Shown piece by piece: positions 1-40,783 of a DNA stretch of 40,783 nt. The number at the start of each line of letters is the position of its first letter. Position 1 is the stretch's first letter. The position numbers and the translations under genes were made by a program. The notes below the pieces were generated by a model. It was not told the origin of the DNA. It saw only the letters and a list, made by a program, of their open reading frames with translations, and made no database searches. The stretch comes from Acidimicrobiia bacterium (GTDB lineage: Bacteria; Actinomycetota; Acidimicrobiia; Actinomarinales; Actinomarinaceae). The stretch spans positions 1 through 40,783 of the forward strand of contig JAONAZ010000001.1 in NCBI GenBank assembly GCA_028376655.1, written 5' to 3'.

Positions 1-891
1 GTATCCAATATCATTTGAAGTACTACCAAAAGTGCTGGCCCATTGATAGACACCAGAAGAGTTGAGTTTAAGAACAAAAATGTCACTACTACCAGCAGAG
101 TTTTTATTACCTCCACCAAAGTTGATGGTTCCAGTGAATAGACCAGTGATATATGAATTTCCAGAGGAGTCAATATCTATGCCGTATCCGATATCATTTG
201 AAGTATCGCCAAGTGTAAGTGCAAAATAGGATGGGGACGGGTTACTAGGAGATGGGGACGGGTTACTAGGAGATGGACCTATACAGGGGTCAGATTGTGG
301 AATAATAAAAGATGGGCTCTGAGATGAGTTACCAGCAGCATCAAAAGCTATTACATATATAAGCTGATCTGCACATGTCATGTCATAAACTGGAGTTACA
401 AGTAGTCGTGAGTCAGAAATAGTCACATATGTTGATAAGACATTATTAACATAAACCTCGTAGGAAACAATTCCTACATTATCAGTAACAGCTGGAAGAT
501 TAAGATTAAACAATGATCCTATTTCAGAACCAAAAGGTGGCTCTTCCTTGTCCCAGACTGGTGAAGATATATCAGGACCAGTTGGAATAATGGTAGTTAA
601 AACAGTAGTGGTAGGTGATGTAGGTAGGTAAGCATTCTCCCCAAGTGTGAGTTTACTATAAGTGCTACTGCCAACCATCCCATCAACAACAAGTCCTGCT
701 TTTTCCTGGAATTTTTTAATAGCTTGTTGTGTTGCTTTATCGTTTGAACCGGTTGGTGGTGTATCTAATAGACCTAAGTTGATAAGTTTTTCTTGGATAT
801 GAGTCGTAAAGGGATCATCTGTTGTTGCAGCTTGTACTGGAATAGGATAAAGAAAAAGAGATATAACAAGAACGATGATAATTTTTCTCAC
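1..891 (-). CDS. Exported PG-binding/SBBP beta-propeller protein (3' end cut off by window)
   Basis: This gene starts at GTG 891 and stays open to base 1, so the C-terminus lies outside the window (297 codons present). Residues 1-21 form a signal peptide (basic VRK, a hydrophobic core, then PVQA). Residues about 25-85 look like a peptidoglycan_binding_1 domain, with AIKKFQ and a G-x-VDG-x-VGSSTYSKL pattern. Residues about 100-200 form an Ig/fibronectin-like segment with two Cys. A Ser-Pro-Asn linker follows, and then glycine- and aspartate-rich repeats (GYGIDIDSSGNSYITG, ITG-x-F-x-GT-I-F-GGG) typical of SBBP beta-propeller repeats. The likely role is a wall-bound surface protein. The ligand cannot be told from the sequence. 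Confidence 0.8.
   Translation of the reverse strand, partial: MRKIIIVLVISLFLYPIPVQAATTDDPFTTHIQEKLINLGLLDTPPTGSNDKATQQAIKKFQEKAGLVVDGMVGSSTYSKLTLGENAYLPTSPTTTVLTTIIPTGPDISSPVWDKEEPPFGSEIGSLFNLNLPAVTDNVGIVSYEVYVNNVLSTYVTISDSRLLVTPVYDMTCADQLIYVIAFDAAGNSSQSPSFIIPQSDPCIGPSPSNPSPSPSNPSPSYFALTLGDTSNDIGYGIDIDSSGNSYITGLFTGTINFGGGNKNSAGSSDIFVLKLNSSGVYQWASTFGSTSNDIGY
230..271 (-). repeat. Tandem 21-nt repeat coding a Ser-Pro-Asn linker
   Basis: Two identical 21-nt units (230-250 and 251-271) encode a repeated seven-residue Ser/Pro/Asn segment. It joins the Ig-like part to the beta-propeller repeats of the surface protein. Such units usually vary in copy number by slippage. Confidence 0.85.
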
Positions 892-1039
892 TTATCCAAA
901 TTAATAGCCTCTTTAAGGATTAGTTAGTAGTAAGTTTCGCGAACTAAATAAAGATATTTGATGATATTTATTGATTTAATTAGCCCAGAAACAGAAAAAG
1001 AGAGAATGAAAGGTCCCCTCTTCTGCTGCTTGAAGCTTA

Positions 1040-1055
1040 TAGTGTTGCAACACTA
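1040..1055. promoter_or_regulatory. Perfect 16-bp palindrome, candidate operator
   Basis: TAGTGTTGCAACACTA is a perfect inverted repeat with no spacer. It lies in the 231-bp gap (892-1122) upstream of the surface-protein gene and downstream of the 56-aa gene, both on the minus strand. No T-run follows on the minus strand, so a terminator is less likely than a protein-binding site. I see nothing else clear in this gap. Confidence 0.35.
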
Positions 1056-1122
1056 ATTCTTAAAAAAGACAGCTTCTTAATAGATAGTACAGTTATATGT
1101 TTTAAAAGGAAAAGTTTTTAAT

Positions 1123-1293
1123 TTACTTTTTAGCTTTACGATCTTTTAGATAGTAAACCAAGAAGAATATCCAAGGCACTCCTCTAAGAAGGTTGCCTAA
1201 TGTTAAGAACTGTGGATAGTCTGCCCATACACCCGTGAAAAATGCTAGTAGATATATATTAACAAATAGTAATGGCCAATTCCATTTTTTCAT
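1123..1293 (-). CDS. Small two-segment membrane protein, 56 aa
   Basis: A short reading frame from ATG 1293 to TAA 1123. It encodes 56 residues: a basic, Trp-rich start (MKKWNW), a hydrophobic segment at about 6-22, a short polar turn (WADYPQ), a second hydrophobic segment at about 35-48, and a lysine-rich cytoplasmic tail (KDRKAKK). The composition and topology look like a genuine small inner-membrane protein. It sits 32 bp downstream of the tryptophanase-family gene on the same strand and may be co-transcribed. I do not recognise the family. Confidence 0.55.
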   Translation of the reverse strand: MKKWNWPLLFVNIYLLAFFTGVWADYPQFLTLGNLLRGVPWIFFLVYYLKDRKAKK

Positions 1294-1325
1294 ATTCCGA
1301 TGATAATATCTTCTAATTAATTTCT

Positions 1326-2708
1326 CTAAGAAATTGGTTTTAATTTTGCAGTGAAATGTCTTAATAACTTTGGTTGGTAAGTTATCTCGTACCCTTTTAA
1401 TGTATCTTTTTTTTCTACTAGTTTTTCAAGAACTTCCGCAACATAATCAAAATGACTTTGCGTGTACGACCTTCTGGGTGCTGCAAGTCTTACTAACTCA
1501 TGTGTTGCTGGTGTATCGTTTTTTCCATCTTCTCCTGCAACTCCAAATGCTAATGTCCCGAGCTCAACTGCTCTAACACCACCTATAAGATATATCTCGC
1601 ATGCAAGTGAATGTCCCGGATATTGATGTGGAGGAATATGAGGAAGAAATGTTTTTGCATCTATGTAAAGAGCATGTCCACCTGCAGGTTGGACGATTGG
1701 TATTCCATACTCGAGAGCTTTCTCTGCTAAATATGAAATGGACCTTGCGCGATATTCTAAATAATTTCTATCTGTAATTTCTATTAAACCTTGAGCTAAA
1801 GCATCTAAGTCTCTTCCTGTAAGTCCTCCATATGTTGGAAAACCTTCAGTTAGTATCAATACATTTTTTGCTGCCTCTGCAAGAGCATCATCATTAAAAG
1901 CAAGAACGCCTCCAATGTTACCAAAGCCATCTTTTTTTAAACTTATAGTGCAACCATCAGCTAAACGGAATGCCTCTTTAGTGATCTCTCTTATCTCAAC
2001 GTCTTTATAAGATTCTTCTCTTTGAGATACAAACCAGGCATTTTCTGCAAATCTGCAAGCATCTAGTAAAAACATTTTATTATATTTTTCGCACAGGGTT
2101 TTTACTGCTTTAAGATTCTCCATTGATACAGGTTGTCCTCCTCCTGTATTGTTTGTAATTGTCATTAAAACAAAAGGGATTTTATCTACATCTTCGCTAT
2201 CAAGTAATGCTTCTAATTTCTCTAAATCTATATTTCCTTTAAATGGTGCTGGTGTCAGTAGATCTAATCCCTCTTTGCATAATAAATCTACAGGTGTTGC
2301 AAGGGCAGCTTCAAAGTTTGCTCTTGTAGTATCAAAATGACTGTTACTTGGAATAATGTCACCTTCTTTAACGGTTATAGTTGCAAGAATTTTTTCGCTT
2401 GCTCTACCTTGGTGAGTAGGGATAATATGTTTGTAGCCTGTTAGTTCAGATAAAACCTTATTAAATCTCTGCCAAGAGTGAGAGCCGGCATAAGCTTCAT
2501 CGCCTCTCATAATTGCTGCCCACTGTTCTGATGACATTGCACCAGTTCCAGAATCAGTCAATAAATCAATAGTTACTTCTTGCGATTGCAGGCCGAATAA
2601 ATTCCAATGCTCTCTTTCAAGAAATTCTTTTCTATCTTCTGGAGTAGTAATAGCAAGAGGTTCGACAGACTTAATTTTGAAAGGTTCAATTATCGTTTTA
2701 AATTCCAT
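1326..2708 (-). CDS. tnaA: Tryptophanase / beta-eliminating lyase (PLP)
   Basis: PLP-dependent beta-eliminating lyase, expected to split tryptophan into indole, pyruvate and ammonia. It aligns along its full length with E. coli TnaA: EPFKIKSVEPL at the N-terminus, IDLLTDSGTGAMS, MRGDEAYAGS, IPTHQGRASEKI, the PLP-lysine motif SLKKDGF, TEGFPTYGGL, and the C-terminal PKLLRHFTAKLK. Tyrosine phenol-lyase has a substrate-binding Arg in MERG. Here the site reads AVELG, as in tryptophanases (AVEIG). I chose ATG 2708, giving 460 aa, because it matches the TnaA start and has a -10-like TACACT 6 nt upstream. An in-frame start 11 codons earlier would overlap the divergent promoter. The exact substrate is inferred. 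Confidence 0.85.
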   Translation of the reverse strand: MEFKTIIEPFKIKSVEPLAITTPEDRKEFLEREHWNLFGLQSQEVTIDLLTDSGTGAMSSEQWAAIMRGDEAYAGSHSWQRFNKVLSELTGYKHIIPTHQGRASEKILATITVKEGDIIPSNSHFDTTRANFEAALATPVDLLCKEGLDLLTPAPFKGNIDLEKLEALLDSEDVDKIPFVLMTITNNTGGGQPVSMENLKAVKTLCEKYNKMFLLDACRFAENAWFVSQREESYKDVEIREITKEAFRLADGCTISLKKDGFGNIGGVLAFNDDALAEAAKNVLILTEGFPTYGGLTGRDLDALAQGLIEITDRNYLEYRARSISYLAEKALEYGIPIVQPAGGHALYIDAKTFLPHIPPHQYPGHSLACEIYLIGGVRAVELGTLAFGVAGEDGKNDTPATHELVRLAAPRRSYTQSHFDYVAEVLEKLVEKKDTLKGYEITYQPKLLRHFTAKLKPIS

Positions 2709-2714
2709 AGAAGA

Positions 2715-2720
2715 AGTGTA
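2715..2720 (-). promoter_or_regulatory. -10 element for a leaderless tryptophanase mRNA
   Basis: TACACT (minus strand) ends 6 nt before ATG 2708. Transcription would begin at or next to the start codon. No Shine-Dalgarno sequence precedes this ATG. Confidence 0.4.
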
Positions 2721-2735
2721 CATAATAAAATCATA

Positions 2736-2741
2736 TATCAT
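2736..2741 (+). promoter_or_regulatory. -10 element for a leaderless ybaK-like mRNA
   Basis: TATCAT lies 7 nt upstream of ATG 2749 and no Shine-Dalgarno sequence is present. It shares a 40-bp divergent region with the tryptophanase promoter. Confidence 0.4.
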
Positions 2742-2748
2742 AGATAAT

Positions 2749-3225
2749 ATGGTTGATATTCACAGTTCAGTCGACAATCTATTTAAAGAAAATGAAGATT
2801 CACTAGAAATTTTTGAATGTAAAGATGAATTTTCAGATACTCAGAGCTTTTGTGATCATTATGGATATAAAATTGAAGATTCATGTAATGCGATTTTAAT
2901 AAAGTCTAAAAAGCCAGAACAATTTTATGCTTTATTTTGTGTACTTGGCGTTGATCGACTCGATGTAAACCATAAAGGTAAAACCGTACTAAATTCTAAA
3001 AAACTTAGTTTTGCTTCAAGAGAAGAAGCTGAACAAATCACAGGTCAAATTTATGGGGGTATAAGTCCTTTGGGTCTTCCTCAAGAGATTAAAATTTATG
3101 TTGATGAAAATGTTATGACTAGAGAAAAGGTTTTCATAGGTGGGGGTAATAGAGTTAGTAAATTTTTCCTATCACCTGAAAAACTAGTCTCTTTAACGAA
3201 TGCAAGTATTGTAGATTTAACTTAA
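2749..3225 (+). CDS. YbaK/EbsC-family aminoacyl-tRNA deacylase
   Basis: A 158-residue single-domain protein of the YbaK/ProX superfamily, which hydrolyses mischarged aminoacyl-tRNAs (for example Cys-tRNA-Pro). Typical features are the segment NAILIKSKKPEQFYALFCV in the middle, a Lys-rich stretch before LSFASREEAEQITGQIYGGISPLGL (the usual A-eelTG...GgvsPfG motif), IKIYVDENV, and a C-terminal IGGGNRVSKFFLSPEKL. The length is normal for the family. A frame extension upstream to 2677 would run over the divergent tryptophanase start, so ATG 2749 is preferred. It ends with a 9-bp convergent overlap. The tRNA substrate cannot be told. Confidence 0.8.
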   Translation: MVDIHSSVDNLFKENEDSLEIFECKDEFSDTQSFCDHYGYKIEDSCNAILIKSKKPEQFYALFCVLGVDRLDVNHKGKTVLNSKKLSFASREEAEQITGQIYGGISPLGLPQEIKIYVDENVMTREKVFIGGGNRVSKFFLSPEKLVSLTNASIVDLT

Positions 3226-3651
3226 TCCACTTCTACACAAACTTGCTGCTTGTGGTGAGAAAGCCTTTCCTCCAAAACCAGGAAACCTTCCTGCTTGAAG
3301 GTAGTTCTTCAAAAAGGTTCTGACATTTCTAAAATCATTTTCACTAATCTCTTGAGGTTTTGTCAAAATACTGAATGGATCTGGGAGGTAGCTATAGAGA
3401 AATGATTGTTGTTGACTATCTAGTTTTTCAACATATTGGGATAGTAAATCTATAGTCACATCATAGTCATCAATAACATTAAGACAGTTTTCATACTCTG
3501 CCACACTTAATGGACTAACGTCAACCTCATAATTTGCTCTGTATTGAAAAAATAAAACACTTACGACGAAAAGAAGCGTGGTGTAAAAAAGCATCTTTAA
3601 AGGGAATAGTATTATTTTTTTAATTGGCCATAAAATGGCTTTAATAATCAT
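3217..3651 (-). CDS. Hypothetical membrane-anchored protein, 144 aa
   Basis: The N-terminus is basic and hydrophobic (IKKIILFPLKMLFYTTLLFVV), giving one membrane anchor at about residues 8-36. It is followed by a polar, extracytoplasmic-looking domain of about 105 residues with DDYDVTIDLLSQYVEKL and a C-terminal PGFGGKAFSPQAASLC. Two Cys (about 56 and 139) could pair. It starts 4 bp after the hydrolase gene at 3656-4456, so the two are probably co-transcribed. I do not recognise the family. Confidence 0.6.
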   Translation of the reverse strand: MIIKAILWPIKKIILFPLKMLFYTTLLFVVSVLFFQYRANYEVDVSPLSVAEYENCLNVIDDYDVTIDLLSQYVEKLDSQQQSFLYSYLPDPFSILTKPQEISENDFRNVRTFLKNYLQAGRFPGFGGKAFSPQAASLCRSGLS

Positions 3652-3655
3652 GATG

Positions 3656-4456
3656 TTATTTTAATGTGATTACGAGACACTGGCAGGCACCACCAGATTT
3701 TAAAAATTCTGACACATTTGCTACAACAGCAGTCAAACCCAAGTCTTTTACTGTTTGAATGGTATCAATATCTTCTGAAGGGAAGATTACTGTATTGTTA
3801 ATCACTACAGCATTGCATGCAAGTCTGTTGGCATCAGCCTCTGAAACAGGAATTAAATTAAATAAATCAGCAAACTCTGATAGTGATTCATCTTTGAAGG
3901 CTTTTGGATAAAAGATTGCATCCCTATTGTCAGTTGGAAGTTGTTGGAAGCAGGTATCTAAATGATAAAATTTTGGATCAACTAATTCTACTATTTTAGG
4001 TGTTAGACCAAATTCATCTGCAATATACAAAAGCGCTTCTTTGTCACTTCTCATGCCATATGATCCAATAAGATACTCTCCTAAAACAAAAGCATCTCCC
4101 CTGCCTTCAAATTTAAACTCAGAAGGAATTCTTGATACTGCATATCCGTTTTCAGAGAACCATTTTGAATATATATCTTCTTCGCCCTGTCTTTCTTCAT
4201 ATTTAAAATTTGCAATTAGTACTTTATCATCTTTTACTATCCCTGAGTTCGCTGTGAAGACTAAGTCCGGATACTGCTCATGAGGGGGTACAACATGAAC
4301 ACTCGCACCCGCATTTTCAATCGTTGATTTAAGGTTTTCCCATTGTTGTTTTGCTAACTCGAGGTCAACTTTAATTCCTTCAATCATCCAAGGATTAATA
4401 GAATATTCAACTTTAAAATATTCCGGTGAGCTCATTAGTACTGTAGAATTTCCCAT
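3656..4456 (-). CDS. Guanidine-modifying hydrolase, probable arginine dihydrolase-like
   Basis: A member of the amidinotransferase/DDAH fold, 266 aa. The start (SSPEYFKVEYSINPWM) matches the N-terminal domain of cyanobacterial ArgZ/AgrE enzymes. Catalytic features are Glu117 and Asp121 in FEGRGDAF, His165 in YHLDTC, and the nucleophile Cys258 in SGGACQC. Most arginine deiminases and DDAHs have an FxRD-type Asp. Here the equivalent motif is FTANSG with Asn70. As I recall it, this Asn distinguishes arginine dihydrolases and succinylarginine dihydrolases, which release both guanidine nitrogens. The predicted reaction is arginine to ornithine, CO2 and ammonia, which is inference from Asn70. DDAH-type activity is the alternative. 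It is divergent from the GNAT gene, with an inverted repeat between them. Confidence 0.75.
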   Translation of the reverse strand: MGNSTVLMSSPEYFKVEYSINPWMIEGIKVDLELAKQQWENLKSTIENAGASVHVVPPHEQYPDLVFTANSGIVKDDKVLIANFKYEERQGEEDIYSKWFSENGYAVSRIPSEFKFEGRGDAFVLGEYLIGSYGMRSDKEALLYIADEFGLTPKIVELVDPKFYHLDTCFQQLPTDNRDAIFYPKAFKDESLSEFADLFNLIPVSEADANRLACNAVVINNTVIFPSEDIDTIQTVKDLGLTAVVANVSEFLKSGGACQCLVITLK

Positions 4457-4473
4457 ATGGATAATTTAGCATT

Positions 4474-4492
4474 TTATACATACAATGTATAA
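4474..4492. promoter_or_regulatory. Inverted repeat over divergent -10 elements
   Basis: TTATACAT-aca-ATGTATAA has 8-bp perfect arms and lies between the arginine-dihydrolase-like gene (minus) and the GNAT gene (plus). The TATAAT at 4488-4493 overlaps the right arm and would serve the GNAT gene (start 4508). The left arm read on the minus strand gives TGTATAA, near a -10 for the other gene. A repressor bound here could control both. Confidence 0.4.
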
Positions 4493-4507
4493 TCTTAAAA
4501 TAATCAT

Positions 4508-5017
4508 ATGAAATTAATACCTATAAACAGTGAAAATATGGCTAACTGCCATAAAATAAATGAGGATAATGTTCCAGAAGTTGGGTCAAAATCTTTATCA
4601 GAATTTGAATCACTTGTTAATAATTCTGACTTCAATTTGTGTGTTTTAATTGAAGATATTGTTGTTGGTTACATTGTTTGTTTTCAAGACACTGAAGATA
4701 CCCATGAATATCTCATTGAATTAGATCATAAAAATTATCAACAATGGAAACAGCGATTGAATAATTTTTTATATATAGACCGGATAGCCATAGATGAAAG
4801 TTTTAGGAATAAACAAATAGCTTCTCGACTTTATGATGAAGTTATAAAGTTTTCTAATAAAAATGCTATTTCGCATTTGACCGCTGAAGTTAATCTTTTA
4901 CCAACTAAAAATATTCCTTCTTTCCTGTTTCATGAAAAGTATGACTTTACTGAATTTGATACAGTTAAATATTCAGAAGATTATGAAGTCTCGCTGCAAG
5001 TAAGAATGAATAGTTAG
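4508..5017 (+). CDS. GNAT-family N-acetyltransferase
   Basis: A 169-residue GNAT domain. The beta4-alpha3 core reads YIDRIAIDESFRNKQIASRLYDE. The usual acetyl-CoA loop R/Q-x-x-G-x-G/A is degenerate here (RNKQIA), so cofactor binding may be weakened or unusual. A central segment with HEYLIELDHKNYQQWKQRLNN lies between beta3 and beta4. The C-terminal FLFHEKYDFTEF matches the beta5-alpha4 F-Y/H-x-K-x-GF region. The substrate is unknown. The TATAAT at 4488-4493 gives it a very short leader. Confidence 0.75.
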   Translation: MKLIPINSENMANCHKINEDNVPEVGSKSLSEFESLVNNSDFNLCVLIEDIVVGYIVCFQDTEDTHEYLIELDHKNYQQWKQRLNNFLYIDRIAIDESFRNKQIASRLYDEVIKFSNKNAISHLTAEVNLLPTKNIPSFLFHEKYDFTEFDTVKYSEDYEVSLQVRMNS

Positions 5018-5030
5018 TTAGTATATCTAT

Positions 5031-5309
5031 ATGAAATTTAACCTTCCAAGAAGACAGCGAAAAAGTTTTGAATCAATTACTAAAAAAATGATCTCTGATA
5101 ATTTTAATAAAACAGAATCAAAAGAACTATTTATCAATATTAGAAAACAATATATTGACGCTCCTCGTTCTTTTGGAGCTAATCAAGGTAAAAAAGAAGC
5201 AACCCTTGAATTATTAATCATCATTGGCGATCAAATTGCTAAAGAATACAAGGACATTGAGGTAGCGATGGTTCTTGGCGTACCTGAATTATCCAAGAAA
5301 AAAGCTTGA
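5031..5309 (+). CDS. Hypothetical small basic helical protein, 92 aa
   Basis: Starts 13 bp after the GNAT stop on the same strand. It is Lys/Arg-rich (FNLPRRQRKSFESITKK) with predicted amphipathic helices and no membrane segment. The middle reads PRSFGANQGKKEATLELLIIIGDQIAKEY, and the end reads ELSKKKA. The charge suggests a nucleic-acid-associated role, but that is only a guess. The family is not recognised. Confidence 0.55.
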   Translation: MKFNLPRRQRKSFESITKKMISDNFNKTESKELFINIRKQYIDAPRSFGANQGKKEATLELLIIIGDQIAKEYKDIEVAMVLGVPELSKKKA

Positions 5310-5328
5310 TAGCAAATATTTCAACTTA

Positions 5329-5934
5329 ATGATCAGTTCTACAGTATTGGTACCATTTCTAATTATTCAATTTAGTTTTGCTTTTAGCCCAGGATTAATT
5401 ATTGCTTTAGTTGTAAATCAATCAGTCCAGAATTCGAGACGAAAAGGCATCGAGGTTGGTATTGGTGCTGCAGTTGGTGCAGTTGGATTAACTTTAATTT
5501 CAGCATTAGTGGTGAGTCTTTTAGTGAGTACTGTTCCTGTCATGATTACCGTTATTTATTTTATTGGTTCCATCTATATCCTAATAAAAGGTTATCAAAC
5601 AATTACTTCGACCGTTTCTACAAATGCTGAACTAGAAAGTAACACAGCATTCCTTTCGGGTTTAAAAGTTAATCTTTTGAATCCTAAGATGTGGGTTTTA
5701 TATCTAACAGTATTACCTATATATATGAACCCCGACAGTGGTTATTTTTTAAGCTTGGTTTATCTTGGACTAATAACGTTGTTAATAAATTTTTTGGCAG
5801 ACATAACTTATGCTTATACAAGTAACTTTTTCTTTAAAAACTCTTCTGAAAAGACAAAGAGCCTAATAAATAAATTGTGTGGTGTGTCGATGTTATTAAT
5901 AGGTATTTATCTATTCGTCACTAAGTTTTTCTGA
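5329..5934 (+). CDS. LysE/RhtB-family amino-acid exporter
   Basis: A 201-aa integral membrane protein with about six transmembrane helices. The diagnostic first-helix motif FSPGLIIALVVNQSVQNSRRKG corresponds to the PGP-x-x-x-x-v region of LysE/RhtB exporters, followed by a glycine-rich second helix (GIGAAVGAVGLT). The mid-protein FLSGLKVNLLNPKMWVLYL matches the conserved F-x-G-x-x-x-NxxNPK motif. ATG 5329 is preferred to the GTG/ATG further upstream, because the longer form would overlap the preceding gene by 35 bp and add a polar tail before helix 1. The exported amino acid is unknown. The 3' end overlaps the SPFH gene by 24 bp, tail to tail. Confidence 0.8.
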   Translation: MISSTVLVPFLIIQFSFAFSPGLIIALVVNQSVQNSRRKGIEVGIGAAVGAVGLTLISALVVSLLVSTVPVMITVIYFIGSIYILIKGYQTITSTVSTNAELESNTAFLSGLKVNLLNPKMWVLYLTVLPIYMNPDSGYFLSLVYLGLITLLINFLADITYAYTSNFFFKNSSEKTKSLINKLCGVSMLLIGIYLFVTKFF

Positions 5935-6852
5935 TTCCTCTTTATCTTCTTTAAACAACTCTGAGATTGCACCGATACTTCCTAAAGTTGCTGATAATTC
6001 AGCTGGTAAGAATATCTTAGTTGCATTGCCATCAGCAATTTTCTCCAATGATTCTAAATACTTAATTGCAATTAAATCATTTGAGGGATTACCTTTGTGA
6101 ATTGCATTAAATACTTGTTCAATAGCTATCGCTTCACCTTCAGCAATTGCAATTTTTTCATATTTTTGCGCATCCGCAACAGCTTTAAGAGCTTCAGCTT
6201 CACCTTCAGCAGATAATATCTGTGATTGTCTTTCACCTTCAGCAGTCAAAATTGCAGCTCTCTTCTCACCCTCAGCTTCGGTAACAGCAGCTCTTCTATC
6301 TCTTTCAGCTTTCATCACTTTGTTCATTGAATCTTGGACATCTTGTGGAGGATCTACTCTTTGAATCTCAACTCTTACTACTCTTGTACCCCATTTATCA
6401 GTAGCATCATCAAGAATAAGTTTTAACTGAGTATTAATATTTTCTCTTGAAGTCAGTGCTGCATCTAATTCCAAATCACCCACAACATTTCTTAAGTTAG
6501 TTTGAGCTAGTTTTGTTGCAGCTGTAATGAAGTCCCCTACGTTATAAACTAATTTCTTTGGATCTGTTGGTTCGTAATATATGACAGCATCAACTGTGAT
6601 GTTTACGTTATCTTTTGTAATAACTTCTTGTGGGGGTACATCAATAACTTGCTCTCTCATATCAACTATGACGAGACGTTCAACCCCTGGAATAACAATA
6701 TTTAAACCTGGTTTTGCTTCTCTGTTATATTTTCCGAATCGCTCAATAAGTCCTCTTTCGAAAGGTCTTAATATTCTAAAAAGTCTAAAAATAATTACAC
6801 CGACAATAACGACTTGTAATAGTGTAGTGATAATGTTTATGATTCCATCCAT
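5911..6852 (-). CDS. SPFH/band-7 stomatin-like membrane scaffold protein
   Basis: A 313-residue protein of the paraslipin/QmcA type. It has an N-terminal membrane helix (about 8-25), then a band-7 domain (ILRPFERGLIERFGKY, PGLNIVIPGVERLVIVDMREQVIDVPPQEVITKDNV, LRNVVGDLELD). A long coiled-coil follows, with repeated A-E-G-E units (EAEGEKRAAILTAEGERQSQILSAEGEAEAL), and then a C-terminal hydrophobic-acidic tail. SPFH proteins form oligomeric cages that organise membrane microdomains and often regulate FtsH-type proteases. No NfeD partner is seen next to it. Confidence 0.9.
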   Translation of the reverse strand: MDGIINIITTLLQVVIVGVIIFRLFRILRPFERGLIERFGKYNREAKPGLNIVIPGVERLVIVDMREQVIDVPPQEVITKDNVNITVDAVIYYEPTDPKKLVYNVGDFITAATKLAQTNLRNVVGDLELDAALTSRENINTQLKLILDDATDKWGTRVVRVEIQRVDPPQDVQDSMNKVMKAERDRRAAVTEAEGEKRAAILTAEGERQSQILSAEGEAEALKAVADAQKYEKIAIAEGEAIAIEQVFNAIHKGNPSNDLIAIKYLESLEKIADGNATKIFLPAELSATLGSIGAISELFKEDKEESEKLSDE

Positions 6853-6858
6853 ATTCTA

Positions 6859-6864
6859 ATTATA
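6859..6864 (-). promoter_or_regulatory. -10 element, leaderless SPFH mRNA
   Basis: A perfect TATAAT (minus strand) ends 6 nt before ATG 6852. There is no Shine-Dalgarno sequence. This is one of the clearest leaderless starts in the window. Confidence 0.55.
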
Positions 6865-6886
6865 GAGAGGAAGGGTTTATAGTTTT

Positions 6887-7255
6887 TTAATCAGAGGTAT
6901 TTTCGGCTTCAGCTTTCTCTTGCTCGTACCTATTAAGTGCAAGTACAAACATAACAAACAGAATTGTTGATCCTACGAGGAAAGTTAAAGGTAGAATTCT
7001 AATTTCAAAAGCATTTAGTCCCTCTATTTCCGCAGGTTTTGGACCTCGTGGGGCATAAAGAACAAACAAAATGGAGTTTATAATACACCATCCGAATGTT
7101 CCTGCTCCAACTACTAAAAATCCAAGTCTCTTACCTAAGTTTGTTGCAGTAATAAGAAAAGTCGAACCAAAAAAAGTTACTAGAGATCCAATAAACATAA
7201 TTATTCCAGTAATAGTTAGATTTGCTGAAAGCAACGATCTCATTATGTCACGCAT
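6887..7255 (-). CDS. Membrane protein at the end of the bc-complex operon
   Basis: 122 aa with three predicted membrane helices (about 10-32, 44-66 and 88-110) and an acidic, Glu-rich C-terminal tail (RYEQEKAEAENTSD). Its start overlaps the end of the diheme cytochrome gene by 8 bp, so it is translationally coupled to it. No haem or metal motif is visible. Position suggests an accessory or assembly subunit of the quinol:cytochrome c reductase. The family is not recognised. Confidence 0.65.
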   Translation of the reverse strand: MRDIMRSLLSANLTITGIIMFIGSLVTFFGSTFLITATNLGKRLGFLVVGAGTFGWCIINSILFVLYAPRGPKPAEIEGLNAFEIRILPLTFLVGSTILFVMFVLALNRYEQEKAEAENTSD

Positions 7256-8672
7256 CAGGCTCCATTCCTCTTAAGTAGTCTATCACTAATTCAATATCGG
7301 ACTGTGGTAGTACAGCGCCGAAACCTGGCATCTTACCTCCACCAACACCGTTAACTCCGTAACCTTTACCGTTGACTGAACCGTTAATTATAAAATCAAT
7401 AAGATCGTTTCTGGATTTGAATTGAATATTAGCCCTACCACCTCTAAGTGCAGGTCCTAATCCTCCAGAACCAATTTTCTTTGTATAGGCAACACCTGCA
7501 GAATACCCTGCAGTGTGACACCTTGCACAGTAAGCATTGAAAAGTCCAATGGCTCTTTTGGCGTCATCTTGGTTTCCTTCAAATGTGGAGTCTGCTATTT
7601 CTTCAAATGAGACTTCCCACAACCTCTGTTCCAAAGCTGTTTCTAAAAAGCTAAGTCCTCCTATGCCTTCATTGAGAAATTTTTCCTGGCCTTCTACTAA
7701 TATTCCTGTATTTATTAATTGAGAATTAAGTTGGGATAAATAGCCCCTTGCAACAGAAGCGTCTTTACGAGAAGGTGTTGACTCCTCTTCTTCAGGATTT
7801 AGATTCAAAATAGATAAACCTACAACATCAGCAATCGTAGCACTATATTCTGAGATTTCGATCTCTACAGAGTCATAAAGGCCATCTTCATCAGAATCGA
7901 TGCCGCTTTCTTTCTCTAGTAGTGCGGATATCTTAGCAACAGCTTCCTCTAAAATTGGAAGTTTTGCTGGACCAGCTTTTATTTCTTCTATTAAAAGTTT
8001 TTGGTTTACAATCTCATTCTCAACTTGTAAGGCCGAGTTCTCAAGTCTCAATAAAGAAGAGTTGATGCTTGTCTCAATTGTTCCTAATTCAAAGGATTGG
8101 TCAACTTGAAATGAGTGAAGGTAGTCGATCAAATCTTCTAACTGGCCATCATTCATAGGGCCTCCACCTTCTAGACCCCAAGCAGGCATAGGTGAGTTTG
8201 CTCTTCCATAAATTAACCAGTACTTAACTTCGGAATCATCATATCTATAAAAAACATTATTTATTGCTGGTGCTGCCCAAGTAACCTTGACACCACTTCG
8301 TTTTTCTACATATGAAGCAGCTCCTCCACCACCATCAACACCATGACAATTTCCACAACCAAACTCTTCATATAAATGATGTCCTCTTTCAACAGAGACA
8401 TCTTCAAACTCTTCAACAAAACTTTCTTGGCGTGAATCCTCACCGAGATAATACAGAGGAATCATGATAGTTAAAAGAGAAGCAACAAGGACAGCCCATG
8501 ACAATGATTTATCAAGATGTTTTGTTTCTAATTCATCATCCGACTTATATTTAGTTAAGTTTGGTGGAACTTCTTCATTTTTACCGGATCCCCTAAATCC
8601 AACAGCAGCAAAATAAGCTAGCGCACCGACTATTGCTAATGAAAGAAGTGTTATAAAAATAGAACTATTCAT
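7248..8672 (-). CDS. Membrane-bound diheme cytochrome c of the bc complex
   Basis: 474 aa. The N-terminus has two hydrophobic segments (about 5-22 and 57-75). There are two class-I cytochrome c domains. The first has CGNCH at 106-110 with axial Met162 (SPMPAW). The second has CARCH at 382-386 with axial Met448 (GGKMPGFG). Between them is a helical spacer of about 190 residues containing DSDEDGLYDSVE (259-270), an EF-hand/thrombospondin-3-like calcium loop. It would pass electrons from the Rieske centre onward, as QcrC does, but the long calcium-loop spacer is not typical of QcrC. It follows the Rieske gene with a 1-bp overlap (TAATG). Confidence 0.85.
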   Translation of the reverse strand: MNSSIFITLLSLAIVGALAYFAAVGFRGSGKNEEVPPNLTKYKSDDELETKHLDKSLSWAVLVASLLTIMIPLYYLGEDSRQESFVEEFEDVSVERGHHLYEEFGCGNCHGVDGGGGAASYVEKRSGVKVTWAAPAINNVFYRYDDSEVKYWLIYGRANSPMPAWGLEGGGPMNDGQLEDLIDYLHSFQVDQSFELGTIETSINSSLLRLENSALQVENEIVNQKLLIEEIKAGPAKLPILEEAVAKISALLEKESGIDSDEDGLYDSVEIEISEYSATIADVVGLSILNLNPEEEESTPSRKDASVARGYLSQLNSQLINTGILVEGQEKFLNEGIGGLSFLETALEQRLWEVSFEEIADSTFEGNQDDAKRAIGLFNAYCARCHTAGYSAGVAYTKKIGSGGLGPALRGGRANIQFKSRNDLIDFIINGSVNGKGYGVNGVGGGKMPGFGAVLPQSDIELVIDYLRGMEPDA

Positions 8673-9568
8673 TATGACTCTTCAGTTGGAGCTAATGCAA
8701 TACATGATAAGCCTTGAGGGTACTTTACAGAGAGTCCCGGAGCTCTAGGTGATTCAATAATTGTTCCGGTATCGATAATAAGTTTTCCAGCAGATGAAAC
8801 ACTTACAACAAACCTATCTAAATTCCTAGGTGCTGGTCCAGCATAATACTCTCCAACCATATTGTATTTTGATCCATGACAAGGACATTCGAAACCTTGT
8901 GATGAGTTACACCATGGAACTCTACATCCAAGATGTACACACCTTTGATAAACTGCTACCAATCCATCGGCAATTGTTGATCCGTCTGTAAATTGTGAAC
9001 CCCCTGCTGTACTTTCGCTAAATGGTAAGACATAGGCTCTAGCCTCTGGGATGAAAGCAGGTATGACAGATCCGTCCGCTTGTATAATTTGATTTTTTAG
9101 ATCTTCAATTTTTCCCGCATCAACTTTAGAGCCAAAACCACCAGACACTTTCGGCCATAAGAAACCTAGCCATGCCAATGCTTGAATACCCATAAAAGCA
9201 CCAAAGGTACCTCCAAGTGCTTTTCCTAAGAATTGTTTTCTTGTGATGTACCTCTCTTCTTCAGAGATTTCTTCATAAACTACTTTTTCTTCAATCTTGA
9301 TTGAGCCATCAGTCTCTTCGTGCTCTTCTTCTATCGAACCTACCTCAATAACTTCTTCAATATTTACTTCTTCAACTGATTTTGGTTTTGATGGTGCAAA
9401 AAAACTAGTTTTTTCTTTACTTTTTTCAGCTTTAACAGCTCGCTTGTCTATATTTTTTTTCCAGTCAATATTGCCTGGACCTCTACCTGTAACAATTGCT
9501 ACTATTCCAATAACACCTAGTACACCTATTGCCCCAATGGCAATAAAAGATAGCTCAACTACACTCAT
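8672..9568 (-). CDS. qcrA: Rieske iron-sulfur subunit
   Basis: 298 aa. Box I (CVHLGC, residues 210-215) and box II (CPCHGS, 228-233) supply the two Cys and two His of the [2Fe-2S] centre plus the disulphide. There is an extra membrane helix at the N-terminus (about 5-27). A cytoplasmic loop of about 75 residues follows, rich in Glu (SVEEVNIEEVIEVGS, SIEEEHEE). Then comes the Rieske anchor, preceded by a Tat-like ITRKQFL. The two-helix topology and acidic loop differ from bc1 Rieske proteins and recall actinobacterial QcrA. ATG 9568 forms an ATGA overlap with the subunit IV stop, so I prefer it to the start five codons earlier. Confidence 0.9.
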   Translation of the reverse strand: MSVVELSFIAIGAIGVLGVIGIVAIVTGRGPGNIDWKKNIDKRAVKAEKSKEKTSFFAPSKPKSVEEVNIEEVIEVGSIEEEHEETDGSIKIEEKVVYEEISEEERYITRKQFLGKALGGTFGAFMGIQALAWLGFLWPKVSGGFGSKVDAGKIEDLKNQIIQADGSVIPAFIPEARAYVLPFSESTAGGSQFTDGSTIADGLVAVYQRCVHLGCRVPWCNSSQGFECPCHGSKYNMVGEYYAGPAPRNLDRFVVSVSSAGKLIIDTGTIIESPRAPGLSVKYPQGLSCIALAPTEES

Positions 9569-10461
9569 TCGAAATTTATCCAATCTAATAAGTCGTCAAA
9601 CCATATTCCATCAATCCATGGATACGTCCAGTTCCAACCAGGACCTCTAAATAATACTCCAATAATTGTTAGTGTTCCAGCTCCAGCTAAGAAGAAAGTG
9701 TACATCATGATTGCATATTTTCTCTTTGATGGATTGTTTTCTTTGTTCCTATCAATATACGGGATAGCTGCAAAACCAATCAATCCAATGACTAGAGGAA
9801 TCATAACTCCAGCAATCTGTGGATCCCAATAAGATAGTGCTTCTTGTAATCCTAGAAAATACCAAGGTGCTTTTGCAGGGTTAGGTGTGATGTTTGGATT
9901 TGCTTCTTCTAATAGTGGTGCTTGAAGTATTGCACTCAATATAATCAAGAATGCCATCATTACCATTAATGAGATAAATTCTGGAAGCATTAGGTGTGGC
10001 CATGTATTGACTTTATCAACTGGCTCAGATGCTGCCTTTTGTATTGGTTTTGCTTTAACAACAGTAAGAAGTCTTTGTGTAACTTTTACTTCTGGAGCAA
10101 ACTCAACTTCTTCAGGAGTGTCAGCTTTAGCAGGTGCAGGGGCTGCAGCTTTAGTTGGGGCTGGAGCTTCTACTTCCACTGGAGCTGGTGCTTCAGCTTT
10201 TACTTCTTCAACTACAGGTGTTTCCACTGGAGCTGGTGCTTCAGCTTTTACTTCTTCAACTACAGGTGTTTCCACTGGAGCTGGTACTTCAGCTTCTGGA
10301 GGAGTGACTAACTCAACTTCAATTACTTCTGGCTCTTCTTCAACAACAGTTGGTGTTGATTCACCCTTCATCTCTGAAAGTGCTTGTTCAACACTTATGC
10401 CTAGAGCTTTAGCTCTAGCTTCTGCAGATCTTAAAAGTAAGTGTTCTGGGATATCAACCAT
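9565..10461 (-). CDS. Cytochrome b subunit IV-like with tagged N-terminal extension
   Basis: 298 aa. Residues about 151-298 are the C-terminal half of a split cytochrome b: three membrane helices and the Qo-site motif APWY (198-201, normally PEWY) in NPAKAPWYFLGLQEAL. Residues 1-33 form a short helical module (IPEHLLLRSAEARAKALG, then SVEQALSEMKG) shared with the two cytochromes at 13842 and 14626. Residues about 34-150 are a Pro/Ala/Val/Glu linker with repeated 16-residue units. Because the linker precedes the first helix, it should lie in the cytoplasm. Ordinary subunit IV is about 160 aa, so nearly half of this protein is the extension. It has an AGAGGA ribosome site 8 nt before ATG 10461. 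Confidence 0.9.
   Translation of the reverse strand: MVDIPEHLLLRSAEARAKALGISVEQALSEMKGESTPTVVEEEPEVIEVELVTPPEAEVPAPVETPVVEEVKAEAPAPVETPVVEEVKAEAPAPVEVEAPAPTKAAAPAPAKADTPEEVEFAPEVKVTQRLLTVVKAKPIQKAASEPVDKVNTWPHLMLPEFISLMVMMAFLIILSAILQAPLLEEANPNITPNPAKAPWYFLGLQEALSYWDPQIAGVMIPLVIGLIGFAAIPYIDRNKENNPSKRKYAIMMYTFFLAGAGTLTIIGVLFRGPGWNWTYPWIDGIWFDDLLDWINFE
10181..10276 (-). repeat. Tandem 48-nt repeat in the subunit IV linker
   Basis: Two identical 48-nt units (10181-10228 and 10229-10276), followed by a decayed partial copy. They encode the 16-residue unit VETPVVEEVKAEAPAP of the acidic linker. The lack of synonymous differences points to recent slippage or homogenisation. Confidence 0.85.
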
Positions 10462-10473
10462 ATTTATATTCCT

Positions 10474-11247
10474 CTAGAGTGGTCCAGAGATACCTCCATC
10501 TTTTCTTACTCTCCAAAAGTGAATTGCCATGAAAATGACAATAATGAATGGGAAGAAAAGTACATGTAAAACATAGAACCTAAGTAAGGTAGCTGTGGTT
10601 GCTTCTAGTCCTGCAAATAATCCAAACTTAATTTGGGCGCCAAACACCGGCGTGTAACTTGCCATGTTTCCACCAACCGTAACAGCCCAAATAGCTAGCT
10701 GATCCCATGGAAGTAGGTATCCAGTAAAGGATAAGAACAATGTTAAAAATAATAAGATAACGCCAATGACCCAGTTGAATTCTCGTGGTGCTTTATATGC
10801 TCCATGATAGAAAACACGAGACATGTGAAGGAATACAACTAATACCATAAGGTGTGCTCCCCACCTGTGCATGTTTCTAACAAGTGACCCGAATGCCACA
10901 CTCGTTTGGAGTGCTTGAATGTCAGCATAAGCCATTTCAGTTGGTCGAAAGTAGAACATCAACCATATACCTGTAATGGTCAATACTATAAACAGGAAGA
11001 AGCTCATTCCTCCTAAACAAAGCGTATAAGATAAACGTACTCCATGTCGTTTCACTTTCACTGGGTGTAAATGATAAAGGACGTTGTTCATAACAACATA
11101 TGATCTGTTTCTTGGACTATCTGTGTATCCTTTTCTGAAAGGTGAACCTGGACGGAAAATACTTGTAGCAAACTTACCTGCTTTAGCTGATTCTCCGGAA
11201 CCAGATGTGCTTTTTTTGAATCTTTCTTTAAGGGTTAATTTTGCCAT
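10474..11247 (-). CDS. Cytochrome b6-type subunit (N-terminal half of cytochrome b)
   Basis: 257 aa with four membrane helices. The haem ligands are His127 and His141 on helix B (NMHRWG, FLHMSR) and His228 and His243 on helix D (YVLHVL, AIHFWR). The helix D pair is separated by 14 residues, the b6-type spacing, not the 13 of bc1. Cys77 in YTLCLGG matches the cysteine that binds the extra haem ci/cn in b6f and Gram-positive complexes. The Qo landmark [17 protein letters not shown] is present. An N-terminal extension of about 50 residues is rich in Ser, Gly and Lys. The gene lies 9 bp downstream of the ferredoxin gene and ends 12 bp before subunit IV. Confidence 0.93.
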
Positions 11248-11256
11248 TATATTATT

Positions 11257-11706
11257 TTATAACCTTCCATATATATACCCGTGTCTGTCAGTTCTTTCCC
11301 CTGAGTCTTCTTCCCAAGGCGCTGTATAGACACCATTCTCAACAGCTGCATCAGCTAAGGATCCAGCAAATTTTCCTAATGAAATAACACCTGTAGGACA
11401 TCGGTCAACGCACAGGGCACATCTAGTGCAAGCATCCTCATCAACAACAAAAAAACCAGGAGCATCTTCAGCATTTGGAGCTTCTACATTTATAGATTCA
11501 TCAATAGCGTCTACTGATAGATAGTGAATACATTTCCATGGACAAATGTCTACGCAACCCTCGCAGAGAATACATTCAGCTTCATCAATATGAAGAAATT
11601 GCTTGGGACGAACCCTTGATGCAACTTTTTCGGCATCAACCATCGCAAGATTATATTTTTTCTCAAACTCAGGCATTTCTATTAAAACTTCTGATTTTTT
11701 AGCCAT
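11257..11706 (-). CDS. 2x[4Fe-4S] ferredoxin within the bc-complex operon
   Basis: 149 aa, soluble. Cluster one is Cys45, 48, 51 and 55 (CILCEGCVDICP), with an extra Cys59. Cluster two is Cys93, 96, 99 and 103 (CTRCALCVDRCP). The N-terminal part (IEMPEFEKKYNLAM) has no membrane segment. It overlaps the preceding membrane-protein gene by 8 bp and is followed 9 bp later by cytochrome b6. A ferredoxin co-encoded with cytochrome b suggests that low-potential electrons may enter or leave the cytoplasmic side of this complex, near haem ci. That is inference. Confidence 0.9.
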   Translation of the reverse strand: MAKKSEVLIEMPEFEKKYNLAMVDAEKVASRVRPKQFLHIDEAECILCEGCVDICPWKCIHYLSVDAIDESINVEAPNAEDAPGFFVVDEDACTRCALCVDRCPTGVISLGKFAGSLADAAVENGVYTAPWEEDSGERTDRHGYIYGRL

Positions 11707-12292
11707 TAGAACCAGTCTTTACAACTTTTTTACCATAGTCAGAAATTTTAACTTTTCCTTTTTCTTTCATGTTGTTGATGTCTTGAACTAAATAACCAAG
11801 AACAAAAACAGCAATTAATGCACCTTGAGATATTCCTAATTGGATAATGTCTTTTAACGCTCCAAAGCTCATGGAAACTTCGTTACCAAGAAATAGCATT
11901 GGAGGAAATTTAATAAACTCTCTTTGGTTGGTCCACTCTAGAGGACCTTGCGCTAAGTTAAGCCATTCTGAAGGAAGTACACCAAAAATTAGTGTGAGCT
12001 GTAGCCAACTTAAAAAAGAAAAATAAGCCGCCTTGCTCCAGGTTAAGGGTTTATCACTCCAAGCCATAAGGACAAGGCCAATAAGAATTAATTGACTACC
12101 ACTAAAAGCTACAAATTGTCCAATAGTTTGTGGGAGCCATCCGCGTGGAATCCAATTAAAATAATCTACTATTTCACCTACGGGGAAACCTGCGTAATGT
12201 GCGACAATGACGCCACCTACTAAGCTACCCATCCCAGCAAAAAAAGTCGGCAAACCAAGCTTGACTCGGTTCCTATATACAAAATTTAACAA
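11699..12292 (-). CDS. Membrane protein opening the bc-complex operon
   Basis: 197 aa with about four predicted membrane helices (about 14-32, 60-78, 90-105 and 150-168) and a basic C-terminus (MKEKGKVKISDYGKKVVK). The start is TTG 12292, supported by AAGGA 6 nt upstream. The next ATG would delete half of the first helix. The conserved-looking loop WIPRGWLPQ and the long Trp-rich loop LPSEWLNLAQGPLEW probably face the outside. It is translationally coupled to the ferredoxin gene. I do not recognise the family. Position suggests a membrane anchor for the ferredoxin or a subunit of the complex. Confidence 0.7.
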   Translation of the reverse strand: MLNFVYRNRVKLGLPTFFAGMGSLVGGVIVAHYAGFPVGEIVDYFNWIPRGWLPQTIGQFVAFSGSQLILIGLVLMAWSDKPLTWSKAAYFSFLSWLQLTLIFGVLPSEWLNLAQGPLEWTNQREFIKFPPMLFLGNEVSMSFGALKDIIQLGISQGALIAVFVLGYLVQDINNMKEKGKVKISDYGKKVVKTGSNG

Positions 12293-12434
12293 GCTAAATC
12301 CTTAAATGTTTATATTCTATTTTATCGTACAACCAGTACATATTATAAATTGAATGAATAAGTTTTTTTAATATTTTTATTAACTTTTCCCTGTATTTCT
12401 TGGGTTTACTACTAAAGTCAATTTGAGTAATTAG

Positions 12435-12440
12435 TATATA
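12435..12440 (+). promoter_or_regulatory. -10 element before the CcoN-like gene
   Basis: TATATA lies 5 nt before ATG 12446, and the overlapping TAGTAT (12432-12437) lies 8 nt before it. Either would give a leaderless transcript. The 153-bp gap 12293-12445 separates it from the divergent bc operon and must hold both promoters. I see no other clear element in it. Confidence 0.4.
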
Positions 12441-12445
12441 AATTG

Positions 12446-13849
12446 ATGAAGATAAAATTAATTCCAAAAAATGAACAAGACTTATCAAAGGTTTTTATTT
12501 TTCTACTACCTTTGGTAGTTGTGCTGTCTGCGTTATTAAATTTTTTAAAAGAAGTCTTCAGATCTTTTGCAAATGTACTTCCTGGAAATCAAATTCTTAA
12601 TTATGGATTGCTGGATAAAATTTCAAACCAAGTCACTTACAATTTTTTATTTTCATTCACTCTAGTTGTAACTGTTGTGTACCTACTGTCAAAATCTTTA
12701 GGTAGGACAATCATCATTTTTCCAATATTCTTCCTTACTGGGCTTGGTGTAATAGGAGTTGAATTTGTAGATGTTGTGATAGGTTTCGTCTCACCAAATC
12801 TTCTTTTAGACCTGGGAAATAGTTCTGTTCTTTTATTACTTAAGACACTTATAGTAGGGGCTTTTTTAGGTCTAATATTGTTAAATGTTCTTGCTAAAAA
12901 AGAGCCTTCAATTTTCTTAAGTAGTCAATTCCTTGTTGGTGCAGTAATTTTTTACCTCATCTCATTACTTGTTTATAGAAGCGATTTTGTAGTTATGTCA
13001 GATAATTTTTATGTGAACGCTGTGTATCTCTCAACACATATATATGTAGGTTGCTCATTTGTATTTTTAGCAATACTTTATTTTTTAATTACCAAAGGGC
13101 TGCAGGCAACTCTATTTAGTAAAACCCTCGGGGGAATAAGCTTCTGGGGGTATTTATTTCTTTTACCGTGGACAGGTTTCAAATATTTCTATGGAACGAC
13201 TTTACCGGACTGGATAGAAAATGTATCTATCTATCTTTCACTAAGCTTAATTATTCCTTTACTTGCCTTGATAGTTAACTATTCAAAAACTGTGATAACA
13301 AAAGAAAATAAAGATCCAATTTTTTCAGTATTGATAAGTTTTGCTTTTGTAGTTTTTGGATTTACTAATGTCTTACAAGTAATAAGTTCAATATCTAATG
13401 TAACTCCAATCGTTAGCCTCACTAACTTTGAATACAGTGTTCGTTATGGATATATGTATAGCCTCATTCTTATTTTGATTCCATTTGTATATCACTTAGT
13501 ACCAAAAATATATGGCAGAGAATTTATCTATGGAAGGTTAGAAACATTTAATGCTTACCTTATGGGAATGTCTGTAGTTCTTGGTCTATCTCTTAATGCA
13601 CTCATAGGCATCAATTCAGGTTTTGCTTGGAATGCGGGAGCTAATGCTGGTAATCCTACAATTTATGGGGAGGGTTTTTTGATAACCTGGTCTTTAATTT
13701 CTACCCCATACACATTTAACCTTTTCCTTTCATTGTTATTTTTGCTTTCCACTTTCCTATTTACGCTTTCAACTTTGAGAGCAATTATTGGTGGAGCAGT
13801 GACTGAATCTGAAACTGTCTCAGAAGTATCTGGAGGTACCTATGAGTGA
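12446..13849 (+). CDS. CcoN-like (cbb3 oxidase subunit I) homologue lacking metal-ligand histidines
   Basis: 467 aa with about 12 membrane helices. Landmarks of CcoN appear in order: KKEPSIFL after helix 4, H199 in YLSTHIYVG (cf. YGHNAV), FSKTLGGISFW, WTGFKYFYGTTLPDW (cf. WAGPHHLHYTALPDW), NYSKTV, then YHLVPKIYGREFIYGRLETFNAY (cf. LVPKLWGRELYS..LVNWHFW), using 468-residue numbering from the TTG just upstream. The CuB pair HH reads KY (247-248), and the haem b/b3 HVH region reads VRY (333-335). Only two His exist in the protein (199 and 351). Reductase chemistry is therefore not expected, and a structural, scaffold or repurposed role is inferred. It overlaps the next gene by 8 bp (ATGAGTGA). 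Confidence 0.8.
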   Translation: MKIKLIPKNEQDLSKVFIFLLPLVVVLSALLNFLKEVFRSFANVLPGNQILNYGLLDKISNQVTYNFLFSFTLVVTVVYLLSKSLGRTIIIFPIFFLTGLGVIGVEFVDVVIGFVSPNLLLDLGNSSVLLLLKTLIVGAFLGLILLNVLAKKEPSIFLSSQFLVGAVIFYLISLLVYRSDFVVMSDNFYVNAVYLSTHIYVGCSFVFLAILYFLITKGLQATLFSKTLGGISFWGYLFLLPWTGFKYFYGTTLPDWIENVSIYLSLSLIIPLLALIVNYSKTVITKENKDPIFSVLISFAFVVFGFTNVLQVISSISNVTPIVSLTNFEYSVRYGYMYSLILILIPFVYHLVPKIYGREFIYGRLETFNAYLMGMSVVLGLSLNALIGINSGFAWNAGANAGNPTIYGEGFLITWSLISTPYTFNLFLSLLFLLSTFLFTLSTLRAIIGGAVTESETVSEVSGGTYE

Positions 13850-14023
13850 ATTATTAGCTAAAGTAGCAGAAATACTGGGAGCTCCAGAGACCCTCGTTCA
13901 AAGATCTGCTGAAGCACGAGCTGAAGCTTCAGGAAATACCGTAGATGAAGTTTTACAATCATGGGCTGGTGGAGAAGCTATTGCAGCCTCTGCACCAGAA
14001 GTCAAAGAAGAAGTTGCTGTAGT
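13842..14023 (+). repeat. 182-nt direct repeat, copy 1
   Basis: Identical base for base to 14626-14807, 784 nt downstream. It covers the start codon, the helical tag and the beginning of the acidic linker of the CcoO-like gene. The first mismatch is a synonymous G/A at 14024 versus 14808. Partial similarity continues through the linker. Confidence 0.95.
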
Positions 14024-14633
14024 GGAAGAAGCTCCCGTTGAAGAAGTCGCTGTAGTAGAAGAAGCTCCAGTTGAAGAAGTCAAAGAAGAAGTTGCTGTAG
14101 TGGAAGAAGCCGTTGAACAGGTTTTTGAAGAAGAATCTGTAGAACTGAAAAATGAAAGTTCTCTTGCTTTTATAACAGGTGTCATTGGTGTTGCAATATT
14201 TACGTATTTTTTTGCTTTTGCAATTCCAAAAAACCAAAGTCAAGATTTAGTAGCTGAATCACTTAATAATGAGATTGAAGTTAGTCAGGAAGTACTCAAA
14301 GGTGCACAGGTATATAACGAACTGAATTGTCAATCATGTCACACTCAAAATGTAAGACTTTTAATTCCAGACTCACAAAATGGAAAAATTCTAAAAAACA
14401 GATTTGCAGATGAGGCAATTATTAAAAATACCGGACTTCTCCGTTTAGGACCAGATTTGTCAACATCAGCAACAAGGGAACCAACAAATAACAAAAGCTG
14501 GCTTTCGAGATATCTAAAAGATTCTGCCTCAGTACGAGATGAAATTCCTCATCCAAACTATGATTTCTTGACCAGTACAGATTTAGATTATTTATTAACT
14601 TACTTATTATCATTAGGAGAAGTAAATGAGTGA
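13842..14633 (+). CDS. CcoO-like membrane cytochrome c with N-terminal tag module
   Basis: 263 aa. Residues 1-46 are the shared helical module (APETLVQRSAEARAEASG, VDEVLQSWAGG). Residues 47-105 are an acidic Val/Glu/Pro linker. The membrane helix is at about 107-127. The outer domain has one haem c site, CQSCH (163-167), in GAQVYNELNCQSCHTQNVR, and continues with LRLGPDLSTSATR. Both segments are characteristic of CcoO. The CcoO axial-Met motif MPAYPWL is here HPNYDFL, so His237 replaces Met. The haem domain contains no Met, which points to bis-His ligation and a lower potential. It is coupled to the CcoN-like gene upstream and the CcoP-like gene downstream by identical ATGAGTGA overlaps. Confidence 0.85.
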   Translation: MSELLAKVAEILGAPETLVQRSAEARAEASGNTVDEVLQSWAGGEAIAASAPEVKEEVAVVEEAPVEEVAVVEEAPVEEVKEEVAVVEEAVEQVFEEESVELKNESSLAFITGVIGVAIFTYFFAFAIPKNQSQDLVAESLNNEIEVSQEVLKGAQVYNELNCQSCHTQNVRLLIPDSQNGKILKNRFADEAIIKNTGLLRLGPDLSTSATREPTNNKSWLSRYLKDSASVRDEIPHPNYDFLTSTDLDYLLTYLLSLGEVNE

Positions 14634-14807
14634 ATTATTAGCTAAAGTAGCAGAAATACTGGGAGCTCCAGAGACCCTCGTTCAAAGATCTGCTGAAGCA
14701 CGAGCTGAAGCTTCAGGAAATACCGTAGATGAAGTTTTACAATCATGGGCTGGTGGAGAAGCTATTGCAGCCTCTGCACCAGAAGTCAAAGAAGAAGTTG
14801 CTGTAGT
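14626..14807 (+). repeat. 182-nt direct repeat, copy 2
   Basis: Second copy of the identical 5' module, opening the CcoP-like cytochrome gene. The absence of even silent differences implies a recent duplication or ongoing gene conversion. Confidence 0.95.
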
Positions 14808-15543
14808 AGAAGAAGCTCCCGTTGAAGAAGTCAAAGAAGAAGTTGCTGTAGTAGAAGAAGCTCCAGTTGAAAAAACTACAAAAAAAATTGAAACAGTATT
14901 AAAGAAAGTTTCAATGGCTAACAACACAATGGGAATTAAATTAAATACTGAAGCGACATTACCAAGATGGTTAAATTTTAGCTTTATGATTATTCCAGTC
15001 TTCATATTAATAGGAATGATTAACTCCTCCGGAACCCAAGAATGTGGAGTAAACGGAATTTTAGATGTTGATAGAAAATCTCAGCAAACAGTTAATTGTG
15101 ATGGATCTCCATTCGAAGGAAAAGGTGTCGCCTCTACAAATACTGTTAACTATATTGCAGTAGGTCAACAGGTCTATTCTGGCGCAGCTGCTTGTGCAGG
15201 TTGTCATGGAGCTAATGGTGGTGGTGGTGTTGGTCCCTCTTTCATTGGTGGAGCTCTTTATAAAACTTTTCCAACATGTGCAGATCATGCAAAATGGATA
15301 CAACTAGGTTCAGCGGGTTGGCAAGCTGAAGTTGGTGCTGCCTATGGTGCAGAAGATACCATCTCTATCGGTGGAATGCCTGGTTTTCAGGGCAAGCTAA
15401 CAGAAGAAGAAATAATGGCAGTAGTCGTCTTCGAAAGAGTAGTTTTTGGTGGTGGAGATACTGAAGAAGTGCTTATTGATTGCGGTCTGCTTGAATCTGA
15501 TGAAGATGAAGAAAATATAGAAGCAGTAAGTACAACTCCTTAA
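14626..15543 (+). CDS. CcoP-position membrane cytochrome c with N-terminal tag module
   Basis: 305 aa. Residues 1-46 are identical to the tag of the CcoO-like protein, and an acidic linker extends to about 83. The membrane helix is at about 116-133. The outer domain has one class-I haem site, CAGCH (190-194), with a glycine-rich GANGGGGVGPS and axial Met251 (GGMPGF). Four further Cys (140, 158, 218 and 286) could form two disulphides. The C-terminal tail is acidic (ESDEDEENIE). Canonical CcoP has two haems, so this is a one-haem version, assigned partly by position. It is coupled to the CcoO-like gene by an 8-bp overlap. Confidence 0.85.
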   Translation: MSELLAKVAEILGAPETLVQRSAEARAEASGNTVDEVLQSWAGGEAIAASAPEVKEEVAVVEEAPVEEVKEEVAVVEEAPVEKTTKKIETVLKKVSMANNTMGIKLNTEATLPRWLNFSFMIIPVFILIGMINSSGTQECGVNGILDVDRKSQQTVNCDGSPFEGKGVASTNTVNYIAVGQQVYSGAAACAGCHGANGGGGVGPSFIGGALYKTFPTCADHAKWIQLGSAGWQAEVGAAYGAEDTISIGGMPGFQGKLTEEEIMAVVVFERVVFGGGDTEEVLIDCGLLESDEDEENIEAVSTTP

Positions 15544-15585
15544 AAAACACATTGTTTCTTCTCAAAATGTAATTAATATTTTGTT

Positions 15586-15657
15586 ATGTTACCTGTAATC
15601 TATTTTCACATCGGTCTTATTGCTTTTGCTGGCATATTGTTTTACGTAGTTCTCTAA
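15586..15657 (+). CDS. Candidate 23-aa single-helix membrane peptide
   Basis: ATG 15586 to TAA 15655-15657, immediately followed by the GTG of the next gene with no gap. The product starts MLPVIYFHIG and is one hydrophobic helix throughout. It sits 42 bp after the CcoP-like gene. Small single-helix subunits (CcoQ, CydX) are common in oxidases, so it could belong to the CcoNOP-like complex. It has no clear ribosome site, and it is short enough to be chance. Confidence 0.35.
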   Translation: MLPVIYFHIGLIAFAGILFYVVL

Positions 15658-16116
15658 GTGGCTACAAATAAAAAAATGAAGAGGGTTGTCGGCTGGAAAG
15701 AAAATGCTGCTTTGCCTGATTTAAATGTTAAAAATGTCATCGCTAAAGTTGATACTGGAGCAAATCTTGCCTCCATTGATGCTTCAGATATAAAAATTGT
15801 TTCCAGAGAGAATGTTAAATATGTGAAATTTAAAGTCATGAAAAGAAATAACACTGTTAGAAAGACCTCTGCTCCACTTGAGGGATATAAAAGAATAAAA
15901 AGTTCGAATGGAGATGTTGAAAGAAGACCTTATATTAAAACCACCTTGTTGATGGATGGAATCAGCAAAAAAATAGAACTTACCTTAACAGACAGAGGGC
16001 CCATGGAATATACAATGTTAATCGGAAGAAAAGCACTAGGAAAAAGATGGGTTGTTAATCCTTCTATTAGTTTTTCAACATCAACAGCTCCTAAAGAAAA
16101 AAGGTCAAAAAAATGA
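15658..16116 (+). CDS. RimK-associated retropepsin-like protease (RimB/DUF785 type)
   Basis: 152 aa. It starts at GTG and reads KRVVGWKENAALPDLNV, then the aspartyl-protease-like motif AKVDTGANLAS (the usual AKIDTGA-x-tS), and later YTMLIGRKALGKRWVVNP. These are the conserved blocks of the so-called ATP-dependent zinc protease family found beside RimK. It is coupled to rimK by an ATGA overlap. The likely role is to trim or counteract glutamate tails added by RimK. The C-terminus is basic (KEKRSKK). Confidence 0.85.
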   Translation: MATNKKMKRVVGWKENAALPDLNVKNVIAKVDTGANLASIDASDIKIVSRENVKYVKFKVMKRNNTVRKTSAPLEGYKRIKSSNGDVERRPYIKTTLLMDGISKKIELTLTDRGPMEYTMLIGRKALGKRWVVNPSISFSTSTAPKEKRSKK

Positions 16117-17015
16117 AACTAGGTATCCTATCCCAAGATATTAACCTGTACTCCACCTCAAGACTCTTTGAGACTGCAAACAAAAGAGGGCATAACACAC
16201 AAGTAGTCAGCTATTTACGTTGCTACATGAACATAGCAAAAGCAAATCCAAGAATTTTCTTTAGGGGAGAGGAACTTAATTTTGACTCCGTAATACCTAG
16301 AATTGCAGCGACATGGACATTCTATGGTGCAGCAGTTGTACGACAATTTGAGTTAATGGGTTCGTTCTCTGCAAACTCATCAGCTTCAATCAGTAGATCC
16401 AGAGATAAACTAAGGGCTCTTCAACTTATTGGAAATAGTGGCGTTGAAATGCCAGTTACTGGCTATGTTCATTTCTCTAGAGATATTGAAGCAGTTCTTA
16501 ATACAGTTGGAGAACCTCCCTTTGTAATAAAACTACTAGAGGGAACTCAGGGAAGAGGTGTTGTTCTCACTGAGACTATGGACGCTGCTATTGGTGCAAT
16601 TGAAACTATGAAAAATCTTGATGCAAACATATTGATACAAGAATTCATTAAAGAGGCAAATGGTGAAGATATTCGAGCAATTGTAGTTGGCGATAAAGTT
16701 GTTGCTTCTATGAAAAGAAGAGCTAAGCCTGGTGAATTTAGATCTAATGTCCACCTTGGTGGAAGTGTTTTAGAATATGAAATGACCGACCAAGAAAAAG
16801 ATAGTGCCATTAGGTCTGCCAAGGTTCTAGGACTCCAAGTTGCAGGTGTTGACTTAATACAATCATCAAGAGGACCCTTAGTTTTAGAGGTTAACTCTTC
16901 TCCGGGTCTGGAAGGTATTGAAAAGGCTAGTGGGATAGACGTTGCAGAAAAAATAATTGAATTTTTAGAATATGAAATTCAAAACAGGGATAAATCAAAA
17001 CCTATCGATATTTAA
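16113..17015 (+). CDS. rimK: RimK-type alpha-L-glutamate ligase (ATP-grasp)
   Basis: 300 aa, full-length RimK. The N-terminal domain (MKLGILSQDINLYSTSRL) includes VIPRIAATWTFYGAAVVRQFELMG. The ATP-grasp core contains FVIKLLEGTQGRGVVL, LIQEFIKEANGEDIRAIVVGDKVVASMKR and the metal-binding LVLEVNSSPGLEGIEKASGIDVA. RimK enzymes ligate glutamates to the C-terminus of ribosomal protein S6 or to other acceptors. The acceptor is unknown here. It forms a two-gene unit with the retropepsin-like gene and converges on the glutaredoxin-like gene with a 4-bp overlap. Confidence 0.92.
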   Translation: MKLGILSQDINLYSTSRLFETANKRGHNTQVVSYLRCYMNIAKANPRIFFRGEELNFDSVIPRIAATWTFYGAAVVRQFELMGSFSANSSASISRSRDKLRALQLIGNSGVEMPVTGYVHFSRDIEAVLNTVGEPPFVIKLLEGTQGRGVVLTETMDAAIGAIETMKNLDANILIQEFIKEANGEDIRAIVVGDKVVASMKRRAKPGEFRSNVHLGGSVLEYEMTDQEKDSAIRSAKVLGLQVAGVDLIQSSRGPLVLEVNSSPGLEGIEKASGIDVAEKIIEFLEYEIQNRDKSKPIDI

Positions 17016-17236
17016 GAAAACAATAAGTTTTTTAAGATAATCTTCTTACTCAAAATTCCTTCATCCAGTATTTTGTCTCCATTGAGTAACACTGGAACTC
17101 TAAGCAAATACTCTTGATGCCCATCCTCAACGTTAACCTTTTTAATTCTAAAAAATATATTTAGTAATGAGATAGCTTGTACTCCCTTATCGCAAAGTTC
17201 ACAGTTTTCTGTAACAACTAAATTTAAAGTTTTCAC
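17012..17236 (-). CDS. Glutaredoxin-like thiol-disulphide protein
   Basis: 74 aa, GTG start at 17236. The thioredoxin-fold start LNLVVTENCELCDKGV carries a CxxC active site (CELC), and LLRVPVLLNGDKILDEGIL supplies the cis-Pro (VPVL) and the glycine-turn region. The length and layout match the small DUF836/glutaredoxin-like family. The redox partner is unknown. Actinobacterial relatives often use mycothiol, which would fit the MshA-like gene at 19.5 kb. Confidence 0.75.
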   Translation of the reverse strand: MKTLNLVVTENCELCDKGVQAISLLNIFFRIKKVNVEDGHQEYLLRVPVLLNGDKILDEGILSKKIILKNLLFS

Positions 17237-17253
17237 AATCCTAAAATAATCCT

Positions 17254-17337
17254 ATGAGACCTTGGACATTAGTTTTTGTAGTACTTTTAGCGATAATAAT
17301 TTTTATATCAGGTTTTATTGTCTTAAGTTTCATCTAG
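17254..17337 (+). CDS. Candidate 27-aa single-helix membrane peptide
   Basis: ATG 17254 to TAG 17335-17337. It starts MRPWTLVFVV, one long hydrophobic helix with a basic N-terminus. It fills the gap between the divergent glutaredoxin-like gene and the convergent SAM hydrolase gene, overlapping the latter by 4 bp. It has no clear ribosome site. The composition is what a real small membrane peptide would have, but chance is possible. Confidence 0.35.
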   Translation: MRPWTLVFVVLLAIIIFISGFIVLSFI

Positions 17338-18137
17338 ATTGAAAAACTTACCTTTGAGGTGTCTTTGCAATCTAAAATTTCGGCTGCGTTTCCATTTTTT
17401 CTAAATATTAAAATCATTCCCCAGGAGTCAGTTACTAGGCCGACATTATCTAAATATTCACTTTGGAAACTATCACACCAAGTGGTTTTAAAGGTACGAT
17501 TACCTATAGTTACATTTACAACATCCCCAACGGATAAATTTAAAGCGCCTAGCTCTTCAGGTGAAATATTTGTCTGGCAGTTTCCATAATGATCTACATA
17601 TAAGACTTCGCCTTTGACTTCTTTTTGTGATACATCTGTAAGTGGAATTAAGTACTGCTTTAAATCTCCAAGATCAAGTTCAGGTCCAAACTCTTCTAAA
17701 GCAAGTTGTCCAGAAGCATAACCAGCTGCAAATGGAGAAAAAATATCTCTTGCGTGAAAGGTACTTCCCTCAGAGGGAATAATCCAATCTGTGTTTTCTA
17801 ACAAAAATGCTCGTTGGGCACCTCCAACAGTTGCACAAGCAAGATTTAACAAACCATTATCTGGTCCAATCATTACTCCCCATTCGGTCTCTATCCCTAT
17901 TGGTTTTCGATCTGTCCCAACCCCTGGGTCAACCACAGCGAGTAATACTCCCTGTGGAATGTACTGAATAGCTCTCATTAAGAGAAGGCTTCCGTACCTA
18001 ATATCTTGTGGTGGAACTCCATGAGAAATATCGTTAATTTTTAATTCAGAGTCTATCCTGTTTATGACACCCCTCACAACCCCGACCGAACCATCTTCTA
18101 AACCAAAATCAGTTGCGATGGAAATAATTTTTTTCAT
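17334..18137 (-). CDS. S-adenosylmethionine hydrolase (DUF62, SAM hydroxide adenosyltransferase)
   Basis: 267 aa. Family motifs are ATDFGLEDGSVGVVRG at the N-terminus, VVDPGVGTDR, GPDNGLL and STFHARDIFSP. The triad Asp70, Arg77 and His128, which activates water in this family, is complete. This favours SAM hydrolysis to adenosine and methionine over halogenation (SalL/FlA lack this triad). The C-terminal beta-barrel domain contains YVDHYGNCQTNIS. The cellular purpose of these enzymes is debated. TATAAT lies 7 nt before ATG 18137. Confidence 0.9.
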   Translation of the reverse strand: MKKIISIATDFGLEDGSVGVVRGVINRIDSELKINDISHGVPPQDIRYGSLLLMRAIQYIPQGVLLAVVDPGVGTDRKPIGIETEWGVMIGPDNGLLNLACATVGGAQRAFLLENTDWIIPSEGSTFHARDIFSPFAAGYASGQLALEEFGPELDLGDLKQYLIPLTDVSQKEVKGEVLYVDHYGNCQTNISPEELGALNLSVGDVVNVTIGNRTFKTTWCDSFQSEYLDNVGLVTDSWGMILIFRKNGNAAEILDCKDTSKVSFSI

Positions 18138-18144
18138 ATGATTG

Positions 18145-18150
18145 ATTATA
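18145..18150 (-). promoter_or_regulatory. -10 element, leaderless SAM hydrolase mRNA
   Basis: A perfect TATAAT on the minus strand, 7 nt upstream of ATG 18137, with no Shine-Dalgarno sequence. Confidence 0.55.
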
Positions 18151-18223
18151 AAGAGATTACAAATTGCGGATAAATTTGTTTAAATTAGCGGATTACGAAA
18201 AAATTGTTTATATTATCTCTTAT

Positions 18224-18232
18224 AGAGGGGGG
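18224..18232 (+). promoter_or_regulatory. Strong ribosome binding site pointing to an ATT start
   Basis: AGAGGGGGG ends 3 nt before an in-frame ATT (18236). The downstream reading is KKLLYGF, typical of a Met-Lys-Lys signal anchor. The next TTG (18248) would be 15 nt from the site, and no ATG or GTG fits. Confidence 0.5.
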
Positions 18233-18235
18233 AAT

Positions 18236-19183
18236 ATTAAAAAATTATTGTACGGATTCTTAATACTCGTTGTAGTTGGATACTTTGGAGTTGGTTATTA
18301 TATCTATGATGTCGCAGCAACGGTGCCTTGTGCTGTGTGGGAAGGTGAGCAGACAAATACTCCTTCAAACTTCTCTGATTGGGATGAATATGATGTAGAT
18401 GTATCTCAGTATTTTATTCCTAATTACGAAACTATAACCATTGATTCAACAGATGAAGTAATACTTAGTGCATGGTGGATGGAAAATGATCCTCAAGCAA
18501 AAACTGTAGTTATCATTCATGGATTAACAAGTAGTAAGTACTCTTCAGGGGTGCTTCTTGCTTCTGGCATACTGTACAAAAATGGATTTAATGTCTTAGC
18601 AATGGATATGAGAGATCATGGAGATAGCACCTGTGAAGATGGATATTATTCTGCAGGTCAAAAAGAATCTGACGACTCAGCCGCTGTAGTTGATTGGCTA
18701 GTAGAGGAAAAAAACATAAGTGCAAGTAATATTGGAATTTATGGCCAATCATTAGGTGCACTGACCACTCTTCAAACAGGAGCTAAAACTCAGAATTTTG
18801 CAGCTATAGCAGTGCATGACCCACCAGTTTCTTTTGAAACACTTGTAAGAGAAGAGATGGAATATCAAGGTTTTCCGCCTATTGTATACACACCTGTAAA
18901 TCACTATGCTCGAATTTTTAAAGGTGAAAATCTTACTGAAGTCACCCCTGAAGTTGCCATAGCTGGTGGTAATAAGCAACCAATATTGGTTTTTAATGGG
19001 ATGCTAGACAAAAGAGTTCTTGCACATCACACAGATGATTTAATTAAAATCGCAAATGATAATGGTGTAGAGATTACTACCTATCGATATGATGATATGG
19101 GTCATGTGGAGAGTCTTTGGGGGTATAACGATGAATTTAGCACAGCAATAGTTGACTTTTTTAATAAAAACTTAAGTTCATAG
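18236..19183 (+). CDS. Membrane-anchored alpha/beta hydrolase
   Basis: About 315 aa from the proposed ATT start. The frame is open back to TTG 18164, but that adds a polar leader unlike a signal anchor. An N-terminal membrane helix (LLYGFLILVVVGYFGVGYY) is followed by an extracytoplasmic hydrolase domain. It has HGLTSS as oxyanion region, MDMRDHGDS, the nucleophile elbow GQSLGA (Ser), an Asp in FNGMLDKRV and the catalytic His in DDMGHVES. It resembles BAAT/DUF-type serine hydrolases of the YqkD/FrsA group. The substrate is unknown. Confidence 0.75.
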   Translation: MKKLLYGFLILVVVGYFGVGYYIYDVAATVPCAVWEGEQTNTPSNFSDWDEYDVDVSQYFIPNYETITIDSTDEVILSAWWMENDPQAKTVVIIHGLTSSKYSSGVLLASGILYKNGFNVLAMDMRDHGDSTCEDGYYSAGQKESDDSAAVVDWLVEEKNISASNIGIYGQSLGALTTLQTGAKTQNFAAIAVHDPPVSFETLVREEMEYQGFPPIVYTPVNHYARIFKGENLTEVTPEVAIAGGNKQPILVFNGMLDKRVLAHHTDDLIKIANDNGVEITTYRYDDMGHVESLWGYNDEFSTAIVDFFNKNLSS

Positions 19184-19225
19184 CTATCCTTGAGCTGAAT
19201 TTGTAATTGAAAGGGGTTTTATATC

Positions 19226-19426
19226 ATGTTTAAGTTGGATAAGCTAGGTAACTATTTTTGGATTTTAATAATAGGGTTAGTTGTATATGATTTTGTGAAA
19301 TTAGGTACAGATGGCATGATAGAAATGTTTACTGATCCTGTTTTCTATATGATTATAATTGGTCTTATCTTGACTGTTTTGACATCTCTGTTCATCATAA
19401 GTAAGATAAATTCAAAATCTGAGTAA
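19226..19426 (+). CDS. Small two-helix membrane protein, 66 aa
   Basis: ATG 19226 is preceded by AAGGGG about 9 nt upstream. There are two hydrophobic helices (about 10-24 and 41-60) separated by a short polar loop (KLGTDGMIEMFTDP), and the C-terminus is polar (KINSKSE). It lies 42 bp downstream of the hydrolase gene on the same strand. No family is recognised. Confidence 0.6.
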   Translation: MFKLDKLGNYFWILIIGLVVYDFVKLGTDGMIEMFTDPVFYMIIIGLILTVLTSLFIISKINSKSE

Positions 19427-19456
19427 AAAAATCTACCATAATCTATTCGAAGTGAT

Positions 19457-20590
19457 TTAGATAATATTTTTATAGGCTTTTTTAAGATTTTCGGCAGTAA
19501 TTTCCCAATTGAATACTAAAGAATTTTTAACTGCACTATTTATTACTTGAGATCTGTATTCTGCATCCTCAAATAATTTTATAATGAAATCATATACCTG
19601 CACATCGTCGAAAGATTTTGTAACTAAACCATTTTCATTGTTTGATATGAGTTCTTTAAAAGAACCTTGGTTCATACTCAGTACTGGAACACCTAAGCGA
19701 TGCGCCTCAATTGCCACTAAACCAAATGTTTCATTTTCAGCTGAATGGATCAATAGCTTAGACTTTCGCATTAGTTTGACTAATTTTTTCTGAGATAAAG
19801 AACCTACAAACTTAACCTCTTCTTCAATTCGAAGTTCTTCAATTCTATTCTTCATTTTATTTAAATAAGACTCTCCATCAGCACCACTTGGTCCGCCAAC
19901 AAAAACTAACTCAAGCCCTTTAATGCGATATTGTAAACTTTTAAACAAATCTAATGTCTGTAACTGTCCTTTTTGTTTTTGAATTCTCCCAACAGACAAA
20001 ATTGTATTATTCCTCTTTTCTCCCCTATATGCTTTAAAAATTTTTTTATTAAGTCCAGGGGTGACAATGTGTATTTTTAGTTTGTCTACCCCATAACGAG
20101 TAAGTAGATTCTCTTTTTCAAAGATACTGGAAGCTGTAATCTTATCAGCAGCGTTAAAAATTTCTTGTTCCGAACTAATCCTGCCCAGATTATTTTCTTG
20201 TACAAAAACTCCTAAGCTGTGCGAGGTGAAAATAAATGGGATTTTATATTTTTCCTTTACTTTTTTAGCTACTAAACCAGATAACCAATAATGAGCATGG
20301 ATGACATCTATATCGTGCTCCTCAACATATTGAAAGGTTTTCTCTATGAACTCATCAAGAAATTTTTTCTTTTCATTAGTATTTTCATTCGTTGAAAATA
20401 AATTGAGTGAGTTTAATTTCAGATTCTTCTTATTAATATTTTTTGCCTGCTCACCTGTCAGGATGTGCACTGTATTATCTTTTGCTAACTCTTTGGATAT
20501 AGCTTCAACGTATACATTAAGACCTCCGCCATCATTAACACCTAGACTATTCATTGGAGCCGTGTGAAAACTGATTTGCAAGATATTCAT
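19457..20590 (-). CDS. GT4 glycosyltransferase, MshA-like
   Basis: 377 aa, GT-B fold. The N-terminal SFHTAPMNSLGVNDGGGLNVYV and DVIHAHYWLSGLVA closely follow MshA (D-inositol-3-phosphate glycosyltransferase, the first step of mycothiol synthesis) and, more distantly, sucrose-phosphate synthase. The nucleotide-sugar half has SVGRIQKQKGQL, FVGGPSGADGESYL, FVGSLSQKKLVKLMRKSK and the E-x7-E motif ETFGLVAIEA. It is shorter than typical MshA (over 420 aa), so another acceptor is possible. The start overlaps the upstream FemAB-like gene as ATGA. It is the last of three coupled genes. Confidence 0.8.
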   Translation of the reverse strand: MNILQISFHTAPMNSLGVNDGGGLNVYVEAISKELAKDNTVHILTGEQAKNINKKNLKLNSLNLFSTNENTNEKKKFLDEFIEKTFQYVEEHDIDVIHAHYWLSGLVAKKVKEKYKIPFIFTSHSLGVFVQENNLGRISSEQEIFNAADKITASSIFEKENLLTRYGVDKLKIHIVTPGLNKKIFKAYRGEKRNNTILSVGRIQKQKGQLQTLDLFKSLQYRIKGLELVFVGGPSGADGESYLNKMKNRIEELRIEEEVKFVGSLSQKKLVKLMRKSKLLIHSAENETFGLVAIEAHRLGVPVLSMNQGSFKELISNNENGLVTKSFDDVQVYDFIIKLFEDAEYRSQVINSAVKNSLVFNWEITAENLKKAYKNII

Positions 20591-21411
20591 AAAGTTATCT
20601 CAAGATCATATAACTGAGTTGCCGTGCCGCCTAAATCAAACTTATATCGCTCGGTGCCTTTAAGGAAATCAAAAAAACTGTACTTTTTATTTATCAATTT
20701 CTCAATAATTTTATCAATGATGATGATTCCTGGGTTTACTTCATTAAATGAATTATTCTTACTTGAGTTATATAGATAACTTCCCAATTTGTCCTCAAAA
20801 ACAAAACAACAAGCAGCAATGGTATTATCTATCTCTAAATAGTAAATTTTCCACCCGCTCATAGTTAGTAAGCTCTTAAAAAAAGAGACTACTCCATCTT
20901 GCATAAAAGATCCCTTTTCACCATCTGCTGTTTTATGAAGAGCCACAAAAGACTTAAATATTTCAATATCGTTTGATTCCTTTAACTTAGAGTTTGGGTA
21001 CTGGTCATGAAATCTTGATTTTTTCCTTTTTAATTCATGCCTTTTTTTTCTTGGAAGCTCAGCAATATACTCTTCATAAGAGTTTGGAAGAATAAGATTT
21101 ACAACTTGATCGCTTTTTGCTATTTTAATCGAGTTACTTTGTACTGATTCTGTAATCTTTTTAACTTGATTGAAGTGAAGTGAATCAAGAGAAACCCTTT
21201 TACATTTTAGATTTTTTAATATCTCTACTGTTATTTCTAAATCAGGGCGGTAGTCTATGAAATCTCTAGATCCCTTATTAAATAGTGTTTCATTTTTTAC
21301 TGAGAATAATTCATGTTGTGAGTAGTCCTCTGAAGAAGTATTTAATTGAATAGCTAGATCAAGAAATTCTTTATTTACGAATGGTGAGTTTTTTATTTGC
21401 TCGTCTATCAC
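20587..21411 (-). CDS. GNAT/FemAB-like acyltransferase (CelD/BcsL type)
   Basis: 274 aa, GTG start 4 bp after the upstream stop. The C-terminal half fits the Acetyltransf_6 (CelD/BcsL) family: ELPRKKRHELKRKKSRF, the region WKIYYLEIDNTIAACCFVFEDKLGSYLYNSS, and the ending FFDFLKGTERYKFDLGGT. Relatives act on cell-envelope polysaccharides or attach amino acids to peptidoglycan. The N-terminal half is less conserved. It is coupled to the MshA-like gene, so the two may act on one glycoconjugate. It does not look like MshD, which has two GNAT domains. Confidence 0.75.
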   Translation of the reverse strand: MIDEQIKNSPFVNKEFLDLAIQLNTSSEDYSQHELFSVKNETLFNKGSRDFIDYRPDLEITVEILKNLKCKRVSLDSLHFNQVKKITESVQSNSIKIAKSDQVVNLILPNSYEEYIAELPRKKRHELKRKKSRFHDQYPNSKLKESNDIEIFKSFVALHKTADGEKGSFMQDGVVSFFKSLLTMSGWKIYYLEIDNTIAACCFVFEDKLGSYLYNSSKNNSFNEVNPGIIIIDKIIEKLINKKYSFFDFLKGTERYKFDLGGTATQLYDLEITL

Positions 21412-21415
21412 CTAA

Positions 21416-22225
21416 CTAGAATAAACCATTCACAATATTTATTGCATCAACAAAGTACAAAGATAGTAAAAAGGCAACAAGGTAGTCATACAAATACACC
21501 TGGGTAGATAGCTCATTAATGAACTCCCCTTCGAAGCGAAGCTTCAGAATAAGAAAATTTATTAATACGGTAAATAGCGAAGTAATGACTGCTGCGAGCA
21601 GGACATGAGAAATGCTGTAATTGTAAAAACTGCTTACACCAACAAACACTGTAAATGCTGCAAAGAAGTCAAAAAAGTATTGAAAGTTACTAAATTGTAC
21701 ATTAAATAAAGTTGCAATTGTTTTAATAAAGAACAACAGTAAGAAGAGGTATGTGAAGTACATAATATTATCTTGGAAATATTGCATGAGTATAAAGTGA
21801 ATCACCGTCATTGAAATTATTGTTGAAAATAGAAGATTTCCTAATTTAAAAATATTTAAATCCATGACAAGCACTGCAAGTAATGGCACTGCCAATAGAA
21901 CTAGGTATAGAAGTGTTTCAATATTAGATTCGCTCAAAATATTGAAGACAACAGGTAGGAATGTAAGTGAAATAAAAATTAATATCAGCCTGTATTCTTT
22001 TGTCTCAAGTCGAAGTTGGCCGGATAACATTTCAAGTTGCCATACTAAAATTAGTCCAACAAACACTGCCGTTAGTAACTGAACATTATTCATTAATAAC
22101 CCAACAAAAATTGATGCGGTTAAAACAAATTGAATATAACGTATTTGTACTTCTAACATCCTCGCGAAAATTTTACCTAGATAAGCTTGAAAACTAAAGC
22201 GATTTGTAATATAGTTATTAAACAC
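21416..22225 (-). CDS. Polytopic membrane protein, first gene of the MshA-like operon
   Basis: 269 aa, GTG start at 22225, with about eight predicted membrane helices. A short polar N-terminus (FNNYITNRFSFQAYLGKIF) precedes the first. The C-terminal layout resembles prenyl- or lipid-nucleotide transferases, but the CdsA signature (KDSG...PGHGG) is absent, so I do not assign it. Its start lies inside the proposed NrdR box, so it shares the regulatory region with nrdJ. It is followed 4 bp later by the FemAB-like gene. Confidence 0.65.
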   Translation of the reverse strand: MFNNYITNRFSFQAYLGKIFARMLEVQIRYIQFVLTASIFVGLLMNNVQLLTAVFVGLILVWQLEMLSGQLRLETKEYRLILIFISLTFLPVVFNILSESNIETLLYLVLLAVPLLAVLVMDLNIFKLGNLLFSTIISMTVIHFILMQYFQDNIMYFTYLFLLLFFIKTIATLFNVQFSNFQYFFDFFAAFTVFVGVSSFYNYSISHVLLAAVITSLFTVLINFLILKLRFEGEFINELSTQVYLYDYLVAFLLSLYFVDAINIVNGLF

Positions 22226-22237
22226 TATATTTAGTAT
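22222..22237 (+). promoter_or_regulatory. NrdR box 1
   Basis: ACACTATATTTAGTAT matches the NrdR consensus acaCwAtATaTwGtgt at 14 of 16 positions. It lies 46 nt before the nrdJ start. Confidence 0.6.
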
Positions 22238-22252
22238 CTAAATATACAAAGT

Positions 22253-22268
22253 ACACCACATTTAGTTG
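22253..22268 (+). promoter_or_regulatory. NrdR box 2 (weaker)
   Basis: ACACCACATTTAGTTG matches the NrdR consensus at about 11 of 16 positions. Its distance from box 1 is exactly 31 bp start to start, the usual three-turn spacing of NrdR box pairs. The two together predict repression by NrdR when dATP is high. Confidence 0.5.
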
Positions 22269-22282
22269 TAAGAGGAGAAAAC

Positions 22283-25200
22283 ATGGCGAAGAGCTCGGGG
22301 TTAAAAGTAACAAGAAGATATACATCAAAAGGTGATCCATATAAGGGAATTGTCTGGGAGAAGCGAACTTCAAAAATAGCTAACCCAGATGGTTCAGTAG
22401 TTTTTGAAATGGAAAATGTTGAAATCCCCTCAACATGGTCACAGGTTGCAACAGACATTATGGTTTCCAAATATTTCAGAAAAGCTGGCGTTCCTCAAGT
22501 AGATGCTGAAGGCAATGTTGTAAAAGATGACAATGGAGATATTGTTCTAGGTTCAGAATCTTCATCCAGACAAGTATTTGATAGATTAGCTGAAACCTGG
22601 AGACACTGGGGTGAAACAACTGGTTACTTTGCAACAAAAGATGACGCACAGGCTTTTGAAGATGAACTCAAGTACATGCTCGCAACTCAAATGGCAGCAC
22701 CTAACAGCCCACAGTGGTTCAACACTGGGCTCAACCATAAGTATGACCTTACTGGTCCAAAACAGGGTTTTTGGTACGTAGATCCTAAAACAGCAGAGCT
22801 TGTTGAGTCTGAAGATTCATATTCAAGGCCTCAACCACATGCATGTTTCATACAATCTATTGATGATGACCTTGTGAATGAAGGTGGCATTATGGATCTC
22901 TGGGTTAAAGAAGCTCGACTTTTTAAATTTGGTTCTGGAACTGGAACTAACTTCTCAAACTTAAGAGGAGAAGGTGAGAAACTTTCTGGTGGAGGTGTTT
23001 CCTCTGGTGTAATGTCTTTCCTAAAAATTGGAGACAGAGCAGCTGGAGCAATCAAATCTGGTGGCACAACTAGACGAGCAGCAAAGATGGTCATTCTTGA
23101 TTTAGATCATCCAGATATCGAGACTTTCATTGAGTGGAAAGCTATTGAAGAAGATAAAGCTCGCGCACTTATAGCTGCAGGTTATCCTGCTGACTTTAAT
23201 GGTGAAGCTTATGCAACTGTCTCTGGTCAGAATTCAAATAACTCTGTCAAAGTTCCAACAGAATTCTTAACAGCTATTGAAGAAGATGGTGACTGGGATT
23301 TAATTGCTAGAACTGATGGTTCTGTAATGAAGACAGTTAAAGCTCGTGAACTTTGGAAAAAAGTTGCTGATGCTGCATGGAGATGTGCAGATCCTGGTGT
23401 TCAATATGATACAACTATCAATGAGTGGCACACCTCCCCTATGGGTGGAAAGATTAGAGCTTCTAATCCATGCTCCGAATATTTATTCTTAGATAATACA
23501 GCTTGCAACCTTGCGAGCTTGAACTTGGTTAAATTCTATAATGATGAAAAAAAAGAATTTGATGTTGTCTCTTATAAGCATGCATTAAGAATTTGGACTG
23601 TTGTTCTTGAAATCTCAGTCGAGATGGCACAATTTCCTTCAAAAGAGATTGCACAAGGATCCTTCGACTACAGAACACTTGGACTTGGTTATGCAAACTT
23701 AGGCTCTCTGCTTATGAGAAAAGGTATTGCCTATGATTCCAAATTAGGAAGAGCAATAGCTGGTGCTTTAACTGCGATGTTGACTGGTGAGGCGTATAAG
23801 ACTTCTGCTGAGATGGCAGGTGTCGTTGGTACATTCCCAAGATATAAAGAAAATGCTGACAATATGCTCAGAGTTATGAATAACCATAAAAAAGCAGCTT
23901 ATGACTCAAATGACTATGAAGGCTTAAGCCATGACTTGATTGCCATTGATCAAGAACTTTGTCCTGAAGACCTACTAAAAGGTGCCCAAGCTTCTTGGGA
24001 TGACGCTGTTGAGCTTGGAACTAAAAATGGGTATAGAAATGCACAAGCAACAGTCTTGGCGCCAACTGGAACTATCGGTCTTCTTATGGACTGTGACACA
24101 ACTGGTGTGGAGCCTGACTTTGCTTTAATGAAGTTTAAAAAACTCGCTGGTGGTGGGTATATGAAAATTGCTAACCAGTCTATTGGACCTGCATTGACAG
24201 CTCTCGACTATGCTCCAAGTGAAGTTACTGAAATCATTCAGTACGTTATTGGCTCAATGTCACTTAAGGATTCACCATATGTGAACGAACAATCATTAAT
24301 TGAAAAAGGATTAACACATGAAGATGTTGCTAAGATTGAAGCTGCTCTCCCTGGTGCTTTTGAAATCCAACATGCGTTCAATGTTTTTGTATTGGGTGAA
24401 GATACACTTAAAGGTTTAGGTATAGCTGAAGAAGAATATACTTCTTTTGACTTCAATCTACTTGAAACACTTGGGTATTCAAGAAATGAAATATCGCAAG
24501 CAAATCTTCATATCTGTGGAACACAAAAAATAGAAGGTGCGCCCTATCTTAAGGAAGAGCATCTTGATGTATTTGATTGCGCAAACAAATGTGGGAAGGA
24601 TGGAGAACGTTTCATTCAGTACATGGGTCACGTAAGAATGATGGCTGCTGCTCAACCATTTATCTCAGGTGCAATTTCTAAAACTGTTAACATGCCGAAC
24701 GAAGCAACCATTGAAGATATTGAAGACTGTTACTTTGAAGCTGCAAAGATTGGTGTGAAAGCAATTGCGATCTACAGAGATGGTTCTAAAGCATCTCAAC
24801 CACTATCATCCTCCTCAGATGAAGGTGACTCAGAAGAAACCGATCCAGAAGTAACAAAAATTCTAGAGGAAGAGGCAATGTTAATCCAAGGTAACTTTGC
24901 TCCCGGCACAAGTCCTTCACGTGCGTATGCGGGAATAAACAGACCTCGATTCCTCCTTCCAGAACGAAGAGAAGGCTGGACGCAAGAAGCAAGAATTGCT
25001 GGCCATAAAATATATCTAAGAACTGGGGAATATCCTGATGGAACTCTTGGAGAAGTATTCATTGATATTGCAAAAGAGGGAGCAACTCTTAAAGGTGTGC
25101 TTGGTTGTTTTGCAATTGCCGTCTCTAAGGGGCTGCAATATGGTGTTCCATTAGAAGAGTTTGTTGACACCTTTACTTTCCAAACATTTGAACCAAGAGG

Positions 25201-25570
25201 TATGGTCGAAGGACATGAGAACATCAAGATGAGTAACTCTATCATTGATTATGTGTTTAGAGCACTTGGTTTAGAATATTTAGATAGAACAGATATTGTT
25301 CAGGTTCCACCAAAAGATAAAGTTGTTCAAGAAACGGAGCCTGTAGCTAAAACGGAGACTGTACCTGTAGCTAAAACGGAGACTGTACCTGTAGCTAAAA
25401 CGGAGACTGTACCTGTAGAGCAAGCCGAAAATTCAGTAGCAACAGTACAAGAAGTACTGGGCGACATGATGGGAGATGCTCCGGCGTGCAATGAGTGTGG
25501 ACATATTACGATTAGAAATGGGTCATGCTACAAATGTCTTAATTGTGGAAACTCTCTTGGTTGTAGTTAA
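22283..25570 (+). CDS. nrdJ: Class II (adenosylcobalamin-dependent) ribonucleoside-diphosphate reductase
   Basis: 1095 aa, making deoxyribonucleotides with a B12-derived radical. The active site is NPCSE (Asn395, thiyl Cys397, Glu399). The redox pair is Cys188 (PHACF) and Cys408 (TACNLASL). The substrate/effector region reads FGSGTGTNFSNLRG and GGTTRRAAKM, and LAPTGTIGLLMDCDTTG follows. A C-terminal TSCPD-type domain (about 900-1010) leads to a Thr/Val/Lys repeat linker and a Cys-rich tail, CNECG...CYKCLNCG, that reduces the active site. No small radical subunit is encoded nearby, as expected for class II. AGAGGAG sits 5 nt before ATG. A pair of NrdR boxes lies upstream. Confidence 0.95.
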   Translation: MAKSSGLKVTRRYTSKGDPYKGIVWEKRTSKIANPDGSVVFEMENVEIPSTWSQVATDIMVSKYFRKAGVPQVDAEGNVVKDDNGDIVLGSESSSRQVFDRLAETWRHWGETTGYFATKDDAQAFEDELKYMLATQMAAPNSPQWFNTGLNHKYDLTGPKQGFWYVDPKTAELVESEDSYSRPQPHACFIQSIDDDLVNEGGIMDLWVKEARLFKFGSGTGTNFSNLRGEGEKLSGGGVSSGVMSFLKIGDRAAGAIKSGGTTRRAAKMVILDLDHPDIETFIEWKAIEEDKARALIAAGYPADFNGEAYATVSGQNSNNSVKVPTEFLTAIEEDGDWDLIARTDGSVMKTVKARELWKKVADAAWRCADPGVQYDTTINEWHTSPMGGKIRASNPCSEYLFLDNTACNLASLNLVKFYNDEKKEFDVVSYKHALRIWTVVLEISVEMAQFPSKEIAQGSFDYRTLGLGYANLGSLLMRKGIAYDSKLGRAIAGALTAMLTGEAYKTSAEMAGVVGTFPRYKENADNMLRVMNNHKKAAYDSNDYEGLSHDLIAIDQELCPEDLLKGAQASWDDAVELGTKNGYRNAQATVLAPTGTIGLLMDCDTTGVEPDFALMKFKKLAGGGYMKIANQSIGPALTALDYAPSEVTEIIQYVIGSMSLKDSPYVNEQSLIEKGLTHEDVAKIEAALPGAFEIQHAFNVFVLGEDTLKGLGIAEEEYTSFDFNLLETLGYSRNEISQANLHICGTQKIEGAPYLKEEHLDVFDCANKCGKDGERFIQYMGHVRMMAAAQPFISGAISKTVNMPNEATIEDIEDCYFEAAKIGVKAIAIYRDGSKASQPLSSSSDEGDSEETDPEVTKILEEEAMLIQGNFAPGTSPSRAYAGINRPRFLLPERREGWTQEARIAGHKIYLRTGEYPDGTLGEVFIDIAKEGATLKGVLGCFAIAVSKGLQYGVPLEEFVDTFTFQTFEPRGMVEGHENIKMSNSIIDYVFRALGLEYLDRTDIVQVPPKDKVVQETEPVAKTETVPVAKTETVPVAKTETVPVEQAENSVATVQEVLGDMMGDAPACNECGHITIRNGSCYKCLNCGNSLGCS
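25343..25414 (+). repeat. Three tandem 24-nt repeats in nrdJ
   Basis: Three identical 24-nt units encode VAKTETVP three times, just before the Cys-rich tail of the reductase. They likely make a flexible tether that lets the tail reach the active site. Copy number should vary by slippage. Confidence 0.9.
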
Positions 25571-26259
25571 TTAAAAAACCGATATTTTATCGTATTAAAT
25601 AGATATCTGAACCCATCATAAGCCTTTATTTTTTTGCCTTCTGTATAAGATCTTCCTTCATACTTGATGGGGACTTCAACAATGTTCATATTTGTTTTAA
25701 GGAATTTACTCAGTAACTCAACTTCAATAGAAAAACCTTTTTCTTTAATATTCAGATCTTTAAAAAAAGAGGTTGGCATAAGCTTATAGCATGTGGCAAT
25801 ATCTGTAATATAGTGAAAGTTTATTAGAGAAAAGAATAGTGACATCGTTCTATTTGCTAAATTTGTTCTAAAGTAAACATTTTTTCTATCTTTTGTGCCA
25901 ATAAACCTAGAGCCAAGAATTAAGGATTCTGGATTATCTTCAACTAAGTTAAACATCTCTACAATATCATCTGGAAAGTACTCAAGATCTGCATCGTGAA
26001 TGACAACATGAGAAGTTTTTATCAAATGTTTGGCGTTGTTTAAAGCTTGACCTTTTCCAGAGTTACTATCTCCATTAATATATTCAATAATTGGATTACT
26101 GTCGGCTAGATTTAACGCAATTTCTGATGAACCATCATTTGAACAATCATCGGTAAGTATTATCTGATCGAATATCTTCAAGTCCGTCACTCTTTTAAGT
26201 GAAATTTCTAAAAATGCTTTCTCGTTATAAAAAGGTATTATTACTGCTAGATTATTCAT
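25567..26259 (-). CDS. GT2 glycosyltransferase (dolichyl-phosphate-sugar synthase type)
   Basis: 230 aa, GT-A fold without a membrane tail. LAVIIPFYNEKAFLE opens the domain. The nucleotide-sugar motif is ILTDDCSNDGS, and the metal-binding motif is VIHDADLEYFPDDI. GSRF and the C-terminal VPIKYEGRSYTEGKKI are typical of DPM/GtrB-like enzymes that charge polyprenyl phosphate. It converges on nrdJ with a 4-bp overlap. The sugar is unknown. Confidence 0.85.
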   Translation of the reverse strand: MNNLAVIIPFYNEKAFLEISLKRVTDLKIFDQIILTDDCSNDGSSEIALNLADSNPIIEYINGDSNSGKGQALNNAKHLIKTSHVVIHDADLEYFPDDIVEMFNLVEDNPESLILGSRFIGTKDRKNVYFRTNLANRTMSLFFSLINFHYITDIATCYKLMPTSFFKDLNIKEKGFSIEVELLSKFLKTNMNIVEVPIKYEGRSYTEGKKIKAYDGFRYLFNTIKYRFFN

Positions 26260-26308
26260 TACTTACATCATAAATCAAACTATTATAAACTTGCATTATT
26301 AATTTAAA

Positions 26309-26382
26309 GGGCGCTTAGCTCAGTCTGGCAGAGCGCTTCCCTTACAAGGAAGAAGTCACAGGTTCAAATCCTGTAGCGCCCA
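26309..26382 (+). tRNA. tRNA-Val (anticodon UAC)
   Basis: A 74-nt cloverleaf. The acceptor stem is GGGCGCT/AGCGCCC, the D stem GCTC/GAGC, the anticodon stem CTTCC/GGAAG with loop CTTACAA (anticodon TAC at 26343-26345), and the T stem ACAGG/CCTGT with loop TTCAAAT. The discriminator base is A. CCA is not encoded, so it must be added enzymatically. Confidence 0.97.
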
Positions 26383-26422
26383 CAAGGGTTTATATTCTAT
26401 AATGTTAAATCTGAATTAAAAA

Positions 26423-27022
26423 TCAAAAAATATTTGGAAAGATTTTTTCAATAGCTTCTTGGTATTTAGAGAATTGGTCATATGGCCGATCTACGTAGTT
26501 TATTATATTCTTTGAGTGTTTATCATACTTTTTATACTCAACAACTACGTGTTTGGACTCTTCAATTGAAATATCCAATTTCCTATTAATTGATGCTTGA
26601 TATTGTATATCTGTATCAATAGTAATTCGAGCATCTTTATATTTAAAGTAGTCTCTACTGTAACTAACAAAAATTGTTGGATAATATATTTTTCCAAGAT
26701 AAAAAATTTCTTCAACATCATCAAAAGACTCAATATCTAATTTTTCTGAAATTTTTATTTTTCCTTGTGAAGTATTTTCTTTTATTTCTTTTGTAAAACT
26801 GGGAAAATTGTTATAACTTCGAATCCGAATTTTGAATTTATCTACATCATAAAGTAGTTGATTTTTATAAATATCAAAATTTATAGTATCGAAATAAAGG
26901 GACTTTATTTTTCTACCCGTATAAAGTTTTGTAAAATCTTTAATGTTATTTGATAAAAAAGTATTAAACTCAGAAACTCCAAAAACCAACTTGAACTCTT
27001 CTCTTGATTCAATCTTTCTCAT
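26423..27022 (-). CDS. VTC-domain (polyphosphate polymerase-type) protein
   Basis: 199 aa from ATG 27022, chosen because AGGAGGG lies 8 nt upstream. A longer frame starts inside the CotH gene. The fold is the VTC/CYTH-like tunnel domain: IKSLYFDT, DKFKIRIRSY, SFTKEIKENTSQGKIKISEKL, VSYSRDYFKYKDARITIDTDIQY and VVVEYKKY place the alternating basic and acidic residues of the tunnel. Yeast Vtc4 makes polyphosphate from ATP. Bacterial stand-alone versions are less well studied. It overlaps the CotH-like gene by 14 bp, and with DUF4956 it makes a recurrent three-gene set. Confidence 0.85.
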   Translation of the reverse strand: MRKIESREEFKLVFGVSEFNTFLSNNIKDFTKLYTGRKIKSLYFDTINFDIYKNQLLYDVDKFKIRIRSYNNFPSFTKEIKENTSQGKIKISEKLDIESFDDVEEIFYLGKIYYPTIFVSYSRDYFKYKDARITIDTDIQYQASINRKLDISIEESKHVVVEYKKYDKHSKNIINYVDRPYDQFSKYQEAIEKIFPNIF

Positions 27023-29234
27023 AAATTGATCCCTCCTGAATGTAACTAGAGTTTGCAATGCATTCATTATTTGAAACCTTTAAGTAGCTTGGACCAAATT
27101 CTTGTTTTTTTCTGTATAAAAGAAAACAGGTTTGATTGTTTTCTCCTTTTAAATTTTTAATTGAAGTGTATGAACTATCTTTTACTGCAATAGCTGTTGT
27201 GGAATTATTAGAAACTAAGTTATCAATGTAGAGGGTTGAGTTTTCTCCGACCGAAACAGATTTATCACCACAATTATTTGTTATAACCGAATCGATTTTA
27301 TAAAAACCACCAGACAAATCTAGACAATCATTTCCTGCATTTTCAATAGAAAGATTATTGATGGTAATTTCTGAAAAATCTATATCTAAAGCATCACTAT
27401 GTGATGTTTTGATAATAATATTATTAATTTTCCCTTTACTTCTGATTATATTGACTGAATCTTCACAAAATGAATTTTCAAAAGTTATTGACTCTAGAAG
27501 CATATTTGATTCATAAAATGAAATACAACCTGTAAGTGAATTGAAATCTTGGATTGTGTTAATTTGATTTTCATCTAAGTTCGAATTTAAGTTGAAATTC
27601 CAGTAGTCCTGAATATTTTGTCCCATAACCAATATTTTTTGATTACTTTTTGTAAAATTTACACTTATTGTTTTATTAAATTCATCAATTTCAACACTAG
27701 GGTTATTGATAGCGGTAAGCTCGTTATTTCCGAATGAATATTTAAAAATTTCTTCTGTTTGATAACTATGATTTGGGTTTTTCATTGAATCTAAACTAAT
27801 CCCAAGTGTATTTTCTCTTTCAAAAATTAAATCTTGATCTCCCAACTCTTCATTTAAACATTTAAATGTTTGGTTAATGTTGCAATTTAGGTATATTTCA
27901 TTTAATGGATCGTAGAAATCAAATTCTGCTGATTCTTGAATCCATATTTTGTCTATATTTTCTATGTAGTTTATGTAGTTAACTTCTGAAGGTTTTTTAG
28001 TCGTGATTGTTTCTAAGTTGTTTTTAAATTTATCTAAATTCAATTTAACCTCCTCGACAGGCATCGTAAGATTTTTATCAAAAAGAAGATGTTGAAAATC
28101 AGAAGCACTTAACTCTACTTCCTGAAGCATCCTCTTGGCACTATCTATAAGACCTTGTGAAATTTGATAGTTGAATGCAGTTGGTACACTTGCTTCTTTG
28201 TCAAGGAATGTGCTAAAACCATCATAGTAAATTGGCTCAAAATTTTCGGAGATATTATCATAATAAAAAATTCTATTGTGATTTGTCATTGCATGAATTG
28301 ACCGTGTTGCTAGTAAGGCAGCGTCAAAAGCATAAATTCTTTCCTGATTAGTATTCAGAATTTCATAATTCATCTGCCTGTCAAAATCATAAGAGTAAAA
28401 CATAGACTTATTGAATTTCTCTAACGCTTTTAGAGAGATAAATAAATTTTGTTCACTTCTTTTTGCCCAGTATTCATTTTGAACTCTACCAAAAATCATT
28501 ACTTCGGAATTTTTTTCTGATGTTGGCTCTCCTGAATCAGTATTCCACCAATACCTTTCATTAACTTCAATAATTGGGCCTTCTCGATAATTAAAATACT
28601 CAATCATTTCTTTTGAAGCTTTTTCTTGAAAAATAAAAATACCTTGATAATAACTATTAATATTTACATTTACATAAGCAGATCGGGGGGAAATGAAGCC
28701 TAATTCTTCCAATAGAGCGGTAATAAATATTTCATTGTCATACTCTCTGGTTGTTGGAAGAAATAATTTAAACTTAGTTATACCCAATATGTTTCCTTCT
28801 TTGAGCTTAACGTCCATTGATGAAACTAAATTTTTTAAATCTAAGTGATCCATCCAATCGCCGTGAATTCTGACATCTGCTTTAAATGAACAAGTAAAGT
28901 CTTTAAAGGTGACCGTTACTATTGAATTAAATTTAGTCTTATATTTGTCTTCAATAAAAAATTCTCCGCTGATGCCGGATTTTATTAAATTGATATACCA
29001 TGCATTTGAGTCATTAATTTCGACCGACATATTAACAACGTCTGAAAATTTTTGTTTTTCATATTGATTAAAATCTACACCATTACAGTATGGAGTAATT
29101 TCGTCAGTTAGGATGTTTTCATTTTCAAATGATGTTAATTCGTTTTTTTGTTCATCAGATTTTTCAGAAAAAAATAAAATTGAAAAAAATATTATAGAAA
29201 CAGTTATATAGGTTAATTTAAATTGACTTATCAA
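27009..29234 (-). CDS. CotH-family kinase-like protein with C-terminal beta-helix
   Basis: 741 aa, TTG start. A signal anchor (about 6-23) is followed by an extracytoplasmic region. Residues about 115-360 form a CotH-like kinase fold: FKADVRIHGDWMDH, KFKLFLPTTREYDNEIF, LLEELGFISPRSAYVNVNIN, YYQGIFIFQEKASKEMIE and PIYYDGFST. Residues about 540-720 carry repeated I-x-N-L and V-x-N-x-x hydrophobic rungs with several Cys (SIENAGNDCLDLSG, ITNNCGDKSVSV) typical of a right-handed parallel beta-helix. CotH enzymes phosphorylate proteins. The beta-helix may bind a surface polysaccharide. It overlaps the DUF4956 gene by 17 bp. Confidence 0.8.
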   Translation of the reverse strand: MISQFKLTYITVSIIFFSILFFSEKSDEQKNELTSFENENILTDEITPYCNGVDFNQYEKQKFSDVVNMSVEINDSNAWYINLIKSGISGEFFIEDKYKTKFNSIVTVTFKDFTCSFKADVRIHGDWMDHLDLKNLVSSMDVKLKEGNILGITKFKLFLPTTREYDNEIFITALLEELGFISPRSAYVNVNINSYYQGIFIFQEKASKEMIEYFNYREGPIIEVNERYWWNTDSGEPTSEKNSEVMIFGRVQNEYWAKRSEQNLFISLKALEKFNKSMFYSYDFDRQMNYEILNTNQERIYAFDAALLATRSIHAMTNHNRIFYYDNISENFEPIYYDGFSTFLDKEASVPTAFNYQISQGLIDSAKRMLQEVELSASDFQHLLFDKNLTMPVEEVKLNLDKFKNNLETITTKKPSEVNYINYIENIDKIWIQESAEFDFYDPLNEIYLNCNINQTFKCLNEELGDQDLIFERENTLGISLDSMKNPNHSYQTEEIFKYSFGNNELTAINNPSVEIDEFNKTISVNFTKSNQKILVMGQNIQDYWNFNLNSNLDENQINTIQDFNSLTGCISFYESNMLLESITFENSFCEDSVNIIRSKGKINNIIIKTSHSDALDIDFSEITINNLSIENAGNDCLDLSGGFYKIDSVITNNCGDKSVSVGENSTLYIDNLVSNNSTTAIAVKDSSYTSIKNLKGENNQTCFLLYRKKQEFGPSYLKVSNNECIANSSYIQEGSIYEKD
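27031..27037 (-). promoter_or_regulatory. Shine-Dalgarno site setting the VTC start
   Basis: AGGAGGG on the minus strand, inside the end of the CotH-like gene and 8 nt before ATG 27022. It is one of the few strong ribosome sites in the window, as expected for an internal operon gene where most first genes are leaderless. Confidence 0.6.
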
Positions 29235-29862
29235 TTGAATACGAAACTATATCTTTCTCTTCCAATAATGTAATAATAGACTCTAATGTTTCTGAATTGT
29301 TTGATCTATACCTGTAAATATATGAATTTCCATCAAAAGATGTTTGGAACAGAGAGCTTGAATAATTATCTAGGGTGACTGCTTTGTTAGTTTGTAGTTT
29401 TAAAAATGAAAATTCTTCATTTTCATCTTTAAAAGAGATGAAAGAACTTTTCTTAGAAAAGTTTTTAAATAGTGCAATAAGAATAATTGCAACAATACAA
29501 AAACCTATAAAATTTACATATAAATTTATATTTGTATAAGAGACTATTCCACTGGCTATTAGTAGAAAATAGATTAATAACTCAACAGGGTTTTTAATTG
29601 GTGTTCTGAATCTAACAATAGACAATGCCCCAACCATTCCTAGTGAGAGTGCAATATTTGTAGAAATTGAAGATGTTATCACGTGTATAACTATTGGTAG
29701 AAAAATAAACATATAAAACATATACGTTGAACTCATGAACGACATCTCAGAAAAAAGATAAAATGCAAACCATAAAAAAAGAGAGACAGCTACTACCAGT
29801 AGCAATGTCATCAGCATCTCACTAGAAAAAGTCAAATCAAATCCAAAAAGGGAATAAATCAT
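29218..29862 (-). CDS. DUF4956 membrane protein
   Basis: About 214 aa. There are four predicted membrane helices in residues 15-140. The family signature IALSLGMVGALSIVRFRTPIKNPVEL lies in the middle, and a cytoplasmic domain of about 85 residues follows. I prefer the ATG at 29862. The ATG three codons earlier (29871) overlaps the TATAAT -10, which sits exactly 7 nt before 29862. DUF4956 genes commonly sit beside VTC-domain and CotH genes, as here. The molecular function is not known. Confidence 0.85.
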   Translation of the reverse strand: MIYSLFGFDLTFSSEMLMTLLLVVAVSLFLWFAFYLFSEMSFMSSTYMFYMFIFLPIVIHVITSSISTNIALSLGMVGALSIVRFRTPIKNPVELLIYFLLIASGIVSYTNINLYVNFIGFCIVAIILIALFKNFSKKSSFISFKDENEEFSFLKLQTNKAVTLDNYSSSLFQTSFDGNSYIYRYRSNNSETLESIITLLEEKDIVSYSIDKSI

Positions 29863-29869
29863 ATTATTC

Positions 29870-29877
29870 ATTATAGT
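29870..29877. promoter_or_regulatory. Overlapping bidirectional -10 elements
   Basis: The minus strand has TATAAT (29875-29870), 7 nt before ATG 29862. The plus strand has TATAGT (29872-29877), 6 nt before ATG 29884. The two elements share four base pairs, so only one polymerase can load at a time. Both transcripts would be leaderless. Confidence 0.55.
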
Positions 29878-29883
29878 CTAAGT

Positions 29884-30813
29884 ATGGAAACTGCTAAAAA
29901 GGCTAAAATTTTTATAGCCATATCAATATTTCTAATTCCTCTTATGGTAAATAATCAAAAAAGATTTTTTGATTCATTTCTTGAAGTATTTAATCCTGAT
30001 GAAGTATCTACTCAATTATTAATTGATGTGGCAGGTGATAGTTTAATTAATCCAGAGTTTTGTATAAGCCTAGAGAGCGACAATACAAGGAATATATACG
30101 ATAATAATTTTACTTTATTTTATGTGGTTGGACATGCTTATGGTGATGTAGATAATTACGATAAAGCTTTAGATTTGAATTTACTTGATTATTTTGATAA
30201 AAATATAACTGATAGAAGTAATTATCTAGTTTTAACTGGTGACTTCATAAAAAATGATACGCTTGAAAGCTTAATAGCTGCAAAAGATCAAATAGAAACA
30301 TCTTTTGATAACTACATGATTGCTCCAGGAAATCATGATTTTAGTGAAGATAACAACAACTATATATCTATCTTTAATAAGGATTTATTCTATACATTTG
30401 TTGATGATGTTTTACTAATTTCTGCAAATTTTAACAACACTGACTGGTTTCTAGATTTAGGTGACCAAGAAACTATTAACAAATTAATATCTGATTACAA
30501 CCCTAATCTTTTAATCTTATTTTCTCATCAAATATTTTGGTACGACCTTTTTGACGGAGTGAGGCCAAATAGTTTTGAAGGTTTAGAAAATATTGTAGTA
30601 AATAAATTTGAATGGATTGAAGATAAAGAACTACCCCTCATATCAATTGCAGGTGATTCAGGAGTTGCTCAGAATGAAATATTCTGCAGCATTTCAGAAA
30701 ATAAGTTATTTATAGCAAGCGGAATTGGCGGATTTGAAAATGACCACATACTTAAAATGTATATTCATAATTCTGAAAATATTTATTTTGAAAAGGAGTA
30801 TTTAAATAGATAA
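29884..30813 (+). CDS. Calcineurin-like metallophosphoesterase, membrane-anchored
   Basis: 309 aa. The signal anchor is at about 8-22. The metal motifs are VVGHAYGD (83-88, in place of the usual D-x-H), LTGDF (117-121), GNHDF (149-153), SHQ in LFSHQIFWYDLF and AGDSG in place of GHxH. The core GD and GNHD are intact, while the first and last motifs are variant, so metal content may differ. It is divergent from the DUF4956/CotH/VTC operon through the shared promoter, which suggests a common process, perhaps removing a phosphate that CotH adds. The substrate is unknown. Confidence 0.75.
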   Translation: METAKKAKIFIAISIFLIPLMVNNQKRFFDSFLEVFNPDEVSTQLLIDVAGDSLINPEFCISLESDNTRNIYDNNFTLFYVVGHAYGDVDNYDKALDLNLLDYFDKNITDRSNYLVLTGDFIKNDTLESLIAAKDQIETSFDNYMIAPGNHDFSEDNNNYISIFNKDLFYTFVDDVLLISANFNNTDWFLDLGDQETINKLISDYNPNLLILFSHQIFWYDLFDGVRPNSFEGLENIVVNKFEWIEDKELPLISIAGDSGVAQNEIFCSISENKLFIASGIGGFENDHILKMYIHNSENIYFEKEYLNR

Positions 30814-30825
30814 TAATCTATCTGG

Positions 30826-32487
30826 TTAAGTTCTTTCTATGAAGCATTTTGCAATATAGGCAAGATTTATTTCTGATTGCCTTATGTTTTGTTGAAAAGA
30901 AAACTCTTCTTCACAGACTCTAGTAATTTTATAATTATTGAAATAACACGAATCCTCCATATATCTTGGTCTTTGATACGTCACTATAAAAACTGTGTCT
31001 CCTGCTTTTAGATCATCTATTGTTGTAAGCTTTATCTCTTTGTCAAGGTAAGGCTCAACAGTATGTTTAGGTTTACAAACCATTAATTTATCTTGTGAAA
31101 ATTTTTCTTCAAAGTTTGTATTAATGTACTCTGCAACCTCTTTCCCTTTGTACCCCCAATAATCAGTTGGCCAATTACCACATCCATCAATACTTTCATC
31201 ACAATAGTAGGCTGCATCTGAAAGATTTACAGTTTCATTAAAATACAAATATTTGTAAGGCCCTAAACCATATTGTGTAAACACACTATAAAAAACAATT
31301 ACCAAAACATAGAACATAGAAAAATAGGTTTTTCTATTCAGAAAATGTTCAAACGATTCAGTAAACAAAATTAGCAAATAAGGAATTACAAATAAAAAAT
31401 GCCTTAATCCATCGTATGCTGTGGGTCTAATGATTGGAAAGCTACTAAATACAAATAATACAAAAATTAATGAATACTGACTATAAAGAGTAAGTTTTAA
31501 CTTTTTAGTAATAACCAACGAGATGAAAGCTATGAGTCCTACGAAAATAAATAATGGCATTCTTGATAAAAACCAGTCAAACAAATAACTAGATGAGACC
31601 TCCTGAGCAATAACAAACTCTCCATTAGTTAATGTTGATCCGGGCCATCCGTGGTTAAACTGGTGATCAAAAGTTTCCCGTAAGAGCTGTAACGGCCTTA
31701 CCCACCCTTGTGGTGAGAGTAAAAATAATATAAGGATGGAAGAAAATAGGGATATTCCTCCCTCAATTATAAAAATTTTGTTAACATTTTTTGTGGTGAT
31801 GTGCTTCAGGAAAATCAATCCGAATGTAAAAAGGATAAATAAATAAGCATTAATCCTTATTGAAACAGATAGAGCTATTAAAAAAGCGGCTGTAAATATT
31901 CTTTTCTTCGAATATTGTGTTTGTATATTTTCACCATAATTGTTGATCAGAAATAAATTAATTAAAAATAATTGAATAAGGTAAGGAATGTCTTTGAGGT
32001 TAAATAAAGAATGGCCTGTAAAACTGGGGACTAGTAATAAGAAAATAATAAAAATATTTACCTTGGTTGTGTTGTATTTTACTTTAAGAAAACTAGCAAT
32101 GAAATAAAGAGAAAGTGAAACATAAATAATCAATAAAAGATGCATATTGAAATAAATATATGAGTCATTTGAAATAAAAATGGTGTCAACATAATCATAT
32201 GTAAATCTATTTATTATGTGTGCACCTATGTAAATAGGGAAAATTAAAATTAAACCAAAATATTCCGTTGAAGTGAAATTACTGAATATTGAATTATTAA
32301 AGTCTAGCTCATACATCATAATGAGCTTATCTAATACATTGTGACTTCCAAACCTGAGATCCATTGTGTCGTATGTCGTTCCTCCATTAAATATATTTTT
32401 TATTTGAAGAAAGAAGAATAAAGTAATTACAGCTTTTATTAAAAACTTGGATTCTAATAATTGATGAAGTCTTGAATTAACTTTCAT
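30826..32487 (-). CDS. GT-C membrane glycosyltransferase-like protein
   Basis: About 553 aa with 11-12 predicted membrane helices and a C-terminal soluble part of about 120 residues. The first outer loop has TTYDTMDLRFG, with the acidic pair expected of GT-C/PMT-type enzymes that use polyprenyl-linked sugars. LFNLKDIPYLIQLFL resembles the K-D-x-P-F region of GT39/87 relatives. YWGYKGKEVAEYIN begins the tail, which has several Cys. A GTG six codons upstream (32505) is the alternative start. The donor and acceptor are unknown. Confidence 0.75.
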   Translation of the reverse strand: MKVNSRLHQLLESKFLIKAVITLFFFLQIKNIFNGGTTYDTMDLRFGSHNVLDKLIMMYELDFNNSIFSNFTSTEYFGLILIFPIYIGAHIINRFTYDYVDTIFISNDSYIYFNMHLLLIIYVSLSLYFIASFLKVKYNTTKVNIFIIFLLLVPSFTGHSLFNLKDIPYLIQLFLINLFLINNYGENIQTQYSKKRIFTAAFLIALSVSIRINAYLFILFTFGLIFLKHITTKNVNKIFIIEGGISLFSSILILFLLSPQGWVRPLQLLRETFDHQFNHGWPGSTLTNGEFVIAQEVSSSYLFDWFLSRMPLFIFVGLIAFISLVITKKLKLTLYSQYSLIFVLFVFSSFPIIRPTAYDGLRHFLFVIPYLLILFTESFEHFLNRKTYFSMFYVLVIVFYSVFTQYGLGPYKYLYFNETVNLSDAAYYCDESIDGCGNWPTDYWGYKGKEVAEYINTNFEEKFSQDKLMVCKPKHTVEPYLDKEIKLTTIDDLKAGDTVFIVTYQRPRYMEDSCYFNNYKITRVCEEEFSFQQNIRQSEINLAYIAKCFIERT

Positions 32488-32543
32488 CTTGAATAAAGTG
32501 AGCACTGTTGATATTTTTTAAAAATTAGAGTCATATGACTACT

Positions 32544-32936
32544 TTACTTCCTAATGTTAAAAATTTTTCCTGAGTAAGTTAAAAATAATGAAGAAGCAAA
32601 AACATAAAGAGAAAGAGAAACTCTTGAATATCCATAAACTCTTAGAATAATATAGACAGATGAAAGACCTAGAAGGCAAACTAGAACATTGAAAAAATAC
32701 CTTGAATAATGTAATAAATATATTTCAATGAAAGGTTTAAATATTCGAATTAATAATAAAGTTATTCCAGATACGCTAAAACTTGTTATGAAATAAGTCA
32801 CATCTAAGTCCGAATTGTTAATTTCGAACAACAGATTTAAGTCCTTCACTAATTGCAGTGTATCAATATATGGACTTGTTAATAAAACACCGTAATTAAG
32901 CAAAACGAGAACAGAGAATCTTATTATAAATATCAT
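32544..32936 (-). CDS. Small polytopic membrane protein, about 130 aa
   Basis: Four predicted hydrophobic helices (about 3-18, 45-63, 78-98 and 105-122), a polar loop after the first (DTLQLVKDLNLLFEINNSDLD), and a short basic end (KIFNIRK). The size and helix number recall GtrA-type flippase helpers common beside polyprenyl-sugar synthases, but I see no GtrA signature. A TTG directly before the ATG is an alternative start. TAAACT precedes it by 6-9 nt. Confidence 0.55.
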   Translation of the reverse strand: MIFIIRFSVLVLLNYGVLLTSPYIDTLQLVKDLNLLFEINNSDLDVTYFITSFSVSGITLLLIRIFKPFIEIYLLHYSRYFFNVLVCLLGLSSVYIILRVYGYSRVSLSLYVFASSLFLTYSGKIFNIRK

Positions 32937-33056
32937 CAATGTTCCAGTTTATCTGATTATCAAATAAGATATTTATAAATATTTTAAATAGGTTTCATGT
33001 ATACTTTTTTTCGGTAATTCTAAAAAAAAAATACTATCATTTGTTTTATTTAAGAA

Positions 33057-33764
33057 ATGAGGGTAATTTTGGAGAGTATTCCACTTGAAGATAATCAGGA
33101 TTGGTGGTGGTATAAGGCAAAAAGTAATACGCTAAATATAATTCTTGATTCAGCAAAAATAAATAAAAAACTAAAAATCCTAGAAATCGGCCCGGGGAAA
33201 GGAAACAACTTAAATACGTTAAGCAAATACGGTGAAATTGACATATTGGAAAGTGATCATAATTTCATTAAATTTATAAAAGAGAATAGTGATTTAGTAA
33301 ATGAGGCATATTCAGATTTTTGTGAAATAACTAAAGCCTATGATTTAATAGTTCTCTTAGATGTTGTGGAGCATATTGAAGATACCAGTAACTTTTTTAA
33401 GTCAATTAATAAAATCCTTTCAAAGGAAGGTCATATAGTAATTAGTGTCCCAGCATATGAAAGTCTTTGGAGTGAACATGATGTAAGACTTAAACATTTT
33501 AGAAGGTATACATGGAAAACTTTATTAAATGAAGTTCAGGATTATGAGGTTATAAAACGAATTGGTTTTAATTACTTACTGTTACCTATTAGATATCTAC
33601 AAATTAAGTTTTCTAAAAATATATCAACAACAAATGAAAATAGTAACTTTATGAATGCTCTACTGTTTCAAATATCAAAAATTGAACATTTTTTGAGAAT
33701 TTTAAGATTTAATCCTAAATTTGGGATTTCACTTTTTGTACTCTTAAAAAAAAATAGCTTTTAG
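33057..33764 (+). CDS. Class I SAM-dependent methyltransferase
   Basis: 235 aa. Motif I is ILEIGPGKGNNL, followed by an acidic residue on beta2 (DILESD). Motif III-like VLLDVVEHIEDTSNFF and post-motif LSKEGHIVISVPAYESLWSEHDV follow. LKHFRRYTWKTL and the hydrophobic C-terminus match sugar/lipid methyltransferases often found in glycan clusters. The N-terminal Trp-rich segment (DNQDWWWYKAKS) is typical of the subgroup. The substrate is unknown. Confidence 0.85.
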   Translation: MRVILESIPLEDNQDWWWYKAKSNTLNIILDSAKINKKLKILEIGPGKGNNLNTLSKYGEIDILESDHNFIKFIKENSDLVNEAYSDFCEITKAYDLIVLLDVVEHIEDTSNFFKSINKILSKEGHIVISVPAYESLWSEHDVRLKHFRRYTWKTLLNEVQDYEVIKRIGFNYLLLPIRYLQIKFSKNISTTNENSNFMNALLFQISKIEHFLRILRFNPKFGISLFVLLKKNSF

Positions 33765-33767
33765 TTT

Positions 33768-34559
33768 CTAAATTAGACGATTTCGAATACTCTTATATAA
33801 ATTTCCATGCAATTTGTCTCTGAGCCCAAAAGCATTATATCCAAATTGACTTTGATCTAAATTTAGAATTTTATCTGCAATGTATTTAGGATGTCTTTTT
33901 TTATTAATAGTTTTTGTATGTTTCCTATATCTTCCCTCAACCATTGTAATCCAGGTATGGAAGGCTTTTTCAAGATCTTCTCCCTCTTCATTTCCCCAAT
34001 CCTTGAAATGTCGATACCAGGCCCGTGCAAATCTTGACCTATCTTCTGCTATAACCTCTTTGGTTTTAAACATGCTGTCGTAATTCCAAAGCCATATTTT
34101 AGATATCGGAACTTCATTAGGAAGAATTTCTTTATCATTTAGTGTTGGTAGACATAAATCTCCTCCACCATTGAGTTTTATTTCTGGAAAGTTTTTTTTA
34201 TTATATGCAATCACAATATTTGTTTTTAATGCATATCTTTCTGGAGTAAAAAACTGAACTTTTGGAAAAGCAACTGCAGGTTTGTCAAAATTTTCTGATA
34301 ATACTTTTCTAATACCTTGAAAGTCATTCTCATGAAAAAAATAGTCTAAATCCATTCGAATTACCCAATCACCAGTAGCTAATTCGTAACTCTCGTTAAA
34401 AGTTTTTCCTATGTAGTCCCATGAAAATTCATATGGCCAATTTTCTCCTGTTCTCACAACTTCATCTGCTAAATCGTTATAGCAAGTAAGTGCTTCTTTC
34501 CAAGGATCCATTCTTTCTTCTGGGTTTGTATATGTTGTTGCAATTGATAATTTAAACAT
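33768..34559 (-). CDS. GT-A fold glycosyltransferase-like protein
   Basis: 263 aa. LSIATTYTNPEERMDPW at the N-terminus and WVIRMDLDYFFHENDFQ (a DxD motif, DLD) give a GT2-like nucleotide-diphospho-sugar transferase. The later part, with LNGGGDLCLP and AWYRHFKDWG, contains acidic and aromatic residues that may hold the acceptor. There is no membrane segment. It lies tail to tail with the methyltransferase, 3 bp apart. Confidence 0.75.
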   Translation of the reverse strand: MFKLSIATTYTNPEERMDPWKEALTCYNDLADEVVRTGENWPYEFSWDYIGKTFNESYELATGDWVIRMDLDYFFHENDFQGIRKVLSENFDKPAVAFPKVQFFTPERYALKTNIVIAYNKKNFPEIKLNGGGDLCLPTLNDKEILPNEVPISKIWLWNYDSMFKTKEVIAEDRSRFARAWYRHFKDWGNEEGEDLEKAFHTWITMVEGRYRKHTKTINKKRHPKYIADKILNLDQSQFGYNAFGLRDKLHGNLYKSIRNRLI

Positions 34560-34588
34560 CTGTTATTTATAATTATACGAGTATCTTT

Positions 34589-35299
34589 TTATTTTTTTCT
34601 CTTAATAAATAGTTTAAAAAGCAACATAACTGCTTCAAATGTAATCTGTAAATTCATTTTTGACTGACCCAATCGTCTTTCTTCAAAAGTAATTGGAACT
34701 TCTAATATAGTTAAACCAGCTTTTTCAGCATTGAAAGCCATTTCTATTTGAAACCCATAACCATTAGTGGTAATACTATTAAATTCAATTTCTGTAAGCG
34801 CATGCTTATTAAAAGACCTAAATCCACTTGTTAGATCATTAAGGTCTGAATTTAAAATAGACCTAGAAAATAGATTGGCATATTTAGATAAAGCTTTTCT
34901 TCTTCTGTCCCAACCTTTGCTTCCTCCACCTTTAATGTATCTACTACCAATAACCATGTCTCCAAAAGACAGCTTTGATAGAATCTTTTTTAGATCTTCA
35001 AATGTATGAGAAAAATCAACATCCATTTCTACGCAGTGTGAATATTCACTATTTAAGAACCAGGAAAATCCCTCTCTGTAGGCAGAGCCAAGCCCCATTT
35101 TATGAGATCTTTCTATTAGAAATAGTTTTTTGTTGTACTTTTTGGATTTCTTAACAATTTGGGCAGTTCCATCTGGAGAACCATCATCAATGATCAAAAG
35201 ATTTAAATTAAGTTCCAATACTGAATTAATAAATAACTCTATATTTTGGATTTCATTATATGTTGGACTTATGATGAGTATATTATTATTATCTATCAT
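34589..35299 (-). CDS. Polyprenol-phosphate mannose synthase-like GT2 (Dpm1/Ppm1 type)
   Basis: 236 aa. ILIISPTYNEIQNIELFI, LLIIDDGSPDGTA, MGLGSAYREGF, VEMDVDFSHTFEDL, IGSRYIKGGGSKGW, LTSGFRSFNKHAL and the C-terminal VPITFEERRLGQSKM are all characteristic of dolichyl/polyprenyl-phosphate mannosyltransferase. The mycobacterial homologue Ppm1 supplies mannose for lipoglycans and protein mannosylation. It lacks the C-terminal membrane helices of some homologues. ATG 35299 is preferred to the ATG one codon before, because TAGACT lies 6 nt upstream. Confidence 0.88.
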   Translation of the reverse strand: MIDNNNILIISPTYNEIQNIELFINSVLELNLNLLIIDDGSPDGTAQIVKKSKKYNKKLFLIERSHKMGLGSAYREGFSWFLNSEYSHCVEMDVDFSHTFEDLKKILSKLSFGDMVIGSRYIKGGGSKGWDRRRKALSKYANLFSRSILNSDLNDLTSGFRSFNKHALTEIEFNSITTNGYGFQIEMAFNAEKAGLTILEVPITFEERRLGQSKMNLQITFEAVMLLFKLFIKRKK

Positions 35300-35305
35300 C
35301 ATCTA

Positions 35306-35311
35306 AGTCTA
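35306..35311 (-). promoter_or_regulatory. -10 element, leaderless Ppm1-like mRNA
   Basis: TAGACT on the minus strand, 6 nt before ATG 35299, with no Shine-Dalgarno sequence. Confidence 0.4.
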
Positions 35312-35335
35312 AATAATAGATGGACAATTATTATT

Positions 35336-36469
35336 TTAAATTAATAAATATTTCTCTAACTCTTTGTCAAAATTAACTAGCTTATAATTTGAGTTTATTA
35401 AATGAAGAGATTCTTTAGATAAATCTTCTAATTTTTGTTTGTCATAATATAAGCTTTCTATATTTTCTGCCCACAAATCAAGAGTGTTATTATTTAATAA
35501 TATAATATTTTTTTTATTTTGATAGGTTTCGTAATCCCAGAATCCAATTGTGCTGGAGGTGATTAATGGTGTGCCTACAGAAGCTGCCTGGAGACCTGCA
35601 CTTTGCCCAGATGACACCAAGGTATTATTAATAGGTAAAATAACCAGTCTGGCTTTTTCATAATAATTCTTAACTTCCTCATCTGATAAATATCCCCTAT
35701 TCCAGTCTCCTAGGATATTTGTTACGTTTCTAGACTTTATATCTTGATCTTTGATCCTGTTTGTTATGAATGTAAATGGTATATTTTCAAGTTTATTTGC
35801 AATTTCAATTACTAGATTAAAATCTCTGTGTCCATTACTTCCAATAAAAAGGACTCCTTTTTTTTCTTCAAAATCTGGTGTTGATTTAGGTCTCCAAAAA
35901 TCAGTATCTATACAAAATGGCAAACAAACAAATTTAGTCTCAAATTTTGAGTAATTTTTTACAGCAAAATCATACTCACTTCTATTTGTGAAAATTAAAT
36001 AGTCAACTACGAATAAAAAATAAGTAAAAATTATTTTCCTTAAGACTCTGACAATTATATTTGATTTTCTCATTGCGAAAAGTCCCGAAAGGATGACTAT
36101 GAAATTTATTTTTTTTAATATTTTCATGAGTGAGATATAAAAAAATAGCGACATTCCTATTCCATGATTGGATGTAATTACATTTTTGGAATTATATATT
36201 TGAGATAATGTATCCCGACTGATTAATACATTCATATAAAATGTCAATTTTGAGAACTTTGCAAAAAATTGATCCATAAATTTCAATATTTTTTTGGTTA
36301 GATTAGAAGAATTTTGATTTTCGGTCTCAATAATATTTAATCTGTAGTCCTTTTTTGAAAAGTAGGGATACCCATAAAAAAACTCTTTTCCGTGATCTTG
36401 TTCTGATAATAGTTTTTCATTTCTGCCGCTTCCAAAAACATAGGTAATATCATATTTGTAATTTTTCAT
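35336..36469 (-). CDS. GT4-like glycosyltransferase
   Basis: 377 aa, GT-B fold. The C-terminal half has GVLFIGSNGHRDFNLVIEIANKL, NILGDWNRGYLSDEEVKNYYEKARLVILPI and SGQSAGLQAASVGTPLITS, the usual donor-binding layout. The E-x7-E motif is replaced by a Gln/Ala-rich version. A hydrophobic patch at about 110-160 may touch the membrane. The acceptor and sugar are unknown. TATAAT lies 9 nt upstream of the ATG. Confidence 0.75.
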   Translation of the reverse strand: MKNYKYDITYVFGSGRNEKLLSEQDHGKEFFYGYPYFSKKDYRLNIIETENQNSSNLTKKILKFMDQFFAKFSKLTFYMNVLISRDTLSQIYNSKNVITSNHGIGMSLFFYISLMKILKKINFIVILSGLFAMRKSNIIVRVLRKIIFTYFLFVVDYLIFTNRSEYDFAVKNYSKFETKFVCLPFCIDTDFWRPKSTPDFEEKKGVLFIGSNGHRDFNLVIEIANKLENIPFTFITNRIKDQDIKSRNVTNILGDWNRGYLSDEEVKNYYEKARLVILPINNTLVSSGQSAGLQAASVGTPLITSSTIGFWDYETYQNKKNIILLNNNTLDLWAENIESLYYDKQKLEDLSKESLHLINSNYKLVNFDKELEKYLLI

Positions 36470-36506
36470 GACTTGTTAATTATAGTAATTAAAGAAGAAA
36501 TATTGT

Positions 36507-36512
36507 TAAATT
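36507..36512 (+). promoter_or_regulatory. Extended -10 before the epimerase gene
   Basis: TGTTAAATT (TG-n-TAAATT) puts the hexamer 7 nt before ATG 36520. This also argues against the TTG three codons upstream (36511), which overlaps the hexamer. Confidence 0.4.
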
Positions 36513-36519
36513 GGTATAC

Positions 36520-37443
36520 ATGGAACAAAACATTTTACTTATTGGATCAAAAGGATTTTTAGGTAGCCATGTAAAAATATTACTTGAAAAACAAGACCAG
36601 CTATTTGATGAAATTAAAGGTAAATCTGAGGTAGATATTACAAATCTTGAAAGTTTTAAAGATTATGTAGCAGATAAAAATATCACATCAATAATAAATT
36701 GTGCAGCTTTTGTTGGTGGAATTTCTTTTGGATACAAATATCAAGCAGATTTACTAAAAATAAATTCGTTAATGGCCACAAATCTCTATGAGGTAGCAAA
36801 TTTTTTTGGGATCAAAAATATTATTAATCCGATATCTAACTGCGCGTATCCAGGAAACTTAACGGTTTATAATGAAAAAGAATTCTGGGATGGGCCACCT
36901 CACGAGTCTGTTTTTAATTATGCATTATCAAAAAGATTATTTGTTGCACTTGGAAAAAGTTTTTATGAACAGTATGGAATTTCATCATACAATGTAGTTT
37001 TATCAAATATGTATGGACCAGGAGATCATTTTGAAGAGGAAAGGTCTCACGCTCTCGGTGCATTAATTAAGAAAATTTACTTAGCCAAAAATAGCAATCA
37101 CAACTCCATTGATATTTGGGGAACAGGGAGGCCTATTAGGGAGTGGCTATATGTCGAAGATGGTGCAAAGGGACTTGTGAAATCACTAGAACTTAATGAA
37201 GGAAACTATCTTTATAATGTTGGTATAAATAAAGGATCCTCAATAATTGAAATTGCAGAATTAATATCAAAATATATGGACTGGAATGGAGACTTTAACT
37301 TAAATACGGATATGCCTGATGGCGTAATGCGAAAAACTGTAAATGGGGACTTGGGTGGTAAACTACTTAATTGGAAGCCTGAAGTTAAGCTAAATGATGG
37401 AATTAAAAAAACTGTAGAATGGTATATAAATAACAATGAATAA
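36520..37443 (+). CDS. NAD(P)-dependent sugar epimerase/reductase, GDP-L-fucose synthase-like
   Basis: 307 aa short-chain dehydrogenase. The Rossmann motif is LIGSKGFLGSH. NCAAFVGGISFG and the SNCAYP segment (Ser and Cys of the fucose synthase active site), YALSKR (Tyr-x3-Lys) and NMYGPGDHF follow GDP-L-fucose synthase. WGTGRPIREWLYVED is the conserved C-terminal substrate loop. The product is probably a GDP- or CDP-linked deoxysugar. No GMD partner is visible in the window. It heads a three-gene unit, overlapping the cupin gene by 8 bp. Confidence 0.85.
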   Translation: MEQNILLIGSKGFLGSHVKILLEKQDQLFDEIKGKSEVDITNLESFKDYVADKNITSIINCAAFVGGISFGYKYQADLLKINSLMATNLYEVANFFGIKNIINPISNCAYPGNLTVYNEKEFWDGPPHESVFNYALSKRLFVALGKSFYEQYGISSYNVVLSNMYGPGDHFEEERSHALGALIKKIYLAKNSNHNSIDIWGTGRPIREWLYVEDGAKGLVKSLELNEGNYLYNVGINKGSSIIEIAELISKYMDWNGDFNLNTDMPDGVMRKTVNGDLGGKLLNWKPEVKLNDGIKKTVEWYINNNE

Positions 37444-37846
37444 AAATCTTAAAAATGAAATTATTGCTAAAGGTATTCACATAGCAACTATTATCAAACC
37501 AAATCTTTCTTCTGAAGGATTGTCTTTTTTAACTGACGATGAAAATTTTATTCAGGTTGGTTTATGGAATTATAAAAAAGGAAAGCGTCTAGATACCCAT
37601 TATCACAATACATTTTCTAGAGAGTCTTTTAAAACTAATGAATCAGTTTATGTTGTTCGTGGCAAGATTAAGTGTAATTTATATTTTGAAAATGGTGAAT
37701 TCATATCATCTCACATTTTAGATGAAGGAGAAATGATTATTCAATTTAACGGTGCTCATGAATATTTTATCGAAGAGGATGCCTTAGTTATTGAGAATAA
37801 AAATGGTCCATATTTTGGTCCTGAAAAAGATAGGACAAGAATTTGA
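37436..37846 (+). CDS. Cupin-fold protein of the sugar operon
   Basis: 136 aa. A single cupin barrel: KGKRLDTHYHNTFSRES holds the metal-binding or base His pair, and VYVVRGKIKCNLYFENG and EGEMIIQFNGAHEYFIEEDALVIE form the second strand set with a His. Small cupins of this kind often act as nucleotide-sugar isomerases (FdtA/WbbJ-type). Position between epimerase and aminotransferase supports that, but the substrate is unknown. Confidence 0.7.
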   Translation: MNKNLKNEIIAKGIHIATIIKPNLSSEGLSFLTDDENFIQVGLWNYKKGKRLDTHYHNTFSRESFKTNESVYVVRGKIKCNLYFENGEFISSHILDEGEMIIQFNGAHEYFIEEDALVIENKNGPYFGPEKDRTRI

Positions 37847-38916
37847 AATATAATCAGGTTGAGCCACATATTAATGAGGATGATATTAAAAATGTAAATG
37901 AATACTTACGTTCCGGCGGATGGATAACAGAACATGTGAAAACTAAAGAATTAGAAAAAGAAATATCAAATTTTGTGGGTCGAGAGTATGCAATTACTGT
38001 ACCGAATGGGACAATTGCTATTTATTTATCTTTATTGGGATTAGGTCTTAAAAATAAAAAAATTGCTGTACCCAATATAACCATGATTGCAACTGTAAAT
38101 GCTATTTTATGGGCTGATTCTACTCCCGTTTTAATTGATGTTGATGAAAATTTATGTATGTCCTATGAAGATTTAGTTGTTCATAAAGACTTGGATGCTG
38201 TAATATTTGTTCCACTTAACGGTCGAACGGGTGATGGAGAGAAGATAAATGATTGGTGTAAAGAAACTGGTATAAATTTTATCGAAGATTCAGCACATGC
38301 TTTGGGATCCTCATATGAGAATACTATGTGTGGGAATCTAGGAGACATGAGTATATTTTCATTTACACCTCATAAAATTATAACTATGGGTCAAGGTGGA
38401 ATGGTATTGACAGATGATCAGGAAAAATACGAATTTCTTACAAACCTAAAAACATTTAATCGCCAAAAAGACAAAGCTGATTGGCATGAAGATTTTGGTT
38501 TAAATTTTAAAATAACTGATTTACAAGCAACTCTTGGTTTGTCTCAATTTGAAAGAATTGATTCATTTATAAATAATAAAAAAGAAAATTATAAAAATTA
38601 TCTTAGATTAATAGATAATGATGCAGTCTCTGTTCTTGGTTTTTCTGATAATGAAGTTCCTTGGTTTTTTGATATAAAGCTTGATTCTTTGTCGTCCAAA
38701 GAAGAGTTTTCAAATCAACTTAATAAAGAGGAGATTGAAACTAGAAATCTATACCCCGCTTTAAGTAAACAAAAATTCTTAAAGAAATATCGAGAAAGCG
38801 AATTATTAATATCAGAAAGAATACATGAAAAAATTCTTTGGTTGCCATCTTCGAATAGTTTGGTTGAGGAAGATATTGAGTATATATCTGAAAAAATTAA
38901 CTCTGTGAACGCCTAA
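37843..38916 (+). CDS. DegT/DnrJ/EryC1-family sugar aminotransferase
   Basis: 357 aa, TTG start forming a TTGA overlap with the cupin stop. It is PLP-dependent: Lys178 (SFTPHKIITMGQGGM) is the cofactor lysine and Asp149 lies in IEDSAHALGS. The start YNQVEPHINEDDIKNVNEYLRSGGWIT is typical of perosamine-synthetase-like enzymes that aminate 4-keto or 3-keto sugars. In the common motif lnGr-a-d-, NGRTGDGEKI is seen. Together with the epimerase and the cupin it predicts a nucleotide-linked amino-deoxysugar. Confidence 0.88.
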   Translation: MKYNQVEPHINEDDIKNVNEYLRSGGWITEHVKTKELEKEISNFVGREYAITVPNGTIAIYLSLLGLGLKNKKIAVPNITMIATVNAILWADSTPVLIDVDENLCMSYEDLVVHKDLDAVIFVPLNGRTGDGEKINDWCKETGINFIEDSAHALGSSYENTMCGNLGDMSIFSFTPHKIITMGQGGMVLTDDQEKYEFLTNLKTFNRQKDKADWHEDFGLNFKITDLQATLGLSQFERIDSFINNKKENYKNYLRLIDNDAVSVLGFSDNEVPWFFDIKLDSLSSKEEFSNQLNKEEIETRNLYPALSKQKFLKKYRESELLISERIHEKILWLPSSNSLVEEDIEYISEKINSVNA

Positions 38917-38917
38917 T

Positions 38918-39658
38918 CTATCGTTTCAGAAGTTTTCTTATTCTATACTCCCAAAGTATCATTAGTAAATCTTTTGCCATAGTTATTGTGTCTGAACTGA
39001 TACTTACATTTGACTTTTCATCATGAATGTAATCAACAGGTATTTCCATAACTTTTATTTCTTCCTGCTTTGCAAGAAAAAATAATTCAACATCATAAGA
39101 AAAGCCCTCTTTTGTAAAGTCTTTACAAGTTTTAAAATTTTGTATATTAATAACCTTAAATCCACACTGCGTATCTGAAACGCTTATACCCAGTAAGGAT
39201 TTAACCAAAGCTGTATACACAAATCCTGTGATGATTCTAGAAAATGGAGTTTTTAAAATATTCGACGTTTTCATTTTACGTGAACCAACTACAAAATCTC
39301 CAAGAAAATCTCCTTTTTCATCTAGAAATTTCAAAATATGATCTATTCCAACTGAGAAGTCGGCATCTGAAATTAAAATATTATTATATTTTGCTGAATT
39401 GAGGCCCATTTTAACTGCCGCACCTTTTCCTACAGTATTTATAGTTATTAACTCAATATTTTGAATATTATGATTTTCAATAAAATTTGATAATTCTAAA
39501 GTGTTTGTTTCATCACCGCCATTTAGGATAATCAATATTTCAAAATTTTTAACATAGTTCTTACAAAAATCAATTAAATATGGAATTTTTTTAATTAAAG
39601 TTTTTTCATCGTTTTTACAGGGAATTACTATTGATAATTGATTTATTTGATTGTCCAT
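38918..39658 (-). CDS. GT2 glycosyltransferase, polyprenyl-phosphate glucosyltransferase-like
   Basis: 246 aa. LSIVIPCKNDEKTL, the glycine-containing ILNGGDETNT in place of DDGS, GKGAAVKMGLNSA, ILISDADFSVGIDHIL (DAD metal motif), VVGSRK, VSDTQCGFKVI and EGFSYDVELFFLA match the Alg5/GtrB-like group (DTQCGFK is diagnostic). There is no C-terminal membrane helix. It lies 1 bp from the aminotransferase, tail to tail. Confidence 0.85.
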   Translation of the reverse strand: MDNQINQLSIVIPCKNDEKTLIKKIPYLIDFCKNYVKNFEILIILNGGDETNTLELSNFIENHNIQNIELITINTVGKGAAVKMGLNSAKYNNILISDADFSVGIDHILKFLDEKGDFLGDFVVGSRKMKTSNILKTPFSRIITGFVYTALVKSLLGISVSDTQCGFKVINIQNFKTCKDFTKEGFSYDVELFFLAKQEEIKVMEIPVDYIHDEKSNVSISSDTITMAKDLLMILWEYRIRKLLKR

Positions 39659-39664
39659 TTAACT

Positions 39665-39670
39665 ATATTA
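39665..39670 (-). promoter_or_regulatory. -10 element, leaderless GT2 mRNA
   Basis: TAATAT on the minus strand, 6 nt before ATG 39658, with no Shine-Dalgarno sequence. Confidence 0.35.
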
Positions 39671-39699
39671 ACTAATTGAATATCAAAAAAACACATAAA

Positions 39700-40783
39700 C
39701 TACTTTTCAAGAATCATAACTCTATACGATAGTAAAGTTTTTTCAGTTATTATAAAATTAGGTGGAGGTGTACATTCTTTGTTTAACCAGCAAAAACCTA
39801 GTTCTTTCCTTGGATCCTCTATGACTTTAACACCATACCCCCAAGTATTATCTTGAAGCACATACTCAATCTGTGGTGGGGAAATAACTTTTAATTTAAA
39901 AGAATAGTTTTCGGGGGAATAATTACGAATTAAAGGAGTGGATATTATTACTGCGAAAAGTAAGGTGTGTTTTAAGAATGTGTTACTAAACGCAATACTT
40001 GCCCTGACTGATCTAAATTCATCAAATTTTAAACAAATTGTCATAACTAATATTAAAAAGATTCCAATTCCGAATCTAATCGATGGTGCAGATACTGCCC
40101 AAAGAAGTAATAGTAATGTAACGTAAAAATAGGAATTTAAATTACTTACAAAAAACCTTTTTTTAGATTTAATCAAAAGACTTAGAAAAAAATAAATAAG
40201 TATTACCGATACCACTAAATTAATACCCACATAGTAATTTAAATATCTTTCATTCCATCTAAATAACCAGGTTATTGGACTTTCATGAAGAATATCATAT
40301 GCTGCATGAAATAACCTTAATTCATCACTTTGCCAATTAGAACTGTAACTATTAAACCAAGGTGAAGGAAGGCACGTAAATGTGAGTGGGTATATTAAAC
40401 AAGAAGTAATTAGATAATTTTTAAAAATCCATACACATCCAATTGAAAAATAAAAAAGTGTTGTTTTAGATAATATTATCTTCAGATCTTTTCTTATTAA
40501 AAGAAGTAATCCAAATATAGAAACCAAGCCAAAAAATCGAATTTCTGCAGAGAAGAGAATTAAAAATAGTATAAATAAGATATCTCTTTTGACTAAAGTC
40601 TTTTTTTCTATTAATTTTTGTACGATAAAAAAGTTAGTAATAAAGAAAAGTATTGCAAATGAATTGTCCTGTTTGCCAATTGTATCAATGTCAATAAAAC
40701 CATTTCTACCACCCTCAATTCCAAAATTGTCTAATAATCCATAAATTAATATCGAAACTGAAATTAGCTGATATTTAAAATTA
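39700..40783 (-). CDS. Polytopic membrane protein of glycan synthesis (5' end cut off by window)
   Basis: The frame is open from the stop at 39700 to the window edge, so at least 360 residues are present and the N-terminus is missing. An internal TTG at 40527 is not the true start, because hydrophobic coding sequence (DNFGIEGGRNGFIDIDTIG, then a helix) continues upstream. There are about eight membrane helices in view. WIFKNYLITSCLIYPLTFTC resembles the KN-x-x-x-SG-x-x-YP loop of the LIC_10190-type membrane protein family, and the C-terminal tail has two Cys (CWLNKECTPPP). It is probably a GT-C-like or polymerase-type glycan protein. The family call is tentative. Confidence 0.6.
   Translation of the reverse strand, partial: NFKYQLISVSILIYGLLDNFGIEGGRNGFIDIDTIGKQDNSFAILFFITNFFIVQKLIEKKTLVKRDILFILFLILFSAEIRFFGLVSIFGLLLLIRKDLKIILSKTTLFYFSIGCVWIFKNYLITSCLIYPLTFTCLPSPWFNSYSSNWQSDELRLFHAAYDILHESPITWLFRWNERYLNYYVGINLVVSVILIYFFLSLLIKSKKRFFVSNLNSYFYVTLLLLLWAVSAPSIRFGIGIFLILVMTICLKFDEFRSVRASIAFSNTFLKHTLLFAVIISTPLIRNYSPENYSFKLKVISPPQIEYVLQDNTWGYGVKVIEDPRKELGFCWLNKECTPPPNFIITEKTLLSYRVMILEK

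Follow-up and report, generated by a model that had tools for sequence, protein, structure and literature searches.

A VTC-CotH-DUF4956 cassette with an added phosphoesterase at the edge of the Actinomarina envelope-glycan island

What task might be shared by a VTC-type polyphosphate polymerase domain, a CotH-fold protein, a DUF4956 membrane protein and a calcineurin-like phosphoesterase that are encoded side by side? The question is raised by a stretch of 40,783 nucleotides (the window) from Candidatus Actinomarina, a streamlined marine actinobacterium. The original prediction placed the four genes in one unit and assigned them to a surface phosphorylation or polyphosphate system with opposed kinase and phosphatase activities. 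The presence and position of all four were borne out by open reading frames, by Pfam matches for VTC, DUF4956 and Metallophos and by a profile and a structural model for CotH.

Composition and setting of the locus

The VTC domain (26423..27022, minus strand; PF09359, E 1e-14) is predicted to be cytosolic and is 199 residues long counted from the ATG at 27022. The longest VTC open reading frame begins at 27067, and the ATG at 27022 is the more likely start given the Shine-Dalgarno sequence AGGAGGG upstream. The secreted or anchored CotH-fold protein (27009..29234, minus strand; 741 residues, TTG start) comprises a signal anchor, a CotH domain at residues ~44-415, a low-confidence linker and a C-terminal right-handed β-helix at residues 567-741 (27012..27536, minus strand). 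DUF4956 (29218..29871, minus strand; PF16316, E 1.7e-7, slightly above its cut-off) has four transmembrane helices predicted by hydropathy and a C-terminal soluble part. The phosphoesterase (29884..30813, plus strand; PF00149, E 1.3e-5, passing its cut-off), supported also by model and motifs, is predicted to face outward from an N-terminal anchor. Given that it is encoded on the other strand and points away from DUF4956, with 12 bp between them, the four window genes are not one transcript, and a single operon in the window was rejected.

The cassette sits at the edge of the Actinomarina envelope-glycan island, directly adjoining tRNA-Val(tac) (26309..26383, plus strand), which bounds this low-GC region; GC content drops there from 0.41 to 0.28. 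The same RNR-GT2-tRNA-Val boundary is found without the cassette in four genomes (G021, G006, G028 and G016). A duplicated tRNA-Val end, the mark of a fresh insertion, was sought within the window and none was found. Pfam scanning of 20 window proteins revealed no Pel-type families, and no DUF4832 was seen at the window cassette.

Distribution and linkage of the four genes

DUF4956 is present in 44 of 396 sampled actinobacterial genomes and was absent from the plasmids searched. The comparison set consisted of 79 of 80 DUF4956 loci fetched from within Actinomycetota, all other than those of Actinomarina; one locus (L114) was dropped before counting, as its DUF4956 match (E 6.7e-4) was not recovered. 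The initial CotH and phosphoesterase profiles, built from two rows each, matched nothing further, and the CotH profile was then re-seeded from another locus. VTC adjoins DUF4956 in 66/79 comparison loci, and VTC, CotH and DUF4956 are all present in 39/79; this triad is a common actinobacterial cassette. Among the 137 proteins flanking the 39 full-triad loci, no family occurred more than five times, with glycosyltransferases, histidine kinases and RsgI-type proteins foremost, and Metallophos was not among the 25 flanking families listed.

The phosphoesterase, by contrast with the triad, was detected by profile at 0/79 comparison loci, and a search of these loci for GD...GNH motifs gave no credible second case of a phosphoesterase beside the triad; a wide linkage was consequently rejected. 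The same protein gave three matches in 395 class genomes and two in the genome contigs, all from Actinomarina, only the window's own in 159 phylum genomes, and none in viral contigs, plasmids or phages. The phosphoesterase is an Actinomarina addition to the cassette.

Within the order, the full triad occurs in 2/42 genomes and the phosphoesterase in 3/42. Both triad genomes carry the phosphoesterase, with the genes adjacent in each, and the chance of such overlap among the 42 genomes is 0.0035; the association is not due to chance. The only other complete locus (G037) has the order DUF4956-CotH-VTC-phosphoesterase on one strand with overlapping open reading frames. VTC, CotH and DUF4956 are contiguous in both loci, and linkage is retained despite the difference in gene order. 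All four frames are open in both complete copies, which share 33-48% identity with conservation at the level of motifs. The predicted single unit thus holds as linkage in two genomes, and as one-strand organization in G037, but not for the divergent phosphoesterase of the window; likewise, linkage of the phosphoesterase extends to other genomes within the genus and not outside it.

Retained and lost catalytic features

The VTC domain retains 18/18 invariant columns of its family, including the tunnel residues, and a profile from 20 VTC sequences matches Vtc4p (3g3q) with E 3e-19. By a residue rule that separates VTC polymerases from TTM hydrolases, which have an acidic patch, taken from the accessible part of PMC4641920, three of four positions were mapped; two of these (Arg22 and Lys179) are basic as in Vtc4p, whereas the third (Glu24) is acidic, as in the hydrolase AtTTM3. 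PPK1 occurs in 3/42 and PPK2 in 0/42 order genomes, and no genome with PPK1 carries VTC. Given that the cassette is rare (2/42) and that both genomes carrying it are only 74-79% complete, their apparent lack of PPK is not proof of absence.

The window CotH protein gave no Pfam match at E<=1. A CotH profile built without either Actinomarina copy nevertheless detected it (E 1.9e-4), as well as its counterpart in G037 (E 5.7e-7), and the predicted model superimposes on Bacillus cereus CotH (5jd9; Z 22.2, 297 residues, rmsd 4.4). The catalytic position, Asp in 20/20 aligned relatives, is occupied by Arg311 in the window and by Gly in G037. The metal-binding Asn and Asp (D251) are retained in both copies (Asn320 and Asp338), a Glu is also kept, and His314 lies at the identical place in each, where it could act as a base. 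The β-helix was modeled with pLDDT blocks of 80-96 over residues 571-740 and resembles polysaccharide lyases and epimerases, including the PL3 pectate lyase 4z03 (Z 18.4, 175 residues, rmsd 2.9) and 8egr (Z 20.1), a pectate-lyase/tailspike/epimerase-like likeness of fold that does not of itself imply function. This is the best-kept part of the protein (48% identity between the two copies, against 42% in the CotH part). It was found only in G000 and G037 among 395 class genomes and in none of the viral contigs.

The phosphoesterase model resembles GpdQ (2zo9; Z 18.6, 213 residues, rmsd 3.4) and Rv0805 (3ib7; Z 17.3), and GAP50 (3tgh; Z 15.0) and Vps29 were also among its structural matches. The window motifs are VVGHAYG, TGD, PGNHD, SHQIFW and AGDSG. 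The alteration of the first and last metal motifs noted in the original prediction is real: the Asp of DxH is absent (VGHAYG/VGHGYG) and GHxH is replaced by GDxG (GDSG/GDFG/GDYG), with loss of both histidines. The altered first motif is kept in G037, and the altered last motif in both G037 and G019, the latter an incomplete copy cut before the first motif. GD is present in both complete copies, and GNH and HQIFW in 3/3 rows. Of the two metal sites, one is thus stripped of its ligands; Asp120, Asn150, His215 and a carboxylate at Asp258 could form one complete site. The window copy has an N-terminal anchor, and the G037 copy bears a lipobox-like LVFSYC.

Possible role of the cassette and relation to known systems

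We tentatively favor, with a probability of about 0.4, a reading of the cassette as an accessory to the envelope-glycan island, in which VTC and DUF4956 would make polyphosphate and pass it outward, and two outer proteins would bind or process it on envelope glycan. VTC would synthesize polyphosphate from ATP in the cytosol, and DUF4956, as its membrane partner, may pass the chain through the single membrane or anchor it there. On the outer side, the β-helix would grip a surface glycan, and the CotH fold may offer a platform that binds polyphosphate or nucleotide, or act as an enzyme of altered chemistry, rather than work as a standard Asp-dependent kinase. The one-metal phosphoesterase might trim the phosphate chain or a diester link, or act as a binding partner. 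The predicted polyphosphate or envelope role fits the intact VTC tunnel and the location of the cassette in the glycan island. Counted in favor of the polyphosphate-glycan reading were the VTC residues, VTC-DUF4956 adjacency, the four transmembrane helices, the anchors, the β-helix, the scarcity of PPKs, the island and the Pel link; counted against it were the hydrolase-like Glu24, the silence of fold on function, rarity (2/42), the incompleteness of the two genomes, possible decay and, in the papers found, no activity for a bacterial VTC-DUF4956 pair.

Several other explanations were weighed. A scheme in which phosphate is added to a protein or glycan at the surface by the CotH protein and taken off by the phosphoesterase agrees with both folds, with the retained Asn, Asp and Glu and with His314 as a possible base, and POMK, long regarded as a pseudokinase, does phosphorylate a glycan (PMC5142810, accessible part). 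The same source, however, has POMK needing its catalytic Asp, and B. subtilis CotH is inactivated by D228Q (PMC7821199, accessible part). With that residue absent from both Actinomarina copies, and with the Asp of DxH and the two histidines of GHxH missing from the phosphoesterase, the predicted opposed activities are quite unlikely. Degenerate outer proteins beside an intact VTC suggest cell-surface glycan decoration rather than a kinase set against a phosphatase.

GAP50 and Vps29 are phosphoesterase-fold scaffolds that are not known to have catalytic activity. Non-catalytic scaffolding by both outer proteins, holding polyphosphate or glycan at the surface, would account for the parallel loss of catalytic positions in two divergent genomes with VTC intact, and both scaffolds appear among the structural matches; given that a pure scaffold would be expected to lose Asp120, His215, Asn150 and Asp258, as well as Asn320 and Asp338 of CotH, it is somewhat unlikely. 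A decaying or selfish insertion without present function is suggested by the rare, patchy, tRNA-adjacent occurrence of the cassette in a flexible island, but is highly improbable in view of the open frames, the conserved motifs at 33-48% identity and the linkage that outlasts rearrangement. Loss of catalytic residues could itself mean decay, yet both copies are open and conserved.

A very doubtful extension of the favored polyphosphate-glycan reading would make exported polyphosphate an extracellular phosphate donor, standing in where ATP is lacking: the β-helix would position CotH on the envelope polysaccharide, the Asp-less CotH would transfer phosphate or chains to sugar, and the phosphoesterase would trim them. 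If true, polyphosphate would drive the phosphorylation of glycans at the surface, and the recurrent association of CotH, VTC and DUF4956 in bacteria would be accounted for. As a natural variant, with degraded kinase and phosphatase chemistry and an intact polymerase in a genus that almost lacks PPK genes, the locus makes the parts of the cassette separable, and suggests that the constant core of the widespread VTC-CotH-DUF4956 cassette lies in supplying polyphosphate and binding glycan.

A literature search revealed no reported activity for a bacterial VTC-DUF4956 pair and no functional test of the triad. The yeast VTC complex (Vtc4p; 3g3q, 8i6v, 7ytj) shares the tunnel domain with its conserved basic and acidic residues and the pairing with a membrane protein; unlike it, the window VTC lacks SPX and has DUF4956 instead of a Vtc1-type partner, with a product and direction that are predicted. 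The Bacillus spore-coat kinase CotH (5jd9, 5jda) shares the fold and the metal-binding Asn and Asp, whereas the Actinomarina proteins have Arg or Gly for the catalytic Asp, carry an extra β-helix and are not spore-related. GpdQ and Rv0805 share the fold and the GD, GNH(D/E) and His motifs, but in the window phosphoesterase the Asp of DxH and the histidines of GHxH are missing; it has at most one metal site and is N-terminally anchored. In the accessible part of PMC2879425, NELoc-2 of Clostridium perfringens clusters VTC, a predicted tubulin-like membrane protein and CotH; this accessory locus likewise has VTC and CotH beside a glycosyltransferase, in another host. For streptococci, clostridia and bifidobacteria, the accessible text of Whitfield et al. 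2020 (PMC7112168) describes an accessory group CotH-PPP-DUF4956(-DUF4832) next to pelDEADAFG. Unlike that group, the window shows neither a Pel operon nor DUF4832, its CotH lacks the catalytic Asp and bears a β-helix, and a phosphoesterase has been added; the same three families nonetheless lie contiguous beside polysaccharide genes in both.

Genomic setting and gene boundaries of the cassette

The window comprises bases 1-40,783 of contig C1, which belongs to a source genome of 883 kb that is 79% complete. At ∼25.5 kb the GC content falls from 0.41 to 0.28, and beyond this point a Pfam scan of the window proteins returned glycosyltransferases, a sugar epimerase and a DegT aminotransferase, among others. 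This low-GC part fits fGI1 of the Actinomarinales, described as a flexible glycan island of 28% GC that acquires small cassettes at its tRNA genes (PMC7771536). A tRNA-Val(tac) gene directly adjoins the cassette (26423-30813), and a search of the window found no duplicated tRNA end. Of six stretches fetched from other genomes for this boundary or for GT2, four (G021, G006, G028 and G016) shared the boundary of RNR, GT2 and tRNA-Val, and the cassette was absent from those four. In G028 (fetched stretch L155, 12752-15178), a relative of window ORF 39700-40527 lies between the GT2 gene and tRNA-Val and is an example of the small insertions at this boundary.

VTC, DUF4956 and the phosphoesterase (Metallophos) passed Pfam cut-offs. 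The CotH protein had no Pfam match and was recruited by an iterated profile; when both Actinomarina rows were removed from that profile, the window copy and that of G037, the other genome with the complete locus, scored E values of 1.9e-4 and 5.7e-7 among 4,662 ORFs. The longest VTC ORF (26423-27067) is overcalled, and the ATG at 27022 is preferred given that AGGAGGG lies just upstream; the resulting N terminus agrees with the G037 copy. DUF4956 contains four hydrophobic helices. In the stretch 29862-29884 its ATG is immediately preceded by TATAAT, with a mere 12 bp to the divergent phosphoesterase ATG, an arrangement that makes leaderless transcripts possible.

Linkage of the phosphoesterase to the triad

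In the order, 42 genomes were compared: that of the window and 41 others, all of the same genus. DUF4956 and VTC were detected in two (G000, the window genome, and G037) and the phosphoesterase in three (G000, G037 and G019). Two assemblies named as Candidatus Actinomarina also hold relatives of the window phosphoesterase, and this kinship, with that of the order genomes, places the window in Actinomarina. In G037 the genes run DUF4956-CotH-VTC-phosphoesterase on a single strand with overlapping ORFs, whereas in the window the phosphoesterase is divergent and at the opposite end of the cassette from its G037 place; thus, gene order has changed but linkage has been kept. The third phosphoesterase copy (G019, AG-333-M17; L010, 5478-5993) is cut by the contig end, placing its upstream neighbour out of view, and neither DUF4956 nor VTC was found in the remainder of that assembly.

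Outside the genus, 80 DUF4956 neighbourhoods were fetched, and the 79 that yielded DUF4956 by profile were counted: 39 full triads (VTC, CotH and DUF4956), 27 VTC with DUF4956, 8 CotH with DUF4956 and 5 DUF4956 alone. None of the 79 contained a relative of the window phosphoesterase or a credible GD...GNH motif. The original prediction, that phosphoesterase and triad form one unit, therefore holds within Actinomarina, where the genes are adjacent in both carriers, but does not extend beyond the genus.

Triad loci of other actinobacteria encode tandem CotH-like domains in one protein (L102, 8380-12123; L105, 8389-12078) or two adjacent CotH genes (L144, 8533-11519). The anti-sigma factor domain RsgI_M was matched by 5 of 137 proteins flanking the 39 triad loci, and such proteins possibly regulate the triad in some lineages. 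Published accounts describe the triad beside Pel operons (PMC7112168) and VTC and CotH genes in NELoc-2 of C. perfringens (PMC2879425). No report of an Asp-less CotH, a CotH-beta-helix fusion or a triad-linked phosphoesterase was found in the open-licence literature.

The VTC domain and the proposed role of the cassette

All 18 columns invariant among 20 VTC proteins are kept in the window copy, and the VTC profile matched Vtc4p (E 3e-19). At positions described as separating polymerase from hydrolase (PMC4641920), our own residue mapping assigns R22 and K179 as polymerase-like and E24 as hydrolase-like. PPK1 was detected in 3 of the 42 genomes (G036, at locus L150; G028; G013) and PPK2 in none, the genomes being incomplete; classical polyphosphate synthesis thus appears itself to be accessory in Actinomarina. 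Neither enzyme was found in the VTC carriers, which are likewise incomplete.

On the favoured reading, the cassette would make and export polyphosphate that is bound or processed on the envelope glycan. A VTC polymerase with intact residues would synthesize polyphosphate inside the cell and, with its membrane partner DUF4956, pass it outward; there, two proteins that are either anchored or secreted, and whose active sites are altered, would bind or process it on the glycan. This reading draws on the intact polymerase and its membrane partner, the two altered outer proteins, a polysaccharide-type beta-helix and the glycan island.

Altered active sites of the outer proteins

In the model of the CotH protein (mean pLDDT 64.7), two regions are predicted with confidence. 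One resembles B. cereus CotH, with a Foldseek E value of 1.4e-10 and a Z score of 22.2 across 297 residues. The other, spanning residues 567-741, is modelled as a right-handed beta-helix, most of its blocks having a pLDDT of 80-96. Structurally this helix is close to the upper-tail protein of a phage (Z 20.1), to PL3 pectate lyases (Z 18.4) and to alginate epimerases (Z ∼17). It is the best conserved part between the window and G037 (48% identity, against 42% for the CotH part), and among 395 genomes of the class it was found in the two carriers only.

The phosphoesterase model, built without metals (pLDDT 65.6, pTM 0.71), best matched GpdQ (Z 18.6, 213 residues, rmsd 3.4); Rv0805 matched at Z 17.3. 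Its motifs are VVGHAYG, TGD, PGNHD, SHQIFW and AGDSG in the window and VVGHGYG, TGD, PGNHE, NHQIFW and SGDFG in G037; the G019 copy retains the later motifs only. Under the ligand scheme established for this superfamily, the window protein is predicted from its sequence to lack the metal site that DxH and the final His would form. The other site (D120, N150, H215 and D258, the last replacing His) could, on its residues, hold one metal.

In the CotH structure 5jd9, the metal-binding Asp of 'pWDyd' is preceded at a distance of 23 residues by the Asp of 'nfDg', the same spacing as between D228 and D251 of B. subtilis CotH, where change of either is described as inactivating (PMC7821199). The column of the 'nfDg' Asp holds Asp in 20/20 other aligned sequences, Arg311 in the window and Gly in G037. 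A second alignment of 50 rows, read by eye, has Asp or Glu in all 47 other rows covering this place. N320, D338, E204, R122 and G125 are kept in both Actinomarina copies.

The opposed surface kinase and phosphatase of the original prediction are weakened by these two losses, of the CotH catalytic Asp and of phosphoesterase metal-site ligands. In favour of a working kinase, POMK was long held to be a pseudokinase yet phosphorylates glycan; by the same account, however, POMK does retain a catalytic Asp, in an atypical position (PMC5142810). In the window CotH model, residue 311 comes right after a helix whose last residue is 309, N320 precedes a strand and D338 follows one, a placing of the three residues that resembles the catalytic loop of kinases.
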